A program made the position numbers and the translations under genes. The notes below the pieces were generated by a model. That model was not told where the DNA came from. It did not search any database and saw nothing but the letters and a program-made list of their open reading frames with translations. A stretch of DNA of 64,000 bases from Cladochytrium replicatum (Eukaryota; Chytridiomycota; Chytridiomycetes; Cladochytriales; Cladochytriaceae): assembly GCA_025526935.1 (NCBI GenBank), contig JAHLKD010000016.1:584135-648134 (forward strand), read 5' to 3'. This document shows, in pieces, positions 1 through 64,000 of this stretch (positions are counted from its first letter, which is position 1; each line of letters begins with the position of its first letter).

Positions 1-1292
1 TGGCGTGCACGATTCACTCGTCAAGAGGACTACGGGTGACTGCGAAAGTCGCCGACCTCGTCGCTGCGATGGCGTCGACACTCAAGCATGTGCGCTTGGA
101 AATATCGCTTGCACAAGTGGGTGTGGAAACGGCACTTTCTGACGACGCGATGTTGCGTGAAACTGTGCGTGCGTTTGTGGAGAACAAGTCGCTGCAGACT
201 TTTCATGTCTACATGGCCATGAGGGATCGGTCCTCGGCAATGGGAAGGGAGAATGGAGGAGATGCTGCTTTGATTCGATATATTGGAGATGTGTTGGAAG
301 TGCAAGAGAAATTGGTTACACTCAAAATGGATAGCGGAAAGTACAGATGGAGTACGGTCGCTCCTCTTGGCACCTGCCTTTATCAACTACGAAACTGTCT
401 CCGGCATCTGGATATGTCAGTACGAATGGAGGAGGGGAAGTTTGGAGAGATGGAGTCGTTCTTATGCAGCTTCTTGCGAAGAACGACAGCATTAAAGCAT
501 TTGCATGTATCGCTATGGAGCACAGACTTGCACGAGACCTTGATAAACAACAGCCAAATCACCCTCGACAGTTTGGAAGTATCGGCCGATCTCGACGACG
601 AGCTCCTTGAATCGCTATCCAACAAACTTGTGGCTTCAAATTGCCGCTCTTTAGAAAATTTGTCGAATCTCAGCTTAGCAGGCGCAAATTACGTGGATCG
701 ATCGGTGCGAATGCTTGCAGCGGCTCTAATTCGCTCTCGCACCATCAAAAATCTGCACCTTCGTGTGGAGTGTCAGGAATCTTGCTCGCATGAGTCGATC
801 CAATCGCTTACTCGTGCACTCGCTCATTCAGAATCATGCCTGGAATCACTTTCCCTCCAAGGAACATTCTTGACTCCGGCCGATATGAGGCTGATTGCTC
901 GTGCTATTTCTCGGAGCCCAAGGATCACACATATAGGCATAATACACGTGCAACGGAGCGCGATAGATTCTGTCCATGCATTCGCTACAACTCTATGTCA
1001 CCCATCGTCATCAGCTTTACAGAACCGGCTGTTATCACTTGATTTTGGAGGGAATTACAACTTGGGAAGGGATGGATGGGAGACTGTACAGATGATTGTG
1101 AAGGAGATGAAGGTGATCAAGGAAGTGAGGCTCGATTATGTGATCCATTCGGACACTGTGAACAGGATGGCGTCGCATGAGAAGGCAGTCAAGAAACTGG
1201 TTGAGGAGAAGCGTCGAACGGTTCCAGGATTTTCCGTACACATGCGGAGGTGCCGGGGATACAGCTATCCACCAATCGTTCTGTATGAATAG
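1..1292 (+). CDS. Leucine-rich-repeat-like protein, 3' part (5' end outside window)
   Basis: The reading frame is open from the left edge to the TAG at 1290-1292, so the gene starts outside the window; the GTG at 36 is not credible as a start. About 429 residues are visible. The second half has loosely spaced leucine motifs such as LSNLSLAGANYVD, LESLSLQGTFLT and LLSLDFGGNYNLG, each followed by helix-like stretches, which is the pattern of RNI/ribonuclease-inhibitor-type LRR proteins. No catalytic motif, signal peptide or membrane segment is visible in this part. Exact function is unknown; such repeats usually bind proteins. The next gene starts only 207 bp downstream on the same strand. The family assignment is inferred from leucine spacing only. 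Confidence 0.55.
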   Translation, partial: ACTIHSSRGLRVTAKVADLVAAMASTLKHVRLEISLAQVGVETALSDDAMLRETVRAFVENKSLQTFHVYMAMRDRSSAMGRENGGDAALIRYIGDVLEVQEKLVTLKMDSGKYRWSTVAPLGTCLYQLRNCLRHLDMSVRMEEGKFGEMESFLCSFLRRTTALKHLHVSLWSTDLHETLINNSQITLDSLEVSADLDDELLESLSNKLVASNCRSLENLSNLSLAGANYVDRSVRMLAAALIRSRTIKNLHLRVECQESCSHESIQSLTRALAHSESCLESLSLQGTFLTPADMRLIARAISRSPRITHIGIIHVQRSAIDSVHAFATTLCHPSSSALQNRLLSLDFGGNYNLGRDGWETVQMIVKEMKVIKEVRLDYVIHSDTVNRMASHEKAVKKLVEEKRRTVPGFSVHMRRCRGYSYPPIVLYE

Positions 1293-1498
1293 ATTGCGGT
1301 GCAATTTCCCAAATAGGCAACTGTTCAAAACCACCTTAACATTTGTTTCCAATACTGTCACGTGTGCGGATCCACAACGGTTCGAACATTTGGTGCTACC
1401 AACACAGCGAGACGGATTTGTTCCTGAAGAAAGTCGCTGGCTGCTTGACAGGTTGGCTTTCGTGGCATTCACGCTCGCATTCGCTCGTTCTCTACACA

Positions 1499-4400
1499 AT
1501 GGTCGCATCTAACCACAACCGTGCCGCCATTGACGTTGGCTCATCCGTTCCAACCGAACGTTTGAAAGCAATCAGATACATCAAAAATACCATCATTGGC
1601 AATTTCACAAAGAAGGGGCTCTATATCTCACTCGGTGTCCTTCCAAAGTTTGTGCCACTTTTGATTTCATGAATCATAGCTTACGAATACATCGACATTA
1701 GCCTCGTCGGCATATTGCGGGATCCGTCATCCTCAATCGAGCTTAAGATAGAGTCTGCTGTTGCACTGAGCTCGTTTGCTCATGGCAGTGATCGTCATGT
1801 GCGGGCGATTGTGAGTGCAGGTGCAATCCCTCCTCTGCTCGATTGCACATGCTCGAGTGGGTCACCCGAAACTATGGAAGATGTCTCCGGGTTAAGCGCA
1901 GACGACCAAGCGCGCCTTGTTGAGGCTTCTGCAAGAGCGATAAAGGCCATTTACATGTGTCCGGGGGTTTCACGGGAAGTCATTTTTGGACAAAAGGTAC
2001 CAGTATCTGATATTTGTGAATTGACTTTATTTCTGATGTCCGTATGCGCCTTCAGGGAAGACTTGAACAACTTGTTCAATTGCTCAACATTCCAGCAAAC
2101 CTGAACATATCGGGACATTCACATGCTTCCCTTACGCCTTTACGAACCACGGAAGTAGTCGCTAGCATTATAGCAAGAATTAGCGTAACGCATAGTGAAC
2201 AGTCACGGCTCGCATCAACAGGTGCAATTTCACTTCTTATCAAATTGCTCGACCCTGCAAAAGGAGCCGTAAGTAATAATGGTTCCAGCTATCCTCGGCT
2301 TCAAGAGGCTGCGTTGGAAGCTCTAGCTAGCTTGTGCCGAGAGAATCCCGTTATCGGTCGAAAGATCACTGATTGCACAAGTAAGCGACTCATATGAGTG
2401 ACTCATAAGTGACATTGCTGAATTGTTTACAGCCGATCAGGGCGACTCCTCTGTTGCTGTAATATTCAAGCTCACTCGGGAGAAGCGTCCGCTTATGAAA
2501 CTCCTTGCAGCCACCTGGTGAGTATATTGCTATGATGTGACTGCCATGTATTAAATAATACTCAAGCTTGACGAACTTGGTTCGAACAAAGTCTTTGAGC
2601 GCCGATCGGCATGAAGAAGCAGTTAACATACTCCTACCAACGATCATCATGCTCTTTTCGGAGATCATCCCAACACCAGCATCAGCGCAAGTTTCAAAAT
2701 CAGCAGCGTCGTCGTCCAAGCCAGCATCTTCAAAAACGACAACTGCTAATCCAAACACTGCGCCTTCACCGGTTGTTCCCAATATTTCAACAGCACATCA
2801 TACGCTCGCCTACGTTCGGGAGCATGCTCCACTCGTATTTGCTTACCTCGTTTGGGACGATGAGAATCTGCAAAAAAAAGCGATGGATAAAGATGCGATC
2901 GTTAAACTGTCTCAAATGATTTTCTGTTTGGAAGAAGAACACGGGGATGGGACGGTAGAGGAGATTTCCAAGGCTGCGGCGACAGCGGCAACTGGTGCAT
3001 CAGGAAAGCATGGTTTGGGAACAGGACTCCCAGCGTTAAAGGTCCGCAGAGTCGAGAAGATTCCGGAGGTTGCGAATCCGAGCATGTCTTCCTTACATGC
3101 AGACAGGGTAAAAGAGGTACTCCTGATGGATGTGGTATTGTTGAATTAGGTGTTCTAATAATAACTTTCAATTATTTAGTCTGCTCTCCTTGCGATCGCT
3201 GCTATCTGCTACCAGCGCGAAGAATGCCGGAAAGCCGTCATCGAATCAAAGCTCCTCCCACACATCGTCGCCGCCATGTACCACCCCACCAACGTTGGTG
3301 TCCGTGCGGCCGCATGCCAATGCGCCCGCTCGCTCTCCCGGAGCGTTAAAAACCTCCGCACCGCGCTCGTCGACAGCGGGATCGCGGTACCGCTATTTTC
3401 GCTCCTTGCGGACGCAGCGCATCCGATTGTACAGATCACGGCCTGCGCGACCCTTTGCAACATCGTGCTGGACTTTTCTCCGATGAAGAAGACTGTGGTG
3501 GATTTCGGTGGAGTTGAGAGGCTTGTGGAGCTGGCGAAGATTGGTGGTGGACGGAGTCGTGAGAGCGAGGGGAGGATGGATGTAGATGAAGTGGTTGATG
3601 AAGGGAAACATGGAGATTTTGGGAACGGGGTCGAAGAAGCCATTGGTGTTGTTGGGTCTGTGGCTGTCGGTGCGTTCGGGACGGGAACTTTGGGATTGTG
3701 GGGCGTTGGGTCTGTTGGGGGCCGAGGGAAAGAAAGAGTGGGTGATGGGAGTGCGGAAGATTATCCCAGATCTGTCAATGGGCATTTGAGAATGAACGCT
3801 GTTTGGGCGTTGAACAACTTGTTGTTCAACGCGGATATAGAAGTCAAACAGAGGGTGATGAGCGCACTTGGTTGGAATACCCTGGAAAGGTATGCGAGAT
3901 TGCCTTCAACCGTACTTTAACAACGCACTCATGTTTGAAATTGGTAGACTGCTATTTGATCCCGATTTGATGGTTCAACGACAAGCTCTCAACTTGTTAC
4001 GGAATCTTACAAGTACGAGAAGCGGGGAAGATTACATCGATGCGGTTTTCAGTGGGCTGGGGACGGAGACTCTAACAAGTATTCTGGAAAACAAGTTACT
4101 CTACATGCACCAAAACCCGGAAAGTATTCTTCATGTGAGTTGTTTTTTGATCAGTGGCCAAACTTGCAATCTTAGCACATAACATACAATGCAGACATTA
4201 TATGTGATCGTACATATATCCACCGGAACATCTGCACACAAAGACGCATTAATTAACCCGCCTCATTCCGTGCTGCCCCTGACACCTCGGTACTCCGAAC
4301 CTGTGCAAGATGGACCAGCTTACGAATCATCCCAAAAATGGACGCAATTCTCTCCCGACGGGGCGGTGTACGTCCCAGGGACCGACCACCGCCTCCTCCG

Positions 4401-4863
4401 ACTTGTGCGCGCATACCTACGTCACGAGGTCAGCGTCGTCCGGGTCGCCGCGCTCTGGGTCATTATCAATCTAACCTGGACCGACGACGGCGGCGCATCA
4501 GAGCGCGTTCAACTTCTCCGCGAGAAACTCGGGATCGAGGAGGCGCTCAGTGCGATGGCGGATGATACGGACATGGACGTGCGCGAGCGCGTGAAGACGG
4601 CCTTGGGACATTTCGGAGCTTCAAGGGGTGTGACGAGGGAGAGTGTGGTTGGGGAGCTTGAGGCACGGGCTGCGGCGCTGGCGACGGTTGCGGCGTTGCA
4701 GGCTCGGGAGGAGGGCGAGGGGGTGGGGATGGGGAGGGGGTCGGCAGCGTCGGCGGCTGCGGCGGCGTGGGCTTTGGGAGCGATGTTGAGTTGGGAGAGG
4801 GGCGGGGAGGTGCCGCCTCCGCCGCTACCACCTCCACCGCCATCGGGTGACCCGGGAATGTGA
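1499..4863 (+). CDS. ARMC8/GID5-type armadillo-repeat protein (8 exons)
   Basis: Homologue of ARMC8 (yeast Gid5/Vid28), the armadillo scaffold of the GID/CTLH E3 ubiquitin ligase, which in yeast carries substrate receptors for degrading gluconeogenic enzymes. Exons by eye: 1499-1647, 1702-1996, 2056-2380, 2433-2517, 2567-3107, 3180-3889, 3948-4134, 4195-4863; they sum to 2961 nt (986 aa) with no internal stop. Conserved signatures: IGNFTKKGLYISLG near the N-terminus, TLCNIVLDFSPMKK and LRMNAVWALNNLLF in the middle, LLRNLTSTRSGEDYID near the C-terminus. It is about 300 residues longer than human ARMC8 as I recall it, because of an Ala/Ser/Lys-rich insert (around 2690-2770), a Gly-rich insert (around 3550-3770) and an Ala/Pro-rich tail (after about 4640). 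The first intron removes an in-frame TGA and restores the family sequence. Start chosen as the first ATG before the conserved block. Confidence 0.88.
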
Positions 4864-5179
4864 TCTATGTGTTGAACATTTTTTGGGAAATGAGATGGCG
4901 GCAATGCGATTTTTCGTGTTGTTTTTATGAATTACGAGGTACTTTTATTAGTAGAATCTCTGATGCTCAGGGCGAGCAGAAAAGGGAAGCTCGAACACAC
5001 AGAAACGGTCCACTTGAACGAATCCCACACTTTGGAATTGCCTTTCAATCGAGTCACGAATCGCATCACCAACTCCACCACGACCCACAGTTCTGCTCAT
5101 ACCAACTATTTCGAATAGATCAAAGATTGTGTGCACCGGGACCTTCAAATACGTCCCAGACAAAGCACGACATGCCCGG

Positions 5180-5670
5180 AACTGGAGCTTGCTTACTTCT
5201 CTCCCTGCAGCATTGCGTCACGTGCTGGAAGCCTACCGCAACTTCCGACACTCTTCCTCATCTTAGAATTGTCGTGAGATTGGCAGGGGGAATGGACGAC
5301 GTTATACCAGCCCAGAGTCTCATTCTCGGTACATCATAGCCATTTTGGCTGGATAAGAAGTGACATAGTTTTTTTGACAACCCGATCCAGAAATCCAGTT
5401 CGCATACTTTGCGTCGTTATTCGGAAGCGACATGGAAGAGCATGCAGAAAGGCAGGTTACCCATCCCGACTTTTGATCGGACGACTATTAGGGAATGCTT
5501 TCGTTCGCACACACCGGATCTTTTGAGAGGCCCCGAGACAGAAGCGTTTCCGTGTGCTTTTGGAACACAAAATTGACGGGAGTATGCGGAAGATCTCGAG
5601 AAGAGATGTGTGATGTACTTCTTTAATCTTGTTACAGAGGCTAGAGAACTTTCATTGATTAAAGAGCATC
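5180..5670 (+). pseudogene. BTB/POZ domain relic
   Basis: Three pieces of a BTB domain can be read in different frames. First AGGMDDVIPAQSLILG (about 5284-5330), matching the BTB start pattern where a His or Gln precedes the first conserved Leu. Then FASLFGSDMEEH (about 5410-5445), matching the S-x-F-x-x-x-F-x-S-x-M-x-E block. Last YAEDLEKRCVMYFFNLVTEA (about 5584-5645), matching the terminal helices. A possible intron (GTACAT to CAG, about 5331-5392) joins the first two, but a frameshift follows and stops lie in between. BTB proteins normally dimerise and often recruit Cullin-3 ligases. I read this as a decayed copy; a second BTB relic lies at 20.5-21.1 kb. The rest of 4864-5737 shows nothing else I can identify. 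Confidence 0.5.
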
Positions 5671-5737
5671 ATCTTTGCAATCGTTCCTTTGTGGCGTGGG
5701 AGTGCAACGTAGAATTTTAAATTGGTCGGTGCCCACG

Positions 5738-7464
5738 ATGACTATGTTTGCGAGCACAATCGCTGTCCTTGCGACTGTTGCAGTCTCCGTTTTGACCATA
5801 CTGGGCGTTGTGCTCCTGTTGTTCGATACCACCAAGCCCAAACGACGTGCTCCAGACGGCAAGATCCTTAACCTGCCACCATCTGTCCCATGGACTTTCA
5901 TCTTGCCACGGATCGGAAATGTCAGGCAGCTTCTTGTTGATATCAAACGATACTACGGAGACTTGTCTTACATCCATGTAAGGATCACGTATTGATTATG
6001 TGCATTGGCTGGTGTGGTTTACTGTTGTTGGTGAAATTAGTTCCCTTTCCGCGGATCTATGCTCCTCGCGCTGGGGAATGATGCGGCACACTGGTTCCAC
6101 CGAGAGCTCAAGGATTTTCTTTCCCCGACTTCGCTTTGGGACCCGAAGTTTCCTGAAACAATGGAACCATCCGATGTCATACGGCTCATTGTGCGCTCTC
6201 TGAACCAAGAATTTTACAAGAGGGTTCACAGTTCGTTGATCGTGCTTCTTCGAACTCGAGTTGAAGAATGGGCGGACAGATGTGATAAAGGCGAGACCTT
6301 CGACGTTTTCCAAGAGGCACATAATATGGTGCTGGACGTCAATACCAAAGTAAGATCAGTAAAACTGCTTTAGTGGACGCCAATTTACGAATCTGTTTCC
6401 TTCATAAATAGGTCATGTTCGGCGATGACTGGGATGAGAAAGAGCTTGCTGAATTCAAGGAGGTACATAGCGTGCTCGTGCTCAATGGCTGAAGAAATTA
6501 AACAACGTGATAAGTCCTTTGTGTTCTCAGATCCCGCCCATTACTTCGGGGACCCTCTCAATATCCTCTTCCCTTCTCGTGGGAGCGAAATTCGCCAGAA
6601 ATGGAACAAAATTCTCTTCGATGCATCCCTACGACAGGCTCAAAAGCATCTTGACAATGGCCCGAAACCTGCTGAAAGCTCTGTCGACTTCTTTCTGGGT
6701 CAGGGACTCCGCCCCACAAAAGCTGCAATTCTTTCCTGCACCATGGAGCTGTCCAGCTACACGACCACCGGTTCAGCGGCGTCCTGGCTTCTTTACCATC
6801 TCGCAGACAGTGAGGATATACGTAAACGTGCCCGTGCTGAGCTTGAGGCGGTCATTCCGGCGGGGGAGGGACTTTCGATTGAGCAATTGCCAAAGTTGCA
6901 TTTCATCGACTCGATCGTGAGGGAAATCATTCGAGTACATCTAGTTGGCGTTGGATTACGCAAAGCTTCGGATGAGTTGCAGTACAAGAGTATGGACATT
7001 CCAAAGGACTCGGCGATTGTGTTCATGCACTCGTCAACCCATCACGAGAGCGACATCTTTGAAAATCCATTCGAGTTCAAACCAGACCGGTTTTTGGACT
7101 ACAATAAAGAGTTCAATGGAATGGACTACGTCCGCGAGAGCAAATTGCTTGCATTTGGAGCTGGCAAACATGTAACACAAAGATTTATTGACGTATTTGA
7201 GCTGCAGTGCCAACTTATTTTCAATTCCCTTAGCCTTGCGTTGGAATGAGGCTCGCAACAACCGAGCTTAAAATCATGACCTATGAGCTGCTTATGAACT
7301 ACGACTTGAAGTTGACCAATGAACCGGTGCTCCCTCCGCTGCCTGGAATGGGATTTGAGGTTCCAAAGGTAAGTTATGTGCGTAAACTTATTACAGGGCT
7401 CTAATTCACTCGCATCAAAAAGAACTCTGTCCGTTTCACTGTATCTCGGAGAAAGCGAGAATGA
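5738..7464 (+). CDS. Cytochrome P450, paralogue 1 (6 exons)
   Basis: Haem-thiolate monooxygenase-type protein of 477 aa. Exons: 5738-5977, 6041-6349, 6412-6462, 6515-7171, 7234-7368, 7423-7464. An N-terminal membrane anchor (about residues 3-29) is followed by a Pro-containing hinge. The K-helix ExxR is EIIR, the PxRF motif is PDRFLD, and the haem loop FGAGKHPCVGMRLA carries the Cys ligand; the intron at 7172-7233 falls just before that loop. The I-helix reads SSYTTTGSAASW: the acid of the usual A/G-G-x-D/E-T-T motif is a Thr. This resembles atypical P450s such as the CYP7/CYP8 group rather than a standard monooxygenase. Substrate unknown. Its paralogue lies at 9678-11373 with the same exon pattern, including identical 51- and 657-nt exons, so the pair arose by duplication. 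Confidence 0.88.
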
Positions 7465-7782
7465 CTTGGGCGACGATCAACCGAGTTTATGATCATCTCA
7501 TAATACAGCAATTATTCAATGTCGAAACATGTGCCCCGCCTGATTGTTAAAGAGCTTGATTCTTCTAGCCCGATAGTAGAGCCGCATCCTCCGGTTAAAT
7601 AATGCAAAACATTTGATTTCTGGATGGAGAAAGTTCGGTCACGTGAGAAATTGGCCGTTCCGGATGGGTACAAAAAGGGAGCAAAGCTCCGTGGTAGATC
7701 ACTTTCATTCAGAAGTACCAGTCAACGGATCAAAACATAGAACTCCCAACTTCAAGCTTCAAAAATACCAGAAACCGCTATC
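7465..7782. other. Intergenic: P450 3' flank and pirin promoter
   Basis: A 318-bp gap between two genes on the same strand. I see no ORF or RNA gene. The last 120 bases before the pirin ATG are pyrimidine- and AAA-rich, with an A-rich stretch near 7670-7680 that could serve as a weak TATA-like element, but there is no clear consensus. Confidence 0.4.
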
Positions 7783-8670
7783 ATGCCTGTGAAGTACACG
7801 GTACGACCCAACGGAGCTCGAGGTGGAGCTAATCACGGCTGGCTTCGCACCTTCCACACTTTCTCATTCGCCAGTTACTACGACCCTAAATTCACTGCAT
7901 TTGGTCCGCTACGCGTCCTCAACGAAGACTTTGTGAAGCCAGGTCGAGGATTCGGCGCACACCCACACGACCACTACGAAATCTTCTCATACGTTGTGGA
8001 AGGTGCGCTCGAGCACCGCGATTCGATGGGAAACGTAGAGCATGTGAAGCGATCGTTTGTTCAGCACACAACAGCGGGTAGTGGAATCGCCCACTCAGAG
8101 GTATGTTCACCACCAAGAATCTTCCAGATTCGCAGATTGCTAAATTTCTTTTTGCCTTCGAAGATGAACGCAAGCAAGACGGAAGACGTTCATTTTCTCC
8201 AGCTTTGGGCGCAGCCATGGAAAGGTGGCCTAAAGCCGGCCTTTGCTCTCAAGGCATTCCCCGAGGAATCGAAAGTAGGACACCTCCTTCCACTGATGGC
8301 ACCCGCACTCGACACCAACAACAAATTGAACGCCAAATCAACTGAAGTTGGCGATGACGTGATCCGGATCAACCAGGATCTCTACATGTTCTCAGCTATC
8401 TTCCTTGCCAACGGCGAAGGAGCACGATCGGTTACTCACACACCACTAGGGGCAGAATCAGGATCACTGAGGAAGGTCTACATACATGTCGTTATGGACG
8501 AAGAATCGGATGGAATTGTGGTGAACGGAAAGTACACTCTGAAACCCGGTGATGGACTCTTTGTGGATGAAATCACAGAAAGTGAGCGTATTGAAATTAC
8601 TTCGGCAAGCGGAAAGAGAGCAGAGTTTGTGCTGTTGGATATGACTCCCGAGGAAGAAGATGATGATTAA
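7783..8670 (+). CDS. Pirin family protein (cupin), one in-frame intron
   Basis: Pirin-type bicupin. The metal site is recognisable: HPHDHYE (about residues 66-72) provides the first His pair region and GIAHSE (about 103-108) provides the third His and the Glu. Family members are Fe-binding nuclear or cytosolic proteins, and some have quercetin 2,3-dioxygenase activity. The open frame would give 295 aa, but 8101-8163 begins GTATGT, ends AAG, is 63 bp with no stop, and inserts a Pro/Phe-rich stretch between HSE and the conserved TEDVHFLQLW segment. Splicing it out gives about 274 aa and a normal pirin. A retained transcript would also stay in frame. The start ATG is preceded by a purine at -3. 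It lies between the two P450 copies. Confidence 0.9.
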   Translation: MPVKYTVRPNGARGGANHGWLRTFHTFSFASYYDPKFTAFGPLRVLNEDFVKPGRGFGAHPHDHYEIFSYVVEGALEHRDSMGNVEHVKRSFVQHTTAGSGIAHSEVCSPPRIFQIRRLLNFFLPSKMNASKTEDVHFLQLWAQPWKGGLKPAFALKAFPEESKVGHLLPLMAPALDTNNKLNAKSTEVGDDVIRINQDLYMFSAIFLANGEGARSVTHTPLGAESGSLRKVYIHVVMDEESDGIVVNGKYTLKPGDGLFVDEITESERIEITSASGKRAEFVLLDMTPEEEDDD

Positions 8671-8756
8671 GCTATTTAATTTTTCTTTTCGATTGTTAAT
8701 CGATGGTCGTTCCAAAACAAAATAAAAAGAGCTAAGAAATAAGTAGTAATTCTCAA

Positions 8757-9450
8757 TCAAAATAATGTGTTCAAAGTTTTGGCACCGTTTCGCTGTCCAC
8801 CAGATTCACTATTGCACACCGTTTGCGAAGCTTCCTTCAGAGGTTGTTGATTCTGATTGATCTCAGCACTCGCGCTGCATGTCCATTGCTTGCTTTCAGA
8901 TGCGCCGCTTGCTTTAGCCGTTATCATGTGGCCTCCCCTATTTTTTTGAACTCCAACTCTGAAAATTCCGACGAGGTTAACAGTCAATTCGGAGCCACGA
9001 TTAGCATTTGATTGCCAAAACTGCCACGTCAAAGTGCTGGAGAGGTGGTGGGAGAGCTTGGGTCTCCGTCTGACGATTCCTTCATGGACAGCTTCTTCGA
9101 TCGCATCGGAAAACGGGCTCGTGGATGCGCTCGAATGGATGAAAATGAATCTAGTATTTAATCAATGGTACGAGATCCATGGACGGTGCGAGCAGAACAT
9201 GGGCACATCAACGTGTTGGATTGGTGGAATCACACCCGGGTACATTTAAAGTGGAGTACGGTGGCACTCTTATGATGCGAGCGAAAACGGGAGAATCGAT
9301 GTGCTCTGGTGATAGTAGAATTTTGGGCAGGAATGCGGTATACTTCAAGGGCGATCGACGAGGAGAGTGTGCGGGGGACATGTTGATATCTTGGTTTGGT
9401 GGAAATCGAGTGGGTTTGATGTGAAACGGACAACCGACGCATCAGTACCA
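8757..9450 (+). pseudogene. Decayed ankyrin-like GHxxVLxWW repeat gene
   Basis: Scattered pieces in shifting frames read like a tandem repeat of about 33 residues. Examples are CHVKVLERWWESLGLRL (about 9023-9073), ASENGLVDALEWMKMNL (about 9101-9151), GHINVLDWWNHTRVHL (about 9199-9246) and GGHVDILVWWKSSGFDV (about 9373-9423). The pattern G-H-x-x-V-L-x-W-W-x-x-S-G-L resembles ankyrin-like repeats I associate with large expanded families in chytrid genomes. No single frame covers more than two units and stops interrupt the rest, so this is a dead copy. The flanks 8671-8756 and 9451-9677 show nothing identifiable. Confidence 0.5.
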
Positions 9451-9677
9451 ACTCGGCATTCTTTTCCCAATGTCTTTCTCACCAAGTCCTGGACTAAAAG
9501 CGGGGGATTATGTAGAGAATTTGAAGTTGATCGTGCTCAACCCCATGTCGCAAAGAAGTTTACACTTACTACATTGAAAAGTGCTACATTGGCATTAGGA
9601 TAAAAGCCAAACTATGTGCAATGTGTTTCTTGCGTCCCATAAAATTTTCATAAAGGCCCGGTGTATTATCACATTTC

Positions 9678-11373
9678 ATGCTGGTCATCGCAACTGTTGT
9701 GGTGTCGATTGTCACAGCGCTGGCCGTGGTCCTCTCGTTGGACCCCACCAGGCTGAAACGCCACTCTCCTAACGGGAAGATCCTCAGTCTCCCTCCTCTC
9801 GTCCCTTGGACGTTTATCTTACCAAGGATTGCAAGTGTTCGTCAGCTTCTTTTCGATATCAAGAGACATTACGGAGACTTGTCTTATATCCATGTGAAGC
9901 TCAAACAACCACCTGCGAATCACCTAATTGTTCTTTTGATATAGATACCATTCCGCGGGTCTTTGCTCATCGCACTTGGAAACGACGCATCGAAATGGTT
10001 CCACAAGGACCTAAAATACCTGTTTGCCGTGACTTCACAGTGGGAACCCAAGTTTCCTCAACGGGTCCTTGATTATGGGGAATTGATCAGGGCATACACT
10101 CGAGCCCTGAACCAAGAATTCTACATGAACATTCAAACGACCCTCACTGGTATCCTTCGAAAGAGGGTGGCGGACTGGACGGAGGGGTGTCAAAGAGGTG
10201 AAACGATCGACGCTTTCAAAGAGGGCCATAACTTGGTGCTCGATGTAAACGCCAAGGCACGGAACTCTCAAGTTTTTCGTGTATGACGCTTAGAGAGCTT
10301 AAATTTACATAGGTCATGTTTGGAAATGACTGGGACGAAAAGGATCTTGCAGACTATAAACAGGTGGGTGAGCGGTTTCACTTCCACTCATAAAGTGGGG
10401 CTAACTTGTGGATGACGGAGGCTTTCTTGATAACCGATCCGGCCGTGTGGTTGATTGACCCGCTGAATCACCTCTTCCCCTTTCGCGGAAGGAAGATACG
10501 AAAGAAATGGGGCGACATCCTGATCGATGTCACGGTTCGACATGCACAGAAGCATCTTGACCAAGGAATCAAACCTAACGAGAGCTCCCTCGACGTCTTT
10601 CTTGACCACTATCCAAACGCCACTGTAGCGGGTCATCTTGCCTGGAGTTTGCAAATGGCGAGCTATGTTACAACGGGCACAGCAGCCTCTTGGTTGCTCT
10701 ATCACCTCGCTGCGGACGAGAAACTCCGTGAACGCGTTCGCAAGGAAATGCGAGCGATCGTGCCGGCGGGTCAAGAACTGTCGGTTGAGCATCTCTCAAA
10801 ATTGCACTTCATTGATTCTCTTGTGAGGGAGGTCATTCGTTACCACGCTCCAAGTCTTTCGGTACGCGCTATTTCCGAGGACATGCAATACAACGGACTG
10901 GACATTCCGAAGAGTAACTTGGTTATGTTTATGCACGCTACAACACATTTTGATGAGAAGATTTTCGAGAATCCTTCTGAGTTCATTCCCGAGCGGTTTT
11001 TGGATGAGAAAGAACAGTTCGATGGAGGAGAATTTACTCGGGACTGCAAGTTGGTCGTTTTTGGAGCGGGTCGTCATGTAAGCTCTTTGAATTATTCATT
11101 AACCCATGTTGTTACTGAAGCGTACATGATAGCCTTGCCTAGGAATGCGGCTCGCGTGCAATGAGCTCAAACTTCTGACATACGAGCTGCTAAAAGACCA
11201 CGACTTGAGGTTGGCGAGCGAGCCTGTGCTCTCTCAGTCTATGAGATTGGATTTGAGGTTCCCAAGGAGAATTCTGTCCGTATTATCGTTTCTCATCGCA
11301 AGGAAGTTTGATCTCCCCAACCAGAAATTACATTGCTCTAAGCTCTTAGAAAATCGCAAAAATATGAATTGAA
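9678..11373 (+). CDS. Cytochrome P450, paralogue 2, with altered C-terminus
   Basis: Close paralogue of the P450 at 5738-7464. Exons by eye: 9678-9893, 9945-10256, 10313-10363, 10421-11077, 11133-11373. It has an N-terminal anchor (about residues 2-20), K-helix EVIR, PERFLD, and after splicing at 11078-11132 the haem loop FGAGRHPCLGMRLA. The I-helix reads ASYVTTGTAASW, again without the acidic residue. Intron 2 appears to use a GC donor (GCACGG at 10257); the alternative GT at 10272 would leave a 41-bp intron and five extra codons. Near the C-terminus (about 11230) one base is missing relative to paralogue 1. The frame therefore runs on with an unrelated tail, while the alternative frame keeps the family ending GFEVPKENSVR and stops at a TGA near 11310. 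Either an assembly error or recent damage. Confidence 0.8.
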
Positions 11374-11476
11374 ATCCGTCACGTGCTGCCGACTTGGCAC
11401 CACATAAAGGTTGAAGTTTGTGAAATCAGCATCAGCACCTGGACACATACATACCCACAGCATCGATTGGGACTCG

Positions 11477-13190
11477 ATGAACAGAGACTCTCAACCAACA
11501 TCGAAAGCAACCAATCCACAAATGTTCTCAATGCATCAATCCCAACAAGGCGAGCAATATGCAGAAAACCTGAATGCGAGATATTTGGTCGACGAGAAAC
11601 TGATAAAGCAGGCCGGTAGGTTCTTTTCTTGAGCGCAATGGCTTTGTGCCGTTTTTTGTTGTGGCACTCCAAAGTTTTAAACCTGATCATTCTTGGCATT
11701 ATAACAGGGGTCGACTTTGAGAGCAGACCGATGTTGGTCTTTTATGCATGCCACCTTCCCAACCCTAAAAATACCGACTATGATAAGCTTCTAAGGTGCT
11801 GTTCGCCATTGGGAAGAGCGCTCGAGTGCTCTGACATTCACACATCCTTAGTCTGCTTGTCCAACGACTGGATCAGTACGTAGAGAATGACTACGTTATC
11901 GTTTTCTTCTGCGCAGGTTCGAAGTATCAGCCATCATGGTCATGGCTGTTTGGGGCATACAACACTTTGGGAAGAAAGTGGGTTACAGAAACCGCCGAAC
12001 TTGCTGAATCAACTCAACCCATGGCTTCATCGCTAGGTATCGCAAAAATCTAAAGAACCTGTACATCGTTCATCCGGCGATGTGGCTCCGGTTTCTATTG
12101 GGAGCTATGGGCGCTATTATCAGGTAGCAGTGTTCAGACACCAATCCACCACCGCTAACTGACATCATGTACAGCCCGAAGTTCAACCGCAAGATCGTGT
12201 GGGTAAACAGCCTATCCCGCTTAGAAGCTCTTGTTCCGCTGTCGCAAATTCAAATACCGAATATAATTCACGAGTAAGTGAAGAACCTCGCGACGATGCG
12301 AGATTTCTGACGATTTCAAAGCATCAACCTGAAATATGAGAACCCTCCGCCCTCGATTTCAAGGAGCGTTCCGAAACAACGTCGCCCTGGTGTGTTCGGT
12401 GCACCGCTGGAGGAGGTCATGGGAATGAATGCGGAGAAAGGACTACCGCTGGTTTTCGCGGACTGCATCGATTATATTCGCGAAAAAGGTATCCACATCA
12501 CACAACCGTGCTGACTATCGATTGATTTATTTCTCAAGGCCTTGATACGGAAGGGCTTTTCCGAAAATCGCCTGCGTCCCAGGTCCTCAACGACACCAAG
12601 GAAATTTACGATCTAGCGTATCTCCATCCCAACACGAACACACCACCTCCTCCGCTGTCGCCAAAGACTGTCAATAGCAACGGTAAACCAAGCAAGGCCG
12701 GAGAGCCGAGGCGACATCTCGTGGACTTTGATCAGCTTGGCGCCGGCGACGCGCACCTTCCTTGCTCGATGATGAAGGTCTTTGTGCGGGAGCTGCCAAC
12801 ACCGATCTTCCCAAGCTCGATCCTGAGCGAACTCACCAAACTCCCACGTAAGCATGCAGAACGCACATAATTTTTTCTCGCATGCTGATCGCGTCTTTTA
12901 CAGACATTCCTTCCCACGACGAGCGAATCGTTCATCTTCGCCAGTCGATCTTGCCTCTGCTCCCTGCACCCAACCGGGTTCTGATCACACACCTTTTCGA
13001 GCTTTTGGCGGACGTCGCAGCGCACTCTGGTGTCAACAAGATGACCCCGCAGAATCTGATGCTGGTCTGGGGCCCAAACCTCGTACGAAGCGGCGACCCG
13101 ATCCGAGACTTGGACATGTGCGCGACGAGCGGTCCGGTCGGTGCCGCTGCATTCCTTATGATCACGCGTTGGAAGGACGTGTTTGCGTGA
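11477..13190 (+). CDS. BCH (CRAL-TRIO)-RhoGAP protein, ARHGAP1-like (8 exons)
   Basis: GTPase-activating protein for Rho-family GTPases with the p50RhoGAP/ARHGAP1 architecture. Exons: 11477-11615, 11708-11795, 11852-11977, 12037-12123, 12175-12273, 12322-12488, 12539-12847, 12904-13190 (433 aa, frame closes). The BCH/Sec14-like domain covers about residues 45-185, with VDFESRPMLVFYACHLP, LDQYVENDYVIVFF, YRKNLKNLYIVHP and SPKFNRKIVWV. The linker carries a Pro-rich stretch. The RhoGAP domain starts at PGVFGAPLEEV. The arginine finger is the Arg in DTEGLFRKS, and KVFVRELPTPIFP and NKMTPQNLMLVWGPNL follow. Such proteins turn off Cdc42/Rho at endomembranes and the cell cortex. The first intron lies between the short Gln/Ser-rich N-terminus and the BCH domain. 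Confidence 0.92.
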
Positions 13191-13544
13191 AGTGCACCCA
13201 AGCAGTTTGAACGGGTGTTTGAATTTCAGAGATTGGATAGTATTTTTCTGAGTCTCTCCAGGTCATCCTTTGCATTGTAACACAGCTTGTACATTTCTAC
13301 GCTACCTTAAATATATGGCAAAGAAGTTGTGATAGGGAATGAAGATGGTGTGGTGGGGCACCCACACTGTTTCAGTACCTTCAGATATCAATCAGAAACT
13401 TGGCTTTTGATATGGGACAAGATATACACCAACGCAGCTGATTCAGAAATTCTTCTATCCGCATTGCACAAACGCATCATCAAGATTCTCGAGTTTTGCC
13501 GGAAACAATCTGTGCTCAGCTCAGTGGCTTACCACATCCGAGCT
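13191..13544. other. Intergenic between RhoGAP and NAD+ synthetase
   Basis: A 354-bp gap between genes on the same strand. No coding signal, tRNA or repeat is visible. An AT-rich block at about 13300-13320 (AAATATATGG) could be part of the polyadenylation or promoter region. Confidence 0.4.
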
Positions 13545-16504
13545 ATGGGCCACCTAGTAACTCTCGCAACGTGTGCTCTGGTGAGTGGAGATCGCGGATT
13601 TGCAAGCTAATTCTGACAGCTTTAATCTTAATTTCTATCAAGAATCAATGGGCGTTGGACTTCCAAGGAAACTACGAACGCATCCTAGAGAGCATTCGAG
13701 CTGCAAAGGCTGCAGGTGCACGATATCGCCTTGGTCCTGAACTGGAGATCCCGTAATTAAGATGAAAAATGCATCTTCATCCCAGTACTTACTCGAATGC
13801 ACAGTGGATACGGTTGCAACGATCATTTCCTCGAAGGTACTCAGATTTGGGTCGGGTGTTCGCGGATTTGTCTCATTCTGTCACTTATTAAAGGGGACAC
13901 ATACCTTCATTCGTGGGAGGTCCTCGCAAAGCTGTTGACTGCACCAGAGTGTCAAGACATTCTTATCGATGTGGGAATGTAAGCGTAGTGAAACGTGTCA
14001 ATCTCAAAGAATACTGAGTGACATTCTTGCGAAACTAGGCCCGTCACGCACAAGAATGCAAAGTACAACACTCGAGTGTTTATTCTGAACGGAAAAATTC
14101 TTCTCATCAGACCGAAGATGTTTCTTGCAAACGATGGGAACTACCGCGAACCCAGGTGGTTCACGGCGTGGGCCAAGACGCGTGAGGTTGAGGAACATTA
14201 TTTGCCGAGAAGCATTTCCAAAATCACCGGGCAGGTTCGGTTTCGCGTTGACGAAACGCGTGATAAGTTAATTGACGAACAAATAGGAATCCGTTCCATT
14301 TGGTGACGCTGTTGTTGCGTGCAACGAGTCAGTTAAACATTTCCATTTCCTACCTGTGACTGATCTGACCTTTAATTGAAGCACGGTTGTCGGCACGGAG
14401 TTGTGCGAAGAGTTGTTCGTACCGGACAGCCCTCACATCCACATGGGTCTTGATGGAGTCGAGATATTTGCCAACGGGAGCGGATCGCACCACGAGTTCC
14501 AGAAACTCCACCAACGAATAGATCTTGTGCGCCAAGCTACAGCCAAGTCTGGAGGAATCTATCTGTACTCCAACCAGCAAGGATGCGACGGCGAACGAGT
14601 TTACTATGATGGGTGTGCAATGATCTTCCTTAATGGGGAGCTAGTGGGCCAGGGATCCCAGTTCTCGCTCAAGGATGTGGTATGTCCTGGAGCTTATATA
14701 CAATCACGAATTTGTTTTTGAAGTTACAACATTGGTGGGTTTAGGAAGTTACTACTGCGACAGTCGACATCGAGGATGTCCGTGCCTTCCGAGGTCGTCA
14801 AGCCAGCCGCGGGCTACAAGCCGCAAAGGCACCATCTTACCCCCGGGTGCATGCATACATATCTTTAACGCATGACCGTTTTGAAGCCGAGCTGTCGCCT
14901 CCGAACCCTGTTATTGGCGCGAAATTGCTCAAGCCTGAAGAGGAGATCAGGTAATGCGACATACATATCCGTGTGCTCCGAAAGCTCACTCGCATTAGAT
15001 ATGGACCTGCATGCTGGCTGTGGGACTACATGCGAAGATCAAAGTCTGGGGGATTCTTCTTGCCGCTCAGTGGCGGGATCGACAGTTGCGCAACTGCTTT
15101 GATTGTTTACTCGATGTGCCGGCTAGTTTGCGAAGCTGTGGAAAGCGGACGTGAGTTTCCAGAATAATGTGGTCGCGTTCTATCGCTTAAGTGACCCATG
15201 TAGAGTCGCAAGTTTTGGCCGATGTGAGAACGCTGACACGAGACCCAGCGTACATTCCGACAGAGCCAGAAGAGCTTTGCAAGTACGAACACTGTTCACG
15301 ATCTCGAATTTTTCTGTAACTATCATCCCTCACAGCCGTTTGTTCCACACTTGCTACATGGGGACAACGAATTCGAGCAAGGATACCCGCGATCGAGCCA
15401 AAGAGCTTGCACAGAGAATTGGAAGGTGTGTCATTAGGATGTAGTAATTCAATCTGTTACTCACTGCCGAATTGTGGATTCTCAGTTACCACGTCGATTT
15501 GAACATGGATACTGCTGTTAGCGCGGTCATGGGAATTTTCACTTTCGTAACCGGAAAGACTCCGCAGTTCAAGGTCCATGGTGGAAGCGCTACTGAAAAC
15601 CTTGCTCTGCAGAATGTTCAGGTACGACTTACTTTGCGCAATTTGATAACAGATAGAGATCTTTCTTCAAAACCTGCAGGCACGTCTTCGAATGGTTCTT
15701 TCATACTTGTTTGCGCAGCTGTTGCTGTGGGTTCGCAATGGGGAGGGATCATTGCTCGTACTTGGAAGTGCGAATGTTGACGAAACGTATGTGATTCCTA
15801 GCACTCCTTCAAACTGCTAAACTCCTATTATTTTTGACAGGCTCCGTGGTTATCTCACAAAGTATGATTGTTCCAGCGCAGACATCAACCCAATCGGTGG
15901 AATCAGTAAAACCGATCTACGCGAATTCATCTTGCACTCGCAGTCGGAATTCAAGTTTGATTTCCTGCAAAAGTAAGGACTTCAAATTCTAGTTGTGGCC
16001 CGTCTGATTTGTGAGCCTTTCTTCTTGTCAGGTTCCTTGATGCGCCAGCAACTGCTGAACTTGAACCAATCACGGAAAACTACGTGCAGGAAGACGAGGT
16101 TGACATGGGAATGACATATAAGGACCTGTCAGTGTATGGAACCTTGCGTAAGGTGTCTATGCTCGGTCCGTACAGCATGTTTTCAAAGCTGGTGCATCTG
16201 TGGGGAAACTTATTCAGTCCGACGGTGGTAAGGACTCCAGCGTGTTTTGCGGGAAAGCTATAATTAAACTGATACCAAACAATACTTCATTTAGGTGGCC
16301 GAGAAGGTGAAGAAGTTCTTCTTCTACTACTCCATCAATCGCCACAAGTCAACTGTGCTTCCACCCTCATATCATATGTCGTCCTACTCGCCCGACGACA
16401 ATCGGTTTGACCTGCGACCCTTTTTGTACAACGCCGGCTGGACTTGGCAGTTCCGCAGGATTGACGAGACAGCCAAAGCTATGGAGGACAAGAAAACCAA
16501 ATGA
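13545..16504 (+). CDS. QNS1: Glutamine-dependent NAD+ synthetase (many exons)
   Basis: Final step of NAD+ biosynthesis: amidates nicotinic acid adenine dinucleotide with glutamine and ATP. The start [12 protein letters not shown] matches the family start, and the first intron (13581-13642) joins it to [15 protein letters not shown]. The N-terminal nitrilase-type glutaminase domain keeps its triad: Glu in GPELEIPGYG, Lys in [14 protein letters not shown] and Cys in [14 protein letters not shown]. The C-terminal synthetase domain has [13 protein letters not shown] (the ATP pyrophosphatase P-loop), [13 protein letters not shown] and [28 protein letters not shown]. It ends [13 protein letters not shown] plus a short tail. 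At least ten short GT-AG introns can be placed, and residues lost to frame breaks are recovered by splicing. Length and order match yeast Qns1. Confidence 0.94.
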
Positions 16505-17273
16505 TTGCCTTGCAGTGTTGAAACTCGTCAACTCGCGGTCGATTGCCAGTGTATTTCCTTTCATACATTTTGAGATCCATGATAACACGATCAAAAAGTT
16601 CAGCACGGGCCTTGCTGTGCAAATGATGCTCCGCCGTTCCCTTGCCCTTGTCCGCCTTCGTCATTTTTCCCACTCGCAACAGAGCGCCCTGTGCTCGCTC
16701 TCCACCTCGCTCCCTCACACTCCGCCATCCCTTTTCCTTTTCCGCTTGAGGACTATGCACCTGTGAGACGACGTGAAAACAATCCAATACTTTGGAAGCG
16801 GCGCCCTGGGACTGACTAGCAGCCCCTGTCAATGGAATGGCGCACAAAGGCAATGTTGGGGAGCTTCTCGAGCTCTGTGGAGCACAAGTTCAAGCAATTT
16901 GCAACAAAGTTTCGGTGGAATCTCCCTCCATCCAAAAATTTTGAAATCAATATCAAGCAAGGAAGGCAAGATCTCATTTTGGATCCACCATCACAAAGAA
17001 ACATCAAGAATTTGAGGAGGGTTGTCTTAAGCTTAAGATTTAAGCTTCACATTCAGAAGCTGGTGTAGGGAGATCTAGCAAGCTGCTGTTGGCCCGGCAT
17101 AGGATGGGATCCTTGCACATGACAAGGACCTCAGGTGCCAGGCTCGGACTGGACAGCATGCTCTCAAAACTGGTCATGATGAAAGTACGATCAAGTTTCA
17201 GAGTATTTCTCATGTGTATATATTTCGAGATTCACGGTAAAAAGGTTGGAGTAGTTCAACGCGGATCACGCTC
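16505..17273. other. Intergenic between convergent genes
   Basis: A 769-bp region between the 3' ends of QNS1 and the CDC5 homologue. Short open frames are present on both strands, but none shows a recognisable domain or a convincing start. I see no repeat or RNA gene. It must hold two polyadenylation regions. Confidence 0.4.
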
Positions 17274-19974
<2,701 letters not shown>

Positions 19975-20056
19975 TTAGCATGATGATTGAAACTATACCA
20001 AATAGAGCTCACTAAAAAATGCCATATTTCCTCAGACCATATTTCGCAGAATCTCC

Positions 20057-20470
20057 ATGAGCAGTTTAAGGAGGAGATCTGACAGAAGCACGACCCAAAA
20101 CACAGCTGGCTCAACCGTAAGTCCTCAAGTTACAGCCGCTACTGCATTACCAGCAGCTACAGCTTTGTCTACCCACAGGGCGAACTCTGCAGTATTAGCG
20201 GCAAATTCCAGGATATTTGCTGCAAATAATAGGGCATTACGGTGTGGAAGTGGGTTTATTCAAGGCATATCGCAACCTCAAATCATGGCACAGACTCCGT
20301 CTCGATATTCCACTCCGTTTGAAGGAGATTGTCGACTTGAACACCAGCAAGAATTGGCGCGCAAGAGAACAGGAATAAAGGTGTTTGAGGGACCGAAGTT
20401 CTCCCCTCCACCTGGTTTTAAATCAAAATCCAAGCGGACAACAGTAGAATATCAAACGAGGCTGCTATAG
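20057..20470 (+). CDS. Hypothetical protein, 137 aa
   Basis: A single ATG-started frame, divergent from CDC5 (175 bp between starts). The first half is low-complexity, rich in Ala, Thr and Ser (TAATALPAATALST), with repeated AANSR/AANNR motifs. The second half is more ordered, with EGDCRLEHQQELARKRTG and FEGPKFSPPPGFKSKSKR, and ends TTVEYQTRLL. No signal peptide, membrane segment or known domain is visible. It ends one base before a BTB relic begins in the same orientation. It could be a real small gene, the first exon of a longer one, or chance. I do not recognise it. Confidence 0.35.
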   Translation: MSSLRRRSDRSTTQNTAGSTVSPQVTAATALPAATALSTHRANSAVLAANSRIFAANNRALRCGSGFIQGISQPQIMAQTPSRYSTPFEGDCRLEHQQELARKRTGIKVFEGPKFSPPPGFKSKSKRTTVEYQTRLL

Positions 20471-20499
20471 CGTGCGCCAAGATGGGGAACACACTCCTG

Positions 20500-21125
20500 G
20501 CTTATCAGTCACATTGTCAGACTTTATTGTGCGTTGGACAGCGGAACGGAACATTTTCACGCTTCCGTCACCACTCTTCACAATTTCGGCACCAGCTTCT
20601 ACCCCTTTGTGGCGAGCTATCTGTGTAGGAGGATTTTTATTTGACGGCGGGGAGAAGCGTGTTTGTTGTGTATGAGAAGCTGTTGTTCTCCGAGGAGCGA
20701 TCGGATTTTACTATTAATGTGACGGATGGAGACGACGTGTTGGAGTTGATTCCAGCGCACAGCTTTATTCTGGATAATACCGCAAGTGCGACCATCGCGC
20801 GAACATGGTTAACTTTCTTCTCACTTTGAATGTTTTGAAAGTTGTTCAAGAGTGGAATGGAGGAGGTTTCTCGGAAACCTATGGAGATCATCGCGTTCAG
20901 CAGCTCCGCGATCCGTGCTGTGATCTCCTTCGCCGGAAGGGTGATCTTGGCGGACAATATGGTGGGCAAGGAGAATGTCGCTGAAGTGCTAGAACTTTAT
21001 GGCAACAAGTCGAGGTTCAAGGATCTTCAAAAGGCTTGGATTCGTGTGCCGATCGAACATGCCGAGGATGAAGAGCTGCTGGAAGAGCTTGAGAAACGGA
21101 ACTTTTTACAACTTCAGCACTGAGA
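20500..21125 (+). pseudogene. BTB/POZ (possibly MATH-BTB) relic
   Basis: Second BTB copy, better preserved than the one at 5.2-5.7 kb. Frame one has LSDFIVRWTAERNIFTLPSP (about 20510-20570), loosely like the start of a MATH domain. Frame two has KLLFSEERSDFTINVTDGD and LIPAHSFILDN (the BTB entry motif with His). Then, after an interruption, FKSGMEEVSRKPMEI, FSSSAIRAVISFAGRVIL and ENVAEVLELYGNKSRFKDLQ, the BTB C-terminal helices. One frameshift near 20660 and stops near 20827-20841 break the gene. A 34-bp GT-AG segment spans the second break but would shift the frame. Hence I call a pseudogene. A functional gene with unrecognised introns is possible. Confidence 0.5.
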
Positions 21126-21559
21126 ACGAAGTACTTCCCCATTCTTCGATGTTATCTCTGCGAAAAATGTTTCATTTCGGTTCTGCCGTGTTGTGAAGCA
21201 CAACGCTCCACCATCCCCCAACCATTAGGAACATCTTCGCCTGAAAGCAGGGAAAAGCTTGTTTGATGTTGACGAAAAACTTTGTTCTCTGAGATGGAAT
21301 GTGAGAGCTCATTCCCGCTCATTGGTTTATTCTGGGTAGAGCCTATTGCAGATGCGCGAGATGTGTGTATGTGTTGGAATGGCTCACAGTTGTCTGTGGT
21401 CGATTTGTTGCGATGTATTGCATTTTGCAAAATGGTAAAGAATGTAAACGGAAACTCAAATCACTTCAACGCTCTTCAAGGCTTTTGAAAGGAGTTATTC
21501 GCCCTCCATCCACTGCTCGTGATTTGATTTGCGTGTTACTGGTTGACCCACCGAGGAGG

Positions 21560-22700
21560 TGGCAGCATCCCCTAGTGCTGCTGTTGCAAGTTTGGTGGTG
21601 AGTTGCTCATCAACAAGCCCGCTTCTACTGTCGCTGCGGTGGGTGATGTTCGTGCACGATCTTTATGCGCAATTCTCTCCTTTACTGTGCGATGGTCGAT
21701 TACTGGTTCATCATTGGGTTGTACCGGCCTGATGGGGGCAAGAACAATCTGGCCAACGGTCTCCGGACATCCACTCCGCAGATTTGATCGGTGGCGGCCC
21801 ATGTACTCTCGTATCACATACAATACTTCTGTTCCTGGTTCTTGGATGCGGGGATCAAGAGGGTCGCCCAAAGACAATGTGAGATACAAGCCAAAGTCGA
21901 CCAGCGCTGCCACGAATGAAGAGCAGTAAAGTGGTGAGAGCAAGCTGAACCGTGATGTCGATCATGCTCACGACTGTGGGCAACTCCAAAGAGGACGGGT
22001 TGATATTCGCGAGTGTCGTAATGAAGCGCTCGTATTCATGACACTCCGGGGTGTTGTCGCAATCAGTGCTCCCGAGGTAGAAAACTCAGCACAATGTCCG
22101 CACTTTGAATAGGGCATTTATAATACAGTGGAAGCCGCTTTCCCACCGAAGGGGAATTGCAGTGCTGTTAATCCCCACACAACAGTGCGAACCATAGGTG
22201 CCGAATGGCCACTGTACGAATCAATCATCGTAACCTAGAACGTTCCGGTAGAGTTAATGTGCGAAAGTTGGTGATGGAATAGTTGAACGATGGACCAACT
22301 AATGAGATGAGCGAATTTGCATCTGCTGTAATTCCAAACTGAGCGAGTTGAATGGAATGAACCCTGGTGTATTCAGCAAGCCGCTTGTCCGTTTCCGAAA
22401 TGTTGAAAGGATCAAGCGTGCTTAGTTGCGCGAGGAACGATCAAATGTTGAGTTCTGTGGGTTAACCATAGAGGAGTTGGCAACAATCGAAGTTGTGAGG
22501 CATTGCTGATTTTCTTCTGTGGTCGATGCCTTCAACGTCTGATTTATTCAAAGGATCATTCCCCTTTTTCGTGCTTTTGTGCATAACTGCGCGAGGTACA
22601 ACACTGCCGTGCCGAATATCATTCGAAAGTTGTTGGTATTGGCCCCGGTTAGCCACATTGCATCATATTAAACACTTGCTCAGAAATCCAAAGTAATGCG
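21560..22700 (-). pseudogene. Decayed membrane/extracellular-protein-like gene
   Basis: On the minus strand several coding-like pieces follow one another in the right order but in different frames. From 5' to 3': NSSMVNPQNSTF (two N-glycosylation sites), FLAQLSTLDPFNISETDKRL and VHSIQLAQFGITADANSLIS (about 22430-22290), then GSHCCVGINSTAIPLRW (about 22190-22140), STDCDNTPECHEYERFIT (about 22070-22015), MIDITVQLALTTLLLF (a probable membrane segment, about 21970-21920), and RIQEPGTEVLYVIREYMGRH (about 21850-21790). Paired Cys and N-glycosylation sites suggest an extracellular domain followed by a membrane helix. Stops and frame changes break it at least four times; some could be introns. Family not recognised. 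Confidence 0.35.
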
Positions 22701-23001
22701 CAAGCCTACAGGCCCATCACAGACATCATCACCATAGCCTGACTTCAGAATATGTTCGTCCCAGGTTGAATTTGGAAACCCAATCCGTCGTTTTCAACCC
22801 CAGAATTTTGACAATCTGCAATTGTGGGTGCACTCTTAAAATCTGAATTGTTGTCTAATTGTGTCGGTTTTAACGATGATTTAAGCACTGGGGTACAAGC
22901 CACACCGACTCTTCCCAACGCCGCCCGCCACGACCGTGTCGCGTCTGCATCGAAATCCCCGAAATCAAAACCGGAGCTGAAACAAATCTGCCAATCACAC
23001 C

Positions 23002-24347
23002 ATGTTGGCAAACCAGTCACTCACTCCGCCTTCGATCAGCACACTGACGCTCACCCTCAACCCTTCGAACTCGTTCAAGCAGCTCCGCAAGCACAAATTC
23101 GTCTCCCGGGCCATTTCCAACCATAAGGGTTATGCGTGGAACGAGCTATTCGTGATTGCGGGGACGGTAATACCCGCGATTGCACTCCCGGTACTGGCAG
23201 TCACTGCGCTCTCCGTGGTTGTGGTCGTGTTGCAATTGTACACGAACGTGTTCAAAGGTTGGCTTCCGAACTCAACGGTCTTGATGACGGTCAGTATTTC
23301 AATAATGGCAGAGGCTTTTGCGACCGATACTTACAGTCTGATCCTTATAGGTTCTTGCAGTTGTTCTCGGTCTTCTTCTCGGTGAGTTCTAATGTAGATC
23401 TCGAGTTTCTTGAAGGTCAAGTTGACCTCTCCTTTAGTCTTTCGAACCAACACTGCGTATGAGCGCTACATGGACGGCCGTCGTCTCTGGGGCACAGCGA
23501 TCACGAACCTCAGAAACCTTGCCCGATTGATCTGGATTGGAGTTCACTCCAAAAATGGGCACCTTTCTCCAGAGGAGTTTAACCAGAAGCGCTGTGCCAT
23601 GAACCTTCTGATGAGCTTCGCGGCTGCAGCAAAGCACTACCTACGTGATGAGGATGACTTGGATTTCGAGGATCTTGCGCCATTCATCTCGCATATTCCT
23701 GAATTCTCTTCTGAGAATGTCGCCGGGTGCAAGGTGACAGAAGGTCGGGTTTTGCCACTCGATATTACGCACCAGCTTGGTTCGTATGTTGCAGTTTGCA
23801 GAGCAAAAGACCATATCGATCTTAACATTCAAAATCTGGTGAGCGATGGCTGGCGCTGGTACATACTAAGTTTGATTGAACTAATTGTTTGACTCCAAAG
23901 ATGAACTCTGCGATCAATGCTCTCGTGGACTGTTTCACAAACTTCGAGCGTGTCCGCAACACCCCCGTTCCGCTCGCGTACTCGTCCATCCTCAAGCAAA
24001 TCGTTATGATTTATCTTCTCGCGCTCCCCTTCCAGATTGTCGCTCAAGCAAGCTGGGTCACAGTTCCGATCGTCTTTCTTGGATCATTCTGTCTGCTCGG
24101 AATTGAGAACATTGGATCAGAGATTGAAAATCCGTTTGGATATGACGCGAACGATTTGCCGATGGACTCTTTCTGTGAGGAGTTCCGTTGCGAGATGTAC
24201 GCGTTGATGTCGAGGACTACGCGAGTCTCTTGCGAGGAGTGGTCGGAGGCATTTGCTTTTACTCCGGTTCCTGAGCACTACAGGACTGCCAAAGGAATGA
24301 GCTCTGGAACTACCGAAGAGGTGGAAGTTGTGGTAAAGGACTCGTAG
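23002..24347 (+). CDS. Bestrophin-family anion channel 1
   Basis: Bestrophin/RFP-TM family (formerly UPF0187), predicted anion channel of the plasma or organelle membrane. N-terminal membrane region with GYAWNELFVIAGTVIPAIA, then KGWLPNSTVLMT. Two introns (about 23289-23350 and 23380-23437) lead into FRTNTAYERYMDGRRLWGT, the family hallmark. Next come LRNLARLIWIGVHS, KHYLRDEDDLDFEDLAPFI and LDITHQLGSYV. A fourth exon starts MNSAINALVDCFTNFERVR and contains the second membrane block (QIVMIYLLALPFQIV, VTVPIVFLGSFCLLGIE) and EIENPFGYDANDLPMD. The C-terminus is short and acidic. Two close paralogues lie next to it (24518-25889 on the same strand and 26890-28203 opposite). Confidence 0.9.
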
Positions 24348-24517
24348 AGTTGGAGATAAGATGGCATACAGTGTCGTGAGCATCTGCATCCTAATATTGT
24401 ATTTATCGTCCATAACGACACAATCCAGTTCTCTGATAAAGTTCATCATCACAAGCAAATTTGTCCCATAGACACCGAAAAGCCCAAAACCGTCAGCGAA
24501 GTTTAAACACCGTCAGA

Positions 24518-25889
24518 ATGGCAAGTTCTCGCTATGAGCCAACTTCGAGACCCTTCACCCCCGGAGGGGAATCTCTCGCACCAACCGTGGCATCGTCTAT
24601 GAAGCAGAGTCGCAAGCACAATGTCATTTCGAGACACGTTGCCAACAACAAGGGTTACAACTGGAACGAGCTGGTTGCCATCTCGGGAACAGTCATCCCC
24701 GCAGTGTCTCTACCTGTTTTTGCAGTGACGGCATTCTCGACGGTAGTGGTGGTGTTGAACACCTACACTTCCATTTTCAAGGGGTGGTTGCCGAACTCGA
24801 CGATTATGATGACGGTGCGTGAAAAAGAGTTCCGTCAGGCTCAAGCTTATATTTAGTGCGCGATAGGTGCTTGGAGTTGTCCTGGGTCTTTTGCTCGGCA
24901 TGTGTAGCGACGAACAACTTCTGTTTGATTGTGCTAAATTACTTTGCCTGCCACAGTCTTCAGGACGAACACCGCCTACGAGCGTTTTATGGAAGGTCGT
25001 CGTCTTTGGGGTACCGTAATCGTTAACCTGCGCAATCTTTCCCGGCTCATCTGGATCGGGGTTCACTCCAAGACCGATCACCTTACCCCAGAAGAGTTCA
25101 ACCGGAAGCGGTGCGCCATGAATCTTCTCATGGCATTTGCGGCTGCGTCGAAGCACTACCTCAGAGACGAGGACGAGATCGACTATGAAGACCTGGCGCC
25201 ATTCATTTCGCACATCTCGGACTTCTCCTATGATCGGATGCTTACTTTCAAGGCGGATGACGGACGCGTAGTGCCGCTTGATATTACGCACCATCTTGCG
25301 TCCTACGTTGCTGTGTGCAGGGTCAAAGACCATATTGACATCAACGTCCAAGGGCTGGTAAGTTGTCAGCCGAGCTTCTAGTTTACACGCATGTTGATCG
25401 TCGGCTATCCAGATGAACACTGCAATCAACTCCCTCGTAGACTGCTTCACCAACTTCGAGCGCGTCCGCAACACCCCCGTCCCCCTCGCCTACTCCTCCC
25501 TCCTCAAACAAATCGTCATGATCTACGTCGTCGCCCTCCCCTTCCAGATCGTTGCGCAGACCTCCTGGGTCACGATCCCCATCGTTTTCCTCGGCTCCTT
25601 CTGCCTCATCGGCATCGAGAGCATCGGCACGGAGATCGAGAACCCGTTCGGGTACGACGCGAACGATTTGCCTATGGACCAGTTCTGCGAGGACTTTAGG
25701 CGCGAGACGCAAGCGCTGATGTCGAGGACCACGAGGGTCGCTTGCGAGGAGTGGGGAGAAGCGTATGCTTTCACGCCTGTGCCGGAGGTTTATAGAGCGA
25801 AGACGGAGGAGGGATGTGTGACTAATGCGACGGAGAGCATCGGTGGGATTGGGATTCCGGATAAAGTCGATGTTTTGGTAAAGGCGTGA
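24518..25889 (+). CDS. Bestrophin-family anion channel 2
   Basis: Tandem paralogue, starting 171 bp after the first copy. It starts MASSRYEPTSRPFTPGG; the N-terminal tail differs from copy 1 while the core is nearly the same: GYNWNELVAISGTVIPAV, FKGWLPNSTIMMT, FRTNTAYERFMEGRRLWGT, KHYLRDEDEIDYEDLAPFI, LDITHHLASYVAV, MNTAINSLVDCFTNFERVR, EIENPFGYDANDLPMDQF. Introns sit at the same places as in copy 1 (about 24816-24866, 24898-24957 and 25360-25412). The C-terminal tail (about the last 40 residues) is unique. Codons in the last exon are markedly G+C-rich compared with copy 1. Predicted anion channel; which ion or membrane is not shown by the sequence. Confidence 0.9.
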
Positions 25890-26072
25890 GCTTTCACTGC
25901 TGCGGCAGCTATTCCTATCGTATTTTGTTTTGGATTGATTGCTAGGGCTTCGGCGTTGATCTTCCCCTTATTCGGATTTTACTTTCTTGGGCGATCGTTT
26001 TTGATTCCCCATTATGATTATTTATACTAATAATCATCAGACAGGAATCAATGAAACGCACCACCACAAGCT

Positions 26073-26720
26073 ATGGTAGCAATGCCTTTTAACTCATTAA
26101 TTGAGCATCCATCGCAGCACACTTCTGCCATCCTAATTGCACATGGATCGACCGATTCTGTCGCAACCCCACCTTCTTTTCTCTCGAGACACCTTTGTGG
26201 ACACCACCACCACCACCGTTCACAAACTTTGGCATCCGATCGCCGATTTGATATAGAAACTGTCGTCGTGCCCTCCCAGCAATCCCATCAAAACATCACT
26301 GCATTCACTTGATTCTCTCAAGACATCTGTACCACCAAACATGAACTTCAAGACCATCCTCGCTGCAGTCGCACGCGTTTTCATCGCCAGTGATATCTGA
26401 TCTCGTTGTCAATGTTACTTCAATCAATCTGAAAATGCTTTGTTTTCTTGATTAGTTACATCCACTTCGGCCATCCCCACCTGCGGACTCGACGGGTGCT
26501 TCAAGCTAAACAAATACGACCTCTGCAGATCAAGAGAACAACAGAGCGATACAAATTGTCGTCACCTGTTTTGTGGGCGACCCAATCTCATTTTGTCGTC
26601 GTTGAACTCACCCTTCTTCAGTGAGTTAAATGATCAGAATTCAATACACAATGTTAACTTTGTCACTTCGAATACAGCACTTTACATCTACTGTTTATAC
26701 AATATCAAAAAGCACCCTGA
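26073..26720 (+). CDS. Possible small secreted Cys-containing protein (about 26341-26640)
   Basis: Within the 1-kb gap between bestrophins 2 and 3, an ATG at 26341 starts MNFKTILAAVARVFIA, a plausible signal peptide. A GT-AG intron (about 26390-26456, ending TTGATTAG) can join it to a frame reading TSTSAIPTCGLDGC, then KLNKYDLCR and CRHLFCG. Five Cys residues follow soon after the signal peptide, as in small secreted fungal proteins. The frame runs on far into the convergent bestrophin gene, so the true 3' end is unclear; a GTGAGT at about 26620 could be a donor. Gene model weak; the remaining bases from 25890 show nothing else. Confidence 0.3.
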
Positions 26721-26889
26721 TAGAAATCAAAAAAGGGGACGTAAAACTTACGACACGTACTTGCACACAGCAATGTCAAAACCCAAGAAAGCGCGCAGTA
26801 CTAACACCCAGAAAAGCCAAAAGCGAGAAGTAAAAAAAAATACATGCTGCATTGTCCGTCTCTCACGTAAAGCCACCACCGGATATCGC

Positions 26890-28203
26890 TTATGCCTGCT
26901 TGTCGACAACAACCTCGACGTTCGATCCACTGGCGTGCTGCTTCCTGTAGTGCTCGGGCACGGTCGCAATGTTGTACGGCTCGACCCAATCCTCAGGGTT
27001 GATCTTGACCGACCTCGACATCAAGCTGGTCAACTCGACCCTGAACTCCTCGCAGTACGCGTCCATAGGTAGATCGTTTGAGTCGTATCCGAAGGGGTTC
27101 TCGATCTCGCCACCAATGTTTTCGATACCGAGGAGACAGAATGCGCCGAGGAAGACGATGGGGATGGTGAGCCATTTGACTTGACCGACGATCTGGAAGG
27201 GGAGGGCGACGAGGTAAATCATGACGATTTGTTTCAGGAGGGAGGAGTAGGCGAGGGGGACGGGAGTGTTGCGGACGCGCTCAAAGTTGGAGAAGTTGTC
27301 GACGAGGGCATTGAGAGCGGTGTTGAGCTAGAATAACCAAGGGATGTTAGAGATTGGACAAAAAAACAAGAACGTTGAAGAAAGGTCGTGATTGGAGTGA
27401 TGTGACACCTCACTAGCTTACAATCACAATATCCTCATTTTACTCACCAAGCTCTGAATGTTAGCGTCAATCTGGTCCTTGGACTTCACACCAGCAATGT
27501 AGGCAGCCAAATGGTGGGTAATGTCGAGGGCAATAATGCGGCCATCCTCATGCTTGTAGTGCATCAAGTTGGTGTCCGAGAACTCAGGGATGTGGCGAAT
27601 GTAGGGAGCAAGGTCCTCGTAGTCGGCGTCGTCCTCGTCACGAAGGTAGTGTTTCGTGGCCGAAGCGAAAGCAAGGAGCAAGTTCATAGCGCCGCATTTC
27701 TGAGCGTATTCGTGGGGAGTGAGACGGCTGTTTCCTTTAGCGTGAATACCGATCCAGATTAGACGGGACAGGTTTCGAAGGTTGACGATGACAGTTCCCC
27801 ACAGACGACGACCTTCCATGTAACGCTCGTAGGCGGTGTTCGTCCTGAAGACGACGAGGAGACCGAGGACGACACCGAGAACCTGAGGTTTTATGAGACA
27901 CACTCATCAACAAGAAATGTGTTGTTGTGGACTTACAGTGATGAGGATAGTGGAGTTTGCTGGGAGCCACGATTCGAAGAATTTGGTGAATTGGGCAAGG
28001 CAGACGACACCGGCAGACCAAGCCGTGACGGCAAGGACGGGGAGAGCAACTGCAGGGATGACGGTACCCGAGATTGCCACCAACTCACCCCAGGCGTAAC
28101 CCTTGTGGTTTCCAGTCTTGCGGACAGTCACGTTGTGCACACGGGTCTTCTTGTAGGTAGAAGCAACGCTGGCAGGCGTGATGGGACGGTCAGCGGGAGC
28201 CAT
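26890..28203 (-). CDS. Bestrophin-family anion channel 3
   Basis: Third paralogue, facing the first two. It starts MAPADRPITPASVAS at 28203, followed by HKGYAWGELVAISGTVIPAV and WLPANSTILIT. Introns separate this from FRTNTAYERYMEGRRLWGT, KHYLRDEDDADYEDLAPYI and LDITHHLAAYIAG. A last exon has LNTALNALVDNFSNFERVR, QIVMIYLVALPFQIVGQ, TIPIVFLGAFCLLGIE and EIENPFGYDSNDLPMD. It ends with a short tail near 26890. Exon borders match the other copies. Head-to-head with DNAAF5 across 406 bp, so the two may share a promoter region. Confidence 0.9.
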
Positions 28204-28609
28204 TTCTTTGAATCGAGTGAGAAGATTTCCAAAAGTTGAGGGGAATTTAAGCAATTTAAATTTGGAAGAAAAAAATTTTAAAAAAGTGGCGGACAAGGCG
28301 TGGATTAGTCAGCCACAGTGAGACACCGAGAAAAGGTATATTTTAATCGTAAGAGTGTGGAAATGGATTTAATGGAGAATGAATGGCATGCTGGGTATGT
28401 GTGGAAGAGAGCGAGAGCGTTGCAATGTGGTGTCGTGGCAAATCACAATAAATGGGTAGCGTCAAAAGATTAACAGAAATCTGGGGCACAACTAAACTTG
28501 GTTGGATATCACACACGTGAGTGAATATGGTGTTAGATATTACAATAAGTGCTGTCTAAGCCTGTAGTTTTGCGTGCTCTCAAGCCACTTCTGCGCGTCT
28601 GATTCAACC
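28204..28609. promoter_or_regulatory. Divergent intergenic region (bestrophin 3 / DNAAF5)
   Basis: A 406-bp region between two divergent starts. It contains an A-rich stretch at about 28260-28285 and an AT-rich block GGTATATTTTAATC at about 28336-28349. No ORF, RNA gene or repeat is visible. Its position makes it the likely shared promoter region; specific factor sites cannot be assigned. Confidence 0.4.
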
Positions 28610-31600
28610 ATGCTTATGGACAACCCGCAGTCCGTGCTACCTGTGGACATAGATTCCAATCTCAATGCTGATAGTTCGTCACTGCCGAATGATCTAGAGG
28701 CTGTCTACGACGAGATAATGCGCGTATGTAGCCCTAAATACGCGCGTTTCGTGCCATCCTCATTCCGTTTTTATTCAAAGTCACTTCAGCGCGACATCAA
28801 CATTCTAGGTGAAAATCTGCCAGATCGCATGGCGAAGCGAAGGGCCCTCGACAAAATCCGAAAGGAGACCCTGGGTCCTGGTGTGCAGAGTCTTGATGAG
28901 CGTGTCCTGTCGTACATCTTTCGCGTGTTGTTGAAACCGCTCTGTCGTTGCTTCTCTGATCCAGTGGAGAAGGTTAGGGATCTTTCCATCAATCTCGTCA
29001 GAAGGTGCGTGGATCATGAGTGTGGATTGGGGCTTGTGCGATATGTGGAACGAGGAACGAAAGATTGCGCCAGCGCACACGACTTTCAGCAATTGCAAAG
29101 GTGCTCATGTTGTTGCACACAGCTACGCACCGCGTGTGTCCGATCTACCGTCATCAATGCACCAGATCATGCCGACCCTCTCCGCACGCTTGGCTCAACA
29201 GGAGATCACCGAACCGTCAGAAGAGAACAGGCTCCTTTTGATCCACCTCATGACTGAGCTCGCTGATCTGGTCGGTCCAAAGTCCGGAGAAGGTCTGCGA
29301 CCGTTTGCGGACGAATACATCCGCACTTTGCTCAAAGCACTACTGGATCCTTACCCTGATATTCGCAAGGTGGGAAAACAAAAATCTAACCTATGTAGCG
29401 AAGCTCACAGAACGCGAAAGGAATCGTGTAGGTTAGTCGTGAAGATCTCGGCATATGCCCCAAAAGCACTGAGCTACGCTGGTGACGCTGTGCCCAAAGC
29501 CCTCCTCGCATGTCTCGTTCACCGACACTCCAGTGTTCGAATCGAAGGTTTACAGGTGAGCACATCTTGGACCCCCCTTTGTGCATACCCGTTAAATAGC
29601 AGATTCAAAGGCCCTTACTTCGGCAATCCTTGTTGACATTGCGGGCCTCGACGCAGTTCTGGAAACAGTACACTCCCTCGGAGAAGATAAGCAAGTCGCT
29701 GTACGCGAAGCCGTTCACGCGATGGTCGGACGCTGGCTGCGTGAGCTTGTGGATCGCTACATGGTCGGGTACAAGTTGCTTCCAATATTGTATTCGGGGA
29801 TGGAAGACGAGGTTGCGAAAGTGCGTGACGCGTGTACGGCGGAGATGGATCGCGCGGGGGCGTTGTACGAGGTTGAGTGGGTCGATAGGGTCAAGGATGA
29901 GCTTGATTATGACACCGAGCATGGGAGTGGTGAGGGCTTGGAATGACGGAAGATAAATTTGGAAGCGTTTTAATGCATTGATTTTTTAGAAGGCCGGCCG
30001 AGGGCCGGGTCCCGGCATCTTGCGAGGGATAATACGATGAAGATTGTGGAGGCTGCGATTGCGGGTTTACAGAACTGGAACGCGGAAGTGAGGGCACGAT
30101 GGGCGAGGGTGCTGTGTACTTTGATCCGGTTCGCGGAGGTAAATGTGACGGGGTACACTGCACAAATACTCCCCGCGTTGTTCCGAGTCTGCGCTAGCGA
30201 TGAAGTCTATGTCGTCAAGGGGGTAAGCAGAATATTGCAGTCTGACAATTTAATCAAATTTGGAATTTAAGGCGAGGAGGGTGGCGGAACTCCATGGACG
30301 ATATGTTGCGCCCGAGATCTACCTCGAGGTCGCCATCCCGCAACTCTACACCGGCGGCGGCGGAACCACGACCTACCGCACAGGCGTCCTTCTCATCCTC
30401 TCTTCTCTCCTTCGCGGCTCGACCTCCGCGTCTTCGCTCGACGACCCGCTCCTTGGACACCGGCCACTTGAACTCCTTTCGCGAATGCCGGTCCTCGTAG
30501 ACGCGCTCCGTGATCGCGAGATCGTTGGGAACGAGAACATGGGGATCTTGAAAGAGGTCGCTGGAGTCGTTTTCGAAATTGTTGGTGCTGTTGTCGCGGT
30601 GACGGGAAGCGAAGGTGCCGGAGAGGACGTTGAGAGAGTGAGATTTGGGGTATTGGCCGTGCTTGTGCAGCTTTTGAGCGTCGGGGGAGATCAGAAGTTG
30701 CGAGGGTTTGAGGAGATGCGAAGCCAGGTTGGTGCGGGCAAAAAGTTACATATGAAACATCATTGAATTGTTGACACTTATCAGGCGGAAGAGGCGTTGT
30801 TGATGCTAGAAAAGTCATTTAACTTATCGGGATCGGCAATGTCAGATTCAGCTGGCTCGGAACTTTTCAAGCGCTACCTCTGCGACCTGCTTTCGTGGCT
30901 CGGGGAGTCACGACCCGACTGGACATCTCATCATGTTCTCGAGCGCGCGACGCTGATGACTGTGCTACAACGCGCTGGACCGCTCGCAGGTGAACCAGAC
31001 GCACTCGGGAAAGCCTTTGATGTGATCCTCGGAATGAGCGCTGAGACCCATGATCTTGAAGTGCGCGAAGGGTAAAAAAGCGGTCTCTGTGTATTCAATC
31101 GATTGAAAACTCTGATTTTTAGTGCGCTGATGACCTTGGAGAATGTGCTGCTGAACCCAGAAGGCTCATTCGACTCAAAACAACTCCTACACACCTACGT
31201 CCCCTCGCTCCTCCGCGAGGCGATCTCACCCGCATTGGTCTGGAAAGCTGGGCTCAAAGCCCAGCGCTACCGCGGCCACGCGCTCGCGGTGTTCCACCGC
31301 CTCGTCGCAGGCGGAGAGATCAAGAACCGTGGCAATACGACTCTGATCGGGTATATTCCCGTCGACGTGCTCGCGCGCGACGGGAAGGAGTTAAAGCTCA
31401 TCACAAAGCTTGCGGGGTGTCTTGAGGAAGACGAAGGGTCGATGCGATTGGAGAGCGCGAGGATCGTTGGGGACCTGGCAAAAGGGTCCAGGGAATTGGA
31501 CTCGATGTGTGGGAAATACGCTGGTGCAGTTTTGGTAATTGACGGGTCAGAGTACAAAGTTCTCTATGTGGAACTGATGAAGAGGCTTGATGATGCCAAA

Positions 31601-32051
31601 GACGAGATTCGGGTTGAAGCTGCAAAAGCGCTTGGGGAGCTGGTGAAGGCAATGGGGGCCTGGGAGACGAGGATGGTGGACGTGGGCGGGGAGGAAGGCA
31701 AGGGGAAGACGGCGGTGGTGGTTGAGGGTCAGGTTATGGAGGTAAGGTTGGACGAGATGCATTGGGAGCAGATGGTGAAGGGGATGGCGGTGCATATGGA
31801 TGACACGAACGTTTCAATTCAGGTCAGTTGGACAGCTGCTGTATTTTACGTTTTCAATACTGAGATGTAAGTTTTTGTTTCGCTGTTCTTAGGAATCAGT
31901 GAGGGATGCGCTGTGTGAAGTTGCGAATGTGTCTGCGTTGAGTGCGCACGTCGTCAAGGACCATCTTGCGAGCGTCCGGCATCGGCATCGAAGCTCGGTG
32001 TATATTGATCAAGTTGTAACGATCGCAGAGCGCAAGGTGGTACAGGGATAG
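28610..32051 (+). CDS. Dynein axonemal assembly factor 5 (DNAAF5/HEATR2)-like
   Basis: HEAT-repeat protein that in flagellated eukaryotes helps preassemble axonemal dynein arms in the cytoplasm. Family blocks in order: FRVLLKPLCRCFSDPVEKVR, LLKALLDPYPDIRK then ESCRLVVKISAYAP, LVHRHSSVRIEGLQ, LPILYSGMEDEVAKVRD, LLREAISPALVWKAGLKAQR, YVELMKRLDDAKDEIRVEAAK, and the C-terminal SVRDALCEVANV plus HRHRSSVYIDQVV. At least eight short introns are needed, for example after PYPDIRK (about 29370), after IEGLQ (about 29555), after VVKG (about 30223-30270), and near 30727-30784, 31074-31122 and 31824-31892. The HEAT units alternate with Gly/Val-rich stretches. Its presence implies flagellated zoospores. 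The assignment rests on order and sequence of the conserved C-terminal third. Confidence 0.85.
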
Positions 32052-33032
32052 TTACGGGCTTGGGCTTCTTATTCAGTAATTTAAGAAAATGTGTTTCTAC
32101 CCTCCAGCAACATTGGAACACGCAAAACAATACAGGTCCGATTCATTCAAGAAGTGTTGTGGAATTCTGCACAATCGAACTCGATCGGAACAAACACAAC
32201 ATGTTTGACCAAATCAACCCCAGCTGTAGACTACCCCACACCCCACATCGAACCATCATATCGAACCCTGATCCCCCCACACCACAAGGACTATGCACGT
32301 GGGGTGAAGGGTAGACGACCTTATCATTTCATTGTTTTCCTCGCACGACACACGGATAAATTTTCCTGTCTCTCCTTCGAATTTGGCTGTGGGATCATCA
32401 GATCATTCAAGAGTGACTCGAATGCTGGCAGAATTTTTCTGATGCTAACTCACAGGACTGGGATTGTTCATTTGAAACATCGCTGACTGGTTTATTCGAG
32501 ACGTCGGATTTGCCTTTCTTACCCAACCCTGATCCCACGTTCAACCAGTAGTTCAACAGTTGATCATCATTGCTTATCCAACATGCGCACGACTTGTTGC
32601 TCGTCTCTTTTTCGGACCGCGATTGTTAACGCGCGTTTATGCCAAAGCAGCCATTTGCGGGCTTCTTTCCTTTTCTCTGATCCGAAGTTCAGGCATTAGA
32701 TCATCTTCGCCTTTTCAATATGCGCACGACTATCAGATCGTCTCTTTTCGGACCGCGATTGCTAAAGCGCCATTATGCTAAAGCAGCCATTTGCGGACTC
32801 CTTTCCTCTATAAATTCAGCGTCGCTCGATTTACTACCGGTGTAAAGTGTTCTTGGCGGAAGCGGAATCAGCATCGGGTTAGTTTTCTTCTGTTACGGTT
32901 CGGTTGTCTTTACTTACTCAATAATGCTTGAACAATGGTATCTGTATCAAATCTGGGATCCCATATCGAAACCTTGCAGTTGCCCTCATCTTCGATACAC
33001 GACACAATATGATCTTGTCAACTTCGGCCACT
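32052..33032. promoter_or_regulatory. Upstream region of the WSC gene with a direct duplication and TATA box
   Basis: About 980 bp with no convincing ORF. An imperfect direct repeat of about 88 bp lies at 32583-32670 and 32720-32807. Both copies begin ATGCGCACGAC, contain CGGACCGCGATTG and AAAGCAGCCATTTGCGG, and end TTTCCT. Directly after the second copy is TATAAA at 32809-32814, 219 bp before the ATG. Such a duplicated block upstream of a TATA box is the layout expected for a pair of activator sites, but no factor is known to me for these words. Confidence 0.5.
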
Positions 33033-34466
33033 ATGCGTACGGTACCTCTGCTATTGGCTCTCTGGCTTTCCGCTTTTGCGACGGAAGGCGTCTCAGCGGT
33101 AAGGAAGTTCCGCCAAATGCATTGAAATGAAAATTGATCCATCGATTTGGATATGCAGGCCACGATCAAAAAGACCGGACTGTCTGACGGATGGAGCTAC
33201 TTGGGTTGTTATGGCCCAGGTGCTTTGGGTGGCGATCCCGTCTCAGGCGCGCATACAGGCTCCAACGACATGACGATCGCAAAGTGCTTGGCTTATTGCG
33301 AATCGCAAAATCTCCCCGTTGCAGGGCTGCAGTACGGCACTGAGTGTTTCTGCGGCACGGCCGTTGCTAGCTATTCGGTATTGACCTCGGACGCAGTGTG
33401 CGAGACAAACGCATGCCCAGGATCACCTTCCGACTCTTGTGGACCGAATTCATTCTTCACAAATCTTGTGTACAGTCGTCATCCTGCCATTCGTAAGACA
33501 AACCTACCCACCGGATGGAATTACACGGGCTGCTACGTGGATGCCTCCTCTCGCATGCTTGGTGTTTACTCGACGGCGACATCATCGAATTCCGTTGAAT
33601 CGTGCATTCAGACCTGCTCCGCCCGTAACTTCATCTATGCCGCTGTTCAAAATGGCGGTGAGTGCTATTGCGACAACTACGTTCGCTCAGACTATGGGCT
33701 CGCCGGGTCGGAAACGGAGTGCTCGACCCCTTGCACTGGAAATTCATTCGAGTACTGCGGTGGAGGATATAGGAACCAGCTCTACACCAACGCCGCTGTC
33801 ACCATCAAAAAGACCCTTTTGCCATCTGCGTGGAACTACCAAGGCTGCTACGCCGACCAAGCGGCACCGAACCGCGTCCTAGGTGCTTACAGCTTCTCCA
33901 GCGAGAGCGCAATGAACGTCACGTACTGTGTCACAGAGTGCAGCCAGCGCGGATACAATTTCGCGGGAGTGGAGTACCAACGCGAGTGCTGGTGCGACCG
34001 TCAGCTTCAGAGATCTCCCGCTCCGACCGCTGACTCGCAATGCGCTCACTACCCATGCCCAGGAGGCCGTAACGAATTCTGTGGTGGAGATTCCAGGCTG
34101 TTGGCGTACAAGGGTCCCGCAGTCAAAACTCAGGTTCCGGGATGGACCTATACCGGCTGCTACGCTGACAGTCCTGCTCCGAACCGATTGCTCAGCTACC
34201 AGGCCGCAGACCAGCAGTCGGTGAGCAACTGCGTTGACGCTTGCACTACTCGAGGCTTCACCATCGCTGGTCTCCAATATGGTGGCCAGTGCTTCTGTGG
34301 GAACGCGATCAGGAGCAACCCAGGAACCGTACCCGTTCAGGAGTGCATGGTCAACCAGTGCCCGAACCAGATCGATTACTGCGGGGCTGGGTATCGGATG
34401 CTCATTTATGTTAGCGGGACGACTGCAACAAACGTCGCAACCATTTCGCCGACTGCCACGCATTGA
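33033..34466 (+). CDS. Secreted four-WSC-domain protein
   Basis: Predicted secreted carbohydrate-binding protein of 457 aa. Exon 1 (33033-33098) encodes only the signal peptide, with core VPLLLALWLSAF and a Gly-Val-Ser-Ala end. An intron (33099-33158) separates it from exon 2. Four WSC domains follow, each starting G/A-W-x-Y-x-G-C-Y and holding eight or so Cys residues: about residues 31-125, 133-227, 236-333 and 339-435. Characteristic inner motifs are GTECFCG, GGECYCD, RECWCD and GGQCFCG. Short KKT/RKT-x-L-P linkers join the domains. There is no membrane segment or GPI signal, unlike the Wsc sensors of the yeast cell-wall pathway. It ends in a Thr-rich tail. Likely binds wall or plant glucans. 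Confidence 0.92.
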
Positions 34467-35526
34467 AAGAACAGCGGATTACCTTTTGAGGATGTTGAAA
34501 TTTGGAATTCGGTTCAGAGATTTTTTTGCAAGTTACGAGAGTCCTTTTGGGCGTTCGCACTGACCTTCCTTACGCTTTTGGTTATTCCCCTTTCTTCACT
34601 CAATGCGGTGAATCAACAGCGGTCCCTATGTTTCATTTGTTTTAAGGAAAACATCTTTCTATGTTGCACGGATTGAATAACTTCAACTTCAAACCCAAAA
34701 CATCCATCCCCATTTTTCCACGCAACTCCAATCCACAATCCCCAGCCGAAGTTGTTCAATTACTGTATTTTATCAACTTAAGTTTTCCTAAAATAATCAC
34801 TGTGTGTTTAACAAGTATGAAAGAACTGGTCAGCATTTGGACAAAGGGAAGTTTCTAAAAAAGTGTTCAGAATGCAAATCGAGTGAACTCGCTTGATGTC
34901 ATTGTAACAATCTATTCATCACGTTTCACCAAATACCCCACATCCAAATACCAAGTGCTGTTCTTTTCTCGTGAAACAATGAAGATATGATTGACTGTGC
35001 ATTATCATATCACGATAATGGGCTCACATGCAGAATTAATTGACTTCACCCTACAGACGCTAACTCCGACAAAACGATTTGACAGAAGGGGAGGGGAAAG
35101 ATGTGCCGACGTTTGATTGAGACCATGGAACCGGTTTGATCAACGGATGACCCACCGCAAGACCGTGTAACACTGTTACAATCAGCAGACACCTACTATC
35201 AATAGTAATCGCTGTTTAAATGTGAACGACCTGTCCCTTTGTCTCACTTTAACAGCCATTAGTTAATGCCATAGTGTCCATTAATTATCGCATCCAAATT
35301 CACACACACATGAACAAGTGTGGCTCTGTTCGGTTGAATCTGTGGCAGTCGAATTCGAGGGGAGGGAGACACCATTGCCATTGTTGTTGTTGTCGTTGTT
35401 GTTGTTGTTGTCACACTGGACACTTCTATTGTCCGAGGAGGAATTGCTACTCGGGATTATTGAACGAGCATCGGTTGTACATCGTAAACACCGCATTACA
35501 GATCTACATCCACTATCGAACACAAC
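34467..35526. other. Intergenic region with TTG microsatellite in MAPK 5' leader
   Basis: A 1060-bp gap, AT-rich with no supported gene. Only short frames without domains are seen. Near the MAPK start, 35381-35411 is a TTG/GTT microsatellite of about ten units with one interruption (GTC), likely inside the 5' untranslated region. Nothing else is recognised. Confidence 0.45.
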
Positions 35527-37547
<2,021 letters not shown>

Positions 37548-37963
37548 ACACCCAAAAAAAATGTTATAACAACGTCCTTCATTCTTGTATTGCCAAACAA
37601 TCCGGAAACGAGACAATGTGTGTGGAGAAGGATTGTGGTTGGGCGAGACAGAGGCTTCATGTTTTATCACTGATGTATTGTTTGAGACTTTTTGGGATGG
37701 TAATGACAGGATTTGCAGCAAACAATAGTTTGAGACTTTTTTGGGATGGAAATATGCAGCCAACAATAGCGGGACCATCGCACATGATATGAGTTGTTGG
37801 TGCAGGAATCGGCATTCGACCAGTAAACCAAGAAGAATATGTGATAGGATCTCTCCAAATAAGATGTTATAGGATCTCTCCAGATTAGATGTAATAGGAT
37901 ATCTCCGAATTAGCGCTTGGACTCCTCCGAATGCAGATGCATCGAGATAGGCGCATACGAGTG
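37548..37963. other. Intergenic downstream of MAPK copy 1
   Basis: A 416-bp stretch. It contains two near-identical copies of TTTGAGACTTTTTTGGGATGG (about 37681-37700 and 37731-37750) and three copies of a motif like ATAGGATCTCTCC (about 37848, 37870 and 37890). These are small local duplications in non-coding DNA. No gene is seen. Confidence 0.4.
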
Positions 37964-38655
37964 TCAGGTCGATTCGTCATATTTAAGGCTCATGACGATG
38001 GAGGTTGGGCTGAGGGGTATGGGCGGTAAGCCCATGAGACTTGGGAGGTTTGGTTGAGTGTCGAGATCGATGGACGATTCGGTGCCAGGGGTTGTTGGTT
38101 CGTGGGATAAGAGGTGGGGGAACTCGACGTGGTTGTGGAGATATGTTGGGTCGCGGTTGAATGTGAATGCGCCGGTGTATAAGCCGAGCTCCTTTGCGCG
38201 CACGGTCGCGAGCCAGTCCCCGCACAACGCCAGATGCGCAACGCGGAAACACGGGTCTAGGGCCCAATACATCCATCAATTCCATCGTTTTCCAGCTTCT
38301 AACGATTGCATGCGCGTGTCACCACTTGCATAAGCCAGCAGGTTTCCCGAGATATCGAGTTTTGTGAAGGAGAAGAAAAGATCCAGAGGCTCTTCGAAGA
38401 ATGAGAACGTCGTCTGAGATCGGTGCCATCGAGACTGGGCACGATAAATTCGGTCTCGGAGATACGGCTGGGTGATTGTTTGGTTATGAGGTTGGAGTGG
38501 GGGATGAGGCAGATTTCGTGGCACATTCGGCGCCCGATCTGGATCGGACCGTCCATGAGCAAACTTTACCATGCACGGCAAGTCATCGCGGCTAGAATCA
38601 CGTCTCGGCTTCTCAGTTGTTCAAACACCAAAAGCACAACTTCTGGAGGCTAAAA
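37964..38655 (-). pseudogene. F-box protein relic
   Basis: On the minus strand an F-box can be read at the 5' end: PPEVVLLVFEQLRSRDVIL followed by AAMTCRAW (about 38649-38570), the expected L-P-x-E...L...D-L...V-C-R-x-W pattern. A TAA directly follows. The frame then continues LLMDGPIQIGRRMCHEI and SETEFIVPSLDGTDL, shifts to FFEEPLDLFFSFTKLDIS and GNLLAYASGD, meets a TGA, and resumes MYWALDPCFRVAHLALCG to the end. Three breaks in one gene suggest decay, though one might be an intron. F-box proteins are SCF ubiquitin-ligase receptors. The following 38656-39242 shows no gene. Confidence 0.45.
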
Positions 38656-39242
38656 AACTCGTCCGCAATGAGCGGTCTGCATTTTCAATTTCTGGTCAAC
38701 AAACAGACTCACCATGAAAGCAGCCCAAGTAACGCATTCCTTCTTTTAGACCTTCGGAGAGCCAGGAGCGATGGTTCTGATGGACGCACAGCAGAAACAA
38801 CAGAAGCCTTGGAGTTATAGCTTATGTGATCGGGCGAGCATTCATGCATCTTCGTGTATTGGCGGCTGGCTTCTTCAGTGGCCGAGCATAATTCGAGCGA
38901 TTGATCACCCCGAGCGTGGGCGATGATTTTGTTCGTTTTGGTTTACTGCGTCCAGGATTGGCCGCGATCGGTATGACAGGCATTTGGTATTGAAGATCGA
39001 GTTGCTACGGCCGAAGAAGTTCAGGTATAAGTGACGGAAAACCATCTCGGGAAAAAAGAGCAGATCATGGAAAGTTTCTGTCAGTCAAAGGGCGATAAAT
39101 TTGACATTGTCACAGAAAGAAATTTAGAAAAACAGTTCTTAGGAGATAGCGATTTACAGAAAGAAAATCATCACCAGAGCATGATACAATACCACACAAA
39201 CTTATGAGATACAAATAAGCATTCTTGCAGACAAAAAGTAAA

Positions 39243-42200
39243 TTATGCATCAGCCAACTTCAGTTTCGCCTTCAACCGGTCCTCCTCCACAGTCCACGCT
39301 TCGCACTTCTTCGCCGAAGCACCCAGCTGCCTTCCCAAATAATCGATTCGGCTCTCAATCCCCCTTCGTGCCTCCGGTCCAACCGACGCAACTCCGCCCG
39401 TGGCAAGAACATTTGACAACTTTGTCAATTCGTCCTCCCAGTCCCGGATCTTGCCCTCCTCCTTCGACATCAACCGTTTCAAAGTGCGCACACCCATGGT
39501 CGCAGAGAGCTTGGTGTCGGCGACCATGCGCTGGAAAGCGACGCGGTAGACGGGACGGCCGGCACGGACGGAGGACGGTCGGCTGTTCTGGTGAATCACG
39601 TTGATGAGACCGGCTGATTCCATCTGCGAGAGCGCTTCTTCGTCGCCCCAGAAGAGAGGGTTCATTCGCAGCTCGTCATAGCCAACCTGAATTAAGCAAA
39701 TGGAATTCAGTTACAGAATTCAATAAATCCAAAGTGGTCGTGCCTCTTCGTGTTTGCCGAGAAGTTGTATCACTTTCCACAGCTGCTCTGTCCTCCATGG
39801 GATGCTCTTCTTTGTCTCGGCAGAATCGTCAGCTAGACCGACCTTTCTGATCTCAGCAATAGACTTTGCAACAATGTCATTGAACGCATCTGTGAAGAGT
39901 TGGTAAGTTGTAACCACCAAAAGATGAAGGTTGACAAACTCACCAGGAGCCGGGGCACCGGCCTTGATCTTCTGAATCAACAACTCCAAATCTGTCAACC
40001 GTCCACCCAAGGCCTCGACCGAACTCATCAATTCCGACGATGCAAAAACAAGTCCCAGCCTCGCCCGCACGAAATTCATCGAGTTCTCCGTGTCCGCATC
40101 AGCCAAATGTACCAGCTCCAAAGTCTTGTTGGCCTGCTGCCTGCTCAAAACGCGCGGAGCGCTCGGGTTGTTGCTGATAAACACGACGTGCGCGATACGG
40201 TTCTCTTCCAGCATCGCGCCCCAGCGCGCCAGGGTCTCATAGAGGAAATCGTTGCGGGATTTTTCTTTGGTCATGAAGCCGTCGATCACGACGACGGGGT
40301 AAACGATGTCGGCGGGGGGTCCGGCGGGGATGGGGACGGTGGGACCGTCGCCGACATCGATTTCGCTCTTGGAGGAAGCTTTGATTTCGTCTTTGTTTCC
40401 GGATCTCTCAGAGATTTTACGGGCCTTCTCGCTCTGCTCGTGGGTCAGGTTCTCCAAAGCAAGGGTTGTCATTTCGAGCATGTGCTCGATCTGAGCCTCA
40501 GTGTTTATTGCGAGTCCTAGGAAAGTTGGAAGAGTTCAGTTTCAAGGAAAGATGAGTTTTCAATTAATCATACCAGCCTTTGCACCAGTCAACGCAGTGA
40601 CGATAGTGTCGGCAAAACCAGAAATCGAGTTCCAGAAACTAAAGACGGGGAAGTAACCGATCTGGGCGGCCAAGCGAGAAGAGAATGCAATTTCAGACTG
40701 GTCCACAAGGTCTTGGCAGTTTACAACAAGCTTGTAGCTAACCGATTCGCACGTAACAATTTAGACAATAGGTCAGCTATTTGGCACAATCACAACTCAC
40801 GGAAGGTTTTCGACGGCTTTCATCACTAAGTCGGACTTGCCGCTTCCGCGAGGTCCGGAAACGAGAACAAAGTTGTCCGGAGTCTCTTGTAGGTACTTTT
40901 TCAGCCTTTCAGCTTCAATCTTTCGAGCGCTCCATACGTCCTCCGCCTCAATGTGATTTTCCTGCTTGTTCATCTTTGCTCCAAACAAACGTGCCGTTCT
41001 CTGGATCAAAGTCACTTGCTGGTCATGCAACCAATGCACCGCCATGTTGATGTACTTTGATGCGGTATACTTTTTGGTCAGTTTGTTCTGGATGTAAAAC
41101 ACTCGAATAGGGCTTTAAAAAGGTGGTTATCACCACTACAAAATCAAATCGTCAAAGACTTACTCGAAAATAATGTATGTGATGCCAGCGAAAAGACCGA
41201 GACCGATGATGAGAGCGATTCGTTGGTGTGCAGCAATCCATTCAAATCCGCGATACCTACTACTGCGCTGTTGAAGCGAACATCAGCGACTGAATAACAT
41301 GAGAAGGTCGCTTCAGCAACTCACTTTATCATAGTGAATAGAGATGCGAGTGCCATCGATAACATCGCCATGAACACAATTCTTTGCTCTGATAGCCTGG
41401 GTTTTTCTCAAGAATTGTACAGTGGCGTATCGTGGGTCCTCCTTTGATGAAGCGGGAAGCATGGTGATGTCCATGATTCTTCCAAAGGGACGGAATTCCT
41501 TAAAGAGCTGTTCGAGGTGGACATCCGGGCCATCGAACTCCACGCGAAGGCTATTAATCAGGGGATTACTTGATGACGATTCGAGCATTCAATTATTCTT
41601 CATGGACTTACAACTCGACGGTGGCCTGCCGGGCATATCTTCGACCCAAGGTTCTCCACGGACAGGGAGCACGTCGATTCTGTTCAAGTTGAACCATGCT
41701 ACGGGTGCGCGCTTGTCCAGTTGCAGCTTGACAAACTTTGCAACGTCGTCGGTGGACTCAATCGGTTTTTCCACCATCGCCTTTCCATCCACAAGTTCAG
41801 GTTCCGAAGTAACCGCGGCAGCCTTATCGACTTCGTAGTACACGTACACACCGCCCTCTTTCCTATTCGACTCGAGCCTCACAGATGAAAATTCGAGACT
41901 GCCGGGAAGTTTTTTGGGCATAAAAACTTCTCGCACTTCCTTCTCGACCGATTGGCTCAGGAAGCGGGCGACGTAACGACGCGGGTCGAGGAGGCCTGTG
42001 TTCAAGGGATAGACATTTTCGAACCAGAGAGTGCCTTTTATGATGTTCCCCGTTGATCCGACGGCTGTGGTAGAAGGTGAGTGCGCTATGGATGCATCAT
42101 CGTTGAGTGAACGGGTTGTTGAGATCGCGCGCAGCTGAGCTGATTGCGGGAGTGATCTTGCGGCGAAGAAGCGATAAGACTGAGCTGAGAGCGGGCGAGA

Positions 42201-42248
42201 GAGGGCAGCAGCGCGCCACGCAGGGGTAGAAGCCCCGAGGGCGAGCAT
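39243..42248 (-). CDS. YME2: Mitochondrial escape protein 2 (Yme2/RNA12)
   Basis: Inner-membrane protein that affects mitochondrial DNA maintenance and nucleoid structure. Start chosen at the ATG at 42248, giving an Arg/Ala/Ser-rich presequence (RPLSAQSYRFFAARSLPQS). Then LWFENVYPLNTGLLDPRR, a family signature, followed by an RRM-like domain (LRVEFDGPDVHLEQLFKEF, DPRYATVQFL). A membrane segment (RIALIIGLGLFAGITYIIF) comes next, then a long C-terminal P-loop domain with Walker A VSGPRGSGKSD and a hydrophobic strand YPVVVIDGFM as Walker B candidate. FLYETLARWGAMLEENRIAHV and ISNNPSAPRVLSR match the family. It ends in a coiled-coil-like Lys/Glu region. At least seven small introns. Convergent with no near neighbour. 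Confidence 0.9.
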
Positions 42249-42994
42249 TTCAGCCAAGTCAAAGACAGGAAGAGAAGCCAATCAAACGTTTGAACGCGTT
42301 GGGACGAGAAGGCGATGAATGATCCATGTATCTATCATTGATCTACTTTAAGTCGGTGGATGAATATAACAAGTGGAAATCATCGATGCCACGGGAAAAA
42401 TTAGCATGAATGACTCGAAACACAGTCTATTTTGAAAGCCCAAGATTAGATCAACCAAATTTTCTTAGAAGAAGCGTCATTTGATCAGTTCTCGTTTGTT
42501 CATTCTCTTCGTTTGGATGTTTGGATTGCCGAATGTTAGTGTGGGGGATTTGCACGTCGAATGTCGATCACCACCCCCTTTTCGAAGATCCCACAAACAC
42601 AACACCAGATCGCGGACCCCCAAATGACAATACCTACTTACTGCTCAATCCCAAAAATGCTCTCCCGTCCTTCTCAGTCGCTCTCGTCTTCTAAAAACTT
42701 AACTCTCGGAACCCTCCGACATGCACCATCCCGTCCCATGTCTGTTTGATTGCCGTTCAACAATTTTTCGTGTCTCATGCACCAGTGGGTGTTGAGCAAA
42801 CAAACAAGCGAAGCATTTCTTTGGCATAATCAAGCCATGACATTCGTTGCATGATGAAAAATGCATAAATTCCAGCACAAACTTTTGCTGCATGATCGAC
42901 GTGATGTAAGATGGAAGGACCGACCTCCCCCACAGCCGTATAAAAAGCCTGGACAAACGTGGCTGCTGAATACACTCCGCGGAAATTTGCGAAG
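42249..42994. promoter_or_regulatory. Divergent region with TATA box for the cellulase
   Basis: About 750 bp between the divergent YME2 and cellulase starts. TATAAAAAG lies at 42939-42947, 56 bp upstream of the cellulase ATG, which is a strong core-promoter signal as expected for a highly inducible secreted enzyme. The rest has a C-rich stretch (about 42570-42680) but no ORF with a recognisable domain. Confidence 0.55.
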
Positions 42995-44422
42995 ATGGTT
43001 GCATTCACTCTTCTGTCTGCCGTTGCCGTACTTCAGATCGCCACCGGCGCTGAGGCTCTTCTTTCTTTGCCGTACAAGAAGTGCGACACTGGATCGGGAT
43101 GCCAAACCAGGTCGACTTCCATCATCATGGTATGATTCAGTTTGTATGTACTGGTTGGACATCAACTTATATGGTTGATTTTATCAGGACGGTCCCCGCC
43201 AGGACTACAGCGCCTTGCAAGTGTTCCAATCCGGAAGCGATGGCCTGTTGTTGACTGCCCCGCTTTCGGTACGTTTTTCTTTTATGCGACGCCCGCTGTT
43301 CATCTGAGGCTAACTATCCCTGCTCGTTATAGCGCTCCTACGTTGTTGATCCCAGTGGTTCCAAGTACGAGATGTTTTACTTGAAGAACCGTCAGATTTC
43401 CATCGACATCGACATCTCCAAGGTCCAGTGCGGTTACAACGCGGCCTTCTACTTCTCCAGCATGAACAAAAACGCGGCCATCGGTACTGGTTACTGTGAC
43501 GCCCAAGGAACGAACTGTAATGAGATGGACAACTTTGAAGGGAACTACGGATCTGTTGCCAGCACAATGCACTCGTGCTCCTTCAACACTGGTAATGAAA
43601 CAAATATCGCGATTTTGAGTGGAAGTTAAAATCGAACCATACTGTATTTAGGCACTTGCGACCCCTGGGGTTGCGGTATCAACACCTACAACAACAACCT
43701 CCAGATTGGCCCCGGTCTCACTATCGACACCCGACAAAAGTTCACCCTCACCACAAAGTTCTACACCAACACTGGCACCGACTCAGGAACCCTCAACAAG
43801 ATCGAGTTTGTGTACAGCCAGAACGGCCGATCCGTCACCACCATGCAGCTCACAGAAGACAACTGCAAGAGCGGAAAGTACTGGACTGTCTCCGAAGGCA
43901 TGCCGGCTCTCTCCAAGGCGCTTGACAACGGTCAGGTCATGATCTTCTCGTTCTGGGGAACGGGTGGAGACAGCATGTCGTGGCTCGACGGAGGCGCGAA
44001 CGCCAACCCCCGTTGCAAGGAAGTTTCCACCGGCACCAACCGTGTCACGTTCAACAACATTGTCGTCGAGTATGGTTTTTGTAATGATTGAGGTGGTTCT
44101 GCATTTGCTCATGTGTTGCGCATTTTTTTTAGCTACCTGAACGGTGCTCGCCCCCCGACTTCGTCGACCCCGCCCCAGGCCACCACCACTACCTCCAGGC
44201 CAACTGGCTCGCCTGTTACTTCCCCTCCCCCCAGTGGCGGCGGAAACTGCGCGGCCAAGTACGGACAGTGCGGTGGAAACGGATGGGCTGGCCCGACTTG
44301 CTGTCAATCGGGTTCGACTTGCACCAAGAGCAACGACTGTAAGGGGTCCTCGATATTGCATTCCGATTAGCTTGGCTTAATGATATTCCTCTCCTATGCT
44401 AGGGTACTCTCAATGTCTGTGA
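42995..44422 (+). CDS. Compact GH7 cellulase with CBM1 (6 exons)
   Basis: Secreted glycoside hydrolase family 7 enzyme (endoglucanase or cellobiohydrolase) with a C-terminal cellulose-binding domain. Exons: 42995-43129, 43188-43268, 43333-43591, 43652-44069, 44133-44338, 44403-44422 (372 aa). Signal peptide at about residues 1-20. Catalytic motif NEMDNFEGN holds the E-x-D-x-x-E triad (nucleophile Glu, assisting Asp, acid/base Glu). Supporting motifs are [30 protein letters not shown] and [14 protein letters not shown] Thr/Pro/Ser linker leads to the CBM1 ([15 protein letters not shown]...NDWYSQCL), whose last aromatic residues are created by the final intron. The catalytic part is only about 270 aa against roughly 370-430 in known GH7; the N-terminal Cys-rich loops and some exo-loops are missing, which favours an endoglucanase. 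Confidence 0.92.
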
Positions 44423-46193
44423 ACATACAAAAAATTATGATGGCTCATAAGCTCCCAGCCCGCCATATGACTCGCGCGGGAAAGGAAACATGAGATTCTC
44501 TGAATACCTCATCGACGAACACCTTCGAAGAGAAGGCTCTAATTATTCTACCTAAATACTGTTCGTCTGAATGTTAATTTACGCTATGATAAGTCATGAA
44601 TAAACCTAATTTCTGGTTACGAAGAGTCCAAATAGCAGGGCAGCGAAATCTAGTCGGTCACGGAGCTAGGAGCAAAGCCAGAGCTGCTACGTTGGAAATC
44701 CGTTTTTGCAAACAACTTTTGTTTTGAGTCGAAAAGTTTGGGTTGGATACATTTTTGGTTCAATGTTTTGGTTCCTCATTCGATCTTGTTCATTACTTAC
44801 ATTACGTACTTACTTTTTCATCGACCGTTTATGGATCACAAGCATCATCGCAAGGTTTCTTGTCTAAACAATCGATCCGACCACTCAGCCTTCCCGCATT
44901 GCAATCATGAAGCCCATAGCCATCGGAAGAGCATTTCGATTCGATGGTCAGTGCACTCGAGCTGTCTCCAGGTATTCCAGAACACTTTCGCCCAACGAGA
45001 CCCGTGAAAAAAACATGATTACGTCATCAAACTTGTGGGAAACTTTTCGTATGTTTTACCGTCGCCGTTCGTTTCAACTTGGCGAGCGAAACGGATGGAT
45101 CTCTGTCCGATGAAAAGGTTCGATGGCGCAACGCTGGCGAGTTGGTTTATGAGTGTGGAGGTTTGAAAGCGGAGATTCAGAAGGGCTTTTTGGAATGTAC
45201 CGTGCTCTCCAACGTAAATGTCCGCTTTTTGTTGTAATGTGCCACGCCTCTATTATGTCTAATAAGCTAACCAATGGCACCCGACGCAATCAGAAACTTA
45301 GCTCGGATTGCGGACATGCTTGATAAGTGTGGGGATTCTATTCTTAGGGGAAGGATAAAAATTGAGGATTTATTGGCTCGAGTGTTACGAAAGCAGCGAC
45401 ATGCATCTATTGTTTGAATTTTTAATCAAGCGTGAGTCTCTGGAGGTAAAACATATGCAAACAAACGGCAAAGCAGGCATCTTACGCAGGCGAGGAAACC
45501 AGAGAGCGGAAATCCAAACTGCTGCTCCTGTAGCTGAGCTTTTCAGCCGCTTAGGTGGTTTCCAGGCTGAAAAAAGGTCTTTCAGGTTCCAGCAAACGGG
45601 CAACGACCAACGGCTAGTGTTCTCGTTGCTCAGATCCATCCAACCAAACTGATCCTAGAAGGGACAAACCGTCGGCGCATATGGGGCATGACATGGTCAA
45701 AGTCGTTTTCAAATTCTGCCGTAAGCAAATTCTCTTCCGAAAGCTGTACCTCCCTCTCTGTCCTCTACACCACCTTTTCAACACATTCTTCATTTCCCAC
45801 CAAGCCACGGCAAAACAAACGGAAGAGTTTGATGAGACGTTTCTTTTCTTTCGAGGGAGTGGGGAGGCACTATTTATAGTTGAATGGATGCTACAAAAGG
45901 CTTGTGTCAAAGTTGCGGTTGAGCTAAACAATACATATGGCAGACAACCGAAAGTGGTGCGAGGTTAATAATCGCACCAAGAGCCTTGAGTGGGCTAATT
46001 CAGTAGTCCTGTCTAGTGGCTGTGACTGCGCCCTTGCCTGCTGCATGTACCTTGCGTGGTGAATTGAAGCCATTTTCAACTGACTTACTCTCGACTCGTT
46101 CGGATTAGCGACCTCGGTTGTTTATTCTACTCTCTCCTCCTTCTCGCCACTCTCACTCCATATCCCCCCCGCTGACACCGAGACGCCATTGGC
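44423..46193. other. Intergenic region with a possible gene relic (44906-45415)
   Basis: A 1.77-kb gap. Within it, plus-strand pieces look coding but do not join cleanly: MKPIAIGRAFRFDGQC (about 44907), LSDEKVRWRNAGELVYECGG with AEIQKGFLECTVLSN (about 45102-45222), and NLARIADMLDKCGDS then KIEDLLARVLRKQ ending at about 45415. They could be exons of a small helical (TPR-like) gene or a decayed copy. No family is certain. 45416-46193 holds the presumed promoter of MAPK copy 2 and shows nothing else. Confidence 0.3.
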
Positions 46194-47929
<1,736 letters not shown>

Positions 47930-49204
47930 GTAGATTGAAAAGGTTAAAAAGCACACAAACACAACAGCTGTAGAAGCTTGGGCGGTTTGGTTTTCTCCTT
48001 TATTTTTTCCATCTTTACATCCATATTTGGATGCAACTACAATTTGGCTTTAGTTTGATGGATTTTATGAGCTTTCTAATGTTTCGTGAGCTAGCACCTT
48101 CCTTTTTGCTTTGAGTCGTCTTTCATTCTCTGTATTATGTCTCTTCAGAGCCTCTTAAAATCATAAGGGACAATCTTCCCTTCACAAGAAAAGGCTATTA
48201 AGTTGCAAATTTTATTTTATTTCGTTTCTCGTTCGATTTCCCAGAGCTTTTCTTCTCTCCCGTTTTACACTGTCAGCTTCCCCTCGATTTCCTCTCTCTC
48301 ACACAAGATGCCTATCGTTGGTCTATTCATTTGTCTATTTGTGCAAAGTTAAAGTTTGTCTCCAAATGAATGATCTTCTTTCGCTCGTAGGTTCTGCCCT
48401 TCGTGTGTGTTGTTAGTTGGGTAGCTCGTCCATTCCGCCAATGCCAATGTGTTTTAATATTCGATAGATGGTTTTCAAGTAAGCCAGCTCACAGTCATTT
48501 TCCAGTCCAGTTACGTTCAAATTATGATTTTAATGGTTGTGATAAGGAACTTGGACGCATCCGAAGAATCCTCTTCTCAGTCATACATATTCCCAGACTG
48601 AACACCCCAAGCTGGGACGAGACGGAACCAACTACGACCGAAGATGCGTATGATAATGGAGCTTGACGAGGAACTGGAGTGTCGTGGCCATTGATCTCGG
48701 TGTGCTATCCATCTCTTTGAAGCTTGTCTATCATAAATTGCCAGCTAAATTCACATGCACAAGTGAATTGAAGAATATATTGTTTCATTCCATCATGAGG
48801 GTTTTATTCGCAGAAAAGAGACCTGTCAAACTTGCACTCTACACAAATGTGCCGTCCTGCCATATATCAATACACATGTGACCACGTTCCTCTCTACACA
48901 AGAGCTAGTAGAGACTCACAAGACCCCAGCCTCGTGGGATACAGGGGACGGTTGGAGCAGAGGGCGGTTGGAGCAGAGAACGGTGGGACGTGTGGAGGCA
49001 CTAGTGTGGACAATAGATAAATCGATCTGTGGTTCCCAGTCATTGAGGAGGGGGGTGAACCGAATATGAACATAAGAAGGTACAGTCTAGTAAACTTTCG
49101 ACAACCTCCGTACGTCAACAAAACATAAGTCCCACATGTTGCACAATCAGCTCCAGTGCTGGAATGTCCAAACTTTCCGCTGGATCGCAACTTCTTACCT
49201 TAAT
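47930..49204. other. Intergenic, nothing recognised
   Basis: About 1.27 kb between MAPK copy 2 and a relic on the opposite strand. AT-rich in its first half. A short direct repeat GGTTGGAGCAGAG occurs twice near 48951-48980. No gene, RNA or mobile-element remnant is recognised. Confidence 0.4.
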
Positions 49205-50640
49205 CTTCGCGGTTTGTTTTCACAGCAACGGATTTGGCTGCGGTGTAGACGGCGTAGGCGGGCATGTGTGTAACTTTGGCCGCTGGCTTATCGGAGTCAC
49301 ACCATGAGAAGGTGTGGTTGCACCAGGGGTCAAGACACTGTAGCGCTCATTGCCACATTCGGAACATTGCATAATCGAGTGCATTGTGCTCAAATTGGCA
49401 GTTGCATTGTGGGCATTGAAACATGAAAGGAGATGATCTGTCGTGGACAGATAGTCTGAATGGCTCAAGTTAATTCGTATGAGTAGCCCAGAGCTGCAGA
49501 TGGTGTTCAGGGGGCTCGTAATCTAGTCCACGTAGTGCATGCGTAATGAAACAATCAGAACTAAGAGATGTTGTGGTGAACCCTAATTGGAGAAGGATAT
49601 ACTTCGTTGTAACATAATTGAGTAGAGTTGATCCTGAGATTCTTACACGTCTTTCAACTATTGTGTGTCCATCGTAAGGTACAGCTGTTCCCAATAAGTA
49701 GAATTACTGCGATTACCAAAGTAGTGACTCAATCATTCATGAATTCTTTGGTCTTGTTCAGGAACAAAGAATACAACTGACTGAAGTGTAACATCATAGA
49801 AGACATGTAACTAGGTGTTCTCACCATCATACATACATATTACTCCTCCTGAGTAAACGATTGTTACCAGCTTAACAATTATCATTGAAAGGTCTCTCCA
49901 CGTCCCGCATTGAGAACTCCTGGACGTCGCCAGTCTATCTGGTTTGGCGTGGTATGTTTGTATATAGTTATTAAAGTGACTGTAATAAGTCCAGTAGCTT
50001 GTATAATCCAACAATTGAATGCGTTAAATCAATGATCACTCACAATCTCTAGAAGCTGAAATTCGAATTGAGTTTGCTCGACTCCAAAGAAATTGTGCAT
50101 ATCCTTGTAGTTTTGCAAGGGATTCAACCTAGAATGTTATTATACTTCTAATCATGCAAGGACCAAGAACATAAATATGGGCATGCCAGAACATTGCGAC
50201 ATCCAGTGGCGGATGAACAACTTCGCCTTGGCTTCCCTTGAACTCATTTCCTGAAAATGAATGTGCATCAAGCAAACTCCACCTTCATTCAAATAGTTGA
50301 TTTACCGAAAAATTCAGCCATTTCAGAAACTCGAGCCATTTGTGTACTGCAACTCTGCTCCACAGAAAAATGCCCAATCAAGTAAATCACCTCGTTTATT
50401 GGTTGGAAACGATGAAGGAAACACAAATGAGAGATGATCATTTCTATATCATAGAGGTCAGTTTACGCAAATAGCGTGATTTGGAAATATGGCAACCAAT
50501 TACCACAGATTCGAGTTTGTCCACAATCTGGTTATCGTTAGATGTTGAGTTCCAGGCGAGGAACCTCAAAATTTTTGTAAAAGGACACGGAGGATATTCA
50601 GCATTAATTTCTCCCAGAAAATAACCCAAAACAACTTCCT
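49205..50640 (-). pseudogene. DUF1399/GRDP-like gene, probably 5'-truncated
   Basis: On the minus strand a series of exons reads like a glycine-rich-domain-containing (DUF1399) protein. In order: LGYFLGEINAEYPPCPFTKI with WNSTSNDNQIVDKLESV (from about 50629), EMIISHLCFLHRFQP with SVEQSCSTQMARVSEMAEFF, then GEVVHPPLDVAMFWHAHIY, whose H-P-P-L-D-V-A...W-H-x-H block is the family hallmark. LNPLQNYKDMHNFFG follows in another frame. A C-terminal piece SIMQCSECGNERYSV has a Cys pair and the frame ends near 49220. Introns fit between the first exons. However, no ATG precedes the first exon (an in-frame TAG does), and the join after HAHIY does not work in phase. Probably a damaged gene. Function of the family is unclear. 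Confidence 0.4.
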
Positions 50641-50701
50641 TTCCAGACTAACGGTTACTTCCTAAAAAGGCTACATTGCACTTCGCGACCCCCAATCGCA
50701 A

Positions 50702-51631
50702 ATGTCCAACCACCAGCTGGGAACGGGTGCGTTGTGCTTCGGGGAGGAGGCAGCGAAACTCATCAGGCAATTGAAGAAGCAGCAGGCATCTTCAAGCAGT
50801 GCGCTTGCACCAATGGGGTCGATCGATTGCCCAAGAATTCCACCGTATCCGGCCGAAACAGTTGCAAACATCGTCCTCGAAATGAAGCATCTAACAGCAG
50901 AGTTTCTCCGACTATATTCTGTAAGATCAGACTCTCCGCAACTAGGGAGAAATAGGCGGTCGACACATTTGAACGACACCAACAGCAGCAGCAACAGCAG
51001 CAGTTCCCCTGAACTCAGAAGAAAAAGACCATACGAATCTTCGTCACCGGTTCGGAATCGCTCAGAAGATCACTATCAGCATTCCCCTATCACGACCGCA
51101 GTTGCACTAAGTACGACCCGCACCGCCGCTCCCACAGCAGAAACGAACTCGACCGAAGTAACTCGCGATGCGGGTCTTGCAACGGCAATTCTCATCACCC
51201 ATCTCGCCATTGAACGAAATAAGCGATGTATTCTTGCATACCACATTCACCGTGCCCAGCTCTTCTGCAGGATCGCGTGGGCACCGATCCCAGCAACTCC
51301 GAACGAATTTCCCAACGGCAGTTCAAACACAACAGCAGCCCTTGCTGCTGCACAACAGCAGACCCATTTGCCCCCACATGACCAACGATTCTTGCTAGAA
51401 TATCGGAAGCTCATTGCAGATTACAAGGGTCATTTCTTGGACATTGACATAGGAGCTGCCCTGGTGCCACCAAAAGACGCGTTTATCACCGTGCGCGTGC
51501 TCAGAGATGTTGGCCAGATCGTGCTGAGCGATGGGAGTGTAGTGACGATGATGAAGGGCACACAGAGATATATGAAACGGTCGGACGTCGAGTCGTTAAT
51601 TCGGAGAGGATACTTGCAACATGTTGACTAA
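50702..51631 (+). CDS. PSF1: GINS complex subunit Psf1, with long insertions
   Basis: Subunit of the GINS complex, which with Cdc45 and Mcm2-7 forms the CMG replicative helicase. Single exon, 309 aa, against about 200 aa in typical Psf1. The N-terminal domain has FGEEAAKLIRQLKKQ and AIERNKRCILAYHIHR. The C-terminal half has FLLEYRKLIADYKGHFLDID, ALVPPKDAFITVRVLRDVG and the terminal RSDVESLIRRGYLQHVD, all family signatures. Extra length comes from a Ser/Asn/Arg/Thr-rich insert (about residues 76-155) and a short Asn/Ala/Gln insert (about 195-220). The first insert has no GT-AG pair that clearly removes it. The insert has SP sites, so it could be a regulatory loop. Confidence 0.92.
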   Translation: MSNHQLGTGALCFGEEAAKLIRQLKKQQASSSSALAPMGSIDCPRIPPYPAETVANIVLEMKHLTAEFLRLYSVRSDSPQLGRNRRSTHLNDTNSSSNSSSSPELRRKRPYESSSPVRNRSEDHYQHSPITTAVALSTTRTAAPTAETNSTEVTRDAGLATAILITHLAIERNKRCILAYHIHRAQLFCRIAWAPIPATPNEFPNGSSNTTAALAAAQQQTHLPPHDQRFLLEYRKLIADYKGHFLDIDIGAALVPPKDAFITVRVLRDVGQIVLSDGSVVTMMKGTQRYMKRSDVESLIRRGYLQHVD

Positions 51632-52578
51632 TGAGGCGAAATTCCAAAATAGACGTAATCACAGCTCTACATGTGTTGCCTCAGGGGATGGTGTAGATAC
51701 GGAATGTCCAATTCGTTATGAAACGGGCACAGCAGTCCCTTTAGTTGTGCCTGGCACGGCAACGCTTTCTCCAATTTCGATTGTAGTAAATTCCCGGGAA
51801 AGCCATACGCAACTGCTTCATCCGCAAGCCTGCAACAGTCAAAATTGGTCTCGACAATCTCACTGGTAAGTTTGATTTAGGTGCAGGCATGCCCACCCCG
51901 TGCTCTTTTCTTCGACACCGTCCCCGCCATGAAAGGAAATGCTGAGGGATCGTAGGTGCTGGATTCTGGATCGTTCGTGGGTGGTTGTTGATGGACGAAA
52001 ATATTTGCAGTGACCGTTTCCGGTTCTTGTTAGAGATTCGAGACCGAGCTCGCCTGCTCCAGTACACTGCTTTCGCTCCACTTTCGCTTCACTGGTAGCT
52101 GCAGAATCAAGCAGAGAAACGTCCGTTTGTCCCTGGTGATCTATAAACAAAGTTTAACCTTCTGCAGACCTAATCAAAGGGGTCGAAGTTTGGCACTGTG
52201 CGAAGCAGCGGAAAAAAACAGGCGAAACAACTTTCATGCTTTCATCAACACAATTACCTTCGTTCATTGATTGTGAAAAAGCCAAAGGCGCTGAATTCTA
52301 AACGACAATATTTTGTTCTCTAGTTTTGACAAGGCACTGACAACATTCAACGTTTGGTCTTGCGTGCAAAAATGGGTCTCTCGAATAACAGCAAAAAACA
52401 AAAAGCACAACACCACAACAAAGATACTTCAACGACATACGAGAAAGAATACGATAAAGGTCCATTGCCTGTCACACCGTAGCACTTTCCACATCTAGCC
52501 ACTATAAAATTTGATAAAGCCTCAAGTCAGAAAGGTCGGGTAGAGGAGAATACGGCTAAAAATTGTGCTTTCGGTCCG
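51632..52578. other. Intergenic between convergent PSF1 and bZIP genes
   Basis: About 950 bp between two 3' ends. Only short frames without domains on either strand. A-rich stretch at about 52389-52415. No RNA gene or mobile element seen. Confidence 0.4.
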
Positions 52579-55125
52579 TCATGACAAGGCCGTCAGCGCC
52601 GAGCTGCTGTCTCTCGCTTTCCACGTTCGGGGAGCCTTTGGCTCATTCGATCTCGGCTCGGCGGCGAAAGCAGTCGATCCTGAAGTGTTCCTTCGAGTTC
52701 GAGGTGGTGGAGCGGGGGATTCCTCGCTCAGGGCACGATAGTGATCCTCACTCATTGCTGGCACCTTGGGGTCCGCATCGACCTTCTCAATCCGCATAAT
52801 ATCTAAACCATTCGAGATTGCAATTGCGCCTAAGCTCGAAATTCATCAATTTCGGACCCAAAACTATTCATTCTGCGGTGCAGCTTACATGACGAGTGCT
52901 GGAGGAGCAAAGCTTTGAGGAACCGGACTTCTTCGAGGAGCTTCTCTGCTTCTTTGGTAAGCATGCGGTTGGCTTCTCCAAATGTTTCGACTTTTGTTTG
53001 CAGATCGTTAAGCCATTGCTTCTTTTTCTGCCTGCACTTCGAGGCCGCTAGAGAAACAAAATTACAACACCTGTGTTAGCAACCCAAAACAAAAATATCG
53101 TAATCTCTCCAGTGTAACCTTGTCTGTTGCGCTCAAGGAAATTCTTCCGCTTAGAGTCACCACCAGCAGTCTTCGCTCTACCACCACCTCGACCTGCTCT
53201 TCTCCCTCTCGATGCAGCACCTCCCGACTTCTTCAAACCCCCTCTCCCCCGACTGGATATAAAATCGTCGTCGTCCTCCTCATCGTGCTCTTCACTAATA
53301 TCTTCTTCGCCCTCACCGTCTTCATCCTCCTCTTCTTCTTCGTTGTGCTCAACGTCACCAACCTCATGCGAATCGTGTTGGTATGACCTCCGTTTGCCGT
53401 TATCCTTCCACTTCTTCTTTTCGTTCCCATCGCTCATCTTCTTCCGCCTCTGGACTTCGCGCTCCTCCGCAGCAGCGACCGCTGCGGCTGCCGCAACGAG
53501 CGCAACTGCGACCTCGCCGCCCTCGCCGTTGCTATTGGTACTCTCCGCGACCGAGCCCATGCGTTTTCGCTTCCGCCTAGCCGCTTCGTCGCCTTCGTGG
53601 TCAAGTTGGGACACGCCCGAATCGTTTCGAATGCGCGGAGCGTTTGTGAATATTGTTGAGCGGAGGAATGGCGGAGGGATGAGGGAGGGTTGAGCATAGG
53701 AGCCACGTGCTGCTGGTGTTGTTGCCAAAGGTGCTGTGAAGGCCGTCGAAGGCCGTAGAGGGATTGTTGTTGTTGCTGCATCTCCGAAAAGCCTCGGGAG
53801 TCGGGAAGGGTCTGGGGATGAGAGAGGCCGAATGTTGGAGAACCATTCGGTGCATTTGGACGAACATTAGCATAAGGCGGGTGTCCTAAAATGTATACAA
53901 TGTGAGAAACAACCGGTCCGCAGGTGGTGTGCTGTCACACACCATTGACAGATGGCATCATCTGTTGCTGCCCAAGAGCCATGTTTGCAAAACCGTTTGA
54001 GAATGCAGGCGCAACTGCTTGGGAGAAGCCGGACGTGGAGGAATTGCTGGGGAAGTTTGGCCGCAATTGTTGCTGCTGCGGCTGCTGTTGACCTTGCGGC
54101 CTTCCCTGTTGAGAATACTGGTTCTGTTGTTGCTGCTGTACAAACTGCTGCCCGAACGATGGCTGCTGTGGCACCTGGACACCATTGCGAGCTTGATTCT
54201 GCGGCATCGGAGTACTGCTCGGTATAGAGAACTGCAGGGTTGGCAACGAGGGAAATTCACTAGGTACTGAACGTGAAGTGGGCATATCGTATGACACCTG
54301 TGGGAGCGGTGGATTAATGTTTGGCTGTGATGGCACTGAGAATGATTGACCGAATTGAGAAGGATTTTGCTGAGCGGCCCGGGATTTCGGGAATTGGGAG
54401 AAAGGTCTGCGAGCTGACAATGACAAGGAGTTTTGCTGAAGAGGAGCAGGGGAGTGTCCAGAGACAATGATGGCATCGGTGAGTTGTGGTGGAGCGATGG
54501 TGGGATAATTTGCGGTGGTAGCCGTGGATTCGGCAGAGTGCTCGGGCGAGGTTGGAGCAATCAAGGCGTTACTCAGACCGGAGGAAGTGGAAGCCGCAGG
54601 GACGGAAGTATTTGAAAACAAGAAATCGGTTGACTACGGATTCGTTGCATTTGACTGGGAATCATTGTACAGCGAATTTGGCAATCCAGTAAAGATGCGG
54701 GGAGAGAACGGAAAGCAGTCGAGCCGTTCGATAGACGGAAGTAGCGGGGACTTGGATTTGGGAAGGGGAGGACGGGTTTGGGAGACAGAGTGAAACCCAT
54801 GCCTTTCGCGTTTCCAGATGGAGGGTCAGGGATAGAGGCGCCGAGAGCAGAAGCGGCGAACGACTGATCGAACGGGTTTGGCTCATAGTCGAGTCTAAGA
54901 GCAGCCGAGTTGAGGAATCTTGAATGAGTCGTGTCGATTGTGGGCAATGGGGAGAGGGAGACACCAGGGGGAAAGTCGAGCAGGCCAATGTTTGACGACG
55001 AAGCGATGCGAGCGGCGAGTAGCGACTTTTGCGGCAGAGCAGACGGCCGGGGTAGGCGAGGCAGAGAGGGAGTGGGGTAGTATTTGGACGAGGGTTATTA
55101 TTGAGAGGTAGAGATGGACAGACGG
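52579..55125 (-). CDS. Atf/CREB-type bZIP transcription factor
   Basis: Stress-type bZIP factor (Atf1/AtfA-like). The basic region and zipper read KRKNFLERNRQAASKCRQKK followed by KQWLNDLQTKVETFGEANRM and LLEEVRFLKALLLQHSS; an intron (about 53049-53116) splits NRQ from AAS, and another (52803-52888) precedes the Pro/Arg-rich tail ending at 52579. Upstream lie an acidic stretch (EEEEEDEDGEGEED), a Gly/Arg-rich stretch and a long Gln/Pro/Ser-rich region (about 53.94-54.62 kb). Near the N-terminus RLDYEPNPFDQSF (about 54.86 kb) matches the N-terminal motif of Aspergillus AtfA-type factors. To keep frame, the intron from 53940 must end at the CAG at about 53812 rather than at the nearer TTAG. The first exon border (54.9-55.13 kb) is uncertain. 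Confidence 0.82.
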
Positions 55126-55199
55126 ACATCTTGAGGATAGAATGAATTATTGAAGTATTGTTACCGTTCCAGGTATTATTGTGAATATTGAAGAATACC

Positions 55200-55526
55200 A
55201 GAGAATACTCCTCTTCAGATCCGTAACACTGATCCAGAAAAAGAAATATCTGGAAGGGTGCAAATTGATAGATACATAAGTGATCCAATAGCTGCAAGAT
55301 AAGGAGACTTGGCAGAAAGAATTTATTCTCCTTGACGAATGGGTCAATAAACATGTTTGTCTGGTTCAGATTTACAGATCTGAAGAGAAGTTTTAGCTGG
55401 TAAACAATCTGTCATGCCAAACTTTTTAAGAAGTTTTTGTACATAAGTTCTTTGATGTAATAGTATGCCAGCGGCGTGAGTATTCTCTAATCCGAGACAG
55501 AATGATGTTTTTCTTAAGTCTGTCAT
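55200..55526 (-). mobile_element. Ty1/copia reverse-transcriptase relic
   Basis: On the minus strand, FCLGLENTHAAGILLHQRTY followed by VQKLLKKFGMTDCLPAKT is the connection region of a Ty1/copia reverse transcriptase (G-L-E-I...G-I-x-L-H-Q...Y...L-L...F-G-M...C-x-P). After a frameshift, YLAAIGSLMYLSICTLPDIS continues the same protein (S-L-M-Y-L...T-R-P-D-I). Only about 110 residues remain, with at least one stop and one shift. No LTRs were found around it. The following 55527-56166 is very AT-rich and shows nothing else. Confidence 0.72.
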
Positions 55527-56166
55527 TTCAAATTCTGCAGTTCATAATTTCTTTGTCTCTTTATTAGCTTTAGTGGTTTCAATTCACTGTATTCCATTAG
55601 AAATTTCTCCTCCAGACTCCCTCTTTGGCCCTGCATTTGTGGATCTTTAAATTTTCTTTTTTCAATATTTATTGCTCGCGCTTTTGGCCCTTAGCAGTAT
55701 CTGAGGGGCAGGCAGGTTTGAGTTTACTTCCTCTGCTTTTCTTTGTTGCTTTTCCTTATGCTGCGCGTGCTTCCCTATGTGCTGGTCCATGGCCATCTTG
55801 TAAGGCACTTCGGGTTTTATTTATTGTTATTGTATGTGCAAAATAAATAGATTGTATTGTTAACAATAAATAAATTAATAGTATTATTAACATTTCTTTT
55901 TTTGGTGTTGTCATATTTAGCAAGGAAATGAATTAGTTCAATTAATGAAGCATGAATATTGAAGTATTATTACAGAGGGGGTTGTCTAAAAGTGGTATTG
56001 TGTTTGAATCGATGAATAATTGTTGCCACATTTAGCGATTTTTTATTTATTGCTGTAGTTTATTTTGTTGTCGCAAAAATAGGTCGAATTTACTGGAAAG
56101 TGAGTGTGCTGCTGAGGTGGAAAAAAAAACATGCTTGCTGGGTCATATCTCTAATCATGCTGCCTG
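55527..56166. other. AT-rich intergenic DNA
   Basis: About 640 bp of strongly AT-rich sequence between the copia relic and the PH-domain gene, for example TAATAGTATTATTAACATT near 55877. No gene is supported. It probably belongs to the same decayed retroelement insertion. Confidence 0.4.
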
Positions 56167-56981
56167 TCAGCGTGGTGCCCTGTATGTCTCCTTGGGCCGC
56201 TCCATTGACCCTATCGGGCTCTTCGGTCCAAGCATCGGCGTGCCTCCTCCTGAACTGCCAAACCCGTTCGTCGCTGCGCTCATGTCAAAAACATCGTCGA
56301 AACTGTTGATCCGATTGTGGCCCCGCGAGGACGACCGTGAAGGTGCTCGCAGCTCTTGTTGTCCCGTTTGTTGTTGTTGCTGTACATATCCACCGAGACT
56401 CCCTGTGAACGATCCGGCTGTCGGCGACATCACCAGCTGCGGCGATGTCATCTGAGGCGTCAATATTTGTTGTTGTTGCTGCTGCACCATCATGGTGTTG
56501 CCTCGCTGCGTGCTTCGTCCTGCAAGTCCACCTGCTCCCATCATCGTCGACGCTCGCCCTGGAACCCCGTTCAGTCCCACTGGGTTCACGTTCGGCCCAT
56601 TCGCCACTGCGTATCCGCCCGCCATCACCGGCGACATCGCCACCGGGCTCGCGGGCGACATCAGAACACTGCCGCGCATGCTACTGGACAGGCTCGGGCT
56701 CCGAACTCCTGACGGGGCTCCTCCCATCGTTGGGCTCATCAGTACGCTGGACCGTACTTGCGGGCTCTGCGTTCCGAAAAACCCGCCACTCGCCCCAGAG
56801 TTGGAGTTTGTCGAGCGGTTGCTCGCGGACGAACCGCGCCGTTGCATTCCGTATTGCCCATCGGACATGCCCATCATCGAGTCCTGCTGCTGTTGCATCT
56901 GCATCTGTGCCATCATCTGTTGCTGTAACTGCTGATGCTGCTGTTGCACCATCTGCATCATCTGCTGCTGCGACATTTGTA

Positions 56982-57025
<44 letters not shown>

Positions 57026-59419
57026 ATCATTTGCTGCTCCATTCCTTGCTGTGCCCTCCGACTACGTTCCTGACTGGCAACAATCACGCCTTTCACTGCC
57101 CTCACCCAGCCTGCAAAACCTTCTTTCTCCTCGCACATCAAGAAAACGCTCCCGCCCCTTTCACCGCTCTCCTCGCCGTCGTCCTGTATCACGGTCTCGC
57201 TGGCAACAATCTCAAACACGCTCTTGCTCCCGGTTGCTCCAGCAGCGTTTCCGCCAGGCCCGGAACTGATGAAGCAGTCGCTCGCTCCATTGATGGGTCC
57301 AATGTAGCCCACTGGACGTTCAGCCCCATCGTGGGATCTAAACATGTACAATTTCCCACTGATCGAGTCAAGAACGCAGAAGCGACGTTTCCATTGTTTT
57401 CGGAACATGCGTTTCTGTGCAGAGTATTTCGAAAGATAGCCGGAAGCTAAAATCCCGTTCCCACCGTTCGCGTCCAACCCGCCACGAGTCATGAGATATG
57501 CGACTGTCTTCTGGCTGTCGGGGATCAAATCAGTCCAGCTGCTCGAGTTCTGCGTGCGGATAGTGCTGTCGTCTAGCAGCTCAGCGGCTTGACCCTGCCA
57601 AGACATCAGGGTGTCCAGCTGTCCATTCGACAGTCCAAGCGTTTTCGAAGCTTTATTCTTTCCGGAACCAAAGAGCATCGACGACCTGTTCCCCCCGCCG
57701 CCCATCCGCTGGGTAGAGAGAACCTGGGGGTTTGCTGGTGCAGCTCCCGAAGGATCTGAAAGGCCCAGTTTCGCAAGCGCTTTCTGGCTTGATTTGCGTC
57801 GGATCGCTTCACGCTTCCTGTCTTCCTCATCGTCGTCCGAGATAACCTCATCGGTCTCAGCGAGGTCGGGCATCTTTTGAGGCGGGCGTGCGCCGGTACC
57901 TGGAGCGACCATCCCCGGGTGGAACCCAGGTGGCATGGCACGCATAAAGACCCGTTTCCCATCTATAGAGGCGGGTCGAATAAGAGGAGTCGACATGTCG
58001 AGTGGAGTTGTAGGTGACGTTGGAAGCGATGAAGCATTATACCATTGTCCAGTCGGTCCTGATGTTACCGGTGGCTGTTGCTGAGGCATGGGAGGAGGTG
58101 GCATGTCGCCAGTCCCAAAACTCTTGTTCCAGTTTTGATGTAGCATTTCAAGCTGCATCTGTTGCTCCATGAGAAGCCTCCGCTCCGCATCGACATCGGG
58201 ATGTGCTGCCGCCGCGCGAGGGAGTGTCTGAACAAGGGCAGGGAACTCCTTTTCGATTTCGGCGATGGAGAGATCGCGTTCAGGCATCGACGAGTGCAAC
58301 ATACGCTGAAGGTCCTCGATCGTGTACAGCAATCCATCCGTGTGTCCGCCTGCATTCTCAGTACTGATGCCGCCGGTGTCAACATCGACTTCGTTGCTTT
58401 CAACGACAGCAAGTTCTTTGCCCAGCTCGTCGAGGTCGAATGCATCCTTTGCGAGCTGCTCAACACACCCATCGAGTTCCATTAAGAGTGCACCGATGGT
58501 GAGGACTGAGACCCGACTTGCCGCGTGCGCTTTGATGAGGGCAGTCGTACCTCCTTCGGAATCGGAGTCGTCCCAGCCGGATTTACGTGGCGTTCCATTG
58601 AGAGCAGTGGAGGCACCAGAGATAGAAGTAGAGATGCTGGCGGGAGTCGCCGAAGCTGCAGTGCTGGCCATGCTGGAAACTCGTGGTGGAGGCGTTGTAG
58701 CGCGTTGGGGAGGCTGAGGCATTGGTGTGGTTGCAGTTGTAGGAAGATCGACCGGACTCGAATCGTCGTCCGCGTAGGAGTCGATAATGTTATATGCTGA
58801 GCTGTCTCGCCGAAGATGCGGTGGGTCAATGTGGTTGTATTCGGCGCTGTCCTCCTCTGAACTCTGGTGCGCGTTTGGGACGGAGAGTAAAGGTGGCTCG
58901 CTTTCTCTGAGGTTCACGAACGACGTCAGATGCACAAGACGGGCTGGAGGCGGATTGTTATGTAAAGAAGTGGGCGACACGTTGGAGTCGTTGGATGCGA
59001 TCGCAGCAGAAATAGGGGTACCGAATCGTGGGTCCGGGGCGGTTCCTGTAGCACTGAGCGGTGGTAGATTCGAGTCTAGCACCGGTGTTCTCTCACTTCC
59101 AGCAAAGTTTGCTAACATAGTGCCATTCAATATTCCATTCATTCGCCGTGTCCCCTTAACTCTCGGACGTACCTGTAGCGGCTGTGCTGTCGCTGCCACC
59201 GTTGTACGGCTCTTCTGCATGCGCTGTCTCCACTTCGACGCCTTCAGTGTCCAGAAAGGCTCGGTAGTAGTCAAAGTCGACCGACTGTAGTGCGAATGCG
59301 GATGGTGGATTGCTGCTGCCCTTGTTGGTGGTGGTTGGAGTCGATGGCTGCAAGGGAGGAACGATGGACAGCTGCGGTTTCGCACTTTGCGAGTTCTGGT
59401 GCTCGACGACAGCAGACAT
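56167..59419 (-). CDS. Large PH-domain protein with poly-Gln tracts (2 exons)
   Basis: Starts MSAVVEHQNSQSAKPQ at 59419; an intron (59112-59172) joins exon 1 to the long exon 56167-59111, giving about 1063 aa. The N-terminal half is Ser/Pro/Thr-rich and disordered, with a helical segment (SVLTIGALLMELDGCVEQLA, about residues 245-300). Around residues 650-790 a PH domain is visible: GYLSKYSAQKRMFRKQWKRR, FCVLDSISGKLYMFRSHDG, and after a Gly-rich loop SVFLMCEEKEGFAGWVRAV, with the invariant Trp in the last helix. A Gln/Met-rich coil follows, encoded by a CTG/TTG repeat at about 56980-57025, then a Ser/Gly/Met-rich tail. PH domains bind phosphoinositides, so it probably acts at a membrane. No enzyme domain is seen. 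Confidence 0.82.
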
Positions 59420-59820
59420 GGCGATAGCGAATAGAATGGATGTTCAACAGTGGGGTGTGAGACAGGGATTAACAAACGCCGAACAAAGCGAGGAAGTGGT
59501 GACGTCGTTAGAGATATTTTGGGACCTAGCGACGAATCAAAGGACGACCCAAAAATACAAGAATCTTCAGTGTATGCAGTAGTCCCCAAAGTCCCCAAAT
59601 AGAAATACGAATCCGTGAACGTTGAGGGGGGCGGCAAAAAGGGATACGATTGGTTGGCGCACCGCCGAAAATAAACCCCGGGTTCTGAAATCACTGCTTT
59701 ATTGCTGTTATTGCTATTATTGTAAATATCATTACAGTTCTAAACTATTTTGTCAGCACCGTTTATTGTTTTATTTATGTTCTTCAAAAAATAAGGAATC
59801 ATAATTGCCAGGTGAAGCCA
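59420..59820. other. Upstream region of the PH-domain gene
   Basis: About 400 bp with a T-rich, AT-rich block (59700-59800). No ORF with a recognisable domain and no RNA gene. Confidence 0.4.
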
Positions 59821-59821
59821 G

Positions 59822-60161
59822 TCGCTTGCGGATGCTGAGTTGGCAAGAAGGCTGCAGGAACAGCTGGACAGCGAAGAAGATTCATTGTTACAGAACAAAG
59901 GATCGGTCCTAGATGCTGACGCTGAGTTTGCTCACTCTCTTCAAGCACAATTCGACTCGCTCGAAGCTTTCACAAATGCTGAGCTAGATACAGATGAGCA
60001 GTTCGCCCGTGAGCTACAGGCACAGCTCGATGCCGATGAAAACAATATTCTTGAAATAGACACCGAGGGTGTTGCCAGGCCTTCTTCTGCAATCAGGAAG
60101 GGGAAGCGGACGAGGGCAGAAGCAGCAGGGTCTGGCACGAGTCAAATCGAGTCAAATATTT
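59822..60161 (+). pseudogene. Repeated D-x-E-F-A-x-x-L-Q motif ORF, cut at an LTR
   Basis: An open frame without a plausible ATG reads ADAELARRLQEQLDSEEDS, then DAEFAHSLQAQFDSLEA and DEQFARELQAQLDADENN: three copies of an acidic, helical motif of the D-x-x-x-A-x-x-L-Q-x-x-L/F-D type, similar to motifs in ubiquitin-associated proteins. A basic stretch (RKGKRTRAEAAG) follows. At about 60162 the sequence changes to what looks like an LTR, and the predicted hydrophobic tail after that point is LTR sequence, not part of the gene. Likely a gene fragment interrupted by a retroelement. An acceptor-like CAG just upstream (59820) suggests this is an internal exon. Confidence 0.4.
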
Positions 60162-60461
60162 TGTTGGAGAAATTGGTGGCTGGTGTAATGTTATTGTGGC
60201 TAACTTTGTTTGATCTGCACAATTTCATGCGAAACGTCTTTTGGCTTGTCTTGATCGTTATTTGGCTTGCTATTTGTTTCTGTTTGCAGTTCAGATCGAT
60301 TGAATGTTTTTCCAGTGTTCTGTTATAAAAGGGCAAGTGAGTCTTGGGAAATACATCATCACAAAAAGAGCGAATTTCACTAATCTCTTCAAACTCTCAC
60401 GAGCCCCAATCATCACTCGTCCACTCCCACAAGGGTTATGAGCCCATCGTTCTGATCTACA
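60162..60461 (+). mobile_element. Putative LTR of a retrotransposon
   Basis: A 300-bp segment begins TGTTGGAGAAATTGG, the typical TG start of copia-type LTRs, and ends TCTACA (TG...CA). It contains TATAAAA at 60324-60330, well placed for an LTR promoter. A gag-like frame begins 19 bases downstream. No second LTR copy lies in the window, so the element is incomplete. The call rests on the ends, the TATA box and the following gag-like ORF. Confidence 0.45.
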
Positions 60462-60480
60462 ACGATACGAGACCCATTGT

Positions 60481-61096
60481 ATGAGCAACCGTCAGCTTCG
60501 CTCAAGCAACAAACCCTTTGAACCTATTTGTTATACACCACCCACCCCAAGCAAAAGAAGAAGCAACAACCCCAACTGATCGTCAACGAAAGTAACGACG
60601 AGGTACAGTTCCACACCACATCAGAAACATCACCAACAGCAGCAGCACGAGACCCAGAACAACCAGCAATGGCAACTCCCAGATCATGATCACGGTCGAC
60701 GCTGGCGGCAACTCCCAGATCATGATCACGGTCGACGCCGGCGGCAACCGTGACATATTATATGCTGCCACATTGGAAAGGTTCACCACCGCTCAAAAAA
60801 ACGGTCTCGGGAGGCGAAGGCATTGACCCCTCCACTTGGAAATTTGCCGGGTGGGACCAGAAGGAGACTTGTAACCGTATGGATGCCGCTGAGGACCAGG
60901 AGGAGTCATACCAGCAATGGTGCAACTGCGTGCGTTCTGTCGCACGCCAAGCAAACAAGGTCGTCGCTGGATCCATCACGGAGCTGGTGATCTTGGCACA
61001 GCTCATCGCGGGACTTCCGGACCAGTTGCGGGTAACCTTCGGAGCTACGTCTCACGCGCTACCAACGGCGGAAAAGACATTGGACAAGGTGGAGGA
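60481..61096 (+). mobile_element. Degenerate gag-like retrotransposon fragment
   Basis: An ATG at 60481 opens MSNRQLRSSNKPFEPI, then a stop. A second frame carries two exact-length 36-bp direct repeats (60671-60706 and 60707-60742, one base different) encoding NSQIMITVDAGG, followed by RDILYAATLERFTTAQKNGL. A third frame continues GIDPSTWKFAGWDQKE, EESYQQWCNCVRSVARQANK and ITELVILAQLIAGLPDQLRV, the kind of helical capsid region seen in LTR-element gag (x-x-L-L-x-G-L-P). It ends KTLDKVEDL at 61096, exactly where the subtelomeric repeat begins. No protease or polymerase domain remains. Confidence 0.5.
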
Positions 61097-61580
61097 CCTA
61101 ACAGTTATTCCAAGCCGGAATGTTAATAACATTCGGACGGACCGTCCGACGCGAATTTATTAAATGCGGACGGACCGTCCACCTCGAATTTATCAGCCAC
61201 GGACGGACCGTCCAACGCGTTTTTATTAGCCACGGACGGACCGTCCAACGCGTTTTTATTAGGCGCGGATGGACCGCCCAACCCATTTTATTAACCATGG
61301 ACGGACCTTCCAGATGCAATTTATTCTGCTTCAACTGTAATTCATGCTATCTCAATCTCTCTTGTAGGTGGATTTTTCACTAAGTCTTTTCATTTCATGG
61401 GTTAGGCGATGATGCTGTTGGGAGAGACTCCTTTGATTTCGTGGGCTAGAGCATCCTACTGGTGTAGAGAACTGATTCTTTGTATTTGTTTGTCCAAAAT
61501 CTCCACCAACCATACACCTTGATAACAAGCTTCTCTGCCACCCCGGGGGTTATCAGGGCAAGACCTGGCCACAGGGTCTT
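61097..61580. repeat. Subtelomeric repeat, copy 1 (truncated, 484 bp)
   Basis: Begins CCTAACAGTTATTCCAAGCC, like the other copies, and joins directly to copy 2 at 61581. It holds six 13-bp palindromes (see the array entry), then the shared segment from AGATGCAATTTATT through GTAGAGAACTGATTCTTTG to AACAAGCTTCTC. It ends early at CCACAGGGTCTT, so it lacks the last ~560 bp of the full unit. More diverged from copies 2 and 3 than they are from each other. Confidence 0.9.
61135..61311. repeat. 33-bp-period palindrome array (copy 1; same in copies 2 and 3)
   Basis: A 13-bp inverted repeat GGACGG-A-CCGTCC recurs at 61135, 61168, 61201, 61234, 61267 (two changes) and 61299 (one change). The period is 33 bp (last step 32). 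Equivalent sets start at 61619, 61652, 61685, 61718, 61751 and at 62659, 62692, 62725, 62758, 62791, all 33 bp apart. Spacers are AT-rich (GAATTTATTA, TTTTTATTAG). The period is about three helical turns, so all sites face one side of the DNA. As 33 is a multiple of 3, both strands stay open and encode an 11-residue repeat, which I regard as a by-product. Confidence 0.93.
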
Positions 61581-62620
61581 CCTAACAGTTATTCCAAGCC
61601 GGAATGTTAATAACATTCGGACGGACCGTCCGACGCGAATTTATTAAATGCGGACGGACCGTCCACCTCGAATTTATTAGCCACGGACGGACCGTCCAAC
61701 GCGTTTTTATTAGGCGCGGACGGACCGTCCAACCCATTTTTATTAACCATGGACGGACCTTCCAGATGCAATTTATTCGGCTTCAACTGTAATTCATGCT
61801 ACCTCAATCTCTCTTGTAGCTGGTTTTTCACTAAGTCTTTTCATTTCATGGGCCGAGCGATGATGCTGTTGGGCGAGAGTCCTTTGATTTCGTGGGCAAG
61901 AGCATGCTACTGGAGTAGAGAACTGATTCTTTGTATTTGATTGTCCAAAATCTCCACCAACCTTACACCGCAATAACAAGCTTCTCAGCCACAACGGGAG
62001 ATATCCTTGTCAGGAAACCAGAGGCAAGGCCAGACCACAGGGTCTTCCTGCTATAGATAGTGGATCCCACCTCCCTCTCCGTGTCCATACCACAGCTTCT
62101 CGAGGGTATTTCCAAACAGCGAAGTCCAGAAAGTGGCATCCATGATCTGAGAAAGTTTCGGACAGCAGAGTAACATCTTCTTGAAGCTGAAAAAGACCAC
62201 GGCAAATTCGAGCAAGCTCTGTAAACTTTTCCGTATTTTGTAGATATAGGAAGAGAAGGGACTTCATCGCGTATGCTGCATGACAATGGGTGGATGTGGC
62301 ACGAAGTAGGCAATCTTTTTCAAGTAAAGGCACAGAATTTCCCTCCTGTACGATAGGGTCAGCTAAAAGACGGACAGATTCAGACTGAACCGCGAACCAA
62401 TTCCGACTCAGACAACTCAGAACGGCGCAATGTCCGCGGAATATGGATAGGGTCTGACATCGATTGCATCTGCGCAGTGTAGAAGTTAATTTGGTTCGGG
62501 TGAATGTAGAGGAAACACAGCAGTTTCAATGTGGAGTAGCTGTTCTTCTGTCCTGCTCTTGCACGCGGGAAAGTGGTTCCAACTGGGTACTATGAGTCAC
62601 GCGACTTCGTGAGGTCCGTA
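61581..62620. repeat. Subtelomeric repeat, copy 2 (full, 1040 bp)
   Basis: Full unit, head-to-tail with copies 1 and 3. It begins CCTAACAGTTATTCC and ends GTGAGGTCCGTA. It holds five palindromes. On the minus strand a long frame (62333-62010) encodes a helical protein fragment, with LLRATSTHCHAAYAMKSLLF and ETFSDHGCHFLDFAVWKY. Confidence 0.92.
62010..62400 (-). pseudogene. Helical-protein gene fragment inside the tandem repeat
   Basis: Within copy 2 the minus strand reads continuously DPIVQEGNSVPLLEKDCLLR, STHCHAAYAMKSLLFLYLQN, TEKFTELARICRGLFQLQED and HGCHFLDFAVWKYPREAVV down to a TGA at about 62010. Leucine spacing suggests an armadillo/HEAT-like solenoid. Copy 3 has the same segment in two frames (63557-63309 and 63305-63048). 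The next piece (VVAEKLVIAV, LDNQIQRISSLLQ) follows in another frame. It looks like a gene fragment carried along by the repeat rather than an active gene. Confidence 0.35.
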
Positions 62621-63662
62621 CCTAACAGTTATTCCAAGCCGGAATGTTAATAACATTCGGACGGACCGTCCGACGCGAATTTATTAAATGCGGACGGACC
62701 GTCCACCTCGAATTTATTAGCCACGGACGGACCATCCAACCCGTTTTTATTTGGCGCGGACAGACCGTCCAACCCATTTTTATTAACCATGGACGGACCT
62801 TCCAGATGCAATTTATTCGGCTTCAACTGTAATTCATGCTACCTCAATCTCTCTTGTAGCTGGTTTTTCACTAAGTCTTTTCATTTCATGGGCCCAGCGA
62901 TGCTGTAGGGGCGAGACTCCTCTGATTTCGTGGGCTGGAGCATGCTGCTGGAGTAGAGAACTGATTCTTTGTATTTGATTGTCCAAAATCTCCACCAACC
63001 TTTCACCGCAATAACAAGCTTCTCAGCCACAACAGGAGATATCCTTGTCAGGAAACCAGAGGCAAGGCCAGACCACAGGGTCTTCCTGCTATAGATAGGG
63101 GATCCCACCTCCCGCTCCCTGTCCATACCACAGCTTCTCGAGGGTATTTCCAAACAGCGAAGTCCAGAAAGTGGCATCCATGATCTGAGAAAGTTTCGGA
63201 CAGCAGAGTAACATCTTCTTGAAGCTGAAAAAGACGACGGCAAATTCGAGCAAGCTCTGTAAACTTTTCCGTATTTTGTAGATATAAAAAGAGAAGGGAC
63301 TTCATCGCTTATGCTGCATGACAATGGGTGGATGTGGCACGAAGTAGGCAATCTTTTTCAAGTAAAGGCACGGAATTTCCCTCCTGTACGATAGGGTCAG
63401 TTAAAAGACGGACAGATTCAGACTGAACCGCGAACCAATTCCGACTCAGACAACTCAGAACGGCGCAATGTCCGCGGAATATGGATAGGGTCTGACATCG
63501 ATTGCATCTGCACAGTGTAGAAGTTGATTTGGGTTCGGGTGAATGTAGAGGAAACACGGCAGTTTCAATGTGGAGTAGCTGTTCTTCTGTCCTTGCTCTT
63601 GCACCCGTATGTGTTCCAACCCGTCACTGAGCCATGTGGCTTGGCTTTTTTCGAGGTCCGTA
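62621..63662. repeat. Subtelomeric repeat, copy 3 (full, about 1042 bp)
   Basis: Second full unit, more than about 90 percent identical to copy 2 by eye, starting with the same CCTAACAG and ending CGAGGTCCGTA. Several palindromes carry point changes (for example ACCATCC). The minus-strand frame is broken here by a stop in the segment before KSLLFLYLQ but extends further upstream (FRGHCAVLSCLSRNWFAV). Confidence 0.92.
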
Positions 63663-63880
63663 CCTCGCAAACTTTGGAGTTGGTTTCCGGCTCAACGGTA
63701 CCCGTCCGCCTCTGGCACTCCTTACAACGCTAATAGAGGATGTGCACCGCTATTGGTGTGCCAAGTTTGGCAAGCTGAAACAGATGCACAACGATTCCAC
63801 TTTGAGGGTCACGTGCATTTGCGAGGTCGGTACCTCGACAACCGCCACACGACTGATCGCAAACAATTACTTATCGCACT
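63634..63880 (+). other. Repeat-telomere junction
   Basis: About 218 bp of unique sequence between the last subtelomeric unit and the telomere. A frame (FGVGFRLNGTRPPLALLTTL and onward) is open from 63634 through the telomere repeats, so if it was a gene it has been cut by telomere addition. Two near-palindromes of the form CGAGGT-NNN-TACCTCG lie at 63652-63667 and 63822-63837. Confidence 0.4.
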
Positions 63881-64000
63881 TAGGGTTAGTTAGGGTTAGT
63901 TAGGGTTAGTTAGGGTTAGTTAGGGTTAGTTAGGGTTAGTTAGGGTTAGTTAGGGTTAGTTAGGGTTAGTTAGGGTTAGTTAGGGTTAGTTAGGGTTAGT
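63881..64000 (+). repeat. Telomere: 12 perfect copies of a 10-nt repeat
   Basis: From 63881 to the window end the sequence is (TAGGGTTAGT)12, which is the same as repeating TTAGGGTTAG. The G-rich strand runs 5' to 3' toward the right edge, as expected at a right chromosome end. All units are identical. The unit is a canonical TTAGGG plus TTAG, and not the hexamer usual in fungi and animals. The array may continue beyond the window. Confidence 0.93.

Follow-up and report, generated by a model that had tools for sequence, protein, structure and literature searches.

Non-canonical telomere repeats are already known. Among fungi, the Yarrowia clade is described as having the consensus TTNNNNAGGG and Yarrowia lipolytica the repeat TTAGTCAGGG, and the Yarrowia TER was found through a search with 1.5 repeats (PMC6746865). 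The Aspergillus oryzae group is reported to carry TTAGGGTCAACA, the repeat through which its TER was identified (PMC3603654, PMC10100673). In insects, Heteroptera have a 10-bp (TTAGGGATGG)n, confirmed by FISH in bed bugs (PMC11354137), and in Chrysobalanaceae a putative (TTTATTAGGG)n is listed with TER templates in its support, according to TeloBase (PMC10767889). For the chytrid Batrachochytrium dendrobatidis, TTAGGG was reported at scaffold ends in a study that screened the ends for TTAGGG (PMC11797018).

We analysed a stretch of 64,000 nucleotides, here called the window (C16:584135-648134), from the assembly (50.5 Mb, 198 contigs) of Cladochytrium replicatum (Chytridiomycota, Cladochytriales). 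It closes with a tandem array of a 10-nt unit:

63860..63880, + strand: junction between non-telomeric DNA and the array, which starts at unit position 1, the first T of TTAGGG (from the sequence)
63880..64000, + strand: terminal telomere array, (TTAGGGTTAG)x12 + T, its G-rich strand running 5' to 3' to the contig end (from the sequence and TRF)

Read directly from the sequence, positions 63880-64000 hold 12 perfect TTAGGGTTAG units and a further T, and TRF reported the same interval with period 10, 12.1 copies and 100% matches. The initial annotation had the twelve perfect units right but placed the start one base late (63881 instead of 63880). Its G-strand polarity also held, as the 12 units run outward to the last base of the contig. 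It had named an internal position as a reason to abandon a telomeric reading; checked in the assembly, the array sits at the very end, because the window's last base is the last base of C16, 648134.

Written from another start the unit reads TTAGTTAGGG, and by sequence, not by descent, it belongs to the period-10 class described as TTNNNNAGGG, with AGTT as the spacer and GGGTTAG kept. In the sources cited here, the closest known repeat is that of Y. lipolytica, one base from the chytrid unit; considering that Yarrowia species are ascomycete yeasts and not chytrids, the likeness is presumably convergent. This comparison was made through the clade consensus and Y. lipolytica, and single species of the clade may have the identical repeat. 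As in the reports on Heteroptera, the unit consists of TTAGGG and four more bases, which are TTAG here and ATGG there. The A. oryzae group likewise has a longer TTAGGG-based unit, but one of 12 nt with another insert, in Pezizomycotina, and the putative unit of Chrysobalanaceae also has 10 nt, but it is a plant repeat of other sequence. B. dendrobatidis, of the same phylum, shares the TTAGGG core in the published account, whereas here the period is 10 and the 22-mer (TTAGGG)3TTAG is lacking. Among the open-access papers listed by our literature search, none reported TTAGTTAGGG or GGGTTAGTTA as a telomere repeat, none dealt with C. replicatum and telomeres and none described a chytrid telomerase RNA; the main text of TelFinder does not contain the word chytrid. 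The unit is thus a modest variation on a known theme, for which we found no report.

The same unit occurs at many other contig ends. A two-unit 20-mer of TTAGGGTTAG gave 392 matches on the + strand and 375 on the - strand of the 50.5 Mb assembly, a frequency not due to chance, as the pattern read backwards gave 0 and 0. We read 66 contig ends chosen by their telomere-pattern matches, out of 396 ends of 198 contigs, most of which lie outside this sample. These 66 account for 712 of the 767 two-unit matches, so that the remainder would, by count, fall in about five more ends and an interstitial site on C1. All 66 carry the 10-nt unit, which is unsurprising given how they were selected; in each, the C-strand stands at a contig start or the G-strand at a contig end, the orientation of a telomerase-made telomere. 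One contig, C23 (530,898 bp), has the unit at both ends. The first 59 ends hold 723 perfect units, 9-16 per end, in arrays of 94-178 bp; telomeres of filamentous fungi are said to be very short (PMC3603654). If the 66 ends are distinct, they would be enough for 33 chromosomes or more.

The period is strict. Across the 66 ends, the distance from one GGG to the next was 10 nt in 774 of 811 steps, 6 in 14, 11 in 9, 9 in 5 and some other distance in the remaining 9 (including 14 nt in 2), so the period of 6 that defines a canonical telomere is not what these ends show. As the ends had been selected by pattern, the unbiased test was a search of the whole genome for the hexamer 16-mer TTAGGGTTAGGGTTAG. 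It occurs 16 times in 50.5 Mb (reversed control 3); 14 of these are single slips inside telomere arrays, and the other two (C57 and C114) lie outside the arrays of the 66 ends read. The search revealed no hexamer array, and because no two TTAGGGTTAGGGTTAG sites are 6 nt apart, the 22-mer (TTAGGG)3TTAG is absent from the genome. The proposed comparison of contig ends for the 10-nt unit and the hexamer thus came out in favour of the former, within the pattern-selected ends and genome-wide. The accompanying remark that a plain TTAGGGTTAGGG pair is absent applies to the window's own array but fails for the genome, given the TTAGGGTTAGGGTTAG slips.

Uninterrupted repeats continue until the last few bases in 38 of 59 arrays. 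Within the first 59 ends the commonest interruption was GGTTAG (12 cases), which equals one hexamer step, with a one-base T insertion in 3 cases and a lone TTAG step in 2. T insertions (spacing 11, 9 steps in the 66 ends) are commoner than the TTAG step.

In the 59 ends and in the 7 more, the arrays directly adjoin many different non-telomeric sequences, as they would if telomerase had added them. They begin at unit positions 1, 2, 3 and 4 in 15, 13, 14 and 8 of the 66 ends (50/66 together), at positions 5, 6 and 7 in 2, 0 and 1 (3/66), and at positions 8-10 in 13/66, a distribution that departs from uniform (chi-square p = 2.4e-6). A preference for positions 1-4 is expected if copying begins near the 3' side of the template, and starts at positions 8-10 can arise from chance matching bases.

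The DNA next to the window's array is itself repetitive:

61097..63208, unstranded: subtelomeric tandem duplication with a spacing of about 1040 nt
61134..62821, unstranded: 33/66-nt minisatellite in three blocks (61134-61325, 61618-61777 and 62658-62821)

Within the duplication, a 285-nt block recurs at 61581 and 62621 (98%) and a 300-nt block at 61871 and 62909 (97%). The minisatellite has an inverted-repeat core, GGACGG-A-CCGTCC, and related 33-nt blocks were seen beside another telomere (locus L024) and at interstitial sites. Elsewhere, the starts of C23 (L019) and C30 (L023) have related sequence that gives way to the telomere at differing points, which suggests healing of broken ends.

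For the enzyme, two stretches in C47:318415-318729 scored above the cut-off for Telomerase_RBD (PF12009), each with one TGA. One of them was found again as a fragment, and another fragment stayed below the RBD cut-off. Against RVT_1 the TERT fragments gave two matches, both below cut-off, and one fragment matched neither Pfam nor the PDB. When searched against the PDB, the frame downstream of the C47 RBD stretches did find TERT chains (best E 0.0014). We consider these stretches, internal TGA included, to be putative TERT-like exons, which points to TERT at the level of exons, and introns are the likely reason for the interrupted frames.

Taken as a whole, the window very probably ends in a true chytrid chromosome end, made on a telomerase RNA template that specifies the 10-nt TTAGGGTTAG and not TTAGGG. 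We infer the sequence of this template, and its origin through repetition of CUAA, since no telomerase RNA was found. The simplest candidate would be the widespread CUAACCCUAA extended 3' by a further CUAA, giving CUAACCCUAACUAA, or a neighbouring register of the same cycle; this would be the least change from the widespread template that yields the repeat. An end in ...TTAG would pair with the 3'-side CUAA, after which ten bases (TTAGGGTTAG) would be copied, and a single TTAGGG or TTAG step could follow when the end is aligned to the other CUAA or is released too soon. The one-base T insertions would need slippage in addition, which the CUAACCCUAACUAA scheme alone does not predict. Such a template fits what has been published: in described TERs the template spans over one repeat and up to two, and its two ends carry the same short sequence, 3-6 nt long in Aspergilli (PMC3603654).

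The initial annotation had preferred a changed template to a telomerase that uses two registers, and the spacing of 10 in 774/811 steps makes the former much the likelier. An ordinary TTAGGG-type template like CUAACCCUAA, read in strict alternation with steps of +6 and then +4 nt, does have in its favour that copying all 10 nt of CUAACCCUAA would yield exactly this unit and that single 6-nt steps exist (14/811); an independent choice of register would, however, mix 6- and 10-nt spacing, and nowhere in the genome is there a pair of hexamer 16-mers 6 nt apart. We regard this reading as very unlikely. Less likely again is a terminal satellite that recombination, not telomerase, has spread and kept uniform: some ends do have subtelomeric sequence in common, such as the 33-nt minisatellite found here and at L024, but the arrays adjoin a wide range of sequences without a gap, their start positions are clustered, and the genome has putative TERT-like exons. 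The data are an assembly and all arrays read are short, as would suit an artefact of assembly or polishing, or contamination from another species. Against this, 66 ends with differing flanks carry one unit, the single contig C23 begins and ends with it and some flanks share subtelomeric repeats, so we judge such an origin extremely unlikely. The changed 10-nt template is therefore the reading that we carry forward.

For the search for a telomerase RNA, we made use of what seems to be the presence of two diverged gene sets in this genome, such as a hybrid, or a long-standing diploid whose copies do not exchange, would have. The window's CEF1/CDC5 frame (17274-19253) shares 92% identity across 655 residues with a Cladochytrium replicatum protein (P0001); the differences are real substitutions, and the next named species are at 48%. 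Second copies at 68-73% DNA identity were found for 3/3 loci queried (C15/C13, C25/C24 and C152/C106). It is the substituted CEF1 copy, together with these second copies, that suggests two sets.

The telomerase RNA gene that the initial annotation had proposed looking for was not recovered with three template patterns, one variant pattern and homeolog checks on three loci. The first pattern, CTAACCCTAACTAAD, had 5 genome matches (reversed control 1). Two of these, C15:665203 and C152:52351, were rejected because the motif is not conserved in the homeologs; C47:128652 is a 27-nt interstitial repeat, the match on C171 is telomere and C16:216827 is intronic as judged by eye. For DNNNNCTAACCCTAAC there were 58 matches (control 45), of which 50 were taken for inspection, the other 8 being telomere arrays. 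In a mutual comparison of 38 sites, with those in or adjoining arrays left out, alignment at the motif extended past the repeat itself for L082/L102 only, a pair that lies in a dispersed repeat. A 15-nt candidate, C25:169552, is apparently intronic, and its homeolog lacks the motif; conservation in the second gene set thus failed for 3/3 candidates (C15, C152 and C25). AACTAACCCTAAD matched 45 times (control 3), 24 times in telomere arrays and 21 elsewhere. We inspected 20 of these 21 (C157:39200 was left out) together with the telomeres of C83 and C86. Three loci (L127, L131 and L132) lie inside open frames by eye and L133 has the appearance of an intron branch point; among the inspected loci, common flanks around the motif were seen in one pair, L136/L137, which is a short repeat. 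Part of the noise of these patterns has, from what we saw by eye, an ordinary source, the intron branch site CTAAC, whose sequence is similar to that of the template.

We also observed nine interstitial stretches of telomeric sequence, all of similar length (19-22 nt, about two units):

C60, C78, C96, C103, C120 (two), C161, C166 and C168: interstitial stretches, in loci L107, L112, L114, L115, L119, L124, L125 and L146

The stretch in L124 lies inside a 348-aa open frame. These could be repair scars, and one of them could conceal the telomerase RNA.

A variant of the unit was also recovered. The pattern TTAGTCAGGGTTAG, which is the Y. lipolytica repeat TTAGTCAGGG followed by TTAG, has 8 matches genome-wide (control 0). 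Six ends (C10, C37, C54, C109, C146 and, twice, C125) hold seven of the 8 among their innermost units, and the TTAGTCAGGG units at ends always have 0-1 perfect unit internal to them. Eleven units differ by one substitution and are bordered by normal repeat to left and right; in 6 of these 11 the change is T-to-C at unit position 2, for which P is about 1.6e-5 if all 30 substitutions are equally likely, corrected for 30 types; a mutation bias would weaken this value. Descent from one end does not explain these units, as the flanks of the ends differ. It is possible, though we hold it only tentatively, that telomerase templates changed recently, or coexist, and that the genome preserves the trace. 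As the oldest units of a telomere lie innermost, this would mean that a single base of the template was exchanged (...UGA... to ...UAA...) or that the two gene sets brought two telomerase RNAs. Alternatively, this position may mutate easily, or the earliest rounds of addition may have a peculiarity of their own. If templates did change or coexist, chytrids and Yarrowia reached the same 10-nt repeat independently, as TTAGGG with four more bases and with GGGTTAG kept.

The eighth TTAGTCAGGGTTAG lies in the interstitial array on C1 (1,498,356 bp). There, at about C1:73690-73755 (in L009, C1:73000-74500), we observed about 65 nt of head-to-head telomeric sequence, in which GGGTTAGTTA is joined to CTAACCC... 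73.7 kb from the contig start and one TTAGTCAGGG unit is included. This site resembles what the fusion of two chromosome ends would leave behind.

When a telomere repeat changes, the template RNA and the proteins that bind the DNA must continue to fit each other. The favoured ten-base site of human POT1 is TTAGGGTTAG, so each chytrid unit would hold one site. Four added bases with GGGTTAG kept suggest a passable route for such a change, and a clean 10-nt repeat in a phylum with a species reported to have TTAGGG would be an independent case beside Yarrowia. For practical purposes, telomere counters set to TTAGGG are expected to overlook ends built of this unit, and the 10-nt unit offers a handle for locating the chytrid telomerase RNA.
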